Shown: positions 1-64,000 of the stretch, one piece after another
Numbering within the stretch: position 1 is the first letter of the stretch
Layout: every line of letters starts with the position of its first letter
Assembly: GCA_900316965.1 (NCBI GenBank)
Contig: ONEY01000001.1
Location: forward strand, 124,001 to 188,000
From: an uncultured Bacteroidales bacterium
GTDB lineage: Bacteria; Bacteroidota; Bacteroidia; Bacteroidales; P3
Direction of reading: 5' to 3'
Length of the DNA: 64,000 nucleotides
The notes under the pieces: model-generated
The model's database searches: none
Seen by the model: the letters and a program-made list of their open reading frames with translations, nothing else
What the model was told of the DNA's origin: nothing
Position numbers and translations under genes: made by a program

Positions 1-2
1 AC

Positions 3-332
3 ATCATTAATGGCTCGGTGAACAAAGATGTCTTCGGCGGCGGACTGGGAACCAGCGCCGTAGTTACCGCCAACACTCAGGTGAATATATATTCAAAAGT
101 GAAGGGCAACGTTTTCGGCGGTGGCAATGCCGCAGCTGTCACTGGCAACACCAACGTTAATGTTCAAGGCCATTCAGTGGTTAAAGGCAATGTCTTTGGC
201 GGCGGCAATGAGGCCGCTATAAGTGCTGACACTAAAGTTATCATCAAAGACAACCCCCATTTATACGGCAATGTGTATGGCGGTGGAAACCGAGGCCCTG
301 TGGGAGGAAACACCAAAGTGATTGTGAAATAG
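3..332 (+). CDS. C-terminal fragment of a VFGGGN-repeat surface protein
   Basis: The reading frame is open at the left window edge, so only about the last 109 residues are seen. A GTG at 18 is inside the gene and is not a real start. The visible part is a tandem repeat with the core VFGGGN or VYGGGN every 30 residues or so, separated by short beta-rich segments of the type TxVNV or TKVII. Gly/Asn/Val-rich repeats like this suggest a beta-solenoid on a large secreted or surface protein; that fold is inference. There is no T9SS-type C-terminal sorting domain in what is visible, and the repeat runs to the stop. Function unknown. Confidence 0.7.
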   Translation: MINGSVNKDVFGGGLGTSAVVTANTQVNIYSKVKGNVFGGGNAAAVTGNTNVNVQGHSVVKGNVFGGGNEAAISADTKVIIKDNPHLYGNVYGGGNRGPVGGNTKVIVK

Positions 333-355
333 AACAAATAAAAAAAATAGAAAGA

Positions 356-383
356 CCGTTTTAACATTCTTTCGTTATAACGG
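356..383 (+). repeat. Inverted repeat upstream of rnr
   Basis: Arms CCGTTTTAAC (356-365) and GTTATAACGG (374-383) pair over 10 bp with one T-T mismatch around an 8-nt loop. It lies between the stop of the repeat protein and the RNase R start. No T-run follows on the plus strand, so it is not a clear intrinsic terminator. It could be an mRNA 3' end or an operator. Confidence 0.4.
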
Positions 384-405
384 AAAAGAAAAAAAACAAA
401 ACGAT

Positions 406-2739
406 ATGACTACAGAAAACACACAAACCAAAATACTTAAAATCTTTGCCAACTCTCCATTTACAGCATTCAACTACAAGCAGATTTCGTCGAAAGTAGG
501 CGCTTATGACAAAGCCTCGCGACAGCTGGTGCAGTCGACAATTCTAGAGATGGCAGAAAACAAAATCCTCGTTGAAGAGGGTCGCGGCAAATACAAGATC
601 AACCCGAAACATATCAACGACGACCTGCTTCCCAAAAACTACATCATCGGCAACATCGATATGAAGCAGACAGGCAAAGCCTATGTCATTCCCGAGGAAG
701 AGGGTCGCGAAGATGTTATGATAGCCCCCAATTACACCCGCCACGCCCTTCACGGCGACAGGGTGAAGGTTCTTATGTTCCCTCAGCGCAAGATGCACAA
801 ACCCGAAGGCCAGGTGGTGGAGATACTACAGCGAGCCAAAAGCCGCTTTGTGGGTCGCATTCAGAAGATGGACAAATTTGCCTTCCTGGTGTGCGACAAC
901 CGCAACATGGTGGTTGACATCTTTATACCTCTCAGCGACTTGGCAGGTGCCGAGGACGGCGAGAAAGCAGTGGTAGAGATGACCGACTGGCCAGAGCAGA
1001 TGCACAACCCCGTGGGTCGTGTGGTGAAACGCCTAGGACGCCCCGGCGACAACAACGTGGAGATGCAGTCTATACTGGCAGAATATGACTTCCCTCTCGA
1101 CTTCCCCGCCGAGGCTGAGAAGGAGGCTTCGAAAATAAAGAACCCCACGAAAAAAGAGATGGAAAGCCGACGCGACTTCCGCAAAACGACGACATTCACC
1201 ATCGACCCCGCCGACGCCAAGGACTTTGACGACGCCATCTCGTTCCAGCATCTCAAAAACGGCAATTTCGAAGTTGGCGTTCATATAGCCGACGTGTCGT
1301 ATTACGTCCGCCCTGGCAGTGCCATAGACCGTGAGGCCTACGACCGTGGCACCAGTGTATACCTTGTAGACCGCACCATCCCCATGCTGCCTGAAAAACT
1401 CTGCAACGAGGTGTGCTCGCTACGCCCCAACGAGGACAAGCTGTGTTTCAGCGCCGTCTTTGAGATGAACGAAAAAGCCGAAGTGCTGAACCGCTGGTTT
1501 GGAAAGACGGTGATATGCAGCGACCGTCGCTACAGCTACGAAGAGGCACAAGCTATTATTGAGAGCGGAGAGTGCTCGGCAGAGAGCAAAGAGGCCGACG
1601 CGGCGGTGCTGGAGCTTCACAAGCTGGCAACGATACTGAGGGAGGCTCGCTACAAAGAGGGCGCCATTAATTTCGACAGCCAGGAGGTGAAATTCCAACT
1701 TGACGAAAATGGCAAACCCATAGGCGTCTATATCAAAGAGCAGAAAGAGGCCAACTGGCTGATAGAGGAATTTATGCTGCTAGCCAACCGCAACGTGGCA
1801 GAGAGCATAGGAAACACAAAAAAAGGCAAAGAGTCGAGTAAATCTAGAAAAACTAGAGAGTCTGGCAAAACCTTTGTCTACCGCGTCCATGACGAACCCA
1901 ATCCTGAGAAGCTGAACACCTTTGTTGAATTTGTCACCAAACTTGGCTTCAAAATGAAAGTAGGCAGCCGCAAAGCCTTGGCCGACAGCTACAACAGGCT
2001 CTTCGAACAAATTGCCGGTCGCGGTGAAGAGTACATGATTGACAGCATAGCCATACGCACAATGTCGAAAGCCTACTATTCGACAGAAAACATAGGACAC
2101 TATGGGTTGGCGTTCCCATTCTACACCCATTTCACCTCTCCCATACGCCGGTACCCCGACTTGATGGTACACCGATTGCTGGAACGCTACCTGGAAGGCG
2201 GCAGCAGCGTCGACGCCAACGAATATGAAGAATACTGCAAACACTGCTCCATCATGGAGAAGAAAGCCGCTGACGCAGAACGCACCAGCGTGAAATACAA
2301 GCAAGCCGAATACCTCAGCGACAAGATAGGCAAAGTGTTCGACGCCAACATATCGGGAGTGAGCAAATGGGGCATATATGCAGAGATTGAGGGCAACAAA
2401 TGCGAAGGCATGATACCCATTGGATCGTTGAAAGGCGACTACTACATGCTAGACGAAGACAACTATCAAGTGATAGGACGCCGCTACGGCAAATGCTACA
2501 AGCTAGGCGACGCTGTGAAGATCAGAGTGCGCAACGTAGACATGTTGAAAAAGCAGATAGACTTCGACCTAGTAGAAGACATCCCCCAAGAAAGCAACCA
2601 ATCCAGAGAATCTAGAAACTCTAGACAATCTAGAGAGTCTAAAAAAACTAGAGACTCTAAACAATCTAGAAACTCTAGAGACTCTAAAAAATCCCCCAAA
2701 AACAAGAAAACCAAGAAATCCAAGAAAAATGACAGATAG
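406..2739 (+). CDS. rnr: Ribonuclease R with Ser/Arg-rich insert and tail
   Basis: A 3'-5' exoribonuclease (RNase II/RNB family) that degrades structured RNA in the cytoplasm. Visible order: an N-terminal winged-helix/RNase R domain (about 1-80), cold-shock OB domains (about 80-230), and the RNB catalytic domain with the DPADAKDFDDA metal site at residues 267-277. A YRVHDEP segment follows from 492, the TSPIRRYPDLMVHR motif lies near 570-585, and an S1 domain spans about 640-725. Two features are odd. An 11-residue Ser/Arg/Lys/Glu insert (residues 476-486) sits in the RNB domain just before YRVHDEP. A similar (S)R-(N/E/D/Q)-S repeat makes up the last 45 residues. At DNA level both are built from TCTAGA-like units. 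Basic tails are common in RNase R, but the internal copy is unusual. At 777 aa the length is normal for the family. Confidence 0.97.
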   Translation: MTTENTQTKILKIFANSPFTAFNYKQISSKVGAYDKASRQLVQSTILEMAENKILVEEGRGKYKINPKHINDDLLPKNYIIGNIDMKQTGKAYVIPEEEGREDVMIAPNYTRHALHGDRVKVLMFPQRKMHKPEGQVVEILQRAKSRFVGRIQKMDKFAFLVCDNRNMVVDIFIPLSDLAGAEDGEKAVVEMTDWPEQMHNPVGRVVKRLGRPGDNNVEMQSILAEYDFPLDFPAEAEKEASKIKNPTKKEMESRRDFRKTTTFTIDPADAKDFDDAISFQHLKNGNFEVGVHIADVSYYVRPGSAIDREAYDRGTSVYLVDRTIPMLPEKLCNEVCSLRPNEDKLCFSAVFEMNEKAEVLNRWFGKTVICSDRRYSYEEAQAIIESGECSAESKEADAAVLELHKLATILREARYKEGAINFDSQEVKFQLDENGKPIGVYIKEQKEANWLIEEFMLLANRNVAESIGNTKKGKESSKSRKTRESGKTFVYRVHDEPNPEKLNTFVEFVTKLGFKMKVGSRKALADSYNRLFEQIAGRGEEYMIDSIAIRTMSKAYYSTENIGHYGLAFPFYTHFTSPIRRYPDLMVHRLLERYLEGGSSVDANEYEEYCKHCSIMEKKAADAERTSVKYKQAEYLSDKIGKVFDANISGVSKWGIYAEIEGNKCEGMIPIGSLKGDYYMLDEDNYQVIGRRYGKCYKLGDAVKIRVRNVDMLKKQIDFDLVEDIPQESNQSRESRNSRQSRESKKTRDSKQSRNSRDSKKSPKNKKTKKSKKNDR
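2599..2691 (+). repeat. Degenerate CTAGA-unit repeat in the rnr 3' end
   Basis: A run of short degenerate units built around AATCTAGA, ACTCTAGA and AGAGACTCTA encodes the Ser/Arg tail of RNase R. A shorter stretch of the same units occurs in frame at 1831-1863 inside the catalytic domain. The similarity is visible at DNA level, not only in the protein. Confidence 0.75.
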
Positions 2740-2823
2740 CCATTTAGGACAATCGGTTAAACCATCCAGAAAATCTTAACAAAAACGTAACCGTCATTTT
2801 TCTCATTATTTGAAGAGTGTAAG

Positions 2824-2831
2824 TATTTTTG
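2824..2831 (+). promoter_or_regulatory. Candidate -7 box for the Na/Pi transporter gene
   Basis: TATTTTTG matches the Bacteroidota -7 consensus TAnnTTTG. It would start transcription at the inverted repeat that begins at 2831. No TTTG is found at the usual 19-20 nt upstream, so the assignment rests on the -7 box alone. Confidence 0.4.
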
Positions 2832-2862
2832 TGACGTTGGAAATAAGTTTTACCAACGTCAC
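2831..2862 (+). terminator. Perfect 10-bp hairpin followed by a T-rich tract
   Basis: Arms GTGACGTTGG (2831-2840) and CCAACGTCAC (2853-2862) are perfectly complementary around a 12-nt loop, and ATTTTATTTTTATT follows. This fits an intrinsic terminator for rnr. It ends only 27 nt before the next start codon and directly follows a -7 box, so it could instead be a 5' UTR element or operator of the transporter gene. Confidence 0.55.
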
Positions 2863-2889
2863 ATTTTATTTTTATTCAATATATTACCT

Positions 2890-4617
2890 ATGAGTTTTAG
2901 CGACATTGTTTTTGTAATTTTGAATTTAGTGGGAGCTTTGGCTGTGTTCCTCTTTGCCATGAAGCTTATGAGCGAAGGTCTGCAGAAAATAGCCGGAAGC
3001 AAAATGCGTTCGGTGCTGAAGCACATCACTGGCAATCCAATAAGTGGCATTCTGACAGGTACTGTTGTCACCGCCGCCATTCAGAGCTCGTCGGCAACGA
3101 CAGTGATGGTGGTAGGCTTTGTCAACGCCGGACTCCTATCGCTAGCTGGCGCCGTGGCAGTCATTATGGGAGCCAACATTGGCACCACTGTGACAGCGTG
3201 GATCATCACCCTTTTCGGTCTTGGCGACAGCGCCGGAGGATTCAGTTTGCCTATGCTGTTGGCGGCAATAAGCTTGTTTTTCGTCTTCTCAGGTCGCGAC
3301 AGAATGAAATCTATAGGTCAGACCGTTATAGGTCTTGCCCTTCTCCTTGTTGGTATGGAGCTGTTGCAAGAGCCTCTGGCCAACCTTGACCAATACCCCA
3401 ATTTCCTCCATGCCATATCGACACTCAGCGACTTTGGTTTCTGGTCAATACTTATATTCATAGCCATAGGAGCCATACTTACCTGCTTAGTACAGGCCTC
3501 CGCAGCCATGATGGCCATCACATTGGTGATGTGCTACAATGGATGGATAGGCTTTGATGTCGCCGTGGCGCTAGTGATGGGTCAGAATATAGGTACCACC
3601 ATCACCGCCAATCTGGCAGCACTTGTTGCCAATGCCGCCGGCAAGAAAGCAGCACGTGCCCACCTGGTATTCAACGTTGTCGGCGTCATCCTAACACTCA
3701 TTTTCTTCTCACCGTTGATGCAACTTATTGCCTACGCCACCAATTCCATTACCGGTTGCAGCCCCTATGCCTCTATTGACGACCCGCTATACAACCGCGA
3801 GTCGGTACCATTGGCAATATCGTTGTTCCACACCATCTTCAATGTCTGCAACACAATTATACTTGCCTTCTTTATACCCCAGATACTGAAAATAGTAAAC
3901 TGGATGGTGAAGAGCCCTGTGGAGGAGAACGAAGACGACTTCCGCCTCACCTATATCGAAGGCAACTGGCTCTCCACGGCCGAGCTCAACTTGCAGTCGG
4001 CCAAGAGCGAAATAGAGGTCTTCTCGCAACGTGTGCTGCGTATGTACACCTTCCTGCCCGGTCTTCGCACCGCCAAAAACGAAGATGAATTCGAGGCTAT
4101 TATGCACCGCATAGAAAAATATGAGGGCATAACCGACAGAATGGAGCAGGAAATCACCAAATTCCTTACCCGTGTGGGCTCCGGTGATGTCAGCCAGCAT
4201 GGTTCGGAACGAATAAGCTCGATGCTGCGCATTATCGACAACCTTGAAAGCATTGGCGACGCAATATACCAAATAGCCATAACTCGCAAAAACAAACGCG
4301 AGGATGCAGTCCATTTTGACGCAAGCCTCAACGCAAACCTAGCACACATGAGCGAACTGGTGCAGAAGGCCCTAGACGTTATGGACAGCAATCTCAAAGA
4401 CTACGACAATGTGGACCTCGACGCCGCCTATGCTGCCGAGAACGACATCAACGCTTACCGCGACATGCTGAGGTCGCAACACCTCGACGCTCTGAAACTT
4501 GGCATTTACAACTACGCCATAGGCAACGCCTACAGCGGCCTTTACGCTTTGTATGAAAAACTTGGCGACTACATCATCAATGTCAGCGAAGCCATTGGAG
4601 GTAAAAAAATAGATTAA
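2890..4617 (+). CDS. Na/Pi cotransporter family protein with PhoU-like C-terminus
   Basis: An inner-membrane sodium-dependent phosphate transporter of the NptA/PNaS (Na_Pi_cotrans) family. The first ~340 residues are hydrophobic and hold two inverted family repeats: one with the QSSSATT signature near residue 65 followed by GANIGTT, the other with QASAA near 205 followed by GQNIGTT. The rest is soluble, helical and PhoU-like (about 350-570), as in many bacterial homologues, and probably senses or regulates transport. The 575-aa length is typical. The ATG start directly precedes a hydrophobic segment. It stands alone between rnr and a metallo-hydrolase gene. The real substrate could be another anion. 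Confidence 0.9.
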   Translation: MSFSDIVFVILNLVGALAVFLFAMKLMSEGLQKIAGSKMRSVLKHITGNPISGILTGTVVTAAIQSSSATTVMVVGFVNAGLLSLAGAVAVIMGANIGTTVTAWIITLFGLGDSAGGFSLPMLLAAISLFFVFSGRDRMKSIGQTVIGLALLLVGMELLQEPLANLDQYPNFLHAISTLSDFGFWSILIFIAIGAILTCLVQASAAMMAITLVMCYNGWIGFDVAVALVMGQNIGTTITANLAALVANAAGKKAARAHLVFNVVGVILTLIFFSPLMQLIAYATNSITGCSPYASIDDPLYNRESVPLAISLFHTIFNVCNTIILAFFIPQILKIVNWMVKSPVEENEDDFRLTYIEGNWLSTAELNLQSAKSEIEVFSQRVLRMYTFLPGLRTAKNEDEFEAIMHRIEKYEGITDRMEQEITKFLTRVGSGDVSQHGSERISSMLRIIDNLESIGDAIYQIAITRKNKREDAVHFDASLNANLAHMSELVQKALDVMDSNLKDYDNVDLDAAYAAENDINAYRDMLRSQHLDALKLGIYNYAIGNAYSGLYALYEKLGDYIINVSEAIGGKKID

Positions 4618-4666
4618 CACAAACTAATACACAACACGTCTAACAAGACGGAATGACACTGATATC

Positions 4667-5359
4667 TTGAACATTACATACATATATCACAGCTGCTTCG
4701 CTCTAGAGACCGAGAGTGCCTTGGTAGTGTACGACTATTGGAGAGACAACGACAGCGGCACACTCCATAAAAAGATTGAAGAGCGTGGCGAGAAAGTGCT
4801 CTACTTCATTGTATCGCACTTTCACGAAGATCACTACAACGAAGAGATATTGAACTATGCTGACGCACGCCTGCTGGTGTCGTACGACACCCAGAAGAGA
4901 CGTCGTATAGAGAAAGAACGTCCTACAGCAATATTGCGCCCTGGTGACATCTACGAAGATGAGAATCTGCGTCTCAACGCATTGCGGTCGACAGATGTAG
5001 GCATAGCCACTTTGGTGACACTGCCCGACGGTACTACAGTATACCATGCCGGCGACAACAACAACTGGTACTTCCCCGAAAATGAGGAAGAGCATATAAA
5101 ATGCACACTTGACGAAATGGAGGGCATGTTCATCTCCAACCTTCGCGAAGTGAGGGCAATAACTAAAAACGTAGACCATGCCATGTTCCCTGTAGACCCA
5201 CGCCTGGGAAGCGAGATGTTGCGAGGTTCGTGCCAATGGCTGCAGCAGATTAACACCAAGCATTTCTACCCCATGCACTGCTGGGAGCAGTACGAAGAGG
5301 TTAAAGCCGGCATAGCCGAACTAAAAGAACTCTTCCCAGAAGTAGAATTTATAATCTAG
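4667..5359 (+). CDS. MBL-fold metallo-hydrolase
   Basis: A small (230 aa) metallo-beta-lactamase-fold protein. The zinc-binding signature SHFHEDH (H-x-H-x-D-H) is near residue 51-57, and further ligands are suggested by YHAGDNN (about 126) and the His near PMHCW at the C-terminus. The family (UlaG-like/MBL hydrolases) acts on varied substrates, and nothing here names one. The only start giving the expected N-terminal strand (NITYIYHSCF) is TTG at 4667, because the nearby ATG at 4653 runs into a stop in its own frame. The gene ends 6 bp before the convergent acyltransferase gene. Confidence 0.85.
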   Translation: MNITYIYHSCFALETESALVVYDYWRDNDSGTLHKKIEERGEKVLYFIVSHFHEDHYNEEILNYADARLLVSYDTQKRRRIEKERPTAILRPGDIYEDENLRLNALRSTDVGIATLVTLPDGTTVYHAGDNNNWYFPENEEEHIKCTLDEMEGMFISNLREVRAITKNVDHAMFPVDPRLGSEMLRGSCQWLQQINTKHFYPMHCWEQYEEVKAGIAELKELFPEVEFII

Positions 5360-5364
5360 GTGCT

Positions 5365-6744
5365 CTAGTAGATCTCCCCTAGCTGTTTTTGGGTCTCTCT
5401 CAGAGCTTTCATCTTGCTGGGCTTCACCATCCACAAAAACCAGTAGCGCAGATTGTTGCCTACGGCCTTGAGGCTATTGACAACAGGGCCCGCCAAGATG
5501 GCTCCCAGGTGTACCACGGCCACAGCCACCAAGCCCCACCATGCTCCCAATGGAGCAAGGTTGCTCATCCACATGCCACCACAGCATGCCATAACGATAG
5601 AGATGACAATACCATAAATTATTGACAACAAGAAACGTATGCCAAAATTCACGGAGCTACGGAACTGTGGGTCGCCAATGAGCGAGCGCATCAAAAGATG
5701 GGTAGGCAACATTGGGAAGGGATAGCACACCAGGCAGAAGAGCAGGATCCAGCGTACTGCAGGAACCATGATGGCAGCGACAAGAAGAGCCGCAAGTGGA
5801 ATGAAGGCACCCAAGGTGGCAAGAAGCCCCCAATGGTTGGCGGCGTCGACAGGACGCATCCGCAGCTGACGGCACAAGTTGAGATATTTGCGCGCAGTCT
5901 CTATTATTGAGTTGTATTTGGGGTCGGCAGCCTCGGCGCAGGAGTCGAGCCGCTGAGAGATGGCCTGACGAGTTATGAAACGGTTCCAAGCATTGTTGCG
6001 GAGACCCTTACGTTTGCGCTCAGGAGTGTTGAGAACCTGTGATACTGTGAGTATCTCGTCATAATGCTCTTCGTGGCGTATGTCGTGCATCAGCGGACTG
6101 AGGGCCGTGGAAAGAGCATGGCGCATTTCGTTTAGAGCGACAGGCTCGTTTTCGACAAAATCCTTCATGAAAGGCTGCACAGGAATAGGTTTGCCGATAT
6201 TGACAACGAGGTTGGCATAGGGACGCTCATACTCGTCGAAGTCGATACCCGTAGGCACTATGTAAAGCGGATGGTCGCCAAGTTTAAGCTGCGTCTCACC
6301 GGCAATACGGAACATACCTTTGCCCATCGGGAGCAAATGGTGACGGTCGTTGTGACGTCCTTCTGCCATAAGGCAGAGAGGGAAACCGTCGAGAAGAACA
6401 TCGCGAGAGCGGTCAAATATTTCGTTGTTTTTACCAAGGTTACTCTGTCCGTCGCGGATACGATATACCGGGAGTATCTTGAGGAAAGTCAGGATGGCAC
6501 GAATCACCGGTTTGGCAAAGATGTCGGCGCGAGCAAGAAAGACAGGGGGTTTAGGAGCAAAGTTAAGCACCGCCAAAGGCTCCATAAGAGCCTGCTGGTG
6601 ACAAGGAGCTATGATATAAGCCCCATCGACAGGAAGGTTCTCCAATCCACGGACAACAAAACTCTGATAATGACATCGTGTACCAAACTGTACAAGAGGA
6701 CTCAATATATTATATAAAACATTATTATCTTGTATCGCTTTCAT
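5365..6744 (-). CDS. PlsC-type 1-acylglycerol-phosphate acyltransferase
   Basis: A membrane-bound phospholipid or lipid acyltransferase of the PlsC/LPLAT superfamily. The acyltransferase domain is in the first ~200 residues, with His49 in APCHQQALMEP and an EGRHND block in place of the usual FPEGT. Two or three membrane segments lie near 310-420. The family usually has HX4D, and related Bacteroidota proteins, as I recall them, have HQNALMD. Here an acidic Glu55 stands where Asp is expected. The ATG at 6744 is preferred over a TTG two codons upstream, and a well-spaced promoter lies 42 nt upstream. The substrate is unknown: lysophosphatidate, ornithine lipid or another lyso-lipid. Confidence 0.82.
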   Translation of the reverse strand: MKAIQDNNVLYNILSPLVQFGTRCHYQSFVVRGLENLPVDGAYIIAPCHQQALMEPLAVLNFAPKPPVFLARADIFAKPVIRAILTFLKILPVYRIRDGQSNLGKNNEIFDRSRDVLLDGFPLCLMAEGRHNDRHHLLPMGKGMFRIAGETQLKLGDHPLYIVPTGIDFDEYERPYANLVVNIGKPIPVQPFMKDFVENEPVALNEMRHALSTALSPLMHDIRHEEHYDEILTVSQVLNTPERKRKGLRNNAWNRFITRQAISQRLDSCAEAADPKYNSIIETARKYLNLCRQLRMRPVDAANHWGLLATLGAFIPLAALLVAAIMVPAVRWILLFCLVCYPFPMLPTHLLMRSLIGDPQFRSSVNFGIRFLLSIIYGIVISIVMACCGGMWMSNLAPLGAWWGLVAVAVVHLGAILAGPVVNSLKAVGNNLRYWFLWMVKPSKMKALRETQKQLGEIY

Positions 6745-6785
6745 TGACAAAGATATATAGTTGAATTAACATTTTTTTTGTTTTG

Positions 6786-6816
6786 CAAATGTACATAAAA
6801 TCTTGAGATAATCAAA
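6786..6816 (-). promoter_or_regulatory. Promoter for the acyltransferase gene
   Basis: On the minus strand, TTTG (6816-6813), 19 nt, then TACATTTG (6793-6786) matches the Bacteroidota TTTG-N19-TAnnTTTG arrangement. The predicted 5' UTR is about 36 nt. A second -7-like box (TATCTTTG, 6755-6748) is so close to the ATG that it would give a leaderless mRNA. Confidence 0.65.
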
Positions 6817-6994
6817 CAGCTGATGAAAAGTTTGAATTATTGTCGATTGCTCGCCACAAGCAGCGAAAACATCATATACATTATGAATCCTATTGCAAGT
6901 TTTTTCCATTTAAAGATACGAAAATAAAGATTACTCAGTTATTTAATAGTGATTGTAATAGCGACTCAATATAACTTTTCAATCTCTGATAACC

Positions 6995-7615
6995 ATGACT
7001 AAAGCGAGGCTGCTTACATATCTTCTTTTGACGGCATGCGGTATAGCAACAGCCCAAGTGCCATCGAACGCCACCCGGTTGCAAGGCTATGGCAGCAACC
7101 ATATTCTTAGCTATGCCACAGTGCAAAACGGCGACACTATACCTATTATCCACCTCAATACAGTGACCATTTCAACGAAATGGGCATTGCTGACAAACAA
7201 AGAGATACGCAAAAACCAAAAACTTATCCGCAACGTTAAGAAGACCCTACCCTATGCCAAAGAGGCGCGACGACGACTGCAGGAACTAGAGAAAGAGATG
7301 GCAAGTCTGCCACCCAAAAAAAGGAGCGAATACATAAAAAGAGTGGAGAAAGAGCTGCTGGATGAATTCCAGGAGGATTTGGAGAAAATGACCTTCTCGC
7401 AAGGCAAAGTGCTGCTGAAACTTGTTGACCGCGAGACTGGCAACAACTCATACACCCTTGTCGCAGACCTTAGAGGCAAATTCCGAGCCTCATTCTATAA
7501 CACCTTTGCGCGTATGTTCGGCTTTAATATGAAGGAACGTTTCGACCCTAAACGCAACAAAGAAGACAACCTCATTGACCGTATTGCACGCTCTGTGGAG
7601 CTAGGCCGGATATAA
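6995..7615 (+). CDS. DUF4294 domain-containing protein
   Basis: A 206-aa exported protein. It has a signal peptide (about 1-20, ending near TAQ), a short N-terminal strand region (DTIPIIHLNTVTI), a charged helical coiled-coil-like part (65-125), and the conserved C-terminal block in which KLVDRETGNNSY leads to RASFYNTFARMFGFNMKERFDP. This matches the Bacteroidota family DUF4294 from memory; its function is unknown. It lies between a divergent acyltransferase and an NlpC/P60 gene. Periplasmic location is inferred from the signal peptide. Confidence 0.8.
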   Translation: MTKARLLTYLLLTACGIATAQVPSNATRLQGYGSNHILSYATVQNGDTIPIIHLNTVTISTKWALLTNKEIRKNQKLIRNVKKTLPYAKEARRRLQELEKEMASLPPKKRSEYIKRVEKELLDEFQEDLEKMTFSQGKVLLKLVDRETGNNSYTLVADLRGKFRASFYNTFARMFGFNMKERFDPKRNKEDNLIDRIARSVELGRI

Positions 7616-7700
7616 TAAACCGCTGGCAGTAAGAATTTACCCTCAACAGGCAGACAATTATATTATTCAAGTAAAACAACACCCCTATCATACTACACCT

Positions 7701-8411
7701 ATGAAAAAATGCTGTTATCTGTCGGCGGTACCGATGCGCAAAGAGGCCTCACACAGAAGTGAGATGGTCAACCAACTGCTGTTTGGCGACCTTGTTGACG
7801 TGCTGACAACAGAAGGCGACTGGGACCTCATTTGCTCAGAATATGACAATTACGAAGGATGGGTAAGCAGTCAGCAGCTCAAACCTGTCATGCAAGGCGA
7901 CATAGATATTTTCGACATGATCGCCAATACAGAAATGTGGATTCACCTAGGAGACAAAAAGGTGCTGGTGCCCGCGGGAGCGCAATACAACCACCGATGG
8001 GCAACTTCTGACAACAACGACAAGACGGCAAAGAAAACCGTCATTGGTGTGGCGGAGCAATTCCTTGGAGCACCCTATCTTTGGGGCGGACGCACAAAAA
8101 TGGGCATAGACTGCTCGGGATTGTCACAGGTGGTATTTAAAATATGCGGCAAGAAACTACCTCGCGACGCCTGGCAACAAGCAGAGACAGGTGTCGAAGT
8201 GTCACTGACGGAAAGCCGTGAAGGCGACCTGGCATTCTTCGCCAACACCGCAGGAAGGATAGTGCATGTCGGTATCATGGACGGTTGTGGTGGAATAATA
8301 CATGCCTCGGGGATGGTGCGACACGACACCATAGACGAACATGGCATCTTTAACGCCGAGAGACAAGAGTACAGCCACATGCTGAAATGCATAAAAAGAT
8401 TGGAGAAATAA
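7701..8411 (+). CDS. SH3-domain NlpC/P60 peptidoglycan hydrolase
   Basis: A 236-aa cell-wall endopeptidase of the NlpC/P60 family, which typically cleaves gamma-D-Glu-diaminopimelate bonds in peptidoglycan stem peptides. An N-terminal bacterial SH3-like segment (about 10-60) holds GDLVDVLTTEGDW and GWVSSQQL. The catalytic domain carries Cys138 in GIDCSG, His189 in VHVGI and His201 in IHASG, forming the Cys-His-His triad. No signal peptide is visible at the annotated ATG, so it may be cytoplasmic and act on recycled muropeptides, as do YkfC-type enzymes. A strong terminator follows. Confidence 0.9.
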   Translation: MKKCCYLSAVPMRKEASHRSEMVNQLLFGDLVDVLTTEGDWDLICSEYDNYEGWVSSQQLKPVMQGDIDIFDMIANTEMWIHLGDKKVLVPAGAQYNHRWATSDNNDKTAKKTVIGVAEQFLGAPYLWGGRTKMGIDCSGLSQVVFKICGKKLPRDAWQQAETGVEVSLTESREGDLAFFANTAGRIVHVGIMDGCGGIIHASGMVRHDTIDEHGIFNAERQEYSHMLKCIKRLEK

Positions 8412-8451
8412 TAAGATAAAAACTGCCAAGAAAACTTGCTCGACCTAAGGC

Positions 8452-8490
8452 GAGGTGGATGGTTCCGAAGAGACTTCACCTCTTTTTTTT
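8452..8490 (+). terminator. Intrinsic terminator after the NlpC/P60 gene
   Basis: GAGGTG (8452-8457) pairs with CACCTC (8477-8482), extended by a G-T and an A-T pair, and eight T residues follow. Confidence 0.75.
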
Positions 8491-8587
8491 GCATTACTTT
8501 CAACAGGTATATTTCCACAAATACAGTGTGCGTGCGAAGTTGAATTATTTTTTGAATGGCTGCTACACTGCATTCAAAAAAAATATG

Positions 8588-8595
8588 TAAATTTG
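8588..8595 (+). promoter_or_regulatory. Candidate -7 box for holA
   Basis: TAAATTTG matches TAnnTTTG and lies 24 nt before the holA ATG, after the terminator of the preceding gene. A TTTG at 8551 is too far upstream to be the partner -33 box. Confidence 0.45.
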
Positions 8596-8618
8596 CCTGC
8601 TAAATCCGTGTTACCTGT

Positions 8619-9644
8619 ATGGCTAAAACAGAAAAACAGATTACTGAAAGACAACTTATTGAAGACATCAAAGCGAAAAATTTCGCACCTGTATATCTTA
8701 TCACAGGCGAGGAAAACTATTACATTGACCTCGTTTCAGACTTCATAGAGAAAAACATCATAGACGAGTCAATGCGTGACTTTGACCAGACTGTTGTCTA
8801 TGGTCGTGATGTGACAATGGGCAACGTGCTTGACATGGCTATGCGCTATCCCATGATGTCGCCAGTGCAAGTGGTGATGGTGAAAGAGGCACAAGACATA
8901 TCGAAAAAAGAAGAATGGGATTTGTTGGCTAAGTATTTGGAAAATCCTCAAAAACAAACTATTCTAGTATTCTGCTATCGTCATAAGAAGTTGGACAAAC
9001 GCAGCAGCGCCTACAAAGCCATCAAAGAGAAAGGCGTGGTGTATGAGAAAAACAAAATATACGATAGCGAAGTGCCTGGATGGATAGCCTCGGTGGTTCA
9101 GCAGAGAGGATATAGCATTACACAGCGCGGCGCCATGATGTTGTCGGAATCGCTGGGCAACAACTTGGACAAGATTGCCAACGAGCTGTCGAAGATATAC
9201 ATCTCTATCCCCGTAGGGAGCACCATAGACGAGGATACTATCGAAACAAATGTCGGCATAAGCAAAGACTATAACGTATTTGAACTACAGAACGCCATTG
9301 GGCGACGAGATATAGAGCGTTGCGCTCGCATAGTGAACTACTTCGTTGCCAATCCCAAAGAGGCTCCAATGCCTGTACTGTTGGCATCGTTATACTCCTT
9401 CTTCATCAAAATAATGCTTTTCCATCAAGAGCCCGACAGAAACCGCGCCGCAGCAGTGCTGAAGGTGAACCCCTATTTTATAAGCTCTTACGAGACCGCC
9501 GCCAGAAACTACAGCCTCGGCAAACTAGCGTCATGCATTGGCTACCTCCATGAAGCCGACTTGCGATCGAAGGGTTACAAAAGCAGCAGCAATGTTACAG
9601 ATGGCGACATTATAAAAGAACTGGTTTTTAAAATTATACACTAA
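8619..9644 (+). CDS. holA: DNA polymerase III subunit delta
   Basis: The clamp-loader wrench subunit, which opens the beta sliding clamp during replication. The 341-aa length is normal. The N-terminal AAA-like domain begins with FAPVYLITGEENYYIDL, and the family-typical KKEEWDLLAKYLENP and TILVFCYRHKKLDKR segments follow. The helical C-terminal domain contains NVFELQNAIGRRD. Delta lacks a functional Walker A motif, as seen here. The gene is single, with its own promoter-like box, and is followed after 50 bp by a TonB-dependent receptor gene. Confidence 0.93.
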   Translation: MAKTEKQITERQLIEDIKAKNFAPVYLITGEENYYIDLVSDFIEKNIIDESMRDFDQTVVYGRDVTMGNVLDMAMRYPMMSPVQVVMVKEAQDISKKEEWDLLAKYLENPQKQTILVFCYRHKKLDKRSSAYKAIKEKGVVYEKNKIYDSEVPGWIASVVQQRGYSITQRGAMMLSESLGNNLDKIANELSKIYISIPVGSTIDEDTIETNVGISKDYNVFELQNAIGRRDIERCARIVNYFVANPKEAPMPVLLASLYSFFIKIMLFHQEPDRNRAAAVLKVNPYFISSYETAARNYSLGKLASCIGYLHEADLRSKGYKSSSNVTDGDIIKELVFKIIH

Positions 9645-9694
9645 AAATCTTAATAATCTAGAGTTCTGGACAAAATAGAAAAAACACCATTATA

Positions 9695-12013
9695 ATGAAA
9701 AAAGCAATATATACTCTACTTTTTATTATCCTTGGATTATCTGCTGCCAACGCACAGAATATCATTAAGGGTGTACTGATGGATGCCAACAAAGGCGAGG
9801 CAATACCATTTGCACAGGTTTTCTTGGAAGGTACCAACCATTGGGCGTCGACAGATCTTAACGGATACTTTATTATCAACAAGATACCTAACGGAGATTA
9901 CGTGATAAAGGTAAGATACATTGGCTATGAGGAATACAGCGAACCTGTCACTTTGAAGCACCAGACGATAACACGCAACATCAACCTTAAGCCGACAACG
10001 CATAAACTAAAGGATGTAGTCATTACAGGCAACAAAAGAGAAGAGCGCAAAATGCAAACCCAGGTGTCGGTGGAAAAGATTAGCGCCTCACAGATACAGC
10101 AGATGCCCTCCATCGGAGGTCAGGCCGACTTGGCACAGTATCTGCAGGTTCTGCCTGGCGTTAACTCGACAGGTGACCAAGGGGGTCAACTATATATTCG
10201 CGGTGGTTCTATGATTCAGAATCTCACCCTTTTGGACGGCATGGTAGTCTACAACCCCTTCCACTCGATAGGTCTTTACTCTATCTTTGAGACCGACGTG
10301 ATTCTCAACGCCGACGTATATACCGGAGGTTTCGGTGCCGAGTATGGCGGCAGACTCTCATCGGTGATGGACATCACAACCCGCGACGGCAACAAAAAAC
10401 GTCACACTGGCAAAGTAGGCCTTAACACTTTTGGTTCCAGTCTTATACTGGAGGGCCCTCTCAAAAAGGAAAAGAATGGATCGACATCGACGATAACATA
10501 CCTGCTTACCGCCAAAAACTCGTTTCTATCCAAATCATCAAAAGCTATATACCCCTATATCGAAGGTGGCCTACCTTTCGACTTCATGGATCTATATGGC
10601 AAATTGTCAATAAATTCCGGAATGGGGAGTAAGATCAACTTTTTCGGATTTAGATTCGACGACCAAGTCAACAACTATCAGTCGCTAGCCAACTTCCACT
10701 GGAACAACTATGGCGCAGGTACCAATTTTGCCCTTATGACAGGATCGTCGTCGCTGATTGACGGTACTGTGGCCTATTCACACTACAAAGTAAGCCTTGA
10801 GGACGGCAGCAACAATCCTAAAAGCAGCGCCATTGGCGGATTCAATGTGTCATTGGGTATAACCAACTTTATGGGTGTCAACAAAATAAAATACGGCTTG
10901 GGAATTGAGGGACTTTCGAGCAAATACAACTACACCAACGCCTATAGTGTGCACCGATCACAAGACGAAAACAGCACCTCGTTTTCAGCTTACGCAACAT
11001 ATAACGCTCACCTTGGCAAATGGCTCTTAGACCCCGGCATACGCTTTGTATATTACTCCTCATTGGCAGAGACCCGCATAGAACCCCGTCTGGCAGCAAA
11101 ATACAACGCCAACGAAAAATTACGCTTCAAACTCGCCACAGGTTTGTATAGCCAGGTAATGCTCGACGCCAGATCCGACCACGATATCGTGAACCTGTTC
11201 AGCGGATTCCTCACCGGATCAGGACAGCTGAACATACCATCCCTGTATCTTGGCGAAACTGTGGAAAGCTGCGTACAGAAGGCTGAGCACATTGTTCTTG
11301 GCGTAGAATACGACATGATAGATCATCTGACTCTCAACGTCGAGCTTTACTATAAAAACTTCAGCCAACTGCTGGGAATGAACCACAACCAGATTTTTGA
11401 CCGCAGCGACCCCGCCTACAATTCGGGCGGAGTATACGAAAAGCCTCAATATCTGATGACCGACTTCATCATTGAGAAAGGTAGCGCTAAAGGTTTGGAC
11501 ATCAGTGCCTGCTACGACCTTGAGAGACTCTACTTGTGGTTCACCTATTCTTTGGGAGAGGTGAAACGCACCGACGAAGTGCAGACCTATAATCCTCATT
11601 ATGACCGCCGTCATACCGTCAACCTTCTCGCCACCTACGCTTTGGGAGAAGACCGCGACTGGGAACTCAGCGGACGATGGAGCTTTGGTAGCGGATTCCC
11701 ATTCACCATGACCATGGGGGTTTATGAACTACTGCCATTCAACGAAGGCATAAGCACCGACTACCGAGAAGAAAATGGACGTTTGGGACTTTATTATGGC
11801 GATGTCAATGGCGGCAGACTACCATCGTACCATCGTATGGACCTCGGCGCAAAACGCAAGATATCAATAGGCAAACGTGGCTTGTTGGAGATTTCGATGA
11901 GTATCACCAACGTATACAGCCGCAAAAATATTTTCTATATCGAGCGTGTGACAGGAGAGCGTGTAAACCAACTGCCAATACTAGTATGCCTAGGAGGCAC
12001 ATTCAGCTTCTAA
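9695..12013 (+). CDS. TonB-dependent receptor with carboxypeptidase-regulatory-like domain
   Basis: A 772-aa outer-membrane transporter. In order: signal peptide (1-20), a CarboxypepD_reg-like Ig-type domain (about 22-110, from IIKGVLMDANKGEAIPFAQV), a plug domain (about 118-230, including LPGVNSTGDQGGQLYIRGG), and a 22-strand-type barrel ending in Phe, as is usual for BamA clients. It is not a SusC (those are about 1000 aa), and no SusD gene follows. The ligand is unknown; small TonB receptors of this kind often take up metals, haem or cofactors. Confidence 0.9.
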   Translation: MKKAIYTLLFIILGLSAANAQNIIKGVLMDANKGEAIPFAQVFLEGTNHWASTDLNGYFIINKIPNGDYVIKVRYIGYEEYSEPVTLKHQTITRNINLKPTTHKLKDVVITGNKREERKMQTQVSVEKISASQIQQMPSIGGQADLAQYLQVLPGVNSTGDQGGQLYIRGGSMIQNLTLLDGMVVYNPFHSIGLYSIFETDVILNADVYTGGFGAEYGGRLSSVMDITTRDGNKKRHTGKVGLNTFGSSLILEGPLKKEKNGSTSTITYLLTAKNSFLSKSSKAIYPYIEGGLPFDFMDLYGKLSINSGMGSKINFFGFRFDDQVNNYQSLANFHWNNYGAGTNFALMTGSSSLIDGTVAYSHYKVSLEDGSNNPKSSAIGGFNVSLGITNFMGVNKIKYGLGIEGLSSKYNYTNAYSVHRSQDENSTSFSAYATYNAHLGKWLLDPGIRFVYYSSLAETRIEPRLAAKYNANEKLRFKLATGLYSQVMLDARSDHDIVNLFSGFLTGSGQLNIPSLYLGETVESCVQKAEHIVLGVEYDMIDHLTLNVELYYKNFSQLLGMNHNQIFDRSDPAYNSGGVYEKPQYLMTDFIIEKGSAKGLDISACYDLERLYLWFTYSLGEVKRTDEVQTYNPHYDRRHTVNLLATYALGEDRDWELSGRWSFGSGFPFTMTMGVYELLPFNEGISTDYREENGRLGLYYGDVNGGRLPSYHRMDLGAKRKISIGKRGLLEISMSITNVYSRKNIFYIERVTGERVNQLPILVCLGGTFSF

Positions 12014-12026
12014 CTAATATAATATA

Positions 12027-12824
12027 GTGAACAATCATCAAAAAATCTATACCTTGAAAAAACAAATTACAGATTTTAAAATCGTTAACAAGAAAGTCTA
12101 CAATGAAAGCTACTTTGCAATGACGCTGCAACATCCATCGACATTGCCAGAAATAGAGGCCGGACAATTTGTAGAGGTGGAGATACCTGGCAACAAGAAT
12201 GTTATGCTGCGCAGACCTATATCGATACACGATGTAGACATTGAAAAGAACCAGCTGACTATCTTGGTTCAAGTCGTTGGCAAAGGCACCAAGACCCTTT
12301 CGCAAATGGAAGTGGGTGAGACACTGAATTTGGTATACCCTTTGGGCCGTGGCTTTAGCCAAGAAGGCAAAAATGTGTTGCTAGTAGGAGGCGGAGCAGG
12401 TATAGCCCCAATGCTGCACCTTTCTAAATGTTTGTCAGACAAAGGTACTCACTGCACCATACTGCTCGGAGGACGAAGTGCTGCGATGATACCGGTGCAA
12501 GATGAATTCCGCCCCTATGGCGACGTCTATTTCGCCACCGAAGATGGAAGTCTTGGCGAGAAAGGACTGGTGACACAACATAGCATTTTCGACGCAAAAT
12601 ACGACCATATATACACTTGCGGACCTACTCCAATGATGAAAGCCGTGGCACATCATGCAACGGAAAAAAATATTGAATGCGAAGTGTCGCTGGAAAACAT
12701 GATGGCATGCGGCGTTGGTGCCTGCCTATGCTGCGTAGTCGACAGCGATGATGGTCACAAATGCGTATGCAAGGAAGGTCCAGTGTTTAATATCAAGAAC
12801 TTGAAGAAATTCTTTCAACTCTAA
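12027..12824 (+). CDS. pyrK: Dihydroorotate dehydrogenase electron-transfer subunit
   Basis: The iron-sulfur flavoprotein partner of class 1B dihydroorotate dehydrogenase. It passes electrons from PyrD to NAD in pyrimidine synthesis. The N-terminal FAD-binding barrel holds MLRRPISIHD. The NAD-binding domain has GGGAGIAPM near residue 117 and TCGPTPMM near 195. A C-terminal [2Fe-2S] cysteine cluster is formed by ACGVGACLCC plus a later HKCVC. The start is GTG, 13 bp after the preceding stop. It is followed 48 bp later by pyrD, its obligate partner. Confidence 0.95.
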   Translation: MNNHQKIYTLKKQITDFKIVNKKVYNESYFAMTLQHPSTLPEIEAGQFVEVEIPGNKNVMLRRPISIHDVDIEKNQLTILVQVVGKGTKTLSQMEVGETLNLVYPLGRGFSQEGKNVLLVGGGAGIAPMLHLSKCLSDKGTHCTILLGGRSAAMIPVQDEFRPYGDVYFATEDGSLGEKGLVTQHSIFDAKYDHIYTCGPTPMMKAVAHHATEKNIECEVSLENMMACGVGACLCCVVDSDDGHKCVCKEGPVFNIKNLKKFFQL

Positions 12825-12872
12825 ACAATGTAAAAGCACAAGATTATTTAGACAAATAAAATTCAAACATAA

Positions 12873-13772
12873 ATGCTTCAAACCAAAATACATAACATCA
12901 CTCTTAAGAATCCAGTGATGACAGCAAGCGGCACATTCGGATATGGCGAAGAATTTGCCGACTTCATTGATCTCAACAAGTTGGGTGGCATTGTGGTGAA
13001 AGGCACCACTGGCGACCGTCGCCAAGGCAACCCTTACCCACGTATGGCCGAGACCCCATCAGGTATGCTCAACGCCGTAGGACTTCAAAATGTGGGCGTG
13101 GAGACATTCTGCAAAGATGTATATCATAGAATCAAAGACTTAGACACTAATATTATCGTCAACGTCAGCGGCTCCTCAATAGAAGAATATTGCAAAACAG
13201 CAGCCATGATTGACGATCTGGAGAGAATACCAGCCATAGAGCTCAATATTAGCTGCCCCAACGTCAAGAAGGGCGGTATGGGCTTCGGTACCAACCCCGA
13301 TATGGCTGCACAAGTGGTCAGTGAGGTACGCAAGATTTATCATAAAACTCTGATAGTAAAGCTCACACCTAATGTGACAAGCGTTGTCGACATAGCCAAA
13401 GCCGTCGAAGGTGCAGGAGCCGACAGCGTAAGCCTCATCAACACCCTGCTCGGTATGGCCATCGATGTCGAGAAACAGCGGCCCTACCTCAGCACCATCA
13501 CCGGAGGCCTCAGTGGCCCTGCCGTCAAACCAGTGGCTGTCAGAATGGTATGGCAGGTGGCACACGCTGTCAACATCCCAGTCATCGGATTGGGTGGAAT
13601 TGCATCGGCAGCTGACGCGCTCGAGTTCTTGATGGCCGGCGCAAAGGCAGTTCAGATAGGCACAGCCAACTTCATCGACCCCGCTGTCACAATGAAGATA
13701 ATCGACGGCCTTGAAGACTATTGCAAACGTCATAGAATCAACGATATTAACGACATTATCGGCATAATATGA
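12873..13772 (+). CDS. pyrD: Dihydroorotate dehydrogenase, class 1B catalytic subunit
   Basis: Oxidises dihydroorotate to orotate with FMN in de novo UMP synthesis. The 299-aa TIM barrel carries the class-1 signatures NPVMTASGTFGYG (about 11-23), ELNISCPNVKKGG (about 126-138) with the catalytic Cys of class 1B, VKLTPNV near 166, and the FMN phosphate loop GLGGIASAADALEF near 231-244. It is paired with pyrK upstream. Its stop overlaps the start of the sugar kinase gene (ATGA). Confidence 0.97.
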   Translation: MLQTKIHNITLKNPVMTASGTFGYGEEFADFIDLNKLGGIVVKGTTGDRRQGNPYPRMAETPSGMLNAVGLQNVGVETFCKDVYHRIKDLDTNIIVNVSGSSIEEYCKTAAMIDDLERIPAIELNISCPNVKKGGMGFGTNPDMAAQVVSEVRKIYHKTLIVKLTPNVTSVVDIAKAVEGAGADSVSLINTLLGMAIDVEKQRPYLSTITGGLSGPAVKPVAVRMVWQVAHAVNIPVIGLGGIASAADALEFLMAGAKAVQIGTANFIDPAVTMKIIDGLEDYCKRHRINDINDIIGII

Positions 13773-14611
13773 CTCTTGTCGTCGACAGCGGAAGCACAAA
13801 GACAACATGGGCTGAGATAGAGTCTGGTAACAAGTTTGTTACCGATGGACTCAATCCCCACTTCAACACCGACGCAATGGTGATAAAAAAATGCGCCGAT
13901 GTGCGTCGCTATTTCAACATTGAGAATTCTTCGACAAAGATCTTTTTTTATGGTGCTGGTTGTGGGGACACAATACAGGCTTCACGATTGCAATCGCTTC
14001 TACAAAGTGCTTTCAAGACAGAAGCTGTCAGCATTGACACCGACATGCTTGGTGCTTGCAGATCGGCAAACATCAACGGGTCCAGTCTTGTTGGCATTCT
14101 AGGTACCGGCAGCAACGCTTGCTACTACGAAGACGACAGAATAGCGATGAAAAGTCCGAGTTTGGGCTACATATTAGGAGACGAAGGGTCGGCAAACCAT
14201 GTAGGCCGCATAATGCTTAAAAAATATTTAAATGACACCCTGGATAAAGAGTTAAAAAATTTGTTCCATGATGATTATCCATATAGCTACGAAGAATGGA
14301 TGCATAGGATTTACCATTGTGGCAATGCAAACCGTTTTTTAGCATCACTGGCGACTTTCGTTGTAAAACACCAGGACAAAAAAGAATGTGAGGGTATCAT
14401 TCACGATGTACTCGAAGAATGGCTATCAAGTCAACTATGCTATCTCATCTCTCGTACCCACTGCAAAAAACTATATGTCATAGGTGGATTCGCCAAAGCT
14501 ATCGAACAGACTCTTAAAGAGATAATGACCAATCACGGGATAGAGATAACCAATGTCGTCGGCAACCCCATTGATGGCCTAATGAAATACCACAGTTCTA
14601 AAAATTCTTAA
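13769..14611 (+). CDS. BadF/BadG-type ATPase, likely N-acetylglucosamine kinase
   Basis: A 280-aa ASKHA-fold kinase. The N-terminal phosphate-1 loop is VVDSGSTKTTW (about 4-14), the second is GILGTGSNACYY (about 110-121), and a GDEGSANHVG segment follows near 137. This resembles the BadF/BadG/BcrA/BcrD ATPase family that includes GlcNAc kinases, which recycle amino sugars. The substrate is inferred by family only. It overlaps pyrD by 4 bp, so translation is probably coupled, although there is no clear metabolic link. Confidence 0.82.
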   Translation: MTLVVDSGSTKTTWAEIESGNKFVTDGLNPHFNTDAMVIKKCADVRRYFNIENSSTKIFFYGAGCGDTIQASRLQSLLQSAFKTEAVSIDTDMLGACRSANINGSSLVGILGTGSNACYYEDDRIAMKSPSLGYILGDEGSANHVGRIMLKKYLNDTLDKELKNLFHDDYPYSYEEWMHRIYHCGNANRFLASLATFVVKHQDKKECEGIIHDVLEEWLSSQLCYLISRTHCKKLYVIGGFAKAIEQTLKEIMTNHGIEITNVVGNPIDGLMKYHSSKNS

Positions 14612-14682
14612 TTTCCTTCGCTAAAAATACTTTCAATATATAATCAGCGTTACATAACGAATAAAAATTCAAATAAAGAACA

Positions 14683-15114
14683 ATGGACTTAAGCAAAATC
14701 TTAGTAGTTTCCGGCAAACCGGACATTTACGAACTCGTATCACAAACAAAAACAGGTGCAATCGTAGAATCTCTCGCAGACAAGAAACGCTGCCCGGTAT
14801 TTAAAACAGATAGAATTAGCTCGTTGAACGAGATAAGTATTTTCACCACAGAAAAAGAGAAACCCCTCACTGAGGTCATGCAAGACATCTTCCGTAAAGA
14901 GGATGGCAAAACTATCGCCTTCGACATTAGAAAAACAGCTAATGCCGACCTCTTCGCCTATTTTAAAGAGGTGTTGCCAAACTATGACACCGAACATGTT
15001 CACGCCAGTGACGTAAAGAAAGTTCTGCTGTGGTACAACTTGCTGAACAAAGCCGGCAAGATTGACTTGGAAGAACCTGAAACAGAGAAACCAACAGAGG
15101 AAAAGGCAGAATAA
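14683..15114 (+). CDS. DUF5606 domain-containing protein
   Basis: A 143-aa soluble protein with the conserved Bacteroidota N-terminus (LSKILVVSGKPDIYELVSQTK), then ISIFTTEKEKPLTEV and a helical part ending in KVLLWYNLLNKAG. The C-terminal tail is acidic (Glu/Pro/Thr-rich, about 128-143). I place it in DUF5606 from memory; function unknown. A rho-independent terminator follows, so it is probably a single-gene transcript. Confidence 0.72.
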   Translation: MDLSKILVVSGKPDIYELVSQTKTGAIVESLADKKRCPVFKTDRISSLNEISIFTTEKEKPLTEVMQDIFRKEDGKTIAFDIRKTANADLFAYFKEVLPNYDTEHVHASDVKKVLLWYNLLNKAGKIDLEEPETEKPTEEKAE

Positions 15115-15141
15115 TATCACTTCCCTCTTGTAATACATAAG

Positions 15142-15182
15142 GCGGAGCGGCGAAAAAAATTTTGTCGTTCCGCTTTTGTTTT
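15142..15182 (+). terminator. Intrinsic terminator after the DUF5606 gene
   Basis: A 13-bp stem containing three G-T pairs is formed by 15142-15154 and 15161-15173, with a 6-nt A/T loop, and TTTTGTTTT follows. Confidence 0.75.
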
Positions 15183-15191
15183 ATATTTTTG
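15161..15191 (+). promoter_or_regulatory. Promoter for the PNGase F-like gene, overlapping a terminator
   Basis: TTTG (15161-15164), 19 nt, then TATTTTTG (15184-15191) fits the Bacteroidota promoter exactly. The -33 element lies in the right arm of the upstream terminator hairpin. The predicted 5' UTR is about 16 nt. Confidence 0.6.
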
Positions 15192-15213
15192 TATTCCATA
15201 TTTAAAATATAAA

Positions 15214-16962
15214 ATGCGATATATACTCCTAATTATCAGCTATATTATTCTCGCCTTCGGTTATGCGGAAGCTCAGACAGGGCAGAAAATACTTCATATT
15301 GAGTATTTCAGCTACGACTATGACAGCGACCACACAGACACATCGAAGGTTTATGTCCACCATTTGCCGACACAACTGCAAATAAAAAATGGCAAAGCAC
15401 CTGTACACCCTATACCTGGATTCGTAGAAGACAACACCTATGTCGACTACACTACCGACAGCATATACTATCTGTATCAATATAGCGACAGCACATTCTA
15501 TGTGGCATCGACGATGAACCGCAGTGATATCAAATGGGACACCCAATTTGTTGATTCCAAAACAACAAAATATGTCACTAGCATAAACAGCAACCGTATT
15601 GAGCTGCTATTTTCAACCAAAGAGGGCATTAATGCTAATCCCCTACCCTATTACGGCAAATTCAAAGGTGTGCTGAAGCAGATGGTGCGAAACGGATTAG
15701 TGCAGATAGAATTGAACGACAAAAGCCTTAAAATAAAAGAAAAGAATAGTTCCAAAGTAAAACAGCTGATACCTGACAAGTTAGGGATCCGCAAAACAGC
15801 ACGCGAGATGAGCAACCTCAAACGCGATAGGATGGTGCTGACCACACACGTGTTTGAAGACGAGCAGATATGTTGGGGCAAGGAGAAACCGTCACTGAAA
15901 GTCATTCCGTTCGACACCACGATGCATTATGCAGGTGGAACACTGATACTGAAAAGAATAATACTTCCTAAACTCCCATCACATTACCAGACTTTTATTG
16001 AACTCCGCCAGCGTTCAAACGGAGACGCTTATGACCGCACTGGCAGCGTCTTTGTTATCCCCAGAGCTGGTGAAAACGGTGTGCCGACATTCCTCGACGG
16101 TATTTTGTACCATCCCGACTCGCTGCCAATAGTTGAGGGTCGTGATGGCCAACGCTATCAAGGCATTGTTCAACAGCTCAGCAATATGCATAAATACAAA
16201 TCAGCACCCTCTGCTTTCAGTCCCATTGTTGAGCTAATGCGTTTTTTTACCCCATTCGGCGTAGGCCACTTTAACGACCGCGTGAAGCTCGATGGCTTGG
16301 AGTGGAAAGATGAAACCTTTTACAAACAAGAGGTTACAGAACTCCAGCCACTATTGGAAGGTGAAGTATGGATAGGTGTATTTATAGGCAACTACGATGG
16401 TGGCGGACACAAGGTGAGCCTCGACATCAAATCGTATCCCAATGACTACGAATGGCAGATAGACCAAGAGCCTGGCAGCGACGTCATATCGCTTGTCAAC
16501 ACTTGCAATGTACTAGAGATGGCCGGCCAGAACTATGGCAAAATATTCGGCAGCGACAGTATAACAGTGAACTTCTACACCGAGGGTGATGAGAAAGAGA
16601 TAACTTTGCGTTACATCAGCACCGGCCACGGCGGATGGGGCGGTGGCGACGAATTCAATCCCAAAGAAAACGAAATATTCATTGACGGCAAGAAACGCTT
16701 CAGCCATACACCTTGGCGTTGTGACTGTGCCCGCTACCGTGAGTGGAATCCCGTGTCGGGGAACTTCTGGAACGGCATATCGAGCAGCGACTTGAGCCGT
16801 AGCGGATGGTGTCCAGGAACTACCACACAACCAGTTTATTTCGACCTTAGCGGTCTAGAGCCCGGCAACCATACTCTGACTATAGCCATACCACAAGGCA
16901 AACCCATGGAAGGTGGCTTCAGTCATTGGAATGTCAGCGCTGCACTAATTATAAAATATTGA
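15214..16962 (+). CDS. PNGase F-like peptide-N-glycosidase with GLPGLI-like N-terminus
   Basis: A 582-aa exported protein with a signal peptide (about 1-20, ending AEAQ). The first ~200 residues are beta-rich and resemble the GLPGLI-type or bowl-like N-terminal extension of larger PNGase F forms. From about 225 on comes the two-lobed glycoamidase. Its C-terminal lobe has clear PNGase F features: ISTGHGGWGGGDEF (about 467-480), TPWRCDCARY (about 498-507) and a GNFWNGISSSDLSRSGWCPG block (about 513-532). PNGase F removes N-linked glycans from Asn, which would give access to host glycoproteins. Catalytic residues cannot be mapped with certainty by eye. The lipoprotein esterase gene starts 4 bp later, so the two are co-transcribed. 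Confidence 0.85.
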   Translation: MRYILLIISYIILAFGYAEAQTGQKILHIEYFSYDYDSDHTDTSKVYVHHLPTQLQIKNGKAPVHPIPGFVEDNTYVDYTTDSIYYLYQYSDSTFYVASTMNRSDIKWDTQFVDSKTTKYVTSINSNRIELLFSTKEGINANPLPYYGKFKGVLKQMVRNGLVQIELNDKSLKIKEKNSSKVKQLIPDKLGIRKTAREMSNLKRDRMVLTTHVFEDEQICWGKEKPSLKVIPFDTTMHYAGGTLILKRIILPKLPSHYQTFIELRQRSNGDAYDRTGSVFVIPRAGENGVPTFLDGILYHPDSLPIVEGRDGQRYQGIVQQLSNMHKYKSAPSAFSPIVELMRFFTPFGVGHFNDRVKLDGLEWKDETFYKQEVTELQPLLEGEVWIGVFIGNYDGGGHKVSLDIKSYPNDYEWQIDQEPGSDVISLVNTCNVLEMAGQNYGKIFGSDSITVNFYTEGDEKEITLRYISTGHGGWGGGDEFNPKENEIFIDGKKRFSHTPWRCDCARYREWNPVSGNFWNGISSSDLSRSGWCPGTTTQPVYFDLSGLEPGNHTLTIAIPQGKPMEGGFSHWNVSAALIIKY

Positions 16963-16966
16963 CACC

Positions 16967-18526
16967 ATGAAAAATAGGCTATATATTATTCTTTTTGCAT
17001 TAATTATCTTTATAGGATGTAAAGGTAAAGTCACCGACACTAAGGGGCCTGCCAAGCAAACTCCCACAAACATACCTGAACTACCATACATACTACAGGG
17101 TGACTATACACCCGATACAGGCGTGATGTACAAAGTCATTATCGGAGGCGACACCTGCTTTGTAACCGTGGACAGTATTAGCAAAGACAGCATACATGGA
17201 TATTACTATCAGGTAGTTGCTGGCAGCAATTGTGTGGAGCGCAAAAAGTTCGTCCATGACCGTCACTGGAAAGACAAAAGACACGACGCATTGGTATACG
17301 TCTACAAAGAGCCTGAATACAAGGCCAAAGATGACGCCTTGTTTCAACGACCCACCAAGAAGATTAAGGTACAGAGAGATATCGAATATGGGCAAGCCTT
17401 GGGATACTGGTGCAGCAAACCAGGCACCCAGGACGACAGCTATTTGCAGATTGCCCTAGACTGTTTAACAACAGCCATTACCAAGACAACACAATCGCTC
17501 AAGATGGATGTTTATATGCCTGATGACACCATCGACAACGATAAGAAACATCCTTTGCTATTGCTCCTTCATGGTGGCGGATTCCTAGTAGGCGACAAAG
17601 GTGACAGCGCCATTAGCGGATGGTGCAAACACTTTGCCTCGATGGGGTATGTTGCCGTCAGCGCCAACTACCGCCTTGGTTTCTTCCCCACAAAGAATGA
17701 GATAACTCGTACAGGATATATGGCATTGCAAGACGCCCATGCTGCTATGCGTTTTATGGTAGACCATGCAAAATACTATAATATAGATACCTCCAATATT
17801 TTTGTTGGTGGCGCCAGCGCAGGTAGCATAACAGCGCTGAACCTTGCTTTTATGACCGATAACGACCGTCCACAAGCAGTGAAAGGCAACAGATTTCGCG
17901 ATATGGGGACTATAGCAAGCAGCGGCAACAGCAGCCATGCTACATTTAGAATCAAAGCATTGGCAAATATGTGGGGAGCCATAACAAACCTGAACATGCT
18001 TAAAAACAGCAAAACAGACATTATCTCATTTCATGGTGACCAAGACATGGTGGTTCCTTACGACAAAGGATACCCCTTTAAAGATGTCAGCGAGAAGCTG
18101 GGCAAACGTCTTTTCGACCTTATGTATGGCTCGGTACAGATAGACCTTCGCGCCAAAGATTTGGGATTGAGGAGCGAATTCCACTCCTTTAAAGACCAAG
18201 GGCATTCGCTGCACCGTTATAGCGATGGTAGCTGGAACCAAAAGAATTTCGAATTTATCCGCGACAAGATGTCCGCATTCTTTTATGAAGAGATAGCAGG
18301 TAAAAAGCCTAATTTGGAAGAAGATGCCAGCGACCCACGGCACATTTATATCGACGCCGAGGGCATCTCAGACATTGCGTGGCATATCGACGGGGGCTTC
18401 ATCATGAAGATTGACGGCAACGACATCTGGGTTGTGTGGCGTGACGAAAGCAACAACCGCACGGTGCGTGCTTCGGGAATCAATGAAAAAGGCTTCGCTT
18501 TCAACATTAAAAAGATTATCGAGTAA
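16967..18526 (+). CDS. Lipoprotein carboxylesterase-type alpha/beta hydrolase
   Basis: A 519-aa lipoprotein with a signal peptide and lipobox ending at Cys18 (FIGC). A ~130-residue N-terminal region without a recognised domain precedes an alpha/beta hydrolase domain. The oxyanion motif is HGGGF (about 203-207), the nucleophile is Ser284 in GGASAGS, an Asp follows in FHGDQDMVVP, and the His is in DQGHSLH. This resembles carboxylesterase/BD-FAE feruloyl-esterase types. A small beta segment follows the hydrolase. It sits directly behind a PNGase F-like gene, so removing acyl groups from glycans or glycopeptides is a reasonable guess. The substrate is not shown. Confidence 0.82.
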   Translation: MKNRLYIILFALIIFIGCKGKVTDTKGPAKQTPTNIPELPYILQGDYTPDTGVMYKVIIGGDTCFVTVDSISKDSIHGYYYQVVAGSNCVERKKFVHDRHWKDKRHDALVYVYKEPEYKAKDDALFQRPTKKIKVQRDIEYGQALGYWCSKPGTQDDSYLQIALDCLTTAITKTTQSLKMDVYMPDDTIDNDKKHPLLLLLHGGGFLVGDKGDSAISGWCKHFASMGYVAVSANYRLGFFPTKNEITRTGYMALQDAHAAMRFMVDHAKYYNIDTSNIFVGGASAGSITALNLAFMTDNDRPQAVKGNRFRDMGTIASSGNSSHATFRIKALANMWGAITNLNMLKNSKTDIISFHGDQDMVVPYDKGYPFKDVSEKLGKRLFDLMYGSVQIDLRAKDLGLRSEFHSFKDQGHSLHRYSDGSWNQKNFEFIRDKMSAFFYEEIAGKKPNLEEDASDPRHIYIDAEGISDIAWHIDGGFIMKIDGNDIWVVWRDESNNRTVRASGINEKGFAFNIKKIIE

Positions 18527-18735
18527 TGACCGTTGAAGAAAAAAACAAAAAGATAGAACTACTAAAGACAGCCATAGCCAACTACGAGGAGCTTGACAGC
18601 GACATGGAAAACCCCGAATATGTGGCCCGCGGAAATGGTTTCTGCGACAGCAAATACAGCGAAGACTTCATAGAAGGTCAGCTGGAAAAACTTAGAGAAG
18701 AACTAAAAAAACTTGAGGCCATTGAAATTATATAG
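18526..18735 (+). CDS. Small coiled-coil hypothetical protein
   Basis: A 69-aa soluble protein whose ATG overlaps the upstream stop by one base (TAATG), which suggests translational coupling. It is charged, with helices at both ends (EEKNKKIELLKTAI and GQLEKLREELKKLEAI) and a central DMENPEYVARGNGFCDSKYS loop with one Cys. No family recognised. It could belong to the preceding operon or to the metG transcript, 36 bp downstream. Confidence 0.6.
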   Translation: MTVEEKNKKIELLKTAIANYEELDSDMENPEYVARGNGFCDSKYSEDFIEGQLEKLREELKKLEAIEII

Positions 18736-18771
18736 TGCCTTGAGAGAAAATGAGAAAAAATAAATAACACT

Positions 18772-20832
18772 ATGATATACACAGAAAAAGACAAGAAATT
18801 CAAACGTTACACTGTAACCTCCGCCCTGCCCTACGCCAACGGCCCCGTACATATAGGCCACTTGGCAGGAGTATATGTCCCTGCCGACATTTATGTGCGC
18901 TACCTTCGTGCACAAGGTGAGCAAGTTATGTTCATCGGCGGCAGTGACGAACACGGCGTGCCCATCACCATCAAAGCACGTAAGGAGGGCTGTACCCCTC
19001 AAGATATTGTGGACCGCTACCACACCATCATCAAGAACTCCTTCGCCGAACTCGGCATATCGTTCGACATTTACAGCCGCACGTCGAGCAAAGAGCACCA
19101 CGAGACCGCAGCGGCATATTTCGAAAAGCTGTACAATGAGGGAAAATTCATTGAAAAAACCTCTATGCAATACTATGACGAGGAGGCACATCAGTTCCTT
19201 GCCGACCGTTACATTACCGGCACATGCCCCCATTGCGGCAACGAACATGCCTATGGCGACCAGTGTGAAGCTTGTGGCACCTCGCTCAACGCCACCGACC
19301 TCATAAACCCCAAATCGGCCCTCAGCGGCGCCAAGCCTGTGCTCAAAGAGACCAAACACTGGTTCCTTCCTTTGGACAAAGACGAGCCTTGGCTGCGTCA
19401 ATGGATTCTGGAAAACCACAAAGAAGACTGGAAAACCAATGTCTATGGACAATGCAAGTCGTGGATTGACGCCGGTTTACAACCCCGTGCCGTAACACGC
19501 GACTTGGATTGGGGTGTTAAAGTGCCTTTGAAAGACGCTGACGGCAAGGTGCTATATGTCTGGTTTGACGCCCCTATCGGATATATAAGCTTCACTAAGC
19601 AGCTGAAAGGCGACGACTGGGAAAAATGGTGGAAAAACGACGACACAAAACTAGTTCATTTCATTGGCAAGGACAACATTGTTTTCCACTGCATTATCTT
19701 CCCCTCCATGCTTCATGCCGACGGCAGCTACATCCTGCCCGACAATGTGCCCGCCAACGAGTTCCTGAATCTTGAAGGCGACAAAATAAGCACCTCACGC
19801 AACTGGGCCGTATGGCTACATGAATACTTGAAAGATTTTCCAGGCAAACAGGATGTGCTGCGCTATACTCTGTGCAGCAATGCGCCTGAAACCAAAGACA
19901 ACGATTTCACGTGGAAAGACTTCCAGCTGAAGAACAACAGTGAACTTGTCGCCATTCTAGGTAACTTCATAAATCGCACCTTGGTATTGACACACAAGTT
20001 TTTCGGCGGCAAAGTGCCTGTAAAAGGTGAGCTGACAGAACTTGACCGTCAGACCATAGCAGAAATGGCATCGTATCCTGAAAAAGTGGGACGCTCGATA
20101 GAGACCTACCGCTTCCGCGAAGCTTTGGCAGAGATGATGAACCTGGCCCGTCTTGGCAACAAGTACCTCACCGAGACAGAGCCGTGGAAACTCTTCAAAG
20201 AAGATTCTGAGCGTACCGCCACAGTACTTAACGTCGCACTACAAATATGCGCTAACCTGGCAATACTATGCGCACCCTTCCTCCCCTTCACCGCCGACAA
20301 GATTCACTCCATGCTGAACCTGCCAGCAAAAGGATGGAAAGACGCTGGCGGCGCCGACATACTTGAAAGCGGCTATCAGCTTGCTCAGCCGGAATTGCTA
20401 TTTGACAAGATCGAGGACGCCACAATAGAGGCTCAAGTCAACAAACTACTTGAAACCAAACGCCAGAACGAGCTTAACGCATGGCAACCCGCCAGCGTAA
20501 AAGAGAAAGTTGCCTTCGACGATTTCGGCAAGGTTGACATACGCGTAGGCACCGTACTGGAATGCTGCAAGGTACCTAAGGCCGACAAACTTCTACAGTT
20601 TAAAATCGACGATGGTATGGGTGGACGCACCATCGTCAGCGGCATAGCAAAATTCTATCCCGAACCAGAGAAACTGGTAGGTATGCAGGTATGTTTCATC
20701 GCCAACTTTGAACCACGAAAGCTGAAAGGTGTTGTTAGTGAAGGTATGATACTAAGCGCTGAAGACAAAGACGGACGTCTTGTCCTAATAACACCAAGCC
20801 AACTGGTTACAGCAGGTGTTAACGTCGGATAA
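18772..20832 (+). CDS. metG: Methionyl-tRNA synthetase
   Basis: Charges tRNA-Met. The 686-aa protein has the Rossmann HIGH motif as PVHIGHL (about 24-30) and a zinc knuckle with [18 protein letters not shown] (about 147-164). The KMSKS motif appears as DKISTSR (about 336-342), a helical anticodon-binding domain follows, and a C-terminal tRNA-binding OB domain (about 580-686, starting [14 protein letters not shown]) promotes dimerisation. The four-Cys zinc site and fused C-terminal domain match the E. coli-like MetG1 type. It is followed by a terminator shared with the convergent skp operon. Confidence 0.97.
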
Positions 20833-20861
20833 ATACTAGCAACCGATTTGAGTTATAACAA

Positions 20862-20897
20862 AAAAAGAACGCCGCAATATGTGGCGCTCTTTTTTTA
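20862..20897 (+). terminator. Bidirectional terminator between metG and the skp operon
   Basis: AAGAACGCCGCA and TGTGGCGCTCTT form a 12-bp stem with one A-C mismatch and one G-T pair. A T-run follows on the plus strand, and an A-run precedes the stem and would give U residues on the minus-strand transcript. Confidence 0.75.
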
Positions 20898-20953
20898 TTT
20901 ATGGACCCTGCGGCATCACACGAGATTGCCGCAGCTCCTTATAAGATTAGTAA

Positions 20954-21466
20954 TTACTTGAGACCAAGTTTTTTCTTGACGAGGGAGAAGATGTCGTCGC
21001 TATCCTGCTGATAGAGGAGAGTGCCGGCACTAGTGTCGAAGATGTAGGAGTAGCCATTCTCTTTGGCAACATCGGAGATAGCCTGCTTAGCACGGTCGAT
21101 GATAGGCTGAAGCAGTTCTTTCTCTTTCTCCTGGAGTTTCTGCTGTGCGTTCTGCTGATAGACCTGTATGCGCTGGTTGAGGTCGTTGAGTTCCTGCTCC
21201 TTGGTGGTGCGGATAAGTTCGGTCATTTGAGATTTACGCTCCTGATAGTCGGTGTATTTCTTCTGCAGTTCTTCTTGCATAGCAGAGAGTTCGCCTTCAA
21301 GGACTTTGACTTCAGCTTCAAAAGCAGCCTGAGCCGAGTCTTTGCCAGGCATAATCTGCATGAGTTCAGAGGAATTGATGTGCCCTAACTTAATAGTTTT
21401 CTGTGCCATTGCCGAAGTACCAAAAGCGAATACGGCGGCAAACAATAAAATCAAACTTTTTTTCAT
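20954..21466 (-). CDS. OmpH/Skp family periplasmic chaperone (second copy)
   Basis: A 170-aa periplasmic holdase for unfolded outer-membrane proteins. It has a signal peptide (about 1-21, ending AMAQ), a short beta segment (LGHINSSELMQIMPG), a long charged coiled coil (about 45-125) and a C-terminal strand with YIFDTSAGTLLYQ. It is the last gene of an envelope operon, 72 bp after a longer Skp paralogue. Tandem skp genes behind bamA are usual in Bacteroidota. Confidence 0.88.
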   Translation of the reverse strand: MKKSLILLFAAVFAFGTSAMAQKTIKLGHINSSELMQIMPGKDSAQAAFEAEVKVLEGELSAMQEELQKKYTDYQERKSQMTELIRTTKEQELNDLNQRIQVYQQNAQQKLQEKEKELLQPIIDRAKQAISDVAKENGYSYIFDTSAGTLLYQQDSDDIFSLVKKKLGLK

Positions 21467-21538
21467 TATTGATGATGTGTTTAAGAATTTTAGTAAGACT
21501 TATTAATTAATTATCAATGATTAAAAATGTAACAATAG

Positions 21539-22111
21539 TTAACGTCGTGATGATCTTTTCATTTCTGGGTTGGAGACATCCTTTTCGCCTTCGGTGGCTG
21601 AGGAAGGATTGATGCCCATCATTTCGAGGACTTGGTCGCTGACATCGTATTTGTCGCTCACATAAAGCAGCGTAGGCGAGCCCGACTTGTCGAGAATGAA
21701 GGCGTAGCTTTTCTCCCTGGCGATACGCTCTATGGCGCTATAGACACGATCCTGTATGGGTTTCATAAGCTCAGCACGTTTCTTGTCGAGGTCACCGCCG
21801 GGGCCAAAATATTTGATCTGAAGCTCGCGAACCTCGTTCTCTTTGGCTTTCAGCTCTTCCTCGCGCTTATGTTTAAGATTCTCGGGCAAAAGATAGGCCT
21901 CTTGTTGGAATGTTTTATAGAGTTTGTCGATCTCCTGGAATTTAGTCTCCAACTCCTTCTGCCAAGCTGCCGCTTGCTTGTCGAGCTGCGACTGGGCACG
22001 GGAATAGTCGGGCACCTTGGCCAGAATATACTCCGTATTGACACAGGCATATTTTTGGGCCTGCAAAACCAGAGGGAGCAAGAAAACAGCTATAAGCAGT
22101 AGACGTTTCAT
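21539..22111 (-). CDS. OmpH/Skp family periplasmic chaperone (first copy)
   Basis: A 190-aa Skp-like protein with signal peptide (1-18, ending LQAQ), the YACVNTEYILAKVPDY segment, a long coiled coil (about 40-120) and a FILDKSGSPTLLYVSDKYDVSD strand. A ~25-residue Ser/Glu/Arg tail (ATEGEKDVSNPEMKRSSRR) is absent from the second copy. It lies 72 bp downstream of bamA in the same operon, as expected for a chaperone delivering clients to the BAM complex. Confidence 0.88.
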   Translation of the reverse strand: MKRLLLIAVFLLPLVLQAQKYACVNTEYILAKVPDYSRAQSQLDKQAAAWQKELETKFQEIDKLYKTFQQEAYLLPENLKHKREEELKAKENEVRELQIKYFGPGGDLDKKRAELMKPIQDRVYSAIERIAREKSYAFILDKSGSPTLLYVSDKYDVSDQVLEMMGINPSSATEGEKDVSNPEMKRSSRR

Positions 22112-22183
22112 TAATGTTGTTGTTATTAGGTGACGATTATATTCGTTATTGACATTTGGAAGAGAGTGTTCATGACATTGCCA

Positions 22184-24727
22184 CTAATCGATACTCTGTC
22201 CTATGCTGAAGTGGAACTGGCTGCCGCCGTTGATGCCGTCGAAGCCATAGCCCCAGTCGATGCCGATAAGGCCGAACATAGGCATGTAAAGACGGACGCC
22301 GAGGCCTGCGGAATTGTAGACTTTGAAAGGCTGAAACTCCTTCATAGTAGCCCACGAGTTACCTCCCTCAAGGAAACCGAGGACATAGAAAGTGGCGCTG
22401 GCACTTTCTATGATAGGCTGGCGCAACTCGAGGGTGTAGCGGTCGAACACAGAGGCGCCGTTGTCGGGACTCAAGCTGGCATTTTTGTATCCGCGAAGAG
22501 GAATAACCTCGCGACCATCGAGGACCCATGAGGAGAGTCCGTCGCCACCAACATAGTAGCGTCCGAAGGGTGACAGACCTATGTCGTTATTATAATAGCC
22601 CATGTATCCGAAACGGAATCGCGCGTTGAGGACGATGTCGCCGACGAGGTTGAGCATCCAAGAGCCACGCAGGTTAATCTTATAGTATTCGAGCCAACGA
22701 TATTTGTCGGAAGCCTCCATCTGGCTGTAGTCCTTGCCATTGATAACGGAATAGGGAGGTGTGGCAAAGCCTTGGACAGAGATTTCAGAGCCACTGCGAG
22801 GATATATAGGAGAGTCGAGAGAGTTGCGGCTGAAGCCAATGCTATAGGAGAGATCGTTGGCGTGGCCGTCGATAAAATAAGATGTCAGAGCAGTATAGTT
22901 GTTTAGAGTATAGTGGCGGTAGGATATGGCCTGGGACATGATGAAGTAGTCGTCGGGCCATTTGACACGACGCGTCAGCGACATAGTGGCGCCGGTGATG
23001 GCGAGGCTGTAGTAACCGTCGCTGCCTTTCTCCTGCCAGAAGCCATTGCTGATAAGGTTGTGGGACACAGATATCGAGAATGTCTGGGGGCGTTTGCCGC
23101 CGAGCCAAGGTTCGGTGAAGCCTGCATTGAGAGCATAATAGTAGCGGCCATTGGAGACGGCGTTGAGCATGAGTTTCTGACCGTCGCCGGCGGGAAGGGG
23201 CTGCCAAGCTTTCTTGTTGAAGATGTTGCGTGCCGAGAAGTTGTTGAGTTGTAGACCTATCTGGCCAATAATCATGCCGTTGCCGTAACCTCCCTGGAGT
23301 TGAATTTGCTGGGTTTGGTTTTCCTCGACCTTATAGATGATGTCGACGGTACCATCATTGCTGTTGGGGCGTGGCTCGGGGATGAGAGTCTCCTCTTTGA
23401 AGTAGCCCAGAGTGACAAGTTCGCGGCGGCTGCGGATGATGGCGTCGCGGTTGAAGAGGTCACCAGGTTTTGTATGAAGTTCTCGATAGATTATTTTGTC
23501 GTTGGTAACAGTGTTACCCTCAACGACGACGTTGCGAATGCGGGCCTGTTTGCCTTCGACAATGCGGATATCGATATCGATAGAGTCCCCTTCGACAGCC
23601 ACCTCGACAGGAGTTACATTGAAGAAGAGGTAACCGTTGTCCATATACATGGAAGTGATGTCGGTGCCGCTGGGATTGTAGGTGAGGTTGGTTTCGAGTG
23701 TTGTTTTGTTGTAGGGGTCGCCTTTGTTGATGCGAAGGTGTTTGGCGAGGAGCTCGGATGGATAGACGGTGTTGCCAGAGAAGGTGATGTTGCGGAAATA
23801 GAAGGGCTCGCCCTCGTATATTTTCACTTTGACCTTTACGCGGTCTTGTTTTTTCTTCTTGTTGGCAGAGATGTTGAGGTCCTCGCTGGCCACAGGCCAC
23901 ATGGTGTCCATAACGACGCGGGCGTTGCGATAGCCAAGCTCGTTGTAATAGGAGATGATTTGCTCCAAGTCGTCATGGAGCTCGAATTCGCGGTATTTAG
24001 AGCGGCTCCAAAAGCCTTTGGTCCACACGAAAAACTTCTTGAAATAGTGGACATCGTGGGTGTTTTTCATTTTGCGGAGCAACTTATTGGTTGGCACCTG
24101 ATTGTTGCCCTCGAAAATGAGCGAGTCGATCTTGACACGCTTACCCTTTTTGATGTCGAAAGTGAGCACCACATAGTCGTTGCGTCCCGAAGTGTCGGCG
24201 CTGAAGCTAGTGTTGACCTGGACATTGGTAAAGCCTTTGTCGGCATAGTAGGATCGTGCCTTGTTGGCACTCGTTTTCAGCATGTTCTCAGTAACCACAT
24301 CGCCGACATGGATGCCGAAGTCCTTGCCCAGTTTGTCGGCATCGTTGCCGCTGACGCCATTGAAGCGGACAGCAGCGAGCTTGGGGCGGCTGCGGAGGAC
24401 AATTTTCAGGAAGACCTTGTCGTCCTGAATTCTGGAAAGAAGAATCTGTACATCCTCAAAAAGGCCCTGTTGCCAGAGATTATCGATGGCTGTGGATATT
24501 TTGTCGCCAGGGATTTTGACGACATCGCCGACTTGGAGGCCTGCGACAAGCAGAACCATGCGCTGGTCCAAAGGGTTATCATTGTCGATAGTGATACCTC
24601 CTATTTCGTAGGTCTTAGGAGTGAGATAGTCAATATCATAATCTCCACCGAGCGCTACCTGCGCTTTGGCGTCGAGGCAACCTGCCAAGAGGACGAAAAG
24701 AGTCAATAAACGGGCAATAAGTTTCAT
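22184..24727 (-). CDS. bamA: Outer membrane protein assembly factor BamA
   Basis: The core of the BAM complex, which folds beta-barrels into the outer membrane. The 847-aa protein has a signal peptide (about 1-23), POTRA domains to about residue 460, and a 16-strand Omp85 barrel beyond. The first POTRA begins at YEIGGITIDNDNPLDQ, and later repeats include VKIDSLIFEGNNQVPTNKL and IRNVVVEGNTVTNDKI. The barrel includes a RGYKNASLSP segment with the conserved R-G of the Omp85 lid loop. It lies between uppS and skp. A long open antisense frame over it is a composition effect. Confidence 0.96.
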   Translation of the reverse strand: MKLIARLLTLFVLLAGCLDAKAQVALGGDYDIDYLTPKTYEIGGITIDNDNPLDQRMVLLVAGLQVGDVVKIPGDKISTAIDNLWQQGLFEDVQILLSRIQDDKVFLKIVLRSRPKLAAVRFNGVSGNDADKLGKDFGIHVGDVVTENMLKTSANKARSYYADKGFTNVQVNTSFSADTSGRNDYVVLTFDIKKGKRVKIDSLIFEGNNQVPTNKLLRKMKNTHDVHYFKKFFVWTKGFWSRSKYREFELHDDLEQIISYYNELGYRNARVVMDTMWPVASEDLNISANKKKKQDRVKVKVKIYEGEPFYFRNITFSGNTVYPSELLAKHLRINKGDPYNKTTLETNLTYNPSGTDITSMYMDNGYLFFNVTPVEVAVEGDSIDIDIRIVEGKQARIRNVVVEGNTVTNDKIIYRELHTKPGDLFNRDAIIRSRRELVTLGYFKEETLIPEPRPNSNDGTVDIIYKVEENQTQQIQLQGGYGNGMIIGQIGLQLNNFSARNIFNKKAWQPLPAGDGQKLMLNAVSNGRYYYALNAGFTEPWLGGKRPQTFSISVSHNLISNGFWQEKGSDGYYSLAITGATMSLTRRVKWPDDYFIMSQAISYRHYTLNNYTALTSYFIDGHANDLSYSIGFSRNSLDSPIYPRSGSEISVQGFATPPYSVINGKDYSQMEASDKYRWLEYYKINLRGSWMLNLVGDIVLNARFRFGYMGYYNNDIGLSPFGRYYVGGDGLSSWVLDGREVIPLRGYKNASLSPDNGASVFDRYTLELRQPIIESASATFYVLGFLEGGNSWATMKEFQPFKVYNSAGLGVRLYMPMFGLIGIDWGYGFDGINGGSQFHFSIGQSID

Positions 24728-24814
24728 CAGTATCTATAGAATCCGGATTAGTCTTTAAATAAGGGTAACTGAGAATAATGTGTTTTATTGTATGTAGGGC
24801 GTATTTTGTGGTTG

Positions 24815-25558
24815 TTATTTTTTCACCTGATCACCGGTTTTGCCGTAGCGGCGCTGGCGATTTTGGAACTGGAAGACGGCTTCGTAGAAATCGCCCATGC
24901 GGAAATCGGGCCAAAGGATGTCGGTGAAATAGAACTCGGTGTAGGCCATCTGCCATAGCAAGAAGTTGCTGACACGCAGCTCGCCGCCGGTGCGGATGAG
25001 CAGGTCGGGGTCGGGCATATCTTTGGTTTCGAGATATTTGCGAAGGGTTCCTTCGTCGATGTTTTCGGGTTTCAATGTGCCTTCGGCGACATTGGCGGCC
25101 ATAGAGCGCAGAGCCTTGCCTATCTCCCAGCGGGAGCTGTAGCTTAGAGCCATGACGAGAGTTGTTCCGGTGTTGGCAGCGGTATCGGCGCAGCATTTCA
25201 AGACAGACTTGCGCGAGGTTTCGGGGACGCGGTCGATGTCACCAATGACAAGCAGCCGGACATTGTTTTTGAGCAGCGTCTCGGTCTCGTCCTCGACAGC
25301 TTTGATCATCAGCTGCATAAGGCCATCGACTTCATCTTTAGGGCGATTCCAGTTTTCGGTAGAGAAGGTGTAAAGGGTAAGGTAATCGATTTGCAGTCGA
25401 GCGGCGGCCTCCACAGTGTCGCGAACAGCTTGGATGGCATGTTGGTGGCCATAGAGTCTTATCTCGGATTGGCGCTGTGCCCAGCGGCCATTGCCATCCA
25501 TGATGACAGCCACGTGGCGAGGGACATTGGTTTTATCGATATCGTCTATTGTCTTCAT
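24815..25558 (-). CDS. uppS: Isoprenyl transferase (undecaprenyl diphosphate synthase)
   Basis: Makes the C55 lipid carrier for peptidoglycan and O-antigen from farnesyl-PP and IPP. The 247-aa cis-prenyltransferase has the catalytic Asp in VAVIMDGNGRWA (about 16-27), the YTFSTENWNRP segment (about 73-83), and the C-terminal DLLIRTGGELRVSNFL motif (about 193-208). It sits in the DUF6089-uppS-bamA-skp operon, an arrangement common in Bacteroidota. Confidence 0.96.
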   Translation of the reverse strand: MKTIDDIDKTNVPRHVAVIMDGNGRWAQRQSEIRLYGHQHAIQAVRDTVEAAARLQIDYLTLYTFSTENWNRPKDEVDGLMQLMIKAVEDETETLLKNNVRLLVIGDIDRVPETSRKSVLKCCADTAANTGTTLVMALSYSSRWEIGKALRSMAANVAEGTLKPENIDEGTLRKYLETKDMPDPDLLIRTGGELRVSNFLLWQMAYTEFYFTDILWPDFRMGDFYEAVFQFQNRQRRYGKTGDQVKK

Positions 25559-25596
25559 AACAAAACGGTTCTAAGTATTATTAAATGGCGGCGGCC

Positions 25597-26508
25597 CTAT
25601 TTGTTGTCACATTTACGTTTGAGCATCCAGCCGAAAAGGAAGTCGAATTTAAGTGTTAGCGAAACATTAAAATAAGCATACCAGTCGTCGAGCGAGTCGT
25701 CGCCGCGTTGGACGCCGGCGACGTTGACGTAACCTGGCTCGACCTGGGAGGAGCGGTCGGCGAGAGCGGCGGCGACATCGCCGGCATACTCTTTGAGAGC
25801 GGTATTGTCGACATAGAGGGTGCTTACATCATCGATATAATCGGTCCAAGTTTTTCTGAAACCGTATTCAGCGCATAATGTCAACGACTTGGAGGGGTGG
25901 TATTTGACACCTATACCAAAAGGCATGTTGAGCTGCATAAGGTTGTAGGGCGTGTTTGTAGGGTTGAGTGGGGTGCCCTGACCTTCTGTCGTCAATGGCT
26001 GAAGTTCATACCATTGTGTCTCGCCGGTATTGGGGTCGGTATACTGAGCCTTGGGGTTGTAAGCGAAAAAGCCTATGCCGCCAAAAATGAAGGGTGTCCA
26101 GACGAAATGGTCGTCACGCATGCTGAAAGGGAAAAAGTTGAACTCGACACGGAGTGACGCCTCGACAATGTGGGAATAGAAGGAGAGATTGCGGCGCTCG
26201 ATGTAGTCGGGATTACCGCCCTCTACGTGGCCGAAATCTATGTCGCCGCGCATGCTCCACCGCTCGTCGAAATTGTAGCGCAACAATCCGCCTGCGGCGA
26301 CGTTGACTTTGCCAAAAACGCTCTGATTGTTGAGGTCGCCGATATAGTTCATTCCGCCAGCCGTGAAACCTATCTCGGTACGGCTCATCCACGATTGCGC
26401 GAAGAGTGCCGGCATAGAGATGGCCATTGCCAAAACCAAGGGGAGCAGAGGGAGAACTAGGCGGAAGGATCTAGACATGAGACAGGCAATAAGGCTCTTA
26501 TTGTTCAA
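25597..26508 (-). CDS. DUF6089-type outer-membrane beta-barrel protein
   Basis: A 303-aa protein with a signal sequence (about 12-37, ending LFAQ) and alternating beta strands, including TEIGFTAGGMNYIGDLN near the start, a region of periodic aromatic residues, and LSLTLKFDFLF near the end. I match it to the Bacteroidota DUF6089 family by its sequence and by its place before uppS and bamA. Function unknown; presumably an outer-membrane barrel. Its start overlaps the DUF4837 stop by 11 bp. Confidence 0.78.
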   Translation of the reverse strand: MNNKSLIACLMSRSFRLVLPLLPLVLAMAISMPALFAQSWMSRTEIGFTAGGMNYIGDLNNQSVFGKVNVAAGGLLRYNFDERWSMRGDIDFGHVEGGNPDYIERRNLSFYSHIVEASLRVEFNFFPFSMRDDHFVWTPFIFGGIGFFAYNPKAQYTDPNTGETQWYELQPLTTEGQGTPLNPTNTPYNLMQLNMPFGIGVKYHPSKSLTLCAEYGFRKTWTDYIDDVSTLYVDNTALKEYAGDVAAALADRSSQVEPGYVNVAGVQRGDDSLDDWYAYFNVSLTLKFDFLFGWMLKRKCDNK

Positions 26509-27514
26509 ACTTCATTGAGCGGCAGATGCCATCGACCTGCATGAGGAGGTCGCGTTTCATAAGCATTTTGCTGCGCTGAGAGGGGGAATAGACACTACCC
26601 ATGAGAGTTAAGAGGCGCGAGCCGTCGGGCGAGTTGAAGGTGTAGCATACGAAAGGACCGCTCATGAAGTCGTTGTATGTGCGCCAAAGGCCGCGGGTTT
26701 CGACAGCCTTGACATCGCCTAACATAACTTCGCGTGTGTAGAAGAAGTCGCGGCGCTCGACGCCGGGGTAGCTGCCCTCGGAGGGACCCGGCACATAGCG
26801 GCGCATGATGGTGTCGAGATTGTTAAGGATGGTGGCTTCTTCGAAGTCGGAAGCGCCATTGGCAGGTTGGGAATAGAGATAGAGATGAAGGTCGAAATCC
26901 TTGGTTTGTTTCAGTACCCATGTGAAGTTGCTTTCCTCCTTCAAAGTGGCAAGATTAAACTCCTCGGGGATTGAGAGATGGTATCCGTATTTATCTTTGA
27001 CGTAATTGATAATCTTGATATCAGGCGTTTGAGAGAATATCTTGTCCATACGGCGATATTCCTGAGCGTAGAATTCCTTCAGGAAACGGTCTTGATTGGC
27101 AAGCAACATAGAATCAAGCGATTCTCTGTCGGAGGCGGTGAGTCGGATGACAACCTGAGGAGTAGCCCACTTGTCGTATTCGAGATAAACCTTGTTGAGC
27201 GACTGAGGGTCGACCTCGAGCATAAGAATGTTGCGATGAGACTGAAACATGGTGTTGTTCTCAAAACTTGACGCCGCAATTTGCACCATATCGAATCGCG
27301 ACTCAGGTTGGTTAAGTCCATTTTGGGGGACATTGAAGAGCGTATCGAGAGCGTCCTTGGTTGTGCCGCTATAAACGCTGTTTTTGGAAACGACCATAAG
27401 TTCCAATGTTTTGCCAGAAGAGCCGGGTTTGCCACCTAATTTGCGCTCGCCGCATGAGGAAAAGAGCATAACCAGCGACAAAGCCGCAACGAAAAAGCAA
27501 GCTATTCTTTTCAT
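26498..27514 (-). CDS. DUF4837 family lipoprotein
   Basis: A 338-aa lipoprotein with lipobox ending at Cys21 (FSSC). The mature part begins with a Gly/Ser-rich linker, then LELMVVSKNSVYSGTTKDAL, as in the Bacteroidota DUF4837 family; function unknown. It is the first gene of the envelope operon with DUF6089, uppS, bamA and two skp genes, so a role in envelope assembly is plausible but unproven. A promoter-like pair lies about 40 nt upstream. Confidence 0.8.
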   Translation of the reverse strand: MKRIACFFVAALSLVMLFSSCGERKLGGKPGSSGKTLELMVVSKNSVYSGTTKDALDTLFNVPQNGLNQPESRFDMVQIAASSFENNTMFQSHRNILMLEVDPQSLNKVYLEYDKWATPQVVIRLTASDRESLDSMLLANQDRFLKEFYAQEYRRMDKIFSQTPDIKIINYVKDKYGYHLSIPEEFNLATLKEESNFTWVLKQTKDFDLHLYLYSQPANGASDFEEATILNNLDTIMRRYVPGPSEGSYPGVERRDFFYTREVMLGDVKAVETRGLWRTYNDFMSGPFVCYTFNSPDGSRLLTLMGSVYSPSQRSKMLMKRDLLMQVDGICRSMKFEQ

Positions 27515-27556
27515 AATAAATAAATTATTATATATTATACCATAAAAGTGTCAATG

Positions 27557-27590
27557 CAAATTTACATGAAATAATTAAAACATAGGCAAA
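27557..27590 (-). promoter_or_regulatory. Promoter for the DUF4837-uppS-bamA-skp operon
   Basis: On the minus strand, TAAATTTG (27564-27557) matches the -7 consensus and TTTG (27590-27587) lies 22 nt upstream. That spacing is slightly longer than the usual 19-20. The predicted 5' UTR is about 36 nt. Confidence 0.5.
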
Positions 27591-27739
27591 TATTAATTAT
27601 TTTTAGCATTTTAGGAGGGTTTGAAAATCAGATGCTATGTAAGATGTGTTCAAAATCTAGGGGTCGGGCATTTATTTTTCGAAGAGGAGAGCCGGGACTT
27701 AGGAATCGTGGCTGGGAGGGTTTTAATTGTGAGCGGTGT

Positions 27740-27816
27740 AAGTACCATCTGGGTACTATGAAAGTACTATCATGAGTCCGCTATGAGTCCGCTAAAAGTT
27801 CGCTAAAAGTTGGAGG
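27740..27816. repeat. Seven helically phased 11-bp units in an intergenic region
   Basis: Pentamers of the type AGTNC start at 27741, 27752 (GGTAC), 27763, 27775, 27786, 27797 and 27808 (AGTTG), that is, spaced 11, 11, 12, 11, 11 and 11 bp. Units 27773-27783 and 27784-27794 are identical. The array lies in the 381-bp gene-free stretch 27515-27895, which otherwise holds the operon promoter and a GGGACAT/ATGTCCC inverted repeat (27830-27853). Confidence 0.7.
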
Positions 27817-27895
27817 GAAAAATTGAGATGGGACATAGAGGAGAAAATGTCCCTAAGAGATGCCCGAGGGGGTGTGAGCGAGTTTGGATAAGACA

Positions 27896-28870
27896 CTATG
27901 AGCGCCAAGAAAAATAAGCCTTTATTGCGTCGCTTATTGATGTTGGTTTGAATGCCAGCTCATTACAAGCCTTTGAACTGGTATAATATTCTTTGGTGGT
28001 TATTTGGCGGATATTGGAAGTCGAGAGTTGTGTGGCCACACCCATTAAACGGAGGAGGTCACCACATTTTGCCACTATAAGCAATATCCATCGCGGGACA
28101 GAAACGACAAGTTGCCGATAGGATAAAACACTGGCTTGCAGCTTGTAGAAGTCGTGCAATGTATATTCGTCGCCTGTAAGCAGATAGCGTTCGCCGCTGC
28201 GTCCCATCTCCAATGCGTTGACAACGGCAATGGCGACATCCTTAACGGCGACAAAACTTTTACCTCCGCATGGAGCCAACATGATAGGCAGACGGTATGC
28301 CACCAACATCAAGCGCGCCGAAGAGGGTTTGGCGTCGTAGGGGCCAAGCATGAAACCTGGATTTAAGACAATTATTTTGGAATCAGCATTTTGTCGAGCA
28401 TAACCAATCATTATCTCCTCACCAGCCAATTTGCTACGAGCATAGAGAGAAGAGGCAAATGGCTCTTTGGGGGGAAGAGATTCATCTCCAGGCACTTCTT
28501 TGGATCCATAGCCAATGGTGTTAGCAGAACTTACATGAACTATGATTTTGATTCCATGCTTTTTAGCAACATCGACGATAGCTTGGCACAGATTGACATT
28601 GGCTGGCACAAAGTCGTCGTAGCGCAACAAAGACATATCTGTTGCACCCGCACAATTAATAATAGCATCACATCCCTTTGCGGCGGCGTCGAGAAAAGCT
28701 GTATCGACAACCGAGCCAAGAGGTGTGGCGACGGCGGCGTTTGAAATCATTTCCTCGACAATTGCGTCACGCTTCCTTAATGGGGCGACAACGGACAGTT
28801 GTCTAGACACCAATTCATGTAAAACATTGTGTCCAAGGAGTCCTGAGGCACCTAGAAGAAGAATTTTCAT
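27896..28870 (-). CDS. NAD(P)-dependent epimerase/dehydratase (extended SDR)
   Basis: A 324-aa extended short-chain dehydrogenase. The Rossmann motif is GASGLLGHNV at residues 7-16, and the active-site region has SSANTIGYG and YARSKLAGEE (Tyr-x3-Lys). The family covers sugar-nucleotide epimerases, dihydroflavonol reductase-like enzymes and 3-keto-sphinganine-type reductases, so the substrate is unknown. An ATG at 28870 giving MKILLLGASG is chosen because the longer frame would run back through the hpf terminator. Genes on both sides are unrelated. Confidence 0.85.
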   Translation of the reverse strand: MKILLLGASGLLGHNVLHELVSRQLSVVAPLRKRDAIVEEMISNAAVATPLGSVVDTAFLDAAAKGCDAIINCAGATDMSLLRYDDFVPANVNLCQAIVDVAKKHGIKIIVHVSSANTIGYGSKEVPGDESLPPKEPFASSLYARSKLAGEEIMIGYARQNADSKIIVLNPGFMLGPYDAKPSSARLMLVAYRLPIMLAPCGGKSFVAVKDVAIAVVNALEMGRSGERYLLTGDEYTLHDFYKLQASVLSYRQLVVSVPRWILLIVAKCGDLLRLMGVATQLSTSNIRQITTKEYYTSSKACNELAFKPTSISDAIKAYFSWRS

Positions 28871-28907
28871 TGCTGAAAAGTTTAGTTGTGAGACATCAAA
28901 GAAAATC

Positions 28908-28940
28908 GAAAAAAGCGCCCTAAAGAGTTCAGGGCGCTTT
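28908..28940 (-). terminator. Intrinsic terminator after hpf
   Basis: Perfect 10-bp arms AAAGCGCCCT (28912-28921) and AGGGCGCTTT (28931-28940) enclose a 9-nt loop. Read on the minus strand it ends in a run of six T, downstream of hpf. Confidence 0.85.
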
Positions 28941-28981
28941 CGTTGTATTGGCACGACTTGACGGAGCAAATCGTCATAAAC

Positions 28982-29275
28982 TTATTTATAACGTTCTTTG
29001 TACTTGTCGATCTGAACCTTCATGGAATCAACGCATTCCGACACAGCCTGCTCAAAAGTGTCGGCCTGTTTGCTATTGAAAAGAGGTTGACCAGGCATAT
29101 TGAGCGAAATCTCGGCAATCTTGTTATTGTCGCTTTCGGGTTTATCCACTTTGAGGAAGACCTCACATTTGGTAGCATTGTCAACTAAACGTTCAAGTTT
29201 ACCGACTTTTTCCATGACATAATTTTCCAGTTTGGGATCGGCTTTGAATTTCACAGCGTTAATTGCAATATTCAT
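28982..29275 (-). CDS. hpf: Ribosome hibernation-promoting factor
   Basis: A 97-aa short-type HPF/RaiA (YfiA) protein that binds the 30S A/P sites and promotes ribosome dimerisation or inactivation when growth slows. It starts MNIAINAVKFKADPKLENYV and has the beta-alpha-beta-beta-beta-alpha pattern of the family, with VDNATKCEVFLKVDKP in the middle. The start is supported by a consensus Shine-Dalgarno sequence 5 nt upstream. It lies 106 bp downstream of xerC/D and is followed by a strong terminator. Confidence 0.92.
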   Translation of the reverse strand: MNIAINAVKFKADPKLENYVMEKVGKLERLVDNATKCEVFLKVDKPESDNNKIAEISLNMPGQPLFNSKQADTFEQAVSECVDSMKVQIDKYKERYK

Positions 29276-29280
29276 AATTA

Positions 29281-29287
29281 CCTCCTT
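29281..29287 (-). promoter_or_regulatory. Consensus Shine-Dalgarno site of hpf
   Basis: AAGGAGG on the minus strand with a 5-nt spacer to the hpf ATG. Full-length sites like this are rare in Bacteroidota, where the anti-Shine-Dalgarno is reported to be hidden in the ribosome. Confidence 0.75.
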
Positions 29288-29381
29288 GTTTATTAGGGTT
29301 ATTGTTAATGGTTATCGAAACAATAATTTTATATGGTTTGTTTTCAAGATGATGTTTTCCGGCAGCAATAAGGGTCGGGGC

Positions 29382-30287
29382 TTATTCTGACTTTTTGGTG
29401 GCACGAGGGTGAGTGTGACGATAGGTATCTTTGAGATGTTGACGTGAAACATGAGTATAAACCTCGGTTGCAGAGAGGTCGGTATGGCCCAAAAGTTCTT
29501 TTATGGCGCCAATATCGGCGCCGTCATTGAGCATGTGTGTGGCAAAACTGTGGCGAAATACGTGGGGGGAAATTTTGTCGGCATGAGAGAACAAAGACAT
29601 ATATTTCTTGACGGTTTTGTACACATCATATCGAGTAAAAGGAGTGCCATCAGAACGCATGAAAAAGACCTCTGAGCCGAAGCCCATTTGTCTCTTTAAC
29701 GAAAAATAACATTTTATAGTATGTAAAATTTCATTTTCTAGTGGAATTATTCTTTCTTTGTCGCGTTTGCCCAGTACTTTCAAGGTGCCAGCAGAGAAAT
29801 CGACCGAATGTTCTGCCAAGCCGACGACCTCGGCGAGTCGTATACCCGTTTCATACAAAAGTCGGAGGAGAAGTCTGTCGCGAGAACCCTCATAATCATC
29901 GCCAAACAGATCAGAATCATATATTTGAGAAGTCTCTTTCTCGGTAAAAAAGACAGGAAGATGTTTGGCTGTTTTAGGAGTTACCACCTTAGCCATAACA
30001 TCGGTAGTAATCCACCCTTGACGACGCAAAAACTTAAAAAAGGAGCGCAAACAGACAAGTTTGGTTTTAATGGTAGATGCCGAATTGCCGTTTTGAGAAA
30101 GTTGTATCTGCCACTCACGAATATCGAGATGAGATATCTGCTCAATCTCATTGATTTGACACCCTTCGCTGAGAAAAGATGAGAATTCCGCAAGCACATC
30201 GGAATACTTGATAACGGTCGCCTGTGAAAGACGACGTTCCGATTCGATATATTGGACAAAAGAGGCTATTGCAAAATCTAACGACAT
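29382..30287 (-). CDS. Tyrosine recombinase XerC/XerD
   Basis: A 301-aa site-specific recombinase of the chromosome-dimer-resolution type. It has an N-terminal SAM-like core-binding domain (about 5-90) and a catalytic domain with Arg150 (TGIRLAEV), Lys174, His242 and Arg245 (HVFRH), His268 and nucleophile Tyr277 (EVYTHVS), all present. The size, complete catalytic set and setting next to hpf and ribosomal genes argue for the housekeeping enzyme rather than an integrase of a mobile element. Which of XerC or XerD it represents cannot be told by eye. Confidence 0.9.
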   Translation of the reverse strand: MSLDFAIASFVQYIESERRLSQATVIKYSDVLAEFSSFLSEGCQINEIEQISHLDIREWQIQLSQNGNSASTIKTKLVCLRSFFKFLRRQGWITTDVMAKVVTPKTAKHLPVFFTEKETSQIYDSDLFGDDYEGSRDRLLLRLLYETGIRLAEVVGLAEHSVDFSAGTLKVLGKRDKERIIPLENEILHTIKCYFSLKRQMGFGSEVFFMRSDGTPFTRYDVYKTVKKYMSLFSHADKISPHVFRHSFATHMLNDGADIGAIKELLGHTDLSATEVYTHVSRQHLKDTYRHTHPRATKKSE

Positions 30288-30506
30288 CTATGACAAATAT
30301 TTAAGTAACAATGCATGCTTTCTCCGTATTTATGAAGACATTTTTGGCGAAAAAGTGAAGGCAACCAGCAAGAAAAAACAATAAAACAACGAAATCGGAG
30401 AATGTTAATTAAAAATATGAACAATAATCAAATAGTTAATAGACAAGGATTTATAATAATTAAAATGTTAAAAATATTTAAAAATCGAGTTTGAAAGTAA
30501 AAATAT

Positions 30507-30537
30507 TTTGTCAGAATGAAGAAATGTACGACTTTTG
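30507..30537 (+). promoter_or_regulatory. Promoter for rpmB-rpsU
   Basis: TTTG (30507-30510), 19 nt, then GACTTTTG (30530-30537), which is TAnnTTTG with a changed first dinucleotide. The 5' UTR would be about 45 nt. The rest of the gene-free stretch 30288-30587 is AT-rich without other recognisable content. Confidence 0.55.
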
Positions 30538-30587
30538 CAAACCCAAAACGATAAAAAAACGAATAAAAACTAAAAATATTTTAAGAG

Positions 30588-30827
30588 ATGTCAAAGATTT
30601 GTGAAATCACCGGAAAGCATGTAATTACAGGAAACAATGTTTCCCATTCCCGCATCCACACCAAAAGAAAATTCAACCCCAATCTGCAGACAAAAAAATT
30701 CTACATTCCCGAGGAGGACATGTGGATTACCATGAAGGTTTCTGCAAAAGGTATGAGAATCATCAACAAGAAAGGTGTTTTGAACGCCATTAAGGATGCC
30801 GCAGCAGAAGGACATTTCCAGTTCTAA
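30588..30827 (+). CDS. rpmB: 50S ribosomal protein L28
   Basis: A 79-aa large-subunit protein with the family N-terminus [20 protein letters not shown], then [12 protein letters not shown] and the C-terminal [15 protein letters not shown]. Length and sequence are typical for Bacteroidota bL28. In most relatives I know, rpmG (L33) and a small DUF4295 gene follow. Here rpsU follows after 61 bp and no L33 gene is seen. Confidence 0.97.
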
Positions 30828-30872
30828 ACCAAACTGGTTGTCATAAAACAATTAATTATTAACCCTTAACAA

Positions 30873-30881
30873 GAAAGAGGT
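30873..30881 (+). promoter_or_regulatory. Shine-Dalgarno-like site of rpsU
   Basis: GAAAGAGGT precedes the rpsU ATG by 7 nt. It is one G short of the full complement (AGAAAGGAGGT) of the 16S 3' end. rpsU is one of the few Bacteroidota genes reported to use such a site. Confidence 0.55.
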
Positions 30882-30888
30882 ATTAACA

Positions 30889-31086
30889 ATGATCGTAGTT
30901 CCTATTAAAGAAGGTGACAACATCGAGCGCGCTCTCAAGAAATTGAAAAGAAAATTTGAAAAAACCGGTGTCGTGAAAGAACTCCGCGAACGCCAGAAAT
31001 TCACCAAGCCCTCGGTCATCAACCGCGAACGCAAGCTTAAAGCCATCTACGTTCAGCACCTGCGCCAGCAGGAACTTGACAAGTAA
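30889..31086 (+). CDS. rpsU: 30S ribosomal protein S21
   Basis: A 65-aa small-subunit protein, typical of bS21: IVVPIKEGDNIERALKKLKRKF, then KTGVVKELRERQ and a basic C-terminus. In Bacteroidota, bS21 (with bS6 and bS18) is reported to help sequester the anti-Shine-Dalgarno, so a Shine-Dalgarno-like site before its own gene may allow autoregulation. A terminator follows at 31119. Confidence 0.97.
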   Translation: MIVVPIKEGDNIERALKKLKRKFEKTGVVKELRERQKFTKPSVINRERKLKAIYVQHLRQQELDK

Positions 31087-31118
31087 GACTGTCAGCGGTC
31101 ACTACGTATCAAGGAAAG

Positions 31119-31149
31119 AGGATTTCTCGAAAAGAGAATCCTTTTTTTT
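31119..31149 (+). terminator. Intrinsic terminator after rpsU
   Basis: AGGATTTCTC (31119-31128) pairs with GAGAATCCT (31134-31142) with one bulged T, followed by a T-run. Confidence 0.8.
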
Positions 31150-31310
31150 ATGTCACAAAGCCGCTCAAAGGAGGGGAAAAATGAAACTGAGAAGGTGAAA
31201 TAGCCAAGAAAACAAGAACGGGAGGAAGAAAAACGACGAGTTAAATTCATGGTACTTCGGACCATAAATTTATTTTTGTTAAATAACCGCGCTAATACAA
31301 AAAAATCTTG

Positions 31311-31318
31311 TACATTTG
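31311..31318 (+). promoter_or_regulatory. Candidate -7 box for ssb
   Basis: TACATTTG matches TAnnTTTG. A TTG within it would extend the ssb frame upstream, so this box supports the downstream ATG at 31367 as the true start. Confidence 0.5.
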
Positions 31319-31366
31319 CAGTCCGAATCAAGGAAAATAATTACAGGTATTACTAAACAAAAAATT

Positions 31367-31816
31367 ATGGTAGGAGTAAACAAAGTTATTCTGATTGGAA
31401 ACCTGGGCAAGAACCCCGAAATAATCTCATTTCCGAAAGACGGTCGTCGTGACGACACAATGAATCCTGTCGTTCGTAAAGCCACATTCCCTCTGGCCAC
31501 AACAGAAATAAGAAAGAACAAAGATGGCGAAAAAATCGAACAAACCGACTGGCATACCGTGGTGTGCTGGCGCGGGCTTGCCGACATAGCCGAAAAGTTG
31601 CTACGCAAAGGAACCCAAGTGTATGTTGAAGGCAAACTACAAAGCCGCTCATGGGAAGATCGAGAAGGCGTGAAACATTATGCCACCGAAGTTGTCGCAG
31701 AAAATTTCACCGTTTTGGGCAACCGCAACCGCAACGATGAAAACCAACAAGCCAACGATCCTTTCGCCAACATACTCACCAACGACACCGAGCCCCTTGG
31801 CGACCTTCCATTCTAA
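31367..31816 (+). CDS. ssb: Single-stranded DNA-binding protein
   Basis: A 149-aa SSB that coats single-stranded DNA in replication and repair. The OB fold starts at VNKVILIGNLGKNPEI and has the WHTVVCWRGLADIAEKLLRKGTQVYVEGKL-type core (split here as WHTVVCWRGLADIAEKL then RKGTQVYVEGKL). The C-terminus ends in the acidic-hydrophobic tip EPLGDLPF, the docking peptide for partner proteins. The ATG at 31367 gives the usual start; the frame extends upstream through the promoter box and was trimmed. Confidence 0.95.
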   Translation: MVGVNKVILIGNLGKNPEIISFPKDGRRDDTMNPVVRKATFPLATTEIRKNKDGEKIEQTDWHTVVCWRGLADIAEKLLRKGTQVYVEGKLQSRSWEDREGVKHYATEVVAENFTVLGNRNRNDENQQANDPFANILTNDTEPLGDLPF

Positions 31817-31830
31817 ATCTAGAAAGAAAA

Positions 31831-31866
31831 AAAGAGCCGGTTGATGTGTAATCAACCGGCTTTTTT
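31831..31866. terminator. Bidirectional terminator between ssb and pgi
   Basis: Perfect 11-bp arms AGCCGGTTGAT (31835-31845) and ATCAACCGGCT (31851-31861) with a 5-nt loop. T residues follow on the plus strand and A residues precede, so it can serve both convergent genes. Confidence 0.85.
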
Positions 31867-31892
31867 AGCATTTTGAACTATAATACATTTGA

Positions 31893-33209
31893 TTATACCA
31901 GCTGCTTGCCTTCATAACCAGGCTTGCCAAGAAGGATGAACATATTTTTCTTATAGGCTTCAACTCCAGGCTGGTCGAATGGATTGACATCCAAAGTGTA
32001 ACCGCTAACTCCACAGGCGAACTCAAAGAAATAGATGAGTTGTCCCAAGACATACTCGTCGACACGCGGCAAAACAATACGTATTGCCGGAACACCACCA
32101 TTGCAATGCGCGACGACTGTTCCCAGTTCGGCGTTATGGTTGATCTCTTTAAGCGATTTGCCAACAAGATAATTTATTCCGTCGAGATTCTGTTCGTCCA
32201 TCGGTATGGATACAGAATGAGAAGGAGCGTCGACGCTAATAAAAGTCTCGAACATAAGGCGCTCACCATCCTGAACATACTGGCCCATAGAATGCAGGTC
32301 GGTGGTAAAACTTAGGCTGTGAGGCAGAATACCTTTGCCATCCTTGCCCTCACTTTCGCCATAAAGTTGTTTCCACCACTCGCTAATATACTTCAAATTG
32401 GGCAAGAAATTGACAAGCATCTCGACTTTCTTGCCTTTACGATAGAGAATGTTTCGCAGAGCGGCGTAGAGGAGAGCCGGATTTTTTTCGAATGAATCAT
32501 TCTCAATACAGACCTTGCGCATATCGCGGGCACCCTGAAGCAGAGCCTTGATATCATATCCGGCCATAGCTATGGGGAGAAGGCCAACAGGAGTGAGTAC
32601 CGAGAAGCTCCCGCCCACATTGTCGGGGATAACATACATAGGGTATTTCTCCTTGACAGCAATATCGTGGAGAGCCCCACGACGCGCGTCGGTAATGGCG
32701 ATAATACGACGTGATGCCTCATCAGCGCCATACTTACTAACCATGTGAGCTTTAACAACACGGAAGGCTACTGCAGGTTCCGTTGTTGTTCCCGACTTAG
32801 ATATTACCACAGTGGCATAATCGTATGCGTCGAGAAGTTCGATCAACTGATGATAGTAATCCTCACTCAATGTGTGACCGGCATAGACAATATACGGTCT
32901 TTGAGAAGGGATTGCGGCGGCGAATTCCGACTGCAAAGCTTCGATTACGGCTCTTGCGCCAAGGTAGGAGCCACCGATGCCAATGACAACAAAAAGCTTG
33001 ATTTTTGGCGACAGTCTTGCCACATCAGCCTCTATAGAGCTGATAATATTAGGGTCGATGGTGTCGGGGAGGTTGACCCAGCCAAGGAAGTCATTACCTT
33101 TGCCGTCTCCGTTGAGAAGAGTTTGTCGGGCTTGGAGGACCTCAGAACGCATAGCTTGAAGCTCAGCGTCGGAGACAAATGTTTTGAGATGTGAGGTATC
33201 GATAATCAT
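31893..33209 (-). CDS. pgi: Glucose-6-phosphate isomerase
   Basis: Interconverts glucose-6-phosphate and fructose-6-phosphate. The 438-aa short bacterial form shows FVVIGIGGSYLGARAV (about 75-90), VVISKSGTTTEPAVAF (about 132-147), GGSFSVLTPVGLLP (about 200-213) and a late conserved Gln-Pro-Gly-Val-Glu-Ala-Tyr-Lys segment holding the catalytic Lys near residue 420. It is convergent with ssb. The promoter lies about 140 nt upstream, giving a long 5' UTR. Confidence 0.97.
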   Translation of the reverse strand: MIIDTSHLKTFVSDAELQAMRSEVLQARQTLLNGDGKGNDFLGWVNLPDTIDPNIISSIEADVARLSPKIKLFVVIGIGGSYLGARAVIEALQSEFAAAIPSQRPYIVYAGHTLSEDYYHQLIELLDAYDYATVVISKSGTTTEPAVAFRVVKAHMVSKYGADEASRRIIAITDARRGALHDIAVKEKYPMYVIPDNVGGSFSVLTPVGLLPIAMAGYDIKALLQGARDMRKVCIENDSFEKNPALLYAALRNILYRKGKKVEMLVNFLPNLKYISEWWKQLYGESEGKDGKGILPHSLSFTTDLHSMGQYVQDGERLMFETFISVDAPSHSVSIPMDEQNLDGINYLVGKSLKEINHNAELGTVVAHCNGGVPAIRIVLPRVDEYVLGQLIYFFEFACGVSGYTLDVNPFDQPGVEAYKKNMFILLGKPGYEGKQLV

Positions 33210-33352
33210 GATTGTAGTTTTTAATTATTTTCCAGAAAAATAAAAAGAGTGAAATAGTACAGTGATACTACAACTCCACTATGTAATTACAACGCCAAAA
33301 GAGATGGAATTGTTAGATGAAAGAGATTCGCATCACGAAATATTTCAAAGTG

Positions 33353-33384
33353 CAAAAGTAACAAAAAAAAGTCACCTGAACAAA
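33353..33384 (-). promoter_or_regulatory. Promoter for pgi
   Basis: On the minus strand, TTTG (33384-33381), 20 nt, then TACTTTTG (33360-33353). This lies in the 517-bp gene-free stretch 33210-33726, which is strongly AT-rich and otherwise holds only the ompA promoter. Confidence 0.6.
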
Positions 33385-33674
33385 AGAAAGAGGTAAATAA
33401 TGATTTTTTTCAACAAAAAAACGGAATAAAAAAAGGAGAAAAGAGCAAAAAAACGAAACAAAACATTGTACAATAACGTATACAAGCGTGAAAAAAGAAT
33501 AAAAAAATATAAAAAAACTCCTGTTAATAACTTTTGCTCGACTACACCACAAAAAACACTGTTTCAAATTATTAACATAATAACAAAACAAAACTTTGCA
33601 AGAGATAATTAAAAACAGTTATTATAAAGTATAAAAAAGAGATTAAAAAAAATCTTTGTTATTAAAAAAAATCG

Positions 33675-33682
33675 TACTTTTG
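33675..33682 (+). promoter_or_regulatory. -7 box of the major OmpA gene
   Basis: TACTTTTG matches TAnnTTTG. A TTTG at 33655 is 16 nt upstream, shorter than usual. The 5' UTR would be about 38 nt and A-rich. Confidence 0.55.
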
Positions 33683-33726
33683 CAAAGTTATTCATGCGTA
33701 ATAATAATTAAACAATAAAAAAAACT

Positions 33727-35025
33727 ATGTTGAAAAAAGTATTTAAAATTGGTATGCTTGCAGGTCTTATCGCTATGGCTTGCACAGCAAACGCCCAAGA
33801 GGAAAAGCACTACTGGCCTCAGTATCCCCAGTACGGATTCTGGAGCAACTGGTCCATCGGCGGCGAAGTACTCTACAACATGCAGTACGGCAACTTTGGT
33901 GGCCCCCAGTATTGGAGAAGCGCTACCAACCTTGGCGGAGCACTGTTTGTTGAGAAAGAGCTCAACTATGTTTGGGACATGCGCCTGATGGGTACGGTCT
34001 CGGGGTTCTTCCACCCACAGCTTAAGAGCGACCGTATCAACGACCGATTTGCAAAGATCATGGTTGACTTCAAATTCAGCCTGAACAACGCTTTCCGCGG
34101 TCATTACGATCCCGAATGCCGCCACAACTGGTATTTGGTCGCTGGTCTCGGTGGAGCCGCCAACGCTGGTTCCCGGACCGCAAGTGCCAGAGCCAATGGT
34201 TACAGCCGCATGGCTTTCGACCAAGACTTTGGTTGGATTGGTTGGACTCTGGATGCTGGTATCGGCTATAGCCTCCAGGTTTGCGAGCATGGAACATTCT
34301 TTGTTGAGTATGTTCACGACATCACCGCTAACCCCAGAAACTTCATCAATTCTACTCTCAAGAACGAAGACAACCGCGCTCTCGGTTGGCAGAACATGAC
34401 CGGCAACCTTGCTATCGGTTTCATGTACAACTTCGGTCCTACCCAGGCTGACCTCGACCTCATTGCTCAGCGCGCTCTCCTCACCCAGGAGAACTTCGAC
34501 AAGATGAGCGACGAAATCGACGGCCTCCGCAAAGACCTTGCTGATGCCAAGACCCGCGAAGCTAAGCTTATCAACCGTATCAACGAGCTCGAGGCTCAGC
34601 AGAACGACGGCAACACTCAGATCGTCAAGACCGACGACGGCGTTGCTGACAGCCTGCGCAAAGTCATCGAAGGCTACGAGAACAACAAGCACAACTTCTA
34701 TGCTCTTCCATTCTCCATCACCTACGGCGTAGACCAGTACACTGTCAGCGATGATCAGATGAACAAGATCAACGCTATCGCCAAACTCATGAAGGACAAT
34801 GAGGACATCAACTTCGAAATCATTGGTTACTGCGACTACAGTGGTAGCGATGAGTACAACCAGAAACTTTCCGAGAAGCGTGCCGAATACGTCAAGAAAC
34901 TTCTTGTCCGTCGCGGTGTTGCTGAGGATCGTTTGACCACCAGCGGTAAGGGCAAATCTCTGCCTTTCGGAGACATCAAGAACTCCATCAACCGCCGCGT
35001 CTCCTTCTATCGTTCAAACAACTAA
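33727..35025 (+). CDS. OmpA family outer-membrane protein (major porin-like)
   Basis: A 432-aa protein with signal peptide (about 1-23, ending ANAQ), an N-terminal 8-strand-type barrel (about 40-240), a coiled-coil linker (about 255-300, EIDGLRKDLADAKTREAKL), and a C-terminal OmpA peptidoglycan-binding domain (about 320-432). The usual GHTD motif reads GYCDYSGSDEYN here, while the NRRVSF Arg pair is kept. Codon choice is biased towards C-ending codons, unlike its neighbours, which suggests high expression. It has its own promoter and a perfect terminator. It probably tethers the outer membrane to peptidoglycan. Confidence 0.92.
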   Translation: MLKKVFKIGMLAGLIAMACTANAQEEKHYWPQYPQYGFWSNWSIGGEVLYNMQYGNFGGPQYWRSATNLGGALFVEKELNYVWDMRLMGTVSGFFHPQLKSDRINDRFAKIMVDFKFSLNNAFRGHYDPECRHNWYLVAGLGGAANAGSRTASARANGYSRMAFDQDFGWIGWTLDAGIGYSLQVCEHGTFFVEYVHDITANPRNFINSTLKNEDNRALGWQNMTGNLAIGFMYNFGPTQADLDLIAQRALLTQENFDKMSDEIDGLRKDLADAKTREAKLINRINELEAQQNDGNTQIVKTDDGVADSLRKVIEGYENNKHNFYALPFSITYGVDQYTVSDDQMNKINAIAKLMKDNEDINFEIIGYCDYSGSDEYNQKLSEKRAEYVKKLLVRRGVAEDRLTTSGKGKSLPFGDIKNSINRRVSFYRSNN

Positions 35026-35050
35026 TAGGATAGAAAGAACCTCAAATATC

Positions 35051-35080
35051 AAAGCCCGCTCAATCGAGCGGGCTTTTTTT
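35051..35080 (+). terminator. Intrinsic terminator of the ompA gene
   Basis: Perfect 11-bp arms AAAGCCCGCTC (35051-35061) and GAGCGGGCTTT (35066-35076) with a 4-nt loop, then more T residues. Confidence 0.92.
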
Positions 35081-35186
35081 ATTGCTATCCCAAAGAGAGT
35101 GCAATAAGTAACATACACACGCACCTTTGCATCATGAGAATAATATAATCACTCTAATACAACATCAAACTCGTAACTTTGCCGGT

Positions 35187-35344
35187 ATTAGAGATACGGG
35201 AAACAGGTAAATATGTGTGATTGGGAAGCCGCTTGACAACAAGAGATGTCAATCAACAAACCAAAAGTCTTCTCTTAAAAATAAAATCACAGAAAGTTCC
35301 TTACAACCAATTGGAGTAAGAAGCATAAGTCAGAAAGCACTAAT
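35187..35344 (+). ncRNA. Candidate structured RNA in a gene-free stretch
   Basis: A TAACTTTG -7 box at 35174-35181 precedes a region with nested complementary arms: ATTAG/CTAAT (35187-35191, 35340-35344) and TGTGAT/ATCACA (35216-35221, 35286-35291). There are two local hairpins, TTGACA/TGTCAA (35233-35252) and CTTAC/GTAAG (35300-35320). GGGAA-N3-GGT, GCCGCT and a later AAGTCAG occur in the order seen in cobalamin riboswitches, but the CCC partner and the ACCTGCC end are missing. No plus-strand gene follows for over 3 kb. It is a candidate only; the 387-bp gap 35026-35412 holds nothing else but the ompA terminator. Confidence 0.3.
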
Positions 35345-35412
35345 CTATTTATGATTGTTCATTAATATATAATGTACAATATATTACAATACGTAATAAA
35401 CAATGGAGTCGC

Positions 35413-36600
35413 CTACATGCTAATGATGTAGAATTCAACGCGACGGTTGCGGGCACGGCCCTCCTCGGTAGCGTTTGTATCGATAGGCTGACTTTTGCCA
35501 AAACCCTTGTATTGCAAACGGCGCGGATCAATCCCCTTAGACACCAAATAGTCAACAACAGCCTTAGCGCGATTTTCGGAAAGGCGCTGGTTATAATCAA
35601 TAGAACCATGACCATCGGTGTGACCTCTGATTTCTATCTTCATGGATGGATAACGAGAAAGAGTCTCCAGCAAGCCCTGTAACTCATTGTACGACTGCTG
35701 AAGCAGTAACGCCTTATCGTAGTCAAAGAAGATATCGTGGAGTATGAAAGTAGCACCCGCCTTGATGGAATCGTCATCAGATGTTTTCTCAACCGCCACG
35801 GAATATGAAGTGTCAGGGACGAAAGATGTATCATTATCCCTACAACCCAGACAAGTCACCGAAACATCATCAATATAATAATAAGCTCCTGGTAACAAAT
35901 ATGTCAGAGAATCGATATCGACCACATTCGATTGTGATGCCGGGTAAAAATTGCCAATAGTCAAAAATTTCTCACCACCCTTAGCAGTAAATACACCACT
36001 TACCAAAGTCCAACCCTTGGTGTCGGTTAGGACACGTTCATAATCGTTGACCACCTGAGGCTCGAAAAAAGATGACAAAGTCTGAACAATACCTGGCGCA
36101 ATTTGTCTGTGTTGTTTGTCCATCAGCACACTGCGCACCGTATCACCGATACGATTGGTGGTAAACAAAGCTCCAATTGTTGCCACCGAGCCGGAAGAAT
36201 ATTCAGAGAGGCTGACATAGAATGCAACTCTATACATCTCACCCGCACGCAGAGGCTCACGCAATTGGGTCTGCAGGTACTCCCTGTAGTCGGTCTTGGA
36301 ACAATATATGCCACAATAGCCATTGCCCCAGTGAGGCTCTTGAATGCCCAGTTTGTTTTTAGGCACACCACACTCACGCGAACCACAGGTATTATAGTAG
36401 TCGGCAGAACCGGCAGTAGGCTGATACCAAGCATCGACAATGGTAAGTGTGCCAAGAGCATCTATCTTGCGAGGACATTCACGATACTCCTCAAAAGATG
36501 AATTATATACCAAGTTGGACGACAGTACATCACGATTCTGAGCCTTAACGACCGAAAGCAAGGAAAAAACGAATAAGAGAAACGTCCAGCTGATTTTCAT
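35413..36600 (-). CDS. OmpA family protein with carbohydrate-binding-like N-terminal domain
   Basis: A 395-aa exported protein with signal peptide (about 1-20, ending VKAQ). The N-terminal ~240 residues start LVYNSSFEEYRECPRKID and resemble the jelly-roll domain often found in front of OmpA domains in Bacteroidota. The C-terminal OmpA domain (about 280-395) keeps GHTDGHGS, LSENRAKAVVDYL and the EEGRARNRRVEF end. It likely binds peptidoglycan with the C-terminal part; the N-terminal ligand is unknown. Its start overlaps the stop of the glycosyltransferase gene by 4 bp. Confidence 0.85.
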   Translation of the reverse strand: MKISWTFLLFVFSLLSVVKAQNRDVLSSNLVYNSSFEEYRECPRKIDALGTLTIVDAWYQPTAGSADYYNTCGSRECGVPKNKLGIQEPHWGNGYCGIYCSKTDYREYLQTQLREPLRAGEMYRVAFYVSLSEYSSGSVATIGALFTTNRIGDTVRSVLMDKQHRQIAPGIVQTLSSFFEPQVVNDYERVLTDTKGWTLVSGVFTAKGGEKFLTIGNFYPASQSNVVDIDSLTYLLPGAYYYIDDVSVTCLGCRDNDTSFVPDTSYSVAVEKTSDDDSIKAGATFILHDIFFDYDKALLLQQSYNELQGLLETLSRYPSMKIEIRGHTDGHGSIDYNQRLSENRAKAVVDYLVSKGIDPRRLQYKGFGKSQPIDTNATEEGRARNRRVEFYIISM

Positions 36601-37754
36601 TCGGAAACAGTTTTATGATTTATAGCGTCATTGTAAGTAGCCATAATGCTCTGCCATAGAAGCGATGCCGTTTTATCCCAAGAAAAAAGTTTGCGCTGTT
36701 CTTTGCCACGATTAATAAGGTCTTCTCGCAAACTATTGTCGTCAGCAATACGAGCCATAGCGTTAGCAATATCATCAACTGAAAGAGGATCGACAAGCAG
36801 AGCAGCATTACCAGCCACCTCAGGCATTGACGTAACCGTAGAGGTGATTACGGCAGTTTCGGCATAATAAGCCTCAATTATAGGAATGCCAAAGCCCTCA
36901 AACAAAGAGGTGTATACCAAAGCCGTGGAGCTACCCATCAACATAGATAGTGTATGAGAGTCGACATGACCTAGAAATTTAACATTATCTTTGTTTGTCA
37001 TTCGTTGCATGGTCTCGGCAAGATCGCTATCAATACTATACTTACTGCCAGCCACAACCATACGCATATTACTATCTGGATGAATCTTCTGGAAAAGCTC
37101 GTATGCTTTTAGGATATTGGCAAGATTTTTGCGTCGCGACAATGTACCCACAAAAAGGAAATACGGGCAACCGTCACTATATCGGTCCCTTGTTTGTTCA
37201 ATTTCATCTGGCAAACAGGGTCGATAGTTGGCGTTTGAGCCATTGTACACAACATCAATCTTGTCTAGCGGAACGCTATAGACATCAGCGATATCATTTT
37301 TAGAGTACTGCGACACTGTGGCAATTCTGGTTGCTTTGGCAGCAAAACGAGGGAAGAAATGTTTCATATAGCGCTGATGAGACGGTCTCAAATAGTCGTT
37401 AGCATGCTCGAAATTGAGATCATGCATGACTGTCAATGTTGGGATGTTGGTCCTCAACGACATCCATCCATCAGTTGAGACAAAAATGTCCACATTGTAT
37501 TTGCGCAAAGCATACGGCACACTCCATTCGAAAAAAAGCCACCACAAAAGCGGATGACGTGCTTGAGGGAATAGCACGACAGGGGTGACGTTGTCGGCAA
37601 AAATAAACTCCTGCGCCGGCTTACGATCGAAAAGGAAGAAAAATTGGTGTTCTGGATGGTCTACAACAATACGACGGAGCGATTCGAAAGAAAACCACCC
37701 AATACCATCTAGACGACCCGGCAGCAGCAACCTCGTATTAACAGCTATACGCAC
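36597..37754 (-). CDS. Glycosyltransferase family 4 protein
   Basis: A 385-aa GT-B fold glycosyltransferase. Its N-terminal domain starts MRIAVNTRLLLPGRLDGIG. The C-terminal domain carries FVGTLSRRKNLANIL (about 196-210) and the E-x7-E motif as FEGFGIPIIEA (about 285-295), typical of GT4 retaining enzymes. Donor and acceptor are unknown; it may act on lipopolysaccharide or other surface glycans. It is followed directly by an OmpA gene (4-bp overlap) and preceded by purN after 56 bp. Confidence 0.88.
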   Translation of the reverse strand: MRIAVNTRLLLPGRLDGIGWFSFESLRRIVVDHPEHQFFFLFDRKPAQEFIFADNVTPVVLFPQARHPLLWWLFFEWSVPYALRKYNVDIFVSTDGWMSLRTNIPTLTVMHDLNFEHANDYLRPSHQRYMKHFFPRFAAKATRIATVSQYSKNDIADVYSVPLDKIDVVYNGSNANYRPCLPDEIEQTRDRYSDGCPYFLFVGTLSRRKNLANILKAYELFQKIHPDSNMRMVVAGSKYSIDSDLAETMQRMTNKDNVKFLGHVDSHTLSMLMGSSTALVYTSLFEGFGIPIIEAYYAETAVITSTVTSMPEVAGNAALLVDPLSVDDIANAMARIADDNSLREDLINRGKEQRKLFSWDKTASLLWQSIMATYNDAINHKTVSE

Positions 37755-37810
37755 AGAATCTATAAATATTAATTAAGTACTATATTTATGATAATAATCA
37801 AGCACCGATA

Positions 37811-38410
37811 TTACGATTGCTGTATAGGCATTGGCTTGTCAAAGATGTACGCATCAATGACTTTGGGGAAATATTCCTTCTCAAGAAGATGGATATTGGC
37901 GGCCACATCGTCGGGTGTATCGGTAGAAGCCACCTTACAGCGAGCTTGGAAAATAGTCGTTCCACAATCGTAGCGATTGTCGACAACATGGATTGTAATG
38001 CCCGTTTCAGTCTCATGGTTGGCGACAACGGCTTCATGAACATGGTGACCATACATGCCTTTGCCACCAAATTTTGGCAACAAAGCAGGATGAATATTGA
38101 GAACTCTCTGAGGGAAAGCCTCGAGGATATTATCTGGAACCAAGAGCAAGAAACCTGCTAGAATAACATAGTCTATTCCCCTCGCCTTCAACAGGTCTAG
38201 AACGACATCAGACTCCATAAAGTCACGACGAGAGAAATAACGAGACTCTATACCCAGTTTTTGGGCACGAACGGCCACATAGGCGTCACGTTTATTATAG
38301 ATAATGATATCAACAACAACATCAGAGCGGTTGGAGAAGTATTCAGAAATCTGCTGTGCGTTAGTTCCATTGCCCGAGGCAAGAATTGCTAATCGTTTGG
38401 TTTTAGGCAT
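37811..38410 (-). CDS. purN: Phosphoribosylglycinamide formyltransferase
   Basis: Catalyses the third step of purine synthesis, transferring formyl from 10-formyl-THF to GAR. The 199-aa protein has LAILASGNGTNAQQ (about 6-19), the VILAGFLLLVP segment (about 79-89), NIHPALLPKFGGKGMYG (about 101-117) and the catalytic His/Asp region with GITIHVVDNRYDCG. It is probably the first gene of a purN-glycosyltransferase-OmpA transcript. Confidence 0.95.
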   Translation of the reverse strand: MPKTKRLAILASGNGTNAQQISEYFSNRSDVVVDIIIYNKRDAYVAVRAQKLGIESRYFSRRDFMESDVVLDLLKARGIDYVILAGFLLLVPDNILEAFPQRVLNIHPALLPKFGGKGMYGHHVHEAVVANHETETGITIHVVDNRYDCGTTIFQARCKVASTDTPDDVAANIHLLEKEYFPKVIDAYIFDKPMPIQQS

Positions 38411-38457
38411 AAGTAATTTGAAGTAAAAAAAAGAATGATAATTGACCTAGAAAAATG

Positions 38458-38492
38458 CAAAAATAAGAATAAAAAATGGATAAAAAAGCAAA
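38458..38492 (-). promoter_or_regulatory. Candidate promoter for purN
   Basis: On the minus strand, TATTTTTG (38465-38458) matches -7, and TTTG (38492-38489) is 23 nt upstream, longer than usual. The 332-bp gap 38411-38742 is very AT-rich and holds no other recognisable feature apart from a weak TTATTTTG near 38706 that could serve acpP. Confidence 0.4.
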
Positions 38493-38742
38493 AAAATGAA
38501 ACAAAAATATTTTTAACTCATTATCAGTATATTATGACTATGCTTTTTTGTTTATTTATTTGATTTTCAAGATTTTTTTTAGGCAAAAAAGAGAAAAAAA
38601 AGACTAAAAAAAATATAACACATATAATACTGTACAACAAATTGTTAATATATTTAACACTAATAAAAGATGACAAGAATAGTGATTAAATGATTTTTTT
38701 TTCGTTATTTTGCAAATTGTTTAATTCAAAAAATAATAAGAA

Positions 38743-38979
38743 ATGTCTGAAATTGCAACTAAAGTAAAAGCTATCATCGTTGATAAGCTTGGTGTTGATG
38801 AAAAAGATGTTACTCCAGAAGCCAGTTTCACAAACGATCTCGGAGCAGACTCGCTCGATACCGTTGAGTTAATCATGGAACTTGAGAAAGAGTTCGACAT
38901 CCAGATTCCGGAAGCTGAAGCTGAGAAAATTGCCACTGTTGGCGACGCCATCTCATTCATCGAGAATGCCGGAAAATAA
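38743..38979 (+). CDS. acpP: Acyl carrier protein
   Basis: Carries growing fatty acyl chains on a 4'-phosphopantetheine arm attached to Ser37 in [10 protein letters not shown]. The 78-aa four-helix protein is acidic and typical. It is followed 12 bp later by fabF and then rnc, a classic order. It probably also supplies acyl-ACP for the sulfonolipid genes at the other end of the window (inference). Confidence 0.98.
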
Positions 38980-38991
38980 AAAAGATTCTAT

Positions 38992-40239
38992 ATGAATCTA
39001 AAAAGAGTAGTTGTTACAGGTTTGGGATCACTTACACCGTTAGGTAACGATGTAACCAGCACATGGCAGTCGATGCTTAACGGAGTAAGTGGTGCCAACC
39101 TAATTACTCGATTTGACACAACAAATTTTAAATGCAAAATAGCCTGCGAGGTTAAAGGTTTTGACCCGTTGGATTATTTTGACCGGAAAGAGAGCAAGAA
39201 ACTAGACCTCTTCTCTCAATTTGGTTTGGTGGCTTCGGAAGAGGCCATCGCGGACTCCGCAATTGACACAATTACCGACAAAGGACGCATAGGCGTAATA
39301 TGGGGCAGTGGCAATGGCGGAGTGTTCACTTTCCAAGACGAGGTGATTAGTTATGTTGAAGGCAATAGAAATCCGCGCTTCAGCCCATTCTTTTGCACAC
39401 GAATGATATCAAACATCTGTGCAGGACTCATTTCTATTCGTCATGGTTACCGTGGACCAAACTATTGCACCGTCGCCGCATGCGCTTCATCAGCAGCGGC
39501 AATAAGCGATGCTTTCAATCTTATACGTTTAGGCAAAGCTGACGCCATCATCGCAGGAGGCTCTGAAGCTGCTGTTGTAGAATGCAGCATTGGAGGATTC
39601 TCCTCTATGCAGGCTTTGTCGTTACGCAATGACGATCCGGCCACAGCCTCTCGACCCTTCGACAAAGACCGTGACGGTTTTGTTCTTGCCGAAGGCGCAG
39701 GCGCTTTGGTTTTGGAGGAAATGGAGCATGCCCTATCGCGAGGAGCTAAGATTTACGCCGAACTAACGGGCTGCGGCCTCTCGGCAGATGCATTCCATAT
39801 TACCGCCTCACACCCCGAAGGCGACGGCGCATACGACGCCATGCGCATTGCCATTGAAGAGTCGGGCATGAAACCAGAGGATGTTGACCATATCAACACC
39901 CATGGCACTTCGACTCCCATTGGCGACAGATCGGAACCCAAGGCAATAGCTCGCCTATTTGGCGACCACGCAAAAAAAATCAACCTGAACTCAACCAAGT
40001 CTATGACAGGACACATGCTTGGCGCAGCAGGCAGCGTGGAAGCTATTGCAACAGTTTTAGCAATAAAAGAAGGCATAGTGCCGCCAACTATAAACCACTT
40101 CACAGACGACCCTAATATCGAGCCCCTCAATTTCACTTTCAACAAGGCCGTCAAAAGAGATGTGCGTTTTGCATTAAGCAACGCTTTTGGGTTTGGCGGT
40201 CACAATGTGTGTCTTGCATTCAAGAAATTCGAAAGCTAG
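38992..40239 (+). CDS. fabF: Beta-ketoacyl-ACP synthase II
   Basis: The elongating condensing enzyme of type II fatty acid synthesis. The 415-aa thiolase-fold protein has the catalytic triad Cys164 (TVAACASSA), His304 (NTHGTSTPIGD) and His341 (GHMLGAAG). The N-terminus RVVVTGLGSLTPLGNDV is typical. It lies between acpP and rnc, 9 bp before rnc. Confidence 0.97.
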   Translation: MNLKRVVVTGLGSLTPLGNDVTSTWQSMLNGVSGANLITRFDTTNFKCKIACEVKGFDPLDYFDRKESKKLDLFSQFGLVASEEAIADSAIDTITDKGRIGVIWGSGNGGVFTFQDEVISYVEGNRNPRFSPFFCTRMISNICAGLISIRHGYRGPNYCTVAACASSAAAISDAFNLIRLGKADAIIAGGSEAAVVECSIGGFSSMQALSLRNDDPATASRPFDKDRDGFVLAEGAGALVLEEMEHALSRGAKIYAELTGCGLSADAFHITASHPEGDGAYDAMRIAIEESGMKPEDVDHINTHGTSTPIGDRSEPKAIARLFGDHAKKINLNSTKSMTGHMLGAAGSVEAIATVLAIKEGIVPPTINHFTDDPNIEPLNFTFNKAVKRDVRFALSNAFGFGGHNVCLAFKKFES

Positions 40240-40248
40240 ACATCAATT

Positions 40249-40989
40249 ATGACTTTCTTTAAACGCCCCAAAAAAGACGAGGCATTTTACCGCTTCTTCA
40301 AAAATATACTCGGATTTAAACCTAGAAAGACTAATATCTATCAGGTTGCTTTTATCCATCGCTCCAAATCGCTGGAAGCTCCCATGGGTCACCGCATTAA
40401 CAATGAACGCCTAGAATATCTGGGCGACACTGTTTTGAGCTCTATTGTTGCCGACTACCTGTACCACAAATTCCCTTATGAGGGTGAGGGATTCCTTACC
40501 GAGACAAGATCAAAGATTGTTAGTCGCAACAACCTTAACAAACTAGCAAAAAAGATAGGCCTTTCCGAGCTGATACAATATAACAAAGAGCAACACGGAA
40601 TATTCAAATCTATCGATGGTGACGCCTTTGAAGCTCTTGTAGGAGCCATATATTTGGAAAAGGGCTTTAAATTCACCAAAAAAGTATTGGTTGACAGAAT
40701 TCTTAGAGTCCATCTTGACATCGAGGCTATCTCTCAAGAGGAATGGAACTACAAAAGCAAGCTGATTGATTGGGGACAACGTGAACGAAAAAAGATATCT
40801 TTCGAGGTAATAAACATTACAACCCAAGGTAAAAAAGGCGCCACAAGAAAAGAGTATGAAGTACAAGTACGTATCAGCGGCGAACCCGCCGAGTCGGCAG
40901 TAGAATACTCTATTAAGGCTGCTGAGCAACTGGCAGCAGAAAAAAGCTACAAAAAATTACAAGAACAGGGCTTGATTGCTCAAGCTTGA
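40249..40989 (+). CDS. rnc: Ribonuclease III
   Basis: A double-strand-specific endoribonuclease for rRNA and mRNA processing. The 246-aa protein has the nuclease signature NERLEYLGDTVLSSIVADYLY (about 45-65), the second metal site DAFEALVGAIYLEKG (about 125-139), and a C-terminal double-stranded-RNA-binding domain (about 165-240). It has an N-terminal extension typical of Bacteroidota. Confidence 0.97.
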   Translation: MTFFKRPKKDEAFYRFFKNILGFKPRKTNIYQVAFIHRSKSLEAPMGHRINNERLEYLGDTVLSSIVADYLYHKFPYEGEGFLTETRSKIVSRNNLNKLAKKIGLSELIQYNKEQHGIFKSIDGDAFEALVGAIYLEKGFKFTKKVLVDRILRVHLDIEAISQEEWNYKSKLIDWGQRERKKISFEVINITTQGKKGATRKEYEVQVRISGEPAESAVEYSIKAAEQLAAEKSYKKLQEQGLIAQA

Positions 40990-41048
40990 CAAATCCATTA
41001 AAACACACTGGGGGACTTCCCTACCTTGTCACAATCTTTTATTTCTAA

Positions 41049-43130
41049 CTAAAAACGCCAGCAAAGCTGAGCTTTTATATCATGTCGACAGTTGCCGACA
41101 ATACGGTCATAACCCGATCCGACCTCATCATTGTCTGGCATAAAAACAATAGCATATTTCAGACCCAGGGAAAAAGAAGAGCCGATATCCATGCGACATA
41201 TCAAAAAGAACCTGATTCCCCTGCCATTAACCATAGGTGAGCTATACTCATAAACTAAATCGTTCTCATAAATAAAAATACGCGCATCATAAGCCTCAAT
41301 ATCGAAAATCGACATCCTTGTTGTAACATCGAAAGGATTACCCATAAAAGCAGTTTGATACCGCACATCCTGCGACATAAGGAATCCCGACAAAGAAGAA
41401 TGATCCTCACAACTGAAATGGGAGAACACCGCTCGGGACACAAAACGCCATTGAGACGAAGCGTCATAATGGAACATAATATTTGCTTGACGACGGATAA
41501 TGTTTTCAGCATAATATAACTCTGCATCACTATTTCGCTGAGAGTATGCGCTATGCATATAGAAAGAGAGTGTGGCGTTACGAGAAATATCCTTTGTCAG
41601 CCGGCAACGGTAATCGACAGAAGTTGACGGGCTGTATACTCGATAGCGGAACCACGGGAATCTGGTCAAGTCTACAGAGCTCTGTAAAAGTAATCCCGAC
41701 GGAAAGGCAGTACGGAAAAAACACAGAAAACCATACCCACCCTGACTTGAGCCACTGTTGCCAATACTGTTGGAATGCAAATTATGATAGAGCGGAGAGT
41801 TACAATGAGCCACCAGAGAAAACATATTGTCGGCATTGACATTGAATTGAAATCCCGCAAGTGCAGAAAGTGGTATTTTAAGGTCTTCGTAATTATCCAA
41901 GTTATTATTATATGATCCTGCCACCTCTCCAAACCAAAGAATACGTCGAGTGAGCAAAGAGAAATCGGCCCCAATATTAAGATTGGATTTACCTCTGAAA
42001 GCAAAATAATTATATAGCCTTTCCGTAGGCACTATCTCAGACTCAAGAAAAGTATATGCTGCCGTCACCCCGAAAGTCATATTCGATGGTGTGTATTGAA
42101 TATGGGTACCGATAAGGCGCTCTTCTAGTGCACGTTTCTTTGTAATCTCGTTGTCGGTACGATAATAGCCTGAAAGATAAAAAGAGGAGAAAGTGTCGCC
42201 TGTTGTGTCTGTCGGCGTAGCGCCTCTGTTGACATCAGAGAAAAAAAGTGTCATGTCCAACCTCTTAGGTATTAGTGCCAGTGTTGTAGCAATGCCCTGA
42301 AGATACCCATATTCACAAAAGGCACTGGCAGGTCTCACCCCTTGTCCATAACGGCGCAAAGGCATACTTCCCACTCCCCATGGGGCATAACCCGTCCACA
42401 AGGTAAGACCTTGTCCAAACTGCAAATTGTATTGGCCTATTATGGCAGACTTGAAAATGCCAATATTCTTAATCAACAGATGAAAACCATAGAAATCGAA
42501 ACCATAATATGGCACGTTACCATCCTTCTTTGACAAAGCGAAACGCAAAGCCTCTCCAGGGTCTTTATCACCCGAAAGCATGAAGGAAAAACGATCATGA
42601 TATTTATAGTTATATCTGAAATATAGTCTAAAAGGGGAGCCTTCATAAATATCCTCCTCATAGCCTCGGCTTTTAGGAAAAGATAAACGCATTCCTGTGC
42701 GCAGGTTACTATGTCCGTGAGTGACAATATCTTTCAAAGTAATAGTCCTATCCATTTTGGATGGAGCCACCGTAGAAACAAAGGTTAAAAGCCTTATTGT
42801 AAGAGAATCCAACCCATTAATGAAATGTAACTCAGCCAAAGTGACAAGCTCGCCATTTTGGGCTATATAAGCGTTGATGGCCGAGCGTTGAAAATCTGAT
42901 AGAAATGGTAGCGAACGATACCTATTTGACATAGTATCGTTGATGTTCAATGGTGTTTCTTTGCTTTCCATGAACCACTCCATCAAATCGTCGGGATCTA
43001 TATCATCGTCATTCTGCTCCATCCATGTCTCAATAGTCTCAACCATGTAGTCATCAATATTGTATTGAGCCCAACATTGTGGTGTTGTCAGTATAAGGGG
43101 TAATAGCAATATGCATAAGCGACGAAGCAT
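41049..43130 (-). CDS. Outer-membrane barrel protein with ComEA-like helix-hairpin-helix N-terminus
   Basis: A 693-aa exported protein with signal peptide (1-21, ending CWAQ). An N-terminal helical segment (about 25-120) has LNINDTMSNRYRSLPFLSDFQRSAINAYI and a second ELHFINGLDSLTIRLL unit, resembling the helix-hairpin-helix repeats of ComEA-type proteins. The remainder alternates hydrophobic strands with turns and ends in WRF, which indicates a large beta-barrel. HhH motifs usually bind DNA; a barrel behind them is suggestive of a surface or periplasmic DNA-handling role but is not proof. It is preceded by a PorV/PorQ-like gene. Confidence 0.75.
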   Translation of the reverse strand: MLRRLCILLLPLILTTPQCWAQYNIDDYMVETIETWMEQNDDDIDPDDLMEWFMESKETPLNINDTMSNRYRSLPFLSDFQRSAINAYIAQNGELVTLAELHFINGLDSLTIRLLTFVSTVAPSKMDRTITLKDIVTHGHSNLRTGMRLSFPKSRGYEEDIYEGSPFRLYFRYNYKYHDRFSFMLSGDKDPGEALRFALSKKDGNVPYYGFDFYGFHLLIKNIGIFKSAIIGQYNLQFGQGLTLWTGYAPWGVGSMPLRRYGQGVRPASAFCEYGYLQGIATTLALIPKRLDMTLFFSDVNRGATPTDTTGDTFSSFYLSGYYRTDNEITKKRALEERLIGTHIQYTPSNMTFGVTAAYTFLESEIVPTERLYNYFAFRGKSNLNIGADFSLLTRRILWFGEVAGSYNNNLDNYEDLKIPLSALAGFQFNVNADNMFSLVAHCNSPLYHNLHSNSIGNSGSSQGGYGFLCFFRTAFPSGLLLQSSVDLTRFPWFRYRVYSPSTSVDYRCRLTKDISRNATLSFYMHSAYSQRNSDAELYYAENIIRRQANIMFHYDASSQWRFVSRAVFSHFSCEDHSSLSGFLMSQDVRYQTAFMGNPFDVTTRMSIFDIEAYDARIFIYENDLVYEYSSPMVNGRGIRFFLICRMDIGSSFSLGLKYAIVFMPDNDEVGSGYDRIVGNCRHDIKAQLCWRF

Positions 43131-43166
43131 GGCAAAGAAGTGTAGGGTAACCCGAAAACGATGATG

Positions 43167-44000
43167 TTAATTGTTACCAAATGAATAATATATAGATAAA
43201 ACTGATGTCATTCCAATATAGTTGTTCATTTTGGCTGCAACATCAACACCCCACTGATCTCCTTTGATTCCAAATCCCAAAGAATAACGCAAAGGATTTG
43301 TCTCAAGGCCTAGACGGAAAGCGTATGATGCTAGAAACCGGTATTCCAAACCAAATTTGAAATTGACAGGATAAAAGAGATTTTTCTCAATTTCAGCCGC
43401 CCCAAGCAACTCATCAAGAAGCAAATATGTGGCTCCAAGTGAAAAAATAGCAGGGATACGCACATCTTCGGAAGATGAAGATAATACCGCTATAGGGTTG
43501 AAGGCTCGGAAAGATATTGACATATCTTCGACAGGCAAATATCTCAGAGCCAACGAGAAGGTTATACGATGCAACGGATCGTACAAGACATCAGAAGTGC
43601 CTGAATGAAGATAATGAAACGCTGTTCCTATTTCGACATTATCTCCTAGCGGTATTGCGTATGCCAAAGAAGCACGCAATTCGTTGTATAGTTTGTCCCC
43701 AAATCGATCAACTGCCATTGCGGCAGAGCCAAAAGACAGGGGGTGCACAAAGGCCAGAGCTGCGACATCAAGGCCCTCGGAGACAAAACCATGTGTGAAC
43801 GATGCCGCTAAAGAAGTCTTTGATTGTGATGCCAAAGAAGCAATGCCATAAGTGGCAGCAAGAGGCTCATCATCAATAACAGTGACATCGCCCATAGCTG
43901 CCGTAGCACCGCTTACAACATGGAAATCAAACTGTGCAAAAAGTGGTGCCGTTCGAAACAGCACCACTATCAGTATCATGCCACGTAAAAATGGCCTCAT
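43167..44000 (-). CDS. PorV/PorQ-like outer-membrane protein
   Basis: A 277-aa protein with signal peptide (about 1-23, ending LFAQ), followed by FDFHVVSGATAAMGDVTVIDDEP, a FadL/PorV-like N-terminus, and a beta-rich body ending SIYYSFGNN. This shape fits the PorV/PorQ/PorP-related barrels, some of which serve the type IX secretion system. I can only say "like", because T9SS core genes are not in the window. The start is ATG at 44000, with a GTG at 44036 as the alternative. Confidence 0.55.
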   Translation of the reverse strand: MRPFLRGMILIVVLFRTAPLFAQFDFHVVSGATAAMGDVTVIDDEPLAATYGIASLASQSKTSLAASFTHGFVSEGLDVAALAFVHPLSFGSAAMAVDRFGDKLYNELRASLAYAIPLGDNVEIGTAFHYLHSGTSDVLYDPLHRITFSLALRYLPVEDMSISFRAFNPIAVLSSSSEDVRIPAIFSLGATYLLLDELLGAAEIEKNLFYPVNFKFGLEYRFLASYAFRLGLETNPLRYSLGFGIKGDQWGVDVAAKMNNYIGMTSVLSIYYSFGNN

Positions 44001-44051
44001 AATAAATCGACTAACTTTTTTATAAACAAGTATCACTTGTTCTTTGCATCA

Positions 44052-44780
44052 TTATTTTGTCAGTCCACCATCCTCGAAAGCTGTTTTAATAAGACTGCTG
44101 ACAATTGTGGTGCGACGGCTGGAGGTGTTTCCAGAAATAGTAGCGTTCTTGAAATAGTATCCCAAATCGTTGGCATGGCTGAAATCCATGTTATTGAGGT
44201 CCGTATTAAAACGATCAATACCCGATTGAGTGATATAGAATGCCTCGACATTGTTGAAAGTACATTCTACAAAATGTCCCACAGAAGGATATTTGGAAAT
44301 GGTTAAACTACCGGCATGAGACAGATACCATGCTGTGTCGCTCTCTGCCAAAACAACCATATTCCCACCATAAGGATCAGCAAGAATATTACTCATAGCT
44401 TCAAAATTGAGATTGAGCAACAGGTCTGCCGACAACACAGTGTCAAATTGGTAGTTTCCTGTAACAGTGTCTTCCAAACGGAAATACATGAAAGGGAACT
44501 GCAAGCTTGCATTTGACTCAGAAAGATTAACATTTGCGCACAAACCAACAGTTGCTTTCTTCTCATTCTCTAAAGAATCAATTTTTGAGAAGGCGTCAAC
44601 AATACTCGATTTATACTTGACTGTATCGTTTACACCGTCTTTGTTGACAACAATTGTCGCAGATCCAAGGAGACCTTCCAATGGATTGTCATCATCGTCG
44701 AATAAATCAATCCCATCGCATGACACGAATGAGAAAATACCAGCAAAAGCCGCAGCTAAAAAAAATAGTCGTTTTTTCAT
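44052..44780 (-). CDS. Hypothetical lipoprotein
   Basis: A 242-aa lipoprotein with lipobox ending at Cys21 (FVSC), followed by an Asp-rich stretch (DGIDLFDDDDN, which could affect sorting or surface export). The body is beta-rich with no recognised domain. It is 51 bp upstream of the PorV/PorQ-like gene and on the same strand, so probably co-transcribed. No function can be assigned. Confidence 0.7.
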   Translation of the reverse strand: MKKRLFFLAAAFAGIFSFVSCDGIDLFDDDDNPLEGLLGSATIVVNKDGVNDTVKYKSSIVDAFSKIDSLENEKKATVGLCANVNLSESNASLQFPFMYFRLEDTVTGNYQFDTVLSADLLLNLNFEAMSNILADPYGGNMVVLAESDTAWYLSHAGSLTISKYPSVGHFVECTFNNVEAFYITQSGIDRFNTDLNNMDFSHANDLGYYFKNATISGNTSSRRTTIVSSLIKTAFEDGGLTK

Positions 44781-44919
44781 TTTGGATTATTTTAGTGATT
44801 AAAATTATCTAAATTCAATGTTAAAAAACACACAATCAAATTATTGCATCAATAAAGAAAAACCAAAGCACCCACTATCACAATACGCTCCAAAGTTTTA
44901 CAATTAAAATAACGCCAGA

Positions 44920-45273
44920 TTACAAATTTTGTTTCATCTGGATCAAAAAATTTCTCACATCGGTAAGTGTTTGAACCAATTCCATACGTTGGTCGGGAGT
45001 TTTGTCATTTTTCAGTTGTTGACGGGCACCATCGAGGGTTAAACCACATTCTTTGGTAAGATAGTATATCCTTTTCAGCAAAGCGATATCATCTTTGGTG
45101 TAGCTACGGGTGCCTTTTTTGTTTTTCACAGGGTGCAGTTCACGGAACTCCTTTTCCCAAAATCTTAGCAGCGACTGGTTGACACCAAGCATTTCGGCGA
45201 CCTCGCCGATACTATAATATAATTTACCTTCGTTCATAGCAACGTTATTTGTTCCTAATATTTCAGTTGACAT
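44920..45273 (-). CDS. MerR family transcriptional regulator
   Basis: A 117-aa protein with an N-terminal winged-helix MerR domain: KLYYSIGEVAEMLGVNQSLLRFWEKEF (broken as YYSIGEVAEMLGV and SLLRFWEKEF), then SYTKDDIALLKRIYYLTKE. It has only a short helical C-terminus, so no obvious effector domain. MerR genes of this kind are common in Bacteroidota. The ATG at 45273 (MSTEIL) overlaps the end of lptD by 11 bp and follows an AGGG; ATG at 45237 (MNEGKLYY) is the alternative. Targets unknown. Confidence 0.85.
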   Translation of the reverse strand: MSTEILGTNNVAMNEGKLYYSIGEVAEMLGVNQSLLRFWEKEFRELHPVKNKKGTRSYTKDDIALLKRIYYLTKECGLTLDGARQQLKNDKTPDQRMELVQTLTDVRNFLIQMKQNL

Positions 45274-47932
45274 AATATCCCTGGTTTGACTGATAATTCT
45301 CTCTCTTCTCATATTTCACATCGCGAAGTGAGCCCGCCTTTATGTTGATGACAAAATTCCAACTCTTATAGTACCCAAATGGTACCCAGTTGAATCTCAT
45401 CTCCCAGCAGTGAAGGTCACGGTAGATGTCTATGCTAGTATACGACATTCCCTTATTGGTGAAGTCATAGCCCGTCGAAAAACTGAATTTCCACGCCTCA
45501 GTAAGCGAGAAATTACCCGACAACGTTACCGAGTGGGTCAAATCACGCTTGATATTGTACAAAGCGGCATCATAGGCGCTAACATAGCTGAGAGTGTAAT
45601 GTACCGAAAGGTTCCATGGAACCGAAAAGTCGGTGTAGGTCCCTATCATCAGCGCCGAGTTGTGATCATATGGTGTCTGCATAATAGGAGTAACCATACG
45701 CCCCTTGTCTTTAGGAGCCTCTTTTTTGAATGTGTTTTGGTTCAAACTGAAAGACAGTTGTGCGCTCCAAGTCGACTGGCTTAGCTGGAACAGCTTGTGA
45801 CGAGTATTCCAAAGATATTGGTCGTGCTTGTTACCAAGCGAGTCTATTTCATATGGCGAAAACGATCCTGAATAATTAAGAACCAACGATTTGAAAAGTG
45901 TTGTACGTCCCGAGACATTCAGGTTTGACCAGTTTAGCGAGTCACGAGCCAAGTCATAGTTCATCGAAAGTGTCAGGTTTTCGATGAGAACGACTTTCTT
46001 CAATTCCTCGGTTGTGTCGCGCCATGGTTTTATCTTGGCTTCCAAATTGTTGCCTATCGAAAAACCCAGTTGCCCAGATTTACCGTCGGGAGGACCGCCG
46101 TAAAGACTCTGCTCAAAGATAGAATAACGGTGCACATAGCCTGTAGTGTCGGTATACGATCTCCAGTAGCCTAAACGCTCGCTGCCAAAATCGGGACGGA
46201 AATTGAACGACACGCTAGGATTAACAACATGCCTCAGCGCCTTGAGCGGACCATAACGGAAATTGAACATACCGTAAACACGGGTAGAGAGCGAAGAACT
46301 GAACGAAATATCGCGGTTGGCCTTGAAGCCACGCAAGGTGTCAATCACCAACCTTCCTGTCGAGTCAATGTCCTTGTTTATAGTCGACCAATGCCAACGT
46401 TCATTGTATGCAACAGAGTTGGTCCAGTTGAAAAATTTCAACACTTTGACTGTACTTTGAAGCGGAATACGGTGGCTTATGCCATACTGCATATCGTTGA
46501 ATATTGTCTTTTTCAAAATATTAGAATCCTGGGCGTCAAGATTGTTAGCACCCTGAAGAACATACGAGAGAGAGATGTTCTCATACCATCGATAGGCGCC
46601 CGAAGGAGTCTTTCGGCGCAACGGATAGAATGTTGTGCTGCTCAATGAAAGCGAAGGTAACTGTATATTCATCAGCCCCGTCTGGACATTATACGATTCT
46701 CGTGCCGAAAGAGCAAGGTTGAACCACGAACCTAGCGAGGCAGTATAGCTTACACTCGACGTAGTGGTGCTGTTAAAATAGTCGTTTTGGTTGGTTGTGT
46801 TACGATTATAGTTTCTGCTTATGAGATTGACGTTGGCTGAGAAACGGCTGTTGGGATTAGCTTTGGCATCTTGGTCATGACGCCAAGTTACTTTAAAATC
46901 ACCATACTGGCGAAAAGTGTTGGTGTCGCCACGTATACCTGTCTTTGTAATACCATATCGGATATCAAAATTGCCTTTATAGCGATAGCGGCGATAATAG
47001 TTCGACTTAGCTTCTGCAGCCCAACTCAAGTTGGTATACACCTCACCTATAAGAGCAAGATCGAGATAGTCGTTTATGGCAAAATAGTAGCCTCCATCCT
47101 TAAGATAATAGCCTCGACCATTCATCCACCCATAAGAGGGAAGTAGTATTCCCGAAGCACGGTCGTGAGCCAACGGGAAAAAAGCGAAAGGCAATGCCAG
47201 TGGCGTGGGAACATCTTCGATAGAGACATAGGCTGGTCCTGTGAAAATCTTCTCGTTAGTGATGAGCTTTGATTTTGAAAAATTGATGGCAAAATGAGGA
47301 TGGGCATAGTTGCATGTGGTATACTGTCCACTGCTTAGGTACATAATAGAGTCATTAACCTTCTTGATTTTGTCACCATGAAGATATCCATCACCTTCTT
47401 GGGTTATAACACCATGTATTATACCCTTTTCCGTCTTGTAGTTATAGGTTATTGTGTCTGCATTGTATTCCGAAGTGCCCTGAACAAAAAGAGGACGACC
47501 CAAATAAGAGCCATTGCTGTCGGACACTCCCGAAGCATGAAGTATCTGATGCTCAAAATCTATTTCCACAGCGTCAGCTTTAAGGTTCATATCTTGAAAA
47601 ACAATCTCGCCTTCGCGGAAAAGAAAAGCTTTTTTGGAATCCAACTCTATAGCCACCGAGTCGACAGCGCGATATGTTACTATCTCCTTGATAGCGTCTT
47701 TGGATATTGGCAGCATGTCACTCTCAGCATTTCTCTTGACCGTCAAAGAGTCGATAATACGAGGCCTTGTCGTACTGTCAACTATGAAAGATGGTCGGCG
47801 TAACATCATAGAATCAGGTTGATACATGGCTCTATGTATAGTATCCTGAGCACAAAGAGAACCATTGACAACGAGCATGAAAAAACTCATCGACAAAAAA
47901 AGCAGAAAATAATATGATTTTCTGATACTCAA
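45263..47932 (-). CDS. lptD: LPS assembly protein LptD
   Basis: The outer-membrane translocon that inserts lipopolysaccharide in the outer leaflet. The 889-aa protein has a signal sequence (about 8-28, ending LCAQ) and an N-terminal OstA-like beta-jellyroll (about 85-230) made of repeats such as LKADAVEIDFEHQILHASG and YNYKTEKGIIHGV. A long barrel with conserved FAFFPLAHDRASGILLPSYG (about 247-266) and HALRHVVNPSVSFN-like strands follows. The Bacteroidota form is larger than E. coli LptD. It is divergent from an amidase gene and shares a mirrored promoter region with it. Confidence 0.92.
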   Translation of the reverse strand: MSIRKSYYFLLFLSMSFFMLVVNGSLCAQDTIHRAMYQPDSMMLRRPSFIVDSTTRPRIIDSLTVKRNAESDMLPISKDAIKEIVTYRAVDSVAIELDSKKAFLFREGEIVFQDMNLKADAVEIDFEHQILHASGVSDSNGSYLGRPLFVQGTSEYNADTITYNYKTEKGIIHGVITQEGDGYLHGDKIKKVNDSIMYLSSGQYTTCNYAHPHFAINFSKSKLITNEKIFTGPAYVSIEDVPTPLALPFAFFPLAHDRASGILLPSYGWMNGRGYYLKDGGYYFAINDYLDLALIGEVYTNLSWAAEAKSNYYRRYRYKGNFDIRYGITKTGIRGDTNTFRQYGDFKVTWRHDQDAKANPNSRFSANVNLISRNYNRNTTNQNDYFNSTTTSSVSYTASLGSWFNLALSARESYNVQTGLMNIQLPSLSLSSTTFYPLRRKTPSGAYRWYENISLSYVLQGANNLDAQDSNILKKTIFNDMQYGISHRIPLQSTVKVLKFFNWTNSVAYNERWHWSTINKDIDSTGRLVIDTLRGFKANRDISFSSSLSTRVYGMFNFRYGPLKALRHVVNPSVSFNFRPDFGSERLGYWRSYTDTTGYVHRYSIFEQSLYGGPPDGKSGQLGFSIGNNLEAKIKPWRDTTEELKKVVLIENLTLSMNYDLARDSLNWSNLNVSGRTTLFKSLVLNYSGSFSPYEIDSLGNKHDQYLWNTRHKLFQLSQSTWSAQLSFSLNQNTFKKEAPKDKGRMVTPIMQTPYDHNSALMIGTYTDFSVPWNLSVHYTLSYVSAYDAALYNIKRDLTHSVTLSGNFSLTEAWKFSFSTGYDFTNKGMSYTSIDIYRDLHCWEMRFNWVPFGYYKSWNFVINIKAGSLRDVKYEKRENYQSNQGYYVN

Positions 47933-47947
47933 TATCTAAAAAGTTAG

Positions 47948-47976
47948 TATCTTTGCATTTTCAAATTGCAAAGATA
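47948..47976. promoter_or_regulatory. Mirror-image -7 boxes serving lptD and the amidase gene
   Basis: TATCTTTGCA (47948-47957) and TGCAAAGATA (47967-47976) form a perfect 10-bp inverted repeat with a 9-bp spacer. Each arm is a TAnnTTTG -7 box, one per strand, so the two predicted start sites meet near 47962. Partner -33 TTTG boxes at the usual distance are not seen on either side. Confidence 0.6.
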
Positions 47977-48021
47977 AGACAATTTGAGAAACCCATAAAA
48001 ACAAAAAATATTTCACTATAA

Positions 48022-49365
48022 ATGAAACGTTTAGTTGTATTGTTCCTAGCCCTTGCCGTAGCAACTGGCTTTGCTTATTCTCAAAAAAGAGAGCCCGGAA
48101 AAGTAAAAACCCTAGTTATTGACCCTGGTCACGGAGGAGACAAACCTGGTGCCTTAGGCAAACATAGCAAGGAAAAAGAACTCACCTTGTCCATAGCCAA
48201 AAAATTTGGCAAACTCGTAGAAGACAACTATCCAGATGTTAAGGTCATTTACACCCGCACCACCGATGTCGATGTAACTTTGGCCGAGCGCGCCAATATC
48301 GCCAATCGTGCCAAAGCCGACTTATTTGTGTCTATCCACATCAACTCACATCCCACCTCGGTACCCGTAGGTATGGAAACCTACGTTATGGGCCTTTCGC
48401 GTAGCCGCGCCAATATGGAAGTGGCAAAAAAAGAAAATGCCGACATTCTGCTTGAGGAGGGATACAAAGACAATAGCGATTACAAAGGCTTCGACCCCAA
48501 TTCGCCCGAAAGCTACGTCATGTTTGCTATGTACCAAAACGCCTATATCGACAAAAGTCTCAACTTTGCCCAATACGTTCAAGACCAATATAAAAATGCC
48601 ATCAAAACCACCAACCGCGGTGTCAAACAGGCCGAATTCTTTGTCATCTACAAAACGGCGATGCCGTCTGTACTTACTGAAGTAGGCTTTATTAGCAACC
48701 CCGCCGAGGAGGCATACATGATGTCGGATGAAGGCCAAGCAACCATAGCCGTTTGCCTTCTCAACGCTTTCGCCAACTACAAATCGCATGAAGAGTCGGT
48801 GGCAAAGCCTAAAAAGATGGAGATTGACTTGCCCGGCTATGGCAAAAACAAAACCAAGAAACCCATACCTCAAGGCGACGCTGTTGCCGACAGCACTCTC
48901 GACGAGCAAATACGTCAAGACGGAGCTTTGGAAGCCGCCATTCTTCAATCACAAGGCGAAGAGGCCCCAAAAGCCGAAGTCAAAAGACCTCAAGACAACA
49001 ACCCTTTCCCTGAAAAAAATGTACCCCCATCGATAGAACCATATCTCCAGCAACAAGACGACGTACAAGTTACTGTCAAACAAGATGACAAAGAAGTTGC
49101 TGGTGTTACATACCGAGTACAATTCCTCTCCAGCGAAAAAGAGCTTAAAGCTGGCTCTAAGGAATTCAAAGGTCTGACAGGATACGACCAATACAAGCAA
49201 GGCAATGTGTATCGCTACACTATGGGCAACGAAAGCACAGTGTCAAAAGCAAAGAATCTCCAAAACGAACTACGCAAAAAAGGGTTTAAAGATGCTTTTG
49301 TTATCGCTTTTTACAACGGCAAACGCATTAGTCTGCAAGAGGCCCGCGAACTTCAAGAGCAATAA
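48022..49365 (+). CDS. N-acetylmuramoyl-L-alanine amidase with SPOR-like C-terminus
   Basis: A 447-aa periplasmic zinc amidase that cuts the stem peptide from peptidoglycan during division. It has a signal peptide (about 1-20), an Amidase_3 domain (about 30-260) with TLVIDPGHGGDKPGALG (His and Glu zinc ligands), SIHINSH and LTEVGFISN motifs, and a Pro/Lys/Gln-rich linker (about 265-365). A C-terminal SPOR-like domain (about 370-447) with YRVQFLSSEKEL would target denuded glycan strands at the septum. It is divergent from lptD. Confidence 0.9.
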   Translation: MKRLVVLFLALAVATGFAYSQKREPGKVKTLVIDPGHGGDKPGALGKHSKEKELTLSIAKKFGKLVEDNYPDVKVIYTRTTDVDVTLAERANIANRAKADLFVSIHINSHPTSVPVGMETYVMGLSRSRANMEVAKKENADILLEEGYKDNSDYKGFDPNSPESYVMFAMYQNAYIDKSLNFAQYVQDQYKNAIKTTNRGVKQAEFFVIYKTAMPSVLTEVGFISNPAEEAYMMSDEGQATIAVCLLNAFANYKSHEESVAKPKKMEIDLPGYGKNKTKKPIPQGDAVADSTLDEQIRQDGALEAAILQSQGEEAPKAEVKRPQDNNPFPEKNVPPSIEPYLQQQDDVQVTVKQDDKEVAGVTYRVQFLSSEKELKAGSKEFKGLTGYDQYKQGNVYRYTMGNESTVSKAKNLQNELRKKGFKDAFVIAFYNGKRISLQEARELQEQ

Positions 49366-49405
49366 ACAAGGCCTTGTTTGAACCCCCAACAAAAAGATCG
49401 ATACA

Positions 49406-50110
49406 GTGTTAGAAGTTAAAAATATAACAAAAATATACGGCACACAACGAGCATTAGACGAAGTTAGTTTCTCCGTTCAACCAGGTGAAATAGTAGGTTT
49501 GCTGGGGCCCAATGGCGCAGGCAAATCCACATTGATGAAAATAATAACCTGCTTCATACCTCCTTCGGAAGGCGAAGTAACAGTGTACGGACATAGCATT
49601 TACGACGAACCTCGCGAAGTATGTCGCAACATCGGCTACCTGCCAGAGCAGAACCCTCTTTATACCGACATGTATATTCCCGAGTTCCTGCGTTTCACTG
49701 CCGACATATACAAGCTCAGCGACAGCAAAAAACGTGTGGATGAAATGATTGAACTCACCGGGTTGCAACCAGAGCTGGGCAAAAAAATAGGAGCACTCTC
49801 TAAAGGCTACCGTCAGCGTGTAGGGCTAGCACAAGCAATGATACATGACCCCAAAGTGCTTATCCTCGACGAGCCAACAACAGGACTCGACCCCAACCAG
49901 CTCGACGAAATACGCAAAGTGATACGCAATGCGGGCAAAAACAAAATTGTATTGCTTTCAACACATATCATGCAAGAAGTGGAGGCTATGTGCGGCAGAG
50001 CCGTCATTATAAACCACGGCAAAATTGTCGCCGACGGCAGTATTGAGAATTTGAAATCGCAAGGACACTCCAATTTAGAACAAATATTCCACCAACTCAC
50101 AAAAGAGTAA
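49406..50110 (+). CDS. gldA: ABC transporter ATP-binding protein GldA-like
   Basis: A 234-aa ABC ATPase with Walker A GPNGAGKST (about 35-43), signature LSKGYRQRVGLAQA (about 131-144), Walker B VLILDEPTTGLDP (about 151-163) and H-loop STHI. It resembles GldA, the ATPase of the gliding ABC system in Bacteroidota; in non-gliding relatives its job is undefined. The start is GTG at 49406, 40 bp after the amidase stop. No membrane-subunit gene (GldF/GldG) follows, so the partners lie elsewhere. Confidence 0.8.
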   Translation: MLEVKNITKIYGTQRALDEVSFSVQPGEIVGLLGPNGAGKSTLMKIITCFIPPSEGEVTVYGHSIYDEPREVCRNIGYLPEQNPLYTDMYIPEFLRFTADIYKLSDSKKRVDEMIELTGLQPELGKKIGALSKGYRQRVGLAQAMIHDPKVLILDEPTTGLDPNQLDEIRKVIRNAGKNKIVLLSTHIMQEVEAMCGRAVIINHGKIVADGSIENLKSQGHSNLEQIFHQLTKE

Positions 50111-50173
50111 CATTATAGCAACACTTGAAAAAAACAACCATATATTAAAAAAAATCGTTTTTCTCTTAACAAT

Positions 50174-51016
50174 ATGACACGCCAAGAACTTATTAAAACC
50201 ATACGCACAAAAAAATCATTCCTTTGTGTCGGCCTTGACAGCGACATCAACAAGATACCGCAACATATGCGCGGCGATAAAGACGCCATATTCAATTTCA
50301 ACAAAGCTATTATTGACGCCACACTTCCCTATGCCGTAGCCTACAAACCCAACCTGGCATTCTATGAGGCAGGAGGAATCAAAGGACTGGAGCAATTGAA
50401 GATGACAATGGACTATCTTCATAGCCTTAACGACAAGGTGTTCACTATCGCCGACGCCAAACGCGGTGACATTGGCAACACCTCACAACAATATGCCAAA
50501 GCTTTTCTTGACCCTAATGGAGATTTCAATTTCGACTCTTTAACCGTGGCGCCCTATATGGGCGAAGACTCTGTGACTCCTTTCACAGTATACGATGGTA
50601 AATGGGTTATACTATTGGCTCTTACCTCCAACAAAGGCGCTTTCGATTTTCAGTTTATGGAAGACAAGAACGAAGGCAAACATCTGTTTGAAAAAGTATT
50701 GGAATCATCTCGCAAATGGGGCAACGACGAAAACATGATGTATGTTGTAGGAGCCACCAAGGCCGACATGTTGACGACAGTACGCGCTATTGTACCCAAC
50801 AGTTTCCTTTTGGTCCCCGGCGTTGGTGCTCAAGGAGGAAGCCTTACCGAGGTATGCCGATATGGAATAACGTCGGAATGCGGTCTTTTGGTCAACTCGT
50901 CTCGAGGCATCATATACGCCTCTGGCGAAAAAGACTTTGCCGAACGCGCCGCCCAAGAGGCACAGAAACTTCAATGCCAGATGGCCGAAGAGCTCAAAAA
51001 CCACAACGTCATCTGA
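50174..51016 (+). CDS. pyrF: Orotidine-5'-phosphate decarboxylase, type 2
   Basis: The final step of UMP synthesis, decarboxylating OMP. The 280-aa TIM-barrel protein has [17 protein letters not shown] (about 16-32), the catalytic Lys/Asp block [20 protein letters not shown] (split: [20 protein letters not shown]; about 91-110) and the phosphate-binding [11 protein letters not shown] (about 214-224). Type 2 (about 270 aa) is the form usual in Bacteroidota. It complements pyrKD at 12-14 kb but is not linked to them. Confidence 0.95.
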
Positions 51017-51102
51017 ACACAACTCCTACACTGAGGAGTATGCCACCCATATATTTATAATACAATCTAACTAATTAGGGATATTTCCTACATCATCAAC
51101 AA

Positions 51103-51621
51103 ATGAATAACGACGGGTCGATAGAACAGAAAATGTTCGAAGCACGCCGAAGAACATTGCGTATAGTTTTGGTACTAAGCATGATCGGCTCAGGCTTCTA
51201 CTTCATAAATCACACTATAACTGGCATTGCTCAGCCTGCAATGAAGAGTGCCTATGAGTCTGGCGCAATAAAATTATCAGAACAAATGGCCACCTATACT
51301 GTGGCTATCGAGCAAATGCTCGAAACTCCTCGTTCGTTTTTTCTGTGCAGCGCACTACTATACGCCATGTCACTTTGCGGAGCCATTTTTATGTGGAATC
51401 TTCGAAAAAGCGGATTCCACATGTATACGTTGGCGCAAATGCTTATCTTGCTTATAAGAGTACTATTTCTAGGACGCGAAAGTTTACCCTTGGGTGACAT
51501 AATGCTCACCATCCTTTTCGTATTATATTACTATATATCCTTACGGAACCTAGGAGTTTTCAACCGAACAGTGGTCACTGAAGGACCAATAGAAGAAAAA
51601 AATAATGATGACGAAGAATAA
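51103..51621 (+). CDS. Hypothetical four-helix membrane protein
   Basis: A 172-aa inner-membrane protein with four hydrophobic segments: about 22-42, 80-100, 105-125 and 130-150. The N-terminus is polar and the C-terminal tail acidic (EEKNNDDEE). No recognised family. It is preceded by pyrF with an 86-bp gap and followed by a terminator, so it may be the last gene of that transcript. Confidence 0.7.
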   Translation: MNNDGSIEQKMFEARRRTLRIVLVLSMIGSGFYFINHTITGIAQPAMKSAYESGAIKLSEQMATYTVAIEQMLETPRSFFLCSALLYAMSLCGAIFMWNLRKSGFHMYTLAQMLILLIRVLFLGRESLPLGDIMLTILFVLYYYISLRNLGVFNRTVVTEGPIEEKNNDDEE

Positions 51622-51628
51622 TAATCAA

Positions 51629-51667
51629 AAAAAAGACTGGGAGAATTATTCATCCAGTCTTTTTTTT
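51629..51667 (+). terminator. Intrinsic terminator after the four-helix membrane protein gene
   Basis: AAAAAAGACTGG pairs with CCAGTCTTTTTT around a 13-nt loop, with a T-run continuing after it. Confidence 0.8.
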
Positions 51668-51789
51668 AAATCAATAATTAACAATTAGATATTATTGAAA
51701 CAACGATAAAGAAAAATATTTTTAGGGAAAATACGGAAAAATACGGAAAAATATGCAGCTCTATAGGGTTTTACTTTGAAATCTGTGTA

Positions 51790-51797
51790 TACTTTTG
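51790..51797 (+). promoter_or_regulatory. Candidate -7 box for the Ser/Arg-repeat protein gene
   Basis: TACTTTTG matches TAnnTTTG. It lies 45 nt before the ATG and overlaps the TTG that would extend the frame upstream. Just before it (51731-51755) is a short ATACGGAAAA repeat. The ATG itself is preceded by AGAAAGGA, which complements the 16S 3' end. Confidence 0.5.
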
Positions 51798-51842
51798 CAT
51801 TGTGAAAAAAACAATAGAAACCTCCAAAAGAAAGGATATATT

Positions 51843-52952
51843 ATGAAAACCAGCAAATTGATAACAATATTCGCAGTTCTTGCCCTATTAGGGACAACTC
51901 CTGTACTGGCGCAAGGCAGAGGTGGTGGAAGCCGCGGCGGTGGAAGCCACTCATCATCATCTGGTTCGCGCGGCGGAAGTTTCTCTTCTGGCTCAAGCCA
52001 TAGCAGTTCTTCCTCTAGCCGCAGCAGCTACTCTGGTTCCTCTAGCCGTAGCAACTCATCACCATCAAGCCGTAGCAGCTACTCTAGCCCCTCAAGCCGT
52101 AGCAACTCATCACCATCAAGCCGCAGCAGCTACTCCAGTCCCTCAAGCCGCAGCAATGCGTCATCTTCAAGCCGTAGAGGCAATACTACCTATGGTAGTA
52201 GTGATAGAGGTCGCGGCGAAGCCACAGGGAATAGCAGAATTACTGACAATCGATCATCCTCTTCGCGCTCACGAGTAGGAACTCCATCCAGTACAGCCCC
52301 CAGAGGTTCAAGAGACAACTATGGTCGCCCTGGTTCATCCACAAATCCCAATGGTCGCCCTAGCGCCAACGCAAAACCAGACAACGGAGGTCCTAGGGGT
52401 ACCGGAACTCGCGGCGATAGCCGCCCTAACGTCAATCCTCAAAACCATCCAGGCCATAGCTATGCTCGCCCAGGACGCCCAGGCCCCATGCCTCCATCAC
52501 ATCGCCCCATGCACCCCGCACCCTATTTCTACCACCCCTATCACCACTGCATGATTCATATGCACCCAATATTCTGGCACCCCGTACCTCCTCGCCCCAT
52601 CTTCTGGCCCGGATTCTGGCTATACTGCAACTCTTATTGGTACGACTATCATGTTACCGACGTTGTAGTGGTCCACAAATACATACACGACACATATAAC
52701 GTAGACATGGTAAGCTATGCAATCAGCGGCGACCTTATGTATGCTATCGTCAACGATGTAGACGGCAACACTTATATGCAAGTCTTCGACAGAAACGACA
52801 AATTACTTGCCGAACAAAAAATCAGTTCCAAATACATCAAAACCGAGATTGACAGAGAAAACGGCGGATGCTGGATTTTCAAAAAACGCGACAAAGACCC
52901 CATGCTGTTCATGTATGCTGAAGGAGAACTCCTAATTTACGAGGCAGATTAA
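51843..52952 (+). CDS. Ser/Arg-repeat, His/Pro-rich exported protein
   Basis: A 369-aa secreted protein with signal peptide (about 1-24, ending VLAQ). A Gly/Ser/Arg low-complexity region (about 25-190) contains two exact 17-residue repeats of SSRSNSSPSSRSSYSSP. A His/Pro/Trp/Tyr-rich stretch (about 210-265) has repeated HP, WHPVPPRP and FWPGFW. A folded C-terminal domain (about 275-369) has VNDVDGNTYMQVFDRNDKLLAEQ. The DUF6515 family is a possible match for the C-terminal part, but I am unsure. His-rich stretches may bind metals. Function unknown. Confidence 0.72.
   Translation: MKTSKLITIFAVLALLGTTPVLAQGRGGGSRGGGSHSSSSGSRGGSFSSGSSHSSSSSSRSSYSGSSSRSNSSPSSRSSYSSPSSRSNSSPSSRSSYSSPSSRSNASSSSRRGNTTYGSSDRGRGEATGNSRITDNRSSSSRSRVGTPSSTAPRGSRDNYGRPGSSTNPNGRPSANAKPDNGGPRGTGTRGDSRPNVNPQNHPGHSYARPGRPGPMPPSHRPMHPAPYFYHPYHHCMIHMHPIFWHPVPPRPIFWPGFWLYCNSYWYDYHVTDVVVVHKYIHDTYNVDMVSYAISGDLMYAIVNDVDGNTYMQVFDRNDKLLAEQKISSKYIKTEIDRENGGCWIFKKRDKDPMLFMYAEGELLIYEAD
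52041..52166 (+). repeat. 51-bp in-frame tandem repeat
   Basis: Two full 51-bp units (52041-52091 and 52092-52142) encode the same 17 residues, and a third partial unit follows. The units differ at synonymous positions. Confidence 0.8.
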
Positions 52953-53054
52953 TTGATAATAAGCGGAGTTGTTTCTGAGTCAACAACGCAACAAATAGAG
53001 TTGAACAATCACTTTCACATTAATAACTCAGAAGTATTTAATGTTGTTCAAAGG

Positions 53055-53085
53055 AAAAGGTTTCCTCTTAAAAGGAGACCTTTTT
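53055..53085 (+). terminator. Intrinsic terminator after the Ser/Arg-repeat gene
   Basis: AAAAGGTTTCCT (53055-53066) pairs with AGGAGACCTTTT (53073-53084) with one G-T pair and a 6-nt loop, then a T. Confidence 0.8.
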
Positions 53086-53223
53086 CATTTGTACCATAGC
53101 AAAACAGAAACCAAATCGATAATTAGACAGACCATTTAACCCAATCGGTCGTTGACAGATTTGGATTAAAAATAAATAGGTGAGGGACACAACATTTCGG
53201 ACTATTTGACGTAATATATCATT

Positions 53224-53676
53224 ATGGAAGCAAAAAACATCATAGAGATAAAGAATAAGAAAGCTGAGTACCAATATTTTTTAATAGACTCTTTCACTGC
53301 CGGCATTGTGTTGACAGGAACGGAGATAAAGAGTATCCGTGAGGGACGAGCCAATCTTACCGACGCATATTGTGCTTTTATTGGAAACGAATTGTTTGTA
53401 AAACAGATGCACATAAGCGAATACCGTTTTGGAAGTTGGTTGAATCACCCCGCGAAACGTGATCGCAAATTGCTTTTAAACCGTAAAGAACTCCGGAAAC
53501 TACAAAACAAAATAAAAGAACGAGGCTACACTATTGTGCCAACACTACTATATGTCAATCCTCAAGGATATGCGAAACTGGATATAAGCCTAGCTCGAGG
53601 CAAAAAATTCTTTGACAAACGAGAAACTATCAAAGCTAAAGATACTCGTAGAGATATGGAACGACAGCTTGTATAA
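53224..53676 (+). CDS. smpB: SsrA-binding protein SmpB
   Basis: Binds tmRNA for trans-translation rescue of stalled ribosomes. The 150-aa protein has the conserved [28 protein letters not shown] region (broken as [10 protein letters not shown] and [14 protein letters not shown]), [10 protein letters not shown]-like text, [15 protein letters not shown] and the basic C-terminal tail ending [12 protein letters not shown]. No tmRNA gene was seen in the window. Confidence 0.96.
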
Positions 53677-53753
53677 TACTTACTGCACACAATAATATCA
53701 CCCTATCTATAAGTTCTCGCCGCTCACTTTCACATCAATATATCGAAATATAA

Positions 53754-55019
53754 ATGAGAGTATTCAAATTCGGAGGTGCCTCCGTAAATAGCGTCTCGGC
53801 CATAAAAAACATGGCCAATATTGTTTCACAATATCAAGATAGACCTCTAGTCGTCGTGATATCGGCAATGGGTAAAACCACCAATCTTCTTGAAAAAATA
53901 ATTCCAGGCATTCCTAACAACGAGACAGAACACTATGAGTTGCTTCAGCAATGCTATGACTACCATCTTACTATCGCAAAAGAGCTTTTTGACGATGCCC
54001 CAAACGACACATTTGTCAAACTTGATAATCTTTTCGACAATTTGAAGGAAACTTCATTCTCCAAACCGACAGAATATAACTATGACTACGATCGCGTTGT
54101 GTCATTCGGAGAACTTATTTCCACCACTCTTGTCTCTGGCTACTTAAACAGCCTTGGCATCAGAAACACATGGATTGACGTACGTCAAGTAATCCGTACC
54201 GACAACAACTACCGCGAAGGAATTGTCGATTTCAACACTACATGCACTCTGGTCAATAAGACCTTAAGACCCTTGCTGCAAGATCCTAAATCTATGGTCA
54301 TAACCCAAGGCTTTATTGCTGGTACCGAAACTGGGGCAACCACAACCCTTGGACGTGAGGGTAGCGACTATTCCGCATCGATACTGTCCTATTGTCTGAA
54401 TGCTGAAAGCATGACAATATGGAAAGATGTACCCGGTTTTCTAAATGCCGACCCAAAATTTTTCAAAGAAACAGTTAAAATCAATAAAATACCTTTCAAC
54501 GAAGCTATTGAACTAGCCTATTATGGTGCATCAGTAATACACCCAAAAACCGTAAAACCAATTCAAAACAAGGGAATAAAACTGAATATCAAATCATTTG
54601 TAGATCCATCCGCAGAAGGTTCAATAATCGGTCCTTTCGACAGTATTGAGCCTCTCACACCACTCTACATCTTCAAAAACAACCAGACACTCATCTCAAT
54701 ACAACCCAAAGACTTCTCTTTTATTGCTGAGGATAATCTACACACTATCTTCGCAGTATTGGCAGAATTGAACATTCGTGTCAATATGATGCAAAACTCA
54801 GCGCTTAGCTTCTCTTTATGTATCGATCACAACGAGATACTTCTAAAAAAACTGCGAGGAAAACTTGAGAAAGACTTCCGGCTTGTGTACAATTCCAACC
54901 TGCAACTAATAACAATACGATACTATAACCAAACTATTATAGACAGCATTGTAGGAGGACGTAATATTCTGTTACAACAACGAGCGAGAACAACAACACA
55001 ACTGCTTGTCGAACTATAA
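53754..55019 (+). CDS. Aspartate kinase (monofunctional)
   Basis: Phosphorylates aspartate, the entry step to lysine, threonine and methionine. The 421-aa protein has KFGGASV (about 4-10), a catalytic region with YDRVVSFGELISTTLV (about 118-133), TLGREGSDYSASIL (about 203-216) and DPKF, and C-terminal ACT-like sequence (about 300-421, LHTIFAVLAELNIRVNMMQ). The sequence is divergent from E. coli LysC but all nucleotide-binding motifs are present. It is followed 11 bp later by the Cas4-like nuclease gene. Confidence 0.9.
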   Translation: MRVFKFGGASVNSVSAIKNMANIVSQYQDRPLVVVISAMGKTTNLLEKIIPGIPNNETEHYELLQQCYDYHLTIAKELFDDAPNDTFVKLDNLFDNLKETSFSKPTEYNYDYDRVVSFGELISTTLVSGYLNSLGIRNTWIDVRQVIRTDNNYREGIVDFNTTCTLVNKTLRPLLQDPKSMVITQGFIAGTETGATTTLGREGSDYSASILSYCLNAESMTIWKDVPGFLNADPKFFKETVKINKIPFNEAIELAYYGASVIHPKTVKPIQNKGIKLNIKSFVDPSAEGSIIGPFDSIEPLTPLYIFKNNQTLISIQPKDFSFIAEDNLHTIFAVLAELNIRVNMMQNSALSFSLCIDHNEILLKKLRGKLEKDFRLVYNSNLQLITIRYYNQTIIDSIVGGRNILLQQRARTTTQLLVEL

Positions 55020-55030
55020 CCACAGAGTAG

Positions 55031-55705
55031 ATGCTTTACAGACTTACAAAGAGCAAATTCATTCTAGGATTGAAATGCGAAAAAGCATTGTACTTGGATG
55101 TATACCAACCAAATTTAGCCTACTTCCCACCCGAGACAATAAAAAAATTCCGGGAAGGTCGCAATTTTGAAGCTAAAATCAAATCGCTATTCCCAAACGC
55201 CATAGATATTAGTAAGCAATTGGGGCGACAAATAAACAAATACCCTGAGCTGACCTTACAAATACTAAACCAAGAGGGTGAAATAAATCTTTATGAAGCT
55301 GGATTTGTGTTCAACGAAGTACTGGTACTTGCCGACGTAGTACACAAATCTTCCAATGGAGAGGTTTCCGTTTATGAGATTAAAAACTCGTTATCCGTCA
55401 AAGATGTTTTCTTAAACGACCTTAATCTTCAACAATATGTAATACGACATTGCGTTAAAAACTTAGTATCGTTTTCTTTGGTGTACAATGATGGAAATGA
55501 CAGTCCAATCTATGAAGACAAACTGAAAGAGGCTCAAGACGCCGAAAACCAAATTGCAGAACAAGTTGAAAGGATGAAAGATGTCATTCAAGGATTTGAA
55601 CCAGACATAAAACCTGGAGAGCATTGCAGCAAACCTTACGACTGCCCTTATCGTCGCTATTGTGAGAGGAATAAAGCCACTCAGCTAAAGTTTGGAAACA
55701 GCTAA
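55031..55705 (+). CDS. Cas4-like PD-(D/E)XK nuclease with Fe-S cysteines
   Basis: A 224-aa protein related to the N-terminal part of the RecB/Cas4-type nucleases (DUF2779-like). It shows Cys16 in SKFILGLKCEKALYL, then Glu89, Asp102 and Glu116-x-Lys118 (YEIK), which is the PD-(D/E)XK site, and three more cysteines at 199, 205 and 211 (HCSKPYDCPYRRYC) that with Cys16 make a four-Cys [4Fe-4S] cluster. No cas genes or CRISPR are nearby. It likely acts on DNA ends. It overlaps the convergent aroB by 21 bp at its 3' end. DUF2779 proteins I know are about twice as long, so this may be a short form. Confidence 0.75.
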   Translation: MLYRLTKSKFILGLKCEKALYLDVYQPNLAYFPPETIKKFREGRNFEAKIKSLFPNAIDISKQLGRQINKYPELTLQILNQEGEINLYEAGFVFNEVLVLADVVHKSSNGEVSVYEIKNSLSVKDVFLNDLNLQQYVIRHCVKNLVSFSLVYNDGNDSPIYEDKLKEAQDAENQIAEQVERMKDVIQGFEPDIKPGEHCSKPYDCPYRRYCERNKATQLKFGNS

Positions 55706-56749
55706 CAATGCATCACGCACCTCTAACTCATCGATAGCAACATCAATTACAGGCTCACCAACATCTTGAAGCATAACACACAGGATAGACCCACCAACAT
55801 TTTTTTTGTCATTCCTCATATAGCTGAGAATCTGCTCTGTATCTAGCAAAGTAAACTTCGGGAAATCTGAAAAATGACTCATTAAGCCACAATAGTCTTT
55901 TAAAACACTTTCCTTCAATCCAAGCTTTTTAACCGACAGATACAACTCGCACATTAATCCATATCCCACAGCGAGTCCATGAGGAATTGGATTCCTTTTG
56001 TCAATAAAAAAACTTTCGATAGCATGACCAAAAGTGTGACCCAAATTCAATATTTTACGGATAGAATGCTCGGTAGGATCATTATCAACAACACTTTTCT
56101 TAAAATCAACACAAATGGGGATGATTTTTTTTACATCCTCAATATCGATACCTTCAGCATTATTATCAATAATACTCTTAAAGGTATTTTTGCTGCATAA
56201 TAACAATGTTTTAACAATTTCAAAATACCCTGAAACAACATTACTATCCGACAATGTGTCAAGGAAGTCTGGATAAATTATAACCGCTGAGGGTTGATGT
56301 ATAGTGCCAATCTGATTTTTGACATTGTCAACATTTACAGCTGTTTTACCTCCAATAGACGCATCCACCATACCAATCAGCGAGGTGGGTATATTGATAT
56401 ATCGGATTCCTCTTTTATATGTCGAGGCCACAAATCCAGCAAGATCACTCACGCATCCTCCTCCAAGGGCGACAATTACGCTGTTGCGGTCGGCATTACT
56501 GTCGATTAAAGTTTTCCATAGTTGCGTGGCAACCTCTATGCTCTTAGCCTCTTCGCCAACGGGAACCTCAAGAAACTCAGACTCCTGTAGTCGCGAAGTG
56601 TGAGAAATCAAAATCGGAAGACAATAGTTATATGTGTTTTCGTCACAAATGATAAAAAAACGCGCGTCGCTAAATGCTGAGCCCGACAACATCTTGTCTA
56701 ACGAGCTAAATGCACGATTGGTAGGATTAATGATGATCTTTGTCTTCAT
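55685..56749 (-). CDS. aroB: 3-Dehydroquinate synthase
   Basis: Converts DAHP to 3-dehydroquinate in the shikimate pathway. The 354-aa NAD-dependent enzyme shows VALGGGCVSDLAGFVASTYKRG (split: ALGGGCVSDLAGFVAS and TYKRGI; about 94-115), the IPTSLIGMVDASIGGKTAVN block (about 119-138), the metal-site histidines in LNLGHTFGHAIES (about 230-242) and HGLAVGYG. A TAGTTTTG box (56773-56766 on the minus strand) lies just upstream. Confidence 0.95.
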   Translation of the reverse strand: MKTKIIINPTNRAFSSLDKMLSGSAFSDARFFIICDENTYNYCLPILISHTSRLQESEFLEVPVGEEAKSIEVATQLWKTLIDSNADRNSVIVALGGGCVSDLAGFVASTYKRGIRYINIPTSLIGMVDASIGGKTAVNVDNVKNQIGTIHQPSAVIIYPDFLDTLSDSNVVSGYFEIVKTLLLCSKNTFKSIIDNNAEGIDIEDVKKIIPICVDFKKSVVDNDPTEHSIRKILNLGHTFGHAIESFFIDKRNPIPHGLAVGYGLMCELYLSVKKLGLKESVLKDYCGLMSHFSDFPKFTLLDTEQILSYMRNDKKNVGGSILCVMLQDVGEPVIDVAIDELEVRDALLAVSKL

Positions 56750-56956
56750 ACAAACAGCACTATATCAAAACTATAAATAATTATTTTGGATTACTATCAG
56801 AAAACAAATATAAATAAAATAATTGTATTACCGAGTATAACCCACTTATTGTTAATTCCTGGCATTGACATATAAGCCGCTAATAAAGTTTTTTTATCTT
56901 AGAATATGCACTATAGCCTTCAACAATAATATAAATTCAATGTCGTTATCAATAAC

Positions 56957-58831
56957 ATGGGAACAAAAATAGAACTTCTTTCGCCAGCCAAAAATTATGA
57001 ACAAGGAAAAGCTGCCATTAACCATGGCGCTGACGCTCTATATATTGGCGCTCCCGCATTTGGTGCCCGTGTCAATGCCAGCAACAGCATCGAGGAGATA
57101 GAATCTTTGGTAAAATACGCCCATCTATATGGTTCCAAATTATTTGCTACAGTAAACACACTCCTTTTCGACAACGAAATAGAACAAGCCGAAAAAATGC
57201 TTTGGCAACTCTATGAGGTTGGCGTCGACGCTGCCATAATACAAGACTTAGGATTATTGGAATTAAACCTGCCTCCCATCGAGTTGCATGCATCCACACA
57301 AACTCACAATATTGACGTAAAACGGATAAAGTTCTTGGAGCAAACAGGTTTCAAAAGAATAATACTAGCACGTGAGACTTCACTGAAACAGATGGAGGAA
57401 ATTCGCAAATCAACAACTATCGACCTTGAAGCCTTTGTGCAGGGTGCTCTTTGTGTATGCTATAGCGGACAATGCTACATGAGCCTTTATCTGTCTGATG
57501 GAGATCGTTCAGGGAATAGAGGTAGTTGTACACAGCCTTGCCGCTCATCATATGACTTGATAAACGATGATGGTAAACTACTACGCAAAAACGAGCATCT
57601 ACTCTCTTTAAAGGATTATTCTGCAGCTCAGCATATTGAGAACATGATAGATGCCGGAATTACATCTTTCAAAATAGAGGGGCGTCTGAAAGACTTATCA
57701 TACGTTAAAAACAACACAGCATACTACCGAAAATTACTGGATAACATTATTAATCGCCGTGAAGGTCTACAGTCTTCATCGTCAGGCAAAACAACATTTC
57801 ACTTCATACCAGACCCAACAAAAACATTCAATAGGACTTTTACCGACTATTTTCTGATTGATAGACACCCTATGGCATCATTGGCCACACAAAAGTCTGT
57901 GGGCAAAAACATTGGAACCATAGTATCCAGCAAAGGCAACAAGATTACAATCCGTACAAAAGAAAGTATTGTTGCCGGAGATGGTATGCTATATTTCGAT
58001 GAAAAAAAAGAAACCGTCGGTTTTCTTGTCAATCATGTCAGGGAGAAAAAAAATATTGGCGAATTCCACACGATTGAAATTACTGCAAACAAGAGTCTTA
58101 CCATAACAAACGGCACAACTATTTGGCGCAACAATGACTATAGTTTCGAAAAAATGCTTCAAGGAGATAGCGCTGAGAGACTCATAGATGTATTTTTTTC
58201 TCTCAACGAAAGCGACAATGGATTTGAATTAGTAGCTGAAGATGAGGATGGTATCGTTGCCTCTGAAAGCATAGAAATTGCAAAGGATAAAGCCAACAAT
58301 GCAGAAAAAGCATTGGACAACATCCGAAAGCAACTATCTAAATCAGGTGGTACAAGCTTTAAAATCAGCAATATAAAAATAAACACAAGCATCACATACT
58401 TCATTCCATCATCGCAATTAAACGAATTGCGACGCAAAGTATTGGATACTCTTGCTGAAAAGAGAATAAAATTCCATCATCCGAAGTCCGGAAAGATAAG
58501 TCCAAACGACATCTCATACTATGAGTCAGACATTGATGGCAGAGCAAATGTTACCAATGCCAAATCGAGACTTTTTTACAAACGCCATAAGGTAAAATCC
58601 ATAGAATCAGGACCAGACACCGACAGCACAAGTATAAAGAATGGAACCATACCTCTAATGACATGCAAATACTGTCTACGTTACGAGTTAAAACAATGTC
58701 TGAGACATAAATGCAACAATATCATCTCTCCGGAATACCAAAGCAACTTGACACTAGTCAATAACGGCAAACGATTTCGTCTAGAATTCGACTGCAAAAA
58801 ATGTGAGATGAAGATATACGCTACCAAGTAG
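56957..58831 (+). CDS. Peptidase U32 family protein (RlhA-like)
   Basis: A 624-aa protein of the U32 family. Family members are annotated as collagenase-like proteases, but characterised E. coli homologues (RlhA, TrhP) hydroxylate RNA bases. The N-terminal domain starts IELLSPAKNYEQGKAAINHGADALYIGAP. Its cysteine core has FVQGALCVCYSGQCYMS and GSCTQPCRSSYDL (about 158-200). Later there is a DUF3656-like region and a Cys-rich C-terminus (CKYCLRYELKQC, FDCKKCEMKIYA). The length and layout are closest to RlhA, which acts on 23S rRNA C2501. That link is inference. Confidence 0.85.
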   Translation: MGTKIELLSPAKNYEQGKAAINHGADALYIGAPAFGARVNASNSIEEIESLVKYAHLYGSKLFATVNTLLFDNEIEQAEKMLWQLYEVGVDAAIIQDLGLLELNLPPIELHASTQTHNIDVKRIKFLEQTGFKRIILARETSLKQMEEIRKSTTIDLEAFVQGALCVCYSGQCYMSLYLSDGDRSGNRGSCTQPCRSSYDLINDDGKLLRKNEHLLSLKDYSAAQHIENMIDAGITSFKIEGRLKDLSYVKNNTAYYRKLLDNIINRREGLQSSSSGKTTFHFIPDPTKTFNRTFTDYFLIDRHPMASLATQKSVGKNIGTIVSSKGNKITIRTKESIVAGDGMLYFDEKKETVGFLVNHVREKKNIGEFHTIEITANKSLTITNGTTIWRNNDYSFEKMLQGDSAERLIDVFFSLNESDNGFELVAEDEDGIVASESIEIAKDKANNAEKALDNIRKQLSKSGGTSFKISNIKINTSITYFIPSSQLNELRRKVLDTLAEKRIKFHHPKSGKISPNDISYYESDIDGRANVTNAKSRLFYKRHKVKSIESGPDTDSTSIKNGTIPLMTCKYCLRYELKQCLRHKCNNIISPEYQSNLTLVNNGKRFRLEFDCKKCEMKIYATK

Positions 58832-58842
58832 CCGTCTAAGCC

Positions 58843-59655
58843 TTATTTTCCGTTTCTTTTTGCCTCATTCCAAAAATGTTGCATTTCATCAATTGAAAAA
58901 TCGGATACGGATCTGTTTTCTTCACAAGCCTTTTGCTCAATATATTTAAAACGGCTTTGAAATTTTTGGTTTGTAAATGTAAGAGCATCGTCAGCGTTTA
59001 AACCCTCAAAACGAGCCCATTTGACAAGAGCGAACAATAGGTCTCCTAATTCTTCGTTAGCGTGCTTTTTTGAAGACTCATCACCTACGGTTTTCAATTC
59101 TGTCAGAGCGTCAATAAATTCGGAATATTCTTCATCTACCTTTTTCTTCGCTGCCTCTGCGTCAGGAAATTCAAAACCCATACCTGCCGCTTTCTCCTGT
59201 ATGCGAATTGATTTGACAAGAGGCGGCAGCGTTTCCGGAACCCCTTCCATAACCGAGCGACGTCCCTCTTTCATTTTCACCTGCTCCCATCTTGGAGTCT
59301 CACTCTGACGCGCAGGCTCATACTCACCATCTTTATTTGGAAGAGAAATATGAGGATGTCTTGAAATCAATTTGTTGCATATACCATCAAAAACATCAGC
59401 AAGCGAAAAACGCCCTTCGTCATCAGCAATTTTGGCATAAAATAGAAGATGCATGACAAGATCACCTAACTCCTTGCGTATGTCGTCGTAATTTTTTTTC
59501 GTGATAGCTTCAGAAAGCTCGTAAACCTCCTCAATGGTAAGATACCGTAATGTGTCTATAGTTTGAACACTATCCCAAGGACATTGTCGTCGCAAAACAT
59601 CAAGTATATTAGACAACCAAGCAAAAGATTTTTGTTCTTCAGAAAGTTGAGGCAT
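58843..59655 (-). CDS. mazG: Nucleoside triphosphate pyrophosphohydrolase MazG
   Basis: Hydrolyses NTPs to NMP and pyrophosphate, sanitising nucleotide pools. The 270-aa protein has two MazG domains. The N-terminal one carries CPWDSVQTIDTLRYLTIEEVYEL and ELGDLVMHLLFYAKIADDEG (EExxE and E-x3-D motifs). The second starts near residue 165 (KVDEEYSEF, ELGDLLFALVKWARFEG). The end is convergent with the U32 gene, 11 bp apart. A -7 box (TATTTTTG at 59720-59713, minus strand) lies upstream. Confidence 0.93.
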   Translation of the reverse strand: MPQLSEEQKSFAWLSNILDVLRRQCPWDSVQTIDTLRYLTIEEVYELSEAITKKNYDDIRKELGDLVMHLLFYAKIADDEGRFSLADVFDGICNKLISRHPHISLPNKDGEYEPARQSETPRWEQVKMKEGRRSVMEGVPETLPPLVKSIRIQEKAAGMGFEFPDAEAAKKKVDEEYSEFIDALTELKTVGDESSKKHANEELGDLLFALVKWARFEGLNADDALTFTNQKFQSRFKYIEQKACEENRSVSDFSIDEMQHFWNEAKRNGK

Positions 59656-59712
59656 ATTATAATTCAGTTTAAATCATTAAATAGCATTAATTTGGCACAT
59701 AAAAATGAATAA

Positions 59713-59720
59713 CAAAAATA
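59713..59720 (-). promoter_or_regulatory. Candidate -7 box for mazG
   Basis: TATTTTTG on the minus strand, 57 nt upstream of the mazG ATG. No TTTG at the expected -33 position. Confidence 0.4.
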
Positions 59721-59795
59721 CTATTTTTTATTTTAATGGAGAAATGACAAAAGTAAAGATACTATTTTTATTTCTACTGATTAAGAAAAAAAATG

Positions 59796-59803
59796 TATTT
59801 TTG
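59796..59803 (+). promoter_or_regulatory. Candidate -7 box for the sulfonolipid-type gene cluster
   Basis: TATTTTTG matches TAnnTTTG. It lies 98 nt before the first ATG, giving a long AT-rich 5' UTR of about 90 nt. No -33 TTTG is present at the standard spacing. Confidence 0.45.
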
Positions 59804-59901
59804 TATCGGTTTAATTAGGTATATTATTATCTAGTAATAATATGTTTATATGTTGATTTATAAAAATCTAACAATAAATAATAGAAAAAAATTTTAACAA
59901 T

Positions 59902-61167
59902 ATGAAAGATATATTTGAACGCATTAAAGAGTCGACAGGCGGTCCTTTAGGACAATATCGCAAACTTGCCGACGGTTATTTTTATTTCCCCAAACTCGAA
60001 GGAGAGCTGGGACCAGAAATGACATTCAACGGAAAAAAAGTGTTGAACTGGAGTCTCAACAATTATCTTGGCTTGGCCAACAATCCTGAGGTTCGTGCCG
60101 CTGATGAGGAAGGCGCTCGCCGTTGGGGACTTGCCTACCCTATGGGTGCACGTATGATGAGTGGCCACACCGCTCTGCACGAAGAGGTAGAGGCTATGCT
60201 TTGCGAATACACTCACAAAAAATATGGCTATCTGCTTAATTTTGGCTACCAAGGCCAAATAAGTATCTTGGACACCATCGTGAGTCTTCGCGATGTCATC
60301 GTGTACGACAGTGAAGCTCACGCTTGCCTCATTGACGGCTTCCGCGTGACAGGTGCCAAACGTTTCAAATACCAGCATAACGACATCGAAAGCCTGCGCA
60401 AACAATTAACCCAAGCCACAGCATTGGCCGAGAAACAGGGCGGCGGCATTCTTGTAGCCACTGAAGGCGTTTATGGTATGGAAGGTGACCTCGGAGCATT
60501 GGACAAAATCGTAGCCCTTAAGAAGGAATTCAACTTCCGTATTCTTATAGACGACGCCCATGGCATGGGTGTTATGGGCCCTGAAGGTCGTGGTACACAT
60601 ACCCATTTCAACTGTGCTGACGATATCGACCTCTATTTCTGCGCTTTTGCCAAAACTATGGCAATCATTGGTGGTTTCATTGGCTGCAATGATGAGGACA
60701 TCATCACCTATCTACGTTTCAATATGCGTTCGCAAATTTATGCCAAGAGCTTGCCTATGCCTATCGTATGGGGTGTCAAACGTCGTCTGGAGATTATCAA
60801 CCAGCATCCCGAATACCGCGAAAAACTATGGGAGCTCTCCAACTACCTACAGAAATCGCTCCAAGCCGAAGGCCTTAACACTGGCGTCACCGAGTCTCCA
60901 ATTACACCCGTATTCTTCCCTGGCGATGTCAACCAAGGTACCAATGTCGTTGTCGACCTGCGCGAAAACTACGGAATCTTCTGCTCAATTGTAGTATATC
61001 CCGTTGTGCCTAAAGGTCAGATTATGCTGCGCATAATACCTACTGCTGTCCACACCATGGAGCACGCCAACCGCACAATCGAAGTGTTCCGTGAGGTGAA
61101 AAAGCGTCTTGACGAAGGCGTATACAACAAGCCTATGCCTGATATGCATATTATTAAGCATAAATAA
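59902..61167 (+). CDS. Alpha-oxoamine synthase, likely cysteate C-acyltransferase
   Basis: A 421-aa PLP-dependent fold-type I enzyme of the alpha-oxoamine synthase family, which condenses an acyl thioester with an amino acid and releases CO2. Visible PLP residues are His140 (SEAHACLIDG), Asp217 and His220 (LIDDAHGMG) and the Schiff-base Lys251 (AFAKTMAIIGG); the Asp-to-Lys spacing of 34 equals that of serine palmitoyltransferase. Relatives include SPT, 8-amino-7-oxononanoate synthase, KBL and the cysteate fatty acyltransferase of sulfonolipid makers. The next gene encodes a threonine-synthase-like enzyme suited to make cysteate, and an SDR follows, so cysteate acyltransferase giving 3-ketocapnine is the best reading. 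A KBL or SPT role cannot be excluded. It has its own upstream -7 box. Confidence 0.78.
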   Translation: MKDIFERIKESTGGPLGQYRKLADGYFYFPKLEGELGPEMTFNGKKVLNWSLNNYLGLANNPEVRAADEEGARRWGLAYPMGARMMSGHTALHEEVEAMLCEYTHKKYGYLLNFGYQGQISILDTIVSLRDVIVYDSEAHACLIDGFRVTGAKRFKYQHNDIESLRKQLTQATALAEKQGGGILVATEGVYGMEGDLGALDKIVALKKEFNFRILIDDAHGMGVMGPEGRGTHTHFNCADDIDLYFCAFAKTMAIIGGFIGCNDEDIITYLRFNMRSQIYAKSLPMPIVWGVKRRLEIINQHPEYREKLWELSNYLQKSLQAEGLNTGVTESPITPVFFPGDVNQGTNVVVDLRENYGIFCSIVVYPVVPKGQIMLRIIPTAVHTMEHANRTIEVFREVKKRLDEGVYNKPMPDMHIIKHK

Positions 61168-61168
61168 A

Positions 61169-62389
61169 ATGAAGTATCAACTTAGATGTAAAAAATGTGG
61201 CAAAGTCATATCAGACTTTGCCACTTGGTTTAAACAAGATCAACAATGTGAATGCGGCAGCGGCTACGCCGAGGTTGAATATACCGACAACACACCGTTC
61301 CATTTCAGCGATCCTGCAAACAACTCATACCAAGACTATTATTTCGATTTGCTGCCAATTGTTAAACGCGAGAACATAGTCAGTTATGGCGAGGGGCTTA
61401 TACCCATGGAACGATGGGGCAACCTCGAAGCCTATGCAAAAAGCAAAGGAATAGATTGCAAGGTATTTGTATACCGCAACGACCAAAATGACGGTAGCGG
61501 ATCGTTCAAAGATATCAGCGCCGCTCTAGCAGCCTCTGTGCTTAAAGAGAATGGCATAAAGGAATACTGCCTGGCGTCGACTGGCAATGCCGGCGTTGCT
61601 TTCGCAACATACTGTGCCAAGGCCGGCATACGTTTCACCGAATTCGCGCCCAACTGCATAGACCCCGCTACAGTTGCGGCCATACGCAAAGTTGGACAAC
61701 CAGTAATAATATCCAAGGGCGGATATGGTGACGCAAAAGCAGAGGCCGCCACCTATCATAAAGAAAAGCATGTACTTATCAGCGGAGGTAATACCGACCC
61801 ACTGCGTATCGAGTCGAAACGTCTGCTAGCCTACGAATGCCTTCGCCAAATAGGTCAGCTGCCAACAGTATATATGCAGGCTGTGGCTGGAGGCACCTCT
61901 CCCCTGGCTTTCGAAAAAGGGTTTCGCGACTTGAAACGCACTGGCATGATTGATGCCAACGCCTTACTGCCTCGCATGCTGCTTGTACAACAAGACGAAT
62001 GCGACCCAATGGTTTCTGCTTGGGAGAAGGCAACATCTGCTGGATTCCCAGCAGGATGGGAAAAAGACTACGAAGCCAAGAAGAACATAAAGACCAAAAT
62101 AGGCATTCTTACCACGGCAAATCCGGGTAATTATCCGCTCGTCGCCCCACTGGTACACAAGTCTAATGGAACATTCATACGTGTAGCAGAAGCGGAACTG
62201 CCTCAATATGGCAAAGAGATGAGACTATCCCGCGGCACCCTTATGGGGCCTGCCTCTATGGTATGCTATGCAGGATTCTTCCAAGCTGTGGATAAGGGTT
62301 TGATAAATAGTGGCGACACCATTCTTCTCAACACGGGTGAAGGGAGCGACCGTGCTCAATGGTTCAAGGATTTGGTAGATGAAAACTAG
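61169..62389 (+). CDS. Threonine-synthase-like PLP enzyme, likely cysteate synthase
   Basis: A 406-aa fold-type II PLP enzyme. An N-terminal zinc ribbon (CKKCGKV and CECGSG, residues 7-29) precedes a threonine-synthase-like body with Lys114 in GSFKDIS (Schiff base), the phosphate-cradle STGNAGVAFATY and a late GEGSDRAQW. Canonical threonine synthase has SFKDR here; the Arg is Ile. Archaeal cysteate synthase evolved from threonine synthase and makes cysteate from phosphoserine and sulfite. Because an alpha-oxoamine synthase lies 1 bp upstream, I infer cysteate synthase for sulfonolipid. A plain threonine synthase is the alternative. The ATG at 61169 is chosen; the longer frame would overlap the upstream gene by 59 bp. 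Confidence 0.75.
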   Translation: MKYQLRCKKCGKVISDFATWFKQDQQCECGSGYAEVEYTDNTPFHFSDPANNSYQDYYFDLLPIVKRENIVSYGEGLIPMERWGNLEAYAKSKGIDCKVFVYRNDQNDGSGSFKDISAALAASVLKENGIKEYCLASTGNAGVAFATYCAKAGIRFTEFAPNCIDPATVAAIRKVGQPVIISKGGYGDAKAEAATYHKEKHVLISGGNTDPLRIESKRLLAYECLRQIGQLPTVYMQAVAGGTSPLAFEKGFRDLKRTGMIDANALLPRMLLVQQDECDPMVSAWEKATSAGFPAGWEKDYEAKKNIKTKIGILTTANPGNYPLVAPLVHKSNGTFIRVAEAELPQYGKEMRLSRGTLMGPASMVCYAGFFQAVDKGLINSGDTILLNTGEGSDRAQWFKDLVDEN

Positions 62390-62421
62390 TCTACTAGTAA
62401 AGCTGTCAATACTCGGAACAA

Positions 62422-63222
62422 ATGAAGAAATTTGACAATAAAGTAGTATGGATTACAGGAGCCTCGTCGGGCATCGGCGAGGCCACTGCATATCAATTTG
62501 CACAAGAAGGCGCAAAAGTAATCGTGACAGCACTTGAGGCCGATTTGCTTGAAAAAGTCGTGGCTCATTGCATAGAACTTGGGGCTCCCGATGCGGCTGC
62601 ATTGCCCTTCGACTTGTCCCAAAGCAATCAGCTAGATGCTCTGGCTGAACAAGCATGGAATCAGTTCGGTAGTATTGACATACTATACAATAATGCCGGT
62701 ATCAGCCAACGCGGCACCACTGTCGAGACAGATATGCGCGTCATTCGCAAAGTGATGGACATCGACTATTACGCACCTGTCATCCTGACCAAAAACATAT
62801 TGCCGCGAATGATAGAGCGCGGTGGTGGTCAATTGGTGGTAACAACCAGCATTGCCGGACGTTTCGGATTTCCGTTGCGTTGTGCATACAGTTCGGCAAA
62901 GCATGCTCTGTATGGTTTTTTTGAGACTGTTCAGGCTGAGACCTACGACCAAAACATTCGCGTCACCATCGTTTGCCCAGGTCGTGTACAGACAAATATT
63001 TCCAAGTATGCTCTTGAGAAAGACGGCAAACAACATGGCAAAATGGACGCAGGCCAAGCCGGTGGCGTTACACCTCAGCAGGCTGCTGAAAAAATTGTCA
63101 AAGCAGTATACAAGAAAAAACGCGAGGTCCTCGTAGGTCGCTACGAGCTGCTGATGGCCTACATCAAACAGTATTGTCCTGGCCTCGCCGCAAAGTTAGC
63201 AAGGAAAATCAAGCCGATGTAA
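62422..63222 (+). CDS. Short-chain dehydrogenase, likely 3-ketocapnine reductase
   Basis: A 266-aa classical SDR. The NAD(P)-binding motif is TGASSGIGE (about 12-20), with NNAG near 90. The catalytic Ser143, Tyr156 and Lys160 (YSSAK) are all present. The C-terminus is basic and hydrophobic (KQYCPGLAAKLARKIKPM), resembling membrane-associated 3-ketodihydrosphingosine reductases. It starts 32 bp after the cysteate-synthase-like gene, on the same strand. In the proposed pathway it would reduce the 3-keto group of the condensation product to give capnine. Substrate not shown. Confidence 0.8.
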   Translation: MKKFDNKVVWITGASSGIGEATAYQFAQEGAKVIVTALEADLLEKVVAHCIELGAPDAAALPFDLSQSNQLDALAEQAWNQFGSIDILYNNAGISQRGTTVETDMRVIRKVMDIDYYAPVILTKNILPRMIERGGGQLVVTTSIAGRFGFPLRCAYSSAKHALYGFFETVQAETYDQNIRVTIVCPGRVQTNISKYALEKDGKQHGKMDAGQAGGVTPQQAAEKIVKAVYKKKREVLVGRYELLMAYIKQYCPGLAAKLARKIKPM

Positions 63223-63345
63223 TGAGCTTTTAATGAATATTGCAACGTGCTGTTATCAATTTCAGATTCGTTTATGAGGGAGGAGAGGTGTTCGTTGAGA
63301 AACAAGATGAAGAATTGAACGCTGTAAGCGGAAAGCTTAGAGTGA

Positions 63346-63377
63346 TAAAAAAGGACGGTTGAATTGGCAACCGTCCT
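63346..63377 (-). terminator. Intrinsic terminator of the acyl ligase gene
   Basis: Perfect 10-bp arms AGGACGGTTG (63352-63361) and CAACCGTCCT (63368-63377). On the minus strand the hairpin is followed by a run of six T. It separates the acyl ligase gene from the convergent SDR gene. Confidence 0.85.
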
Positions 63378-63400
63378 GCTCATAAATTTATTGAATAGTT

Positions 63401-64000
63401 TTATTTGAACAAGGCGTCAATTTTGTCTTTATAGGCAGCTGTAACGTTTCGGCGGATAAGTTTTTGTGTGGGGGTGAGGAACTTGTTGGCCTCGCTCCAT
63501 GTGTCGGCGACTAAAACAAAACGTTTCACTTGTTCAGTGACACCCAATTCAGCGTTGTATTTATCCACAACCTTCTGATAGCGGGCTATTACAGTCTTGT
63601 CTGAAATCATCTCTTCCTTGTCAGCAGCATTGACACCATGACGCCTGCACCAGTCTTTTAGCATATCAAAATCCGGAGCAATGACCGCAGCGGCAAATTT
63701 TTGGTCAGCACCCACAACCATCATATCAAGTATGAATGGCGACTGTTTCATTTTTTCCTCAATGACTTCAGGATTGATGTATTTGCCCATAGAGGTTTTG
63801 AACATACTCTTTGTACGACCTGTGATAAAAAGGTAACCGTCAGGGTCGAAATAACCTGTATCGCCAGTGTGGAACCAGCCATCACTGTCAATAGCCTCGG
63901 CGGTAAGTTCAGGCTGATTGTAGTAGCCTTTCATTACATTACCTCCTCGACATTGAATCTCGTTGGTGTCAGAAGCTATACGAACCTCTATCTTCCTCAT
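63401..64000 (-). CDS. Long-chain fatty acid-CoA/ACP ligase, C-terminal part
   Basis: The last 200 residues of an AMP-forming acyl ligase (ANL superfamily), open at the window edge. The visible part has GGNVMKGYYNQPELTAEAI, the hinge motif GWFHTGDTGYFDPDGYLFITGR (split: WFHTGDTGY, FDPDGYLFITGR) and the KYINPEVIEEKMKQSP segment. The end resembles long-chain FadD15-type enzymes of about 600 aa. It activates free fatty acids with ATP. It converges on the sulfonolipid-type genes, so a role in supplying acyl groups is possible, but it is on the opposite strand. Confidence 0.88.
   Translation of the reverse strand: MRKIEVRIASDTNEIQCRGGNVMKGYYNQPELTAEAIDSDGWFHTGDTGYFDPDGYLFITGRTKSMFKTSMGKYINPEVIEEKMKQSPFILDMMVVGADQKFAAAVIAPDFDMLKDWCRRHGVNAADKEEMISDKTVIARYQKVVDKYNAELGVTEQVKRFVLVADTWSEANKFLTPTQKLIRRNVTAAYKDKIDALFK

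Follow-up and report, generated by a model that had tools for sequence, protein, structure and literature searches.

The window, i.e., the whole stretch of 64,000 nucleotides that was analysed, contains a gene for a threonine-synthase-like enzyme (referred to below as the window gene), which lies among the following features:

59902-61167, plus strand: alpha-oxoamine synthase (AOS) of 421 aa, a cysteate acyltransferase of the SulA/CapB type as judged by PDB matches and active-site residues
61169-62389, plus strand: window gene, encoding a threonine-synthase-like PLP enzyme of 406 aa, proposed as a third type of cysteate synthase on the basis of profile scores, an alignment and a structural model
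61197-61224, plus strand: possible RNA hairpin, an 11-bp perfect inverted repeat with a 6-base loop, in codons 10-19 of the window gene
62422-63222, plus strand: short-chain dehydrogenase (SDR) of 266 aa (PF00106; NF004825, 241 bits vs 215), candidate 3-ketocapnine reductase (CapC/KCR role)
63401-64000, minus strand: C-terminal part of an AMP-forming acyl ligase (PF23562; NF038343, 143 bits), cut by the window end

The window gene and its neighbours

The original prediction described a threonine synthase-like ORF with an altered PLP-lysine motif, and the description proved exact: the coordinates were confirmed (61169-62389, plus strand, 406 aa and a stop), and the motif reads S112-F113-K114-D115-I116 (SFKDI). 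Lys114 occupies the Schiff-base position in the alignment and is present in 110 of 110 family members. The zinc-ribbon-like N-terminus, which was said to be kept, is indeed there, with a CxxC at Cys 7 and 10 followed by C27-E-C29. By its PF00291 score (134.4 bits vs a gathering score of 35), the lysine in place and an AlphaFold2 model with a mean pLDDT of 92 (pTM 0.91; 50 aligned sequences), the predicted protein belongs to the PALP superfamily of fold type II PLP enzymes. The structures nearest to the model are the threonine synthases 2c2b (Z 41.7) and 1v7c (Z 39.3), and 9k3c (CapA2 of Alistipes finegoldii) follows with Z 38.1 over 369 residues at 19% identity; in these comparisons, a Z gap below 1 counts as a tie, and a common fold is no proof of function.

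The inverted repeat at 61197-61224 is possibly a 5' coding RNA hairpin. All 11 pairs (G-T allowed) form in 14 of the 16 relatives checked, the exceptions being L046 (8 pairs) and L061 (4 pairs), and in L047 different bases make the pairs. Among 19 close sequences, synonymous sites are most conserved across codons 9-19 (0.83 vs a mean of 0.54 for the gene), and codon 14, which lies in the loop, is free (0.30). An Rfam scan gave no match for the hairpin, and a promoter scan returned nothing usable.

The linkage to an oxoamine synthase, also part of the original prediction, is confirmed: the AOS ends at 61167, 1 bp upstream of the window gene. In the PDB, it matches 7u7h best (E 2.5e-174, 60% identical), next comes 28eh, a 'cysteate-C-fatty acyltransferase' by name (E 5.9e-155), and serine palmitoyltransferase lies far behind them (E 1.5e-70). 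From residue numbering and name, we infer that 7u7h is the SulA of PMC9304779. Passages of that paper give Lys281 as the residue that tells SulA from serine palmitoyltransferase (Spt has Ala) and name N53, H140, D217, H220, K251 and R376 as further site residues of SulA. The AOS has every one of them (Lys281 corresponds to K282 and R376 to Arg377), and the listed residues, including the diagnostic Lys, are kept in 113 of 113 aligned rows. Both its sequence and the diagnostic Lys281 place the AOS in SulA/CapB.

On the other side, the SDR starts 32 bp downstream of the window gene. Both linkages recur in other genomes: among the best 80 of 351 relatives, an AOS lies directly upstream of the window-gene orthologue in 54 of the 69 named loci with enough flank, an SDR lies directly downstream in 51 of 70 such loci, and the two occur together in 37 of 60 named loci. 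The convergent acyl ligase at 63401-64000 is a doubtful member of the pathway because its linkage is retained in few relatives only.

Two further observations concern these neighbourhoods. The SulA-like protein of the window (59902-61167) and those of L033, L035, L036, L038, L039, L040, L046 and L049 are 97-100% identical in amino acid sequence; in the same set, fourfold sites are only ~40-55% identical, and the neighbouring putative cysteate synthase is 78-90% identical. SulA is under unusually strong purifying selection in the window and these close relatives. In addition, a glyoxalase-fold protein of 350-420 aa is encoded near the SulA-like gene or the window-gene orthologue in six loci (L230:5237-6328, with a PF00903 match; L231:13965-15041; L233:13141-14196; L234:12207-13259; L094:5242-6504; and L051:15007-16101); three of these proteins were compared with NCBIfam at 1e-30 and had no match.

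Comparison with threonine synthases and known cysteate synthases

Several properties of the window protein would suit a divergent threonine synthase that uses O-phosphohomoserine and water: among NCBIfam models, it scores highest with a threonine synthase (NF006050), its top structural match is 2c2b, its N-terminal cysteines are common to some threonine synthases, and a search of the genome (2.39 Mb in 39 contigs, 95.7% complete) detected no PALP-family gene besides the window gene. However, all threonine synthase models score under their cut-offs (NF006050, 151 vs 303 bits; NF006205, 108 vs 358; NF004170, 107 vs 421; NF005035, 83.5 vs 301; TIGR00260, 56.2 vs 167.1). Moreover, a search for homoserine dehydrogenase (PF00742) gave no match in the window genome, whereas the same search was positive in all 14 controls and found the enzyme in 82 of 149 Bacteroidales genomes; without it, the window enzyme has no phosphohomoserine to act on. 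The original prediction was to fall if the genome had no other threonine synthase and the window gene complemented a thrC mutant. The first half of this applies, as no other threonine synthase is encoded there (no TIGR00260 match at 1e-10), but the homoserine dehydrogenase is missing as well.

Relatives also speak against the threonine synthase reading. Of the 31 genomes that carry the window-gene family, 17 encode a distinct threonine synthase that exceeds the TIGR00260 cut-off, while the family's own genes reach at most ~102 bits vs 167.1; homoserine dehydrogenase occurs in 13 of the 31 and is absent from 18. Together with the loss of the Arg two positions after the lysine and the operon-like order with SulA, this makes a threonine synthase scarcely credible. 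Identity as a threonine synthase was rejected because of pathway, model scores and the lost Arg, and the window protein is almost certainly not such an enzyme.

As a side observation, the window genome (G000) combines a single PALP gene with the lack of homoserine dehydrogenase and of a CysH/CysD match. The organism thus apparently has no TrpB, CysK, IlvA or ThrC, which points to a broad amino-acid dependence on its host or community.

The active site was compared in an alignment of 110 members of the window-gene family, 30 TIGR03844-type enzymes and 12 threonine synthases from other Bacteroidia (P0001 numbering). As originally claimed, Arg is canonical two residues after the Schiff-base Lys in threonine synthases (12 of 12), and it is found there in none of the 110 family members and none of the 30 TIGR03844-type enzymes. 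The change from Arg to Ile was thus correctly noticed, and the loss of Arg extends to the whole family; the Ile, however, does not hold as a signature, for position 116 varies within the family (I in 73, V in 23, K in 7, A in 3, L in 3 and N in 1), and the matching position of the TIGR03844 type is T in 28 and C in 2. Judging from the alignment, it is the loss of Arg that the window-gene family and the TIGR03844 type have in common. G207, Q237 and A362 are also fixed in both types and absent from the 12 threonine synthases, and A238 occurs in 109 of 110 family members, 29 of 30 TIGR03844-type enzymes and no threonine synthase. Two positions argue against a simple pairing of the types: C278 is common to the window-gene family and threonine synthases but not to the TIGR03844 type, and the Schiff-base Lys is followed by D in the family and by E in the TIGR03844 type.

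A tree of 68 proteins built by a quick method (of which 36 come from the family of 110 and 15 from the 30 CapA2-type enzymes) separates the window-gene family, the CapA2 type and the threonine synthases as groups. The family joins the CapA2 type with an SH-aLRT of 90, but the CapA2 branch is long (4.77), and the family's own support is 49. The relation of the two types in the tree is tentative, and the residues common to both may be either inherited or convergent.

CapA2 (TIGR03844; PDB 9k3c, with the same sequence in 9k3o) resembles the window protein in fold, in the proposed reaction, in co-occurrence with SulA in Bacteroidales, in the loss of Arg after FK[DE] and in the residues G207, Q237-A238 and A362. 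The two also differ. The window protein reaches 97.4 bits to TIGR03844 vs a cut-off of 324.9, and membership in that family was rejected on this score; four other members of the window-gene family reach 94-123 bits. CapA2 has FKE where the window-gene family has FKD, nearly all CapA2-type rows lack the N-terminal cysteines, and the two are never found in the same genome. With the zinc-ribbon threonine synthases (NF006050, TIGR00260), the window protein has in common the fold, the PLP site and N-terminal cysteines found in part of that family, and it differs from them in falling under every cut-off, at Arg+2 and positions 207, 237 and 238, and in the missing pathway partner.

The CapA of Capnocytophaga is reportedly cystathionine beta-synthase-like, a description attributed to Liu et al. 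2022. The window protein would carry out the same reaction, from phosphoserine to cysteate, but its profile matches are to threonine synthases and not to CBS: TIGR01137 is absent among the 20 families that match the window protein (E <= 1e-3), and a search of the window genome with TIGR01137 at E <= 1e-50 was negative. In a search of 65 genomes, TIGR01137 matches do not separate CBS-like CapA from CysK. The conversion of phosphoserine to cysteate by Capnocytophaga CapA is described in passages of PMC10191378, which also state that the cysteate synthase of Alistipes and Odoribacter is homologous to the archaeal enzyme and not to that CapA. A literature search, mostly outside subscription journals, found no description of a Bacteroidales cysteate synthase that resembles threonine synthase. 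The difference from the known systems lies in the enzyme lineage; reaction, pathway and SulA have been described before.

Distribution and sulfite supply among Bacteroidales

The window-gene family is present in 31 of 149 Bacteroidales genomes. TIGR03844 cysteate synthase exceeds its cut-off in 36 of them, to which one partial match (311.9 bits) was added to give 37, and the overlap between the two sets is zero (naive hypergeometric P 4e-5, kinship ignored). A SulA-like gene is found in 108 of the 149 genomes, including 27 of the 31 with the window-gene family and 35 of the 37 with the TIGR03844 type; for example, G113, whose SulA is nearest to 7u7h (76% identical), carries the TIGR03844 type and not the window-gene family. 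Where both are present, the window-gene orthologue lies within 10 kb of the SulA-like gene on the same contig in 13 of 27 genomes. No SulA-like match was found in 4 of the 31 genomes with the family (G022, G036, G084 and G127), two of which are only 77% and 82% complete. Among 246 Bacteroidia genomes other than the window genome, there were only 12 weaker family matches (108-165 bits), and the nine of these that were typed all best fit threonine synthase models. Within the sampled genomes, the family looks confined to Bacteroidales.

SulA does not require the window gene, as 46 of the 108 SulA-bearing genomes have neither type. In several of these 46 genomes, SulA lies near BamD-like, DFP, DUF4835 and RecN-like genes. 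In twelve SulA loci without the window-gene family, no PALP enzyme was identified beside SulA, and a BamD-like gene was near it in 10 of the 12.

Wider neighbourhoods were inspected in 19 loci from the Bacteroidales genome set and in 16 named loci. The most extensive cluster is that of L230 (G062), in which an AOS (on the other strand), an untyped ORF, the glyoxalase-fold protein, CysH, CysD, CysN, a CitMHS-type transporter, CysQ and the window-gene orthologue follow one another; these four Cys proteins were named by NCBIfam, each above at least one cut-off. Clustering with L230 proteins indicates the same gene clusters in L231 (G104), with a short-chain dehydrogenase in addition. Typed likewise by clustering, L241 (G022) has CysH, CysD and CysN together with the window-gene orthologue, and L233 has an AOS, CysH, a transporter and the orthologue. 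CysH lies between the AOS and the orthologue in L228, L232 and L234 (L228 and L234 by clustering with L232). In the remaining loci of the Bacteroidales genome set, no sulfate-to-sulfite gene was found near the orthologue, and no sulfite reductase was identified among the typed neighbour proteins, which do not comprise every ORF.

A PF01507 match (CysH or CysD) and the window-gene orthologue are both present in 23 genomes, and in 8 of these the distance is 10 kb or less, where 0.27 would be expected (P ~1e-10 under random placement, kinship ignored); in G010, the PF01507 neighbour is of CysD size. For the 37 CapA2-type genes, no such proximity (PF01507 at 10 kb or less) was seen among the matches listed. 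The window genome itself has no PF01507 match at E <= 1e-20, which speaks against a complete route in its organism; sulfite would have to come from outside or from some other source. PF01507 is also absent, among the matches listed, from G001, G041, G055, G081, G108, G115 and G120, all of which carry the window-gene family.

The lack of a visible sulfite source in the window genome, and the logic of fold-type II beta-replacement, would permit a nucleophile other than sulfite, i.e., the window enzyme might make another beta-substituted alanine, which the neighbouring AOS would use instead of cysteate. This is extremely improbable, given that the AOS keeps all SulA residues including Lys281, that the neighbours in relatives are sulfite-making genes, and that purified SulA takes cysteate and not serine or phosphoserine, according to passages of PMC9304779.

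Alternatively, the window enzyme might serve cysteine synthesis as an O-phosphoserine sulfhydrylase. The genome has no other PALP enzyme, hence no CysK, and it encodes SerC, the maker of O-phosphoserine (NF003764, 430 bits vs 253), so that the cell might need such a source of cysteine. Nonetheless, this role is very improbable: the orthologues are linked to SulA and to the sulfite-making CysH, CysD, CysN and CysQ, the family is absent exactly where CapA2 is present, and TIGR01137/CysK-like genes also occur in genomes that carry the family (e.g., G041, G108 and G132).

Proposed pathway and its meaning

Because of the SulA-like neighbour, the mutual exclusion with CapA2, the sulfite-generating genes of relatives and the missing homoserine dehydrogenase, the window gene very probably encodes a cysteate synthase (O-phosphoserine plus sulfite) for sulfonolipid synthesis. 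The switch to phosphoserine and sulfite suggested in the original prediction is supported by the same evidence.

Formation of an aldimine, loss of phosphate and addition of sulfite are steps of fold-type II PLP chemistry. For the window organism, we infer the following substrates, chemistry, product and formation of sulfonolipid. O-phospho-L-serine, supplied by SerC, would form an external aldimine and displace Lys114; the bound substrate would then lose its phosphate by beta-elimination to give an aminoacrylate, to which sulfite would add, and L-cysteate would be released. The SulA-like neighbour would join cysteate to a fatty acyl group by condensation, giving 3-ketocapnine, which the neighbouring SDR would reduce to capnine, the base of sulfonolipids.

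In a broader context, the window-gene family probably represents a third, so far undescribed lineage of Bacteroidales cysteate synthase (threonine-synthase-like, zinc-ribbon, FKD[I/V/K]), which would replace CapA2 genome by genome, be built into clusters leading from sulfate via sulfite and cysteate to capnine, and be fed by outside sulfite in reduced host-associated members such as the window organism. In this organism, a gut or rumen bacterium, cysteate would be the building block of sulfur-containing membrane lipids, and the enzyme that most probably makes it stands apart from the two types of cysteate synthase known in such bacteria.

According to PMC9304779 and PMC11211663, sulfonolipids have effects on inflammation, on gliding motility and on the development of choanoflagellates. 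Genome surveys of sulfonolipids rest on the known cysteate synthases. If the window-gene family makes cysteate, such surveys overlook many Bacteroidales of rumen and gut, and PLP fold type II would have given rise to cysteate synthase three or more times, by separate origin or by divergence. These enzymes, two lineages of which lack the Arg behind the PLP lysine, would also form a comparative set for the switch from phosphohomoserine and water to phosphoserine and sulfite.
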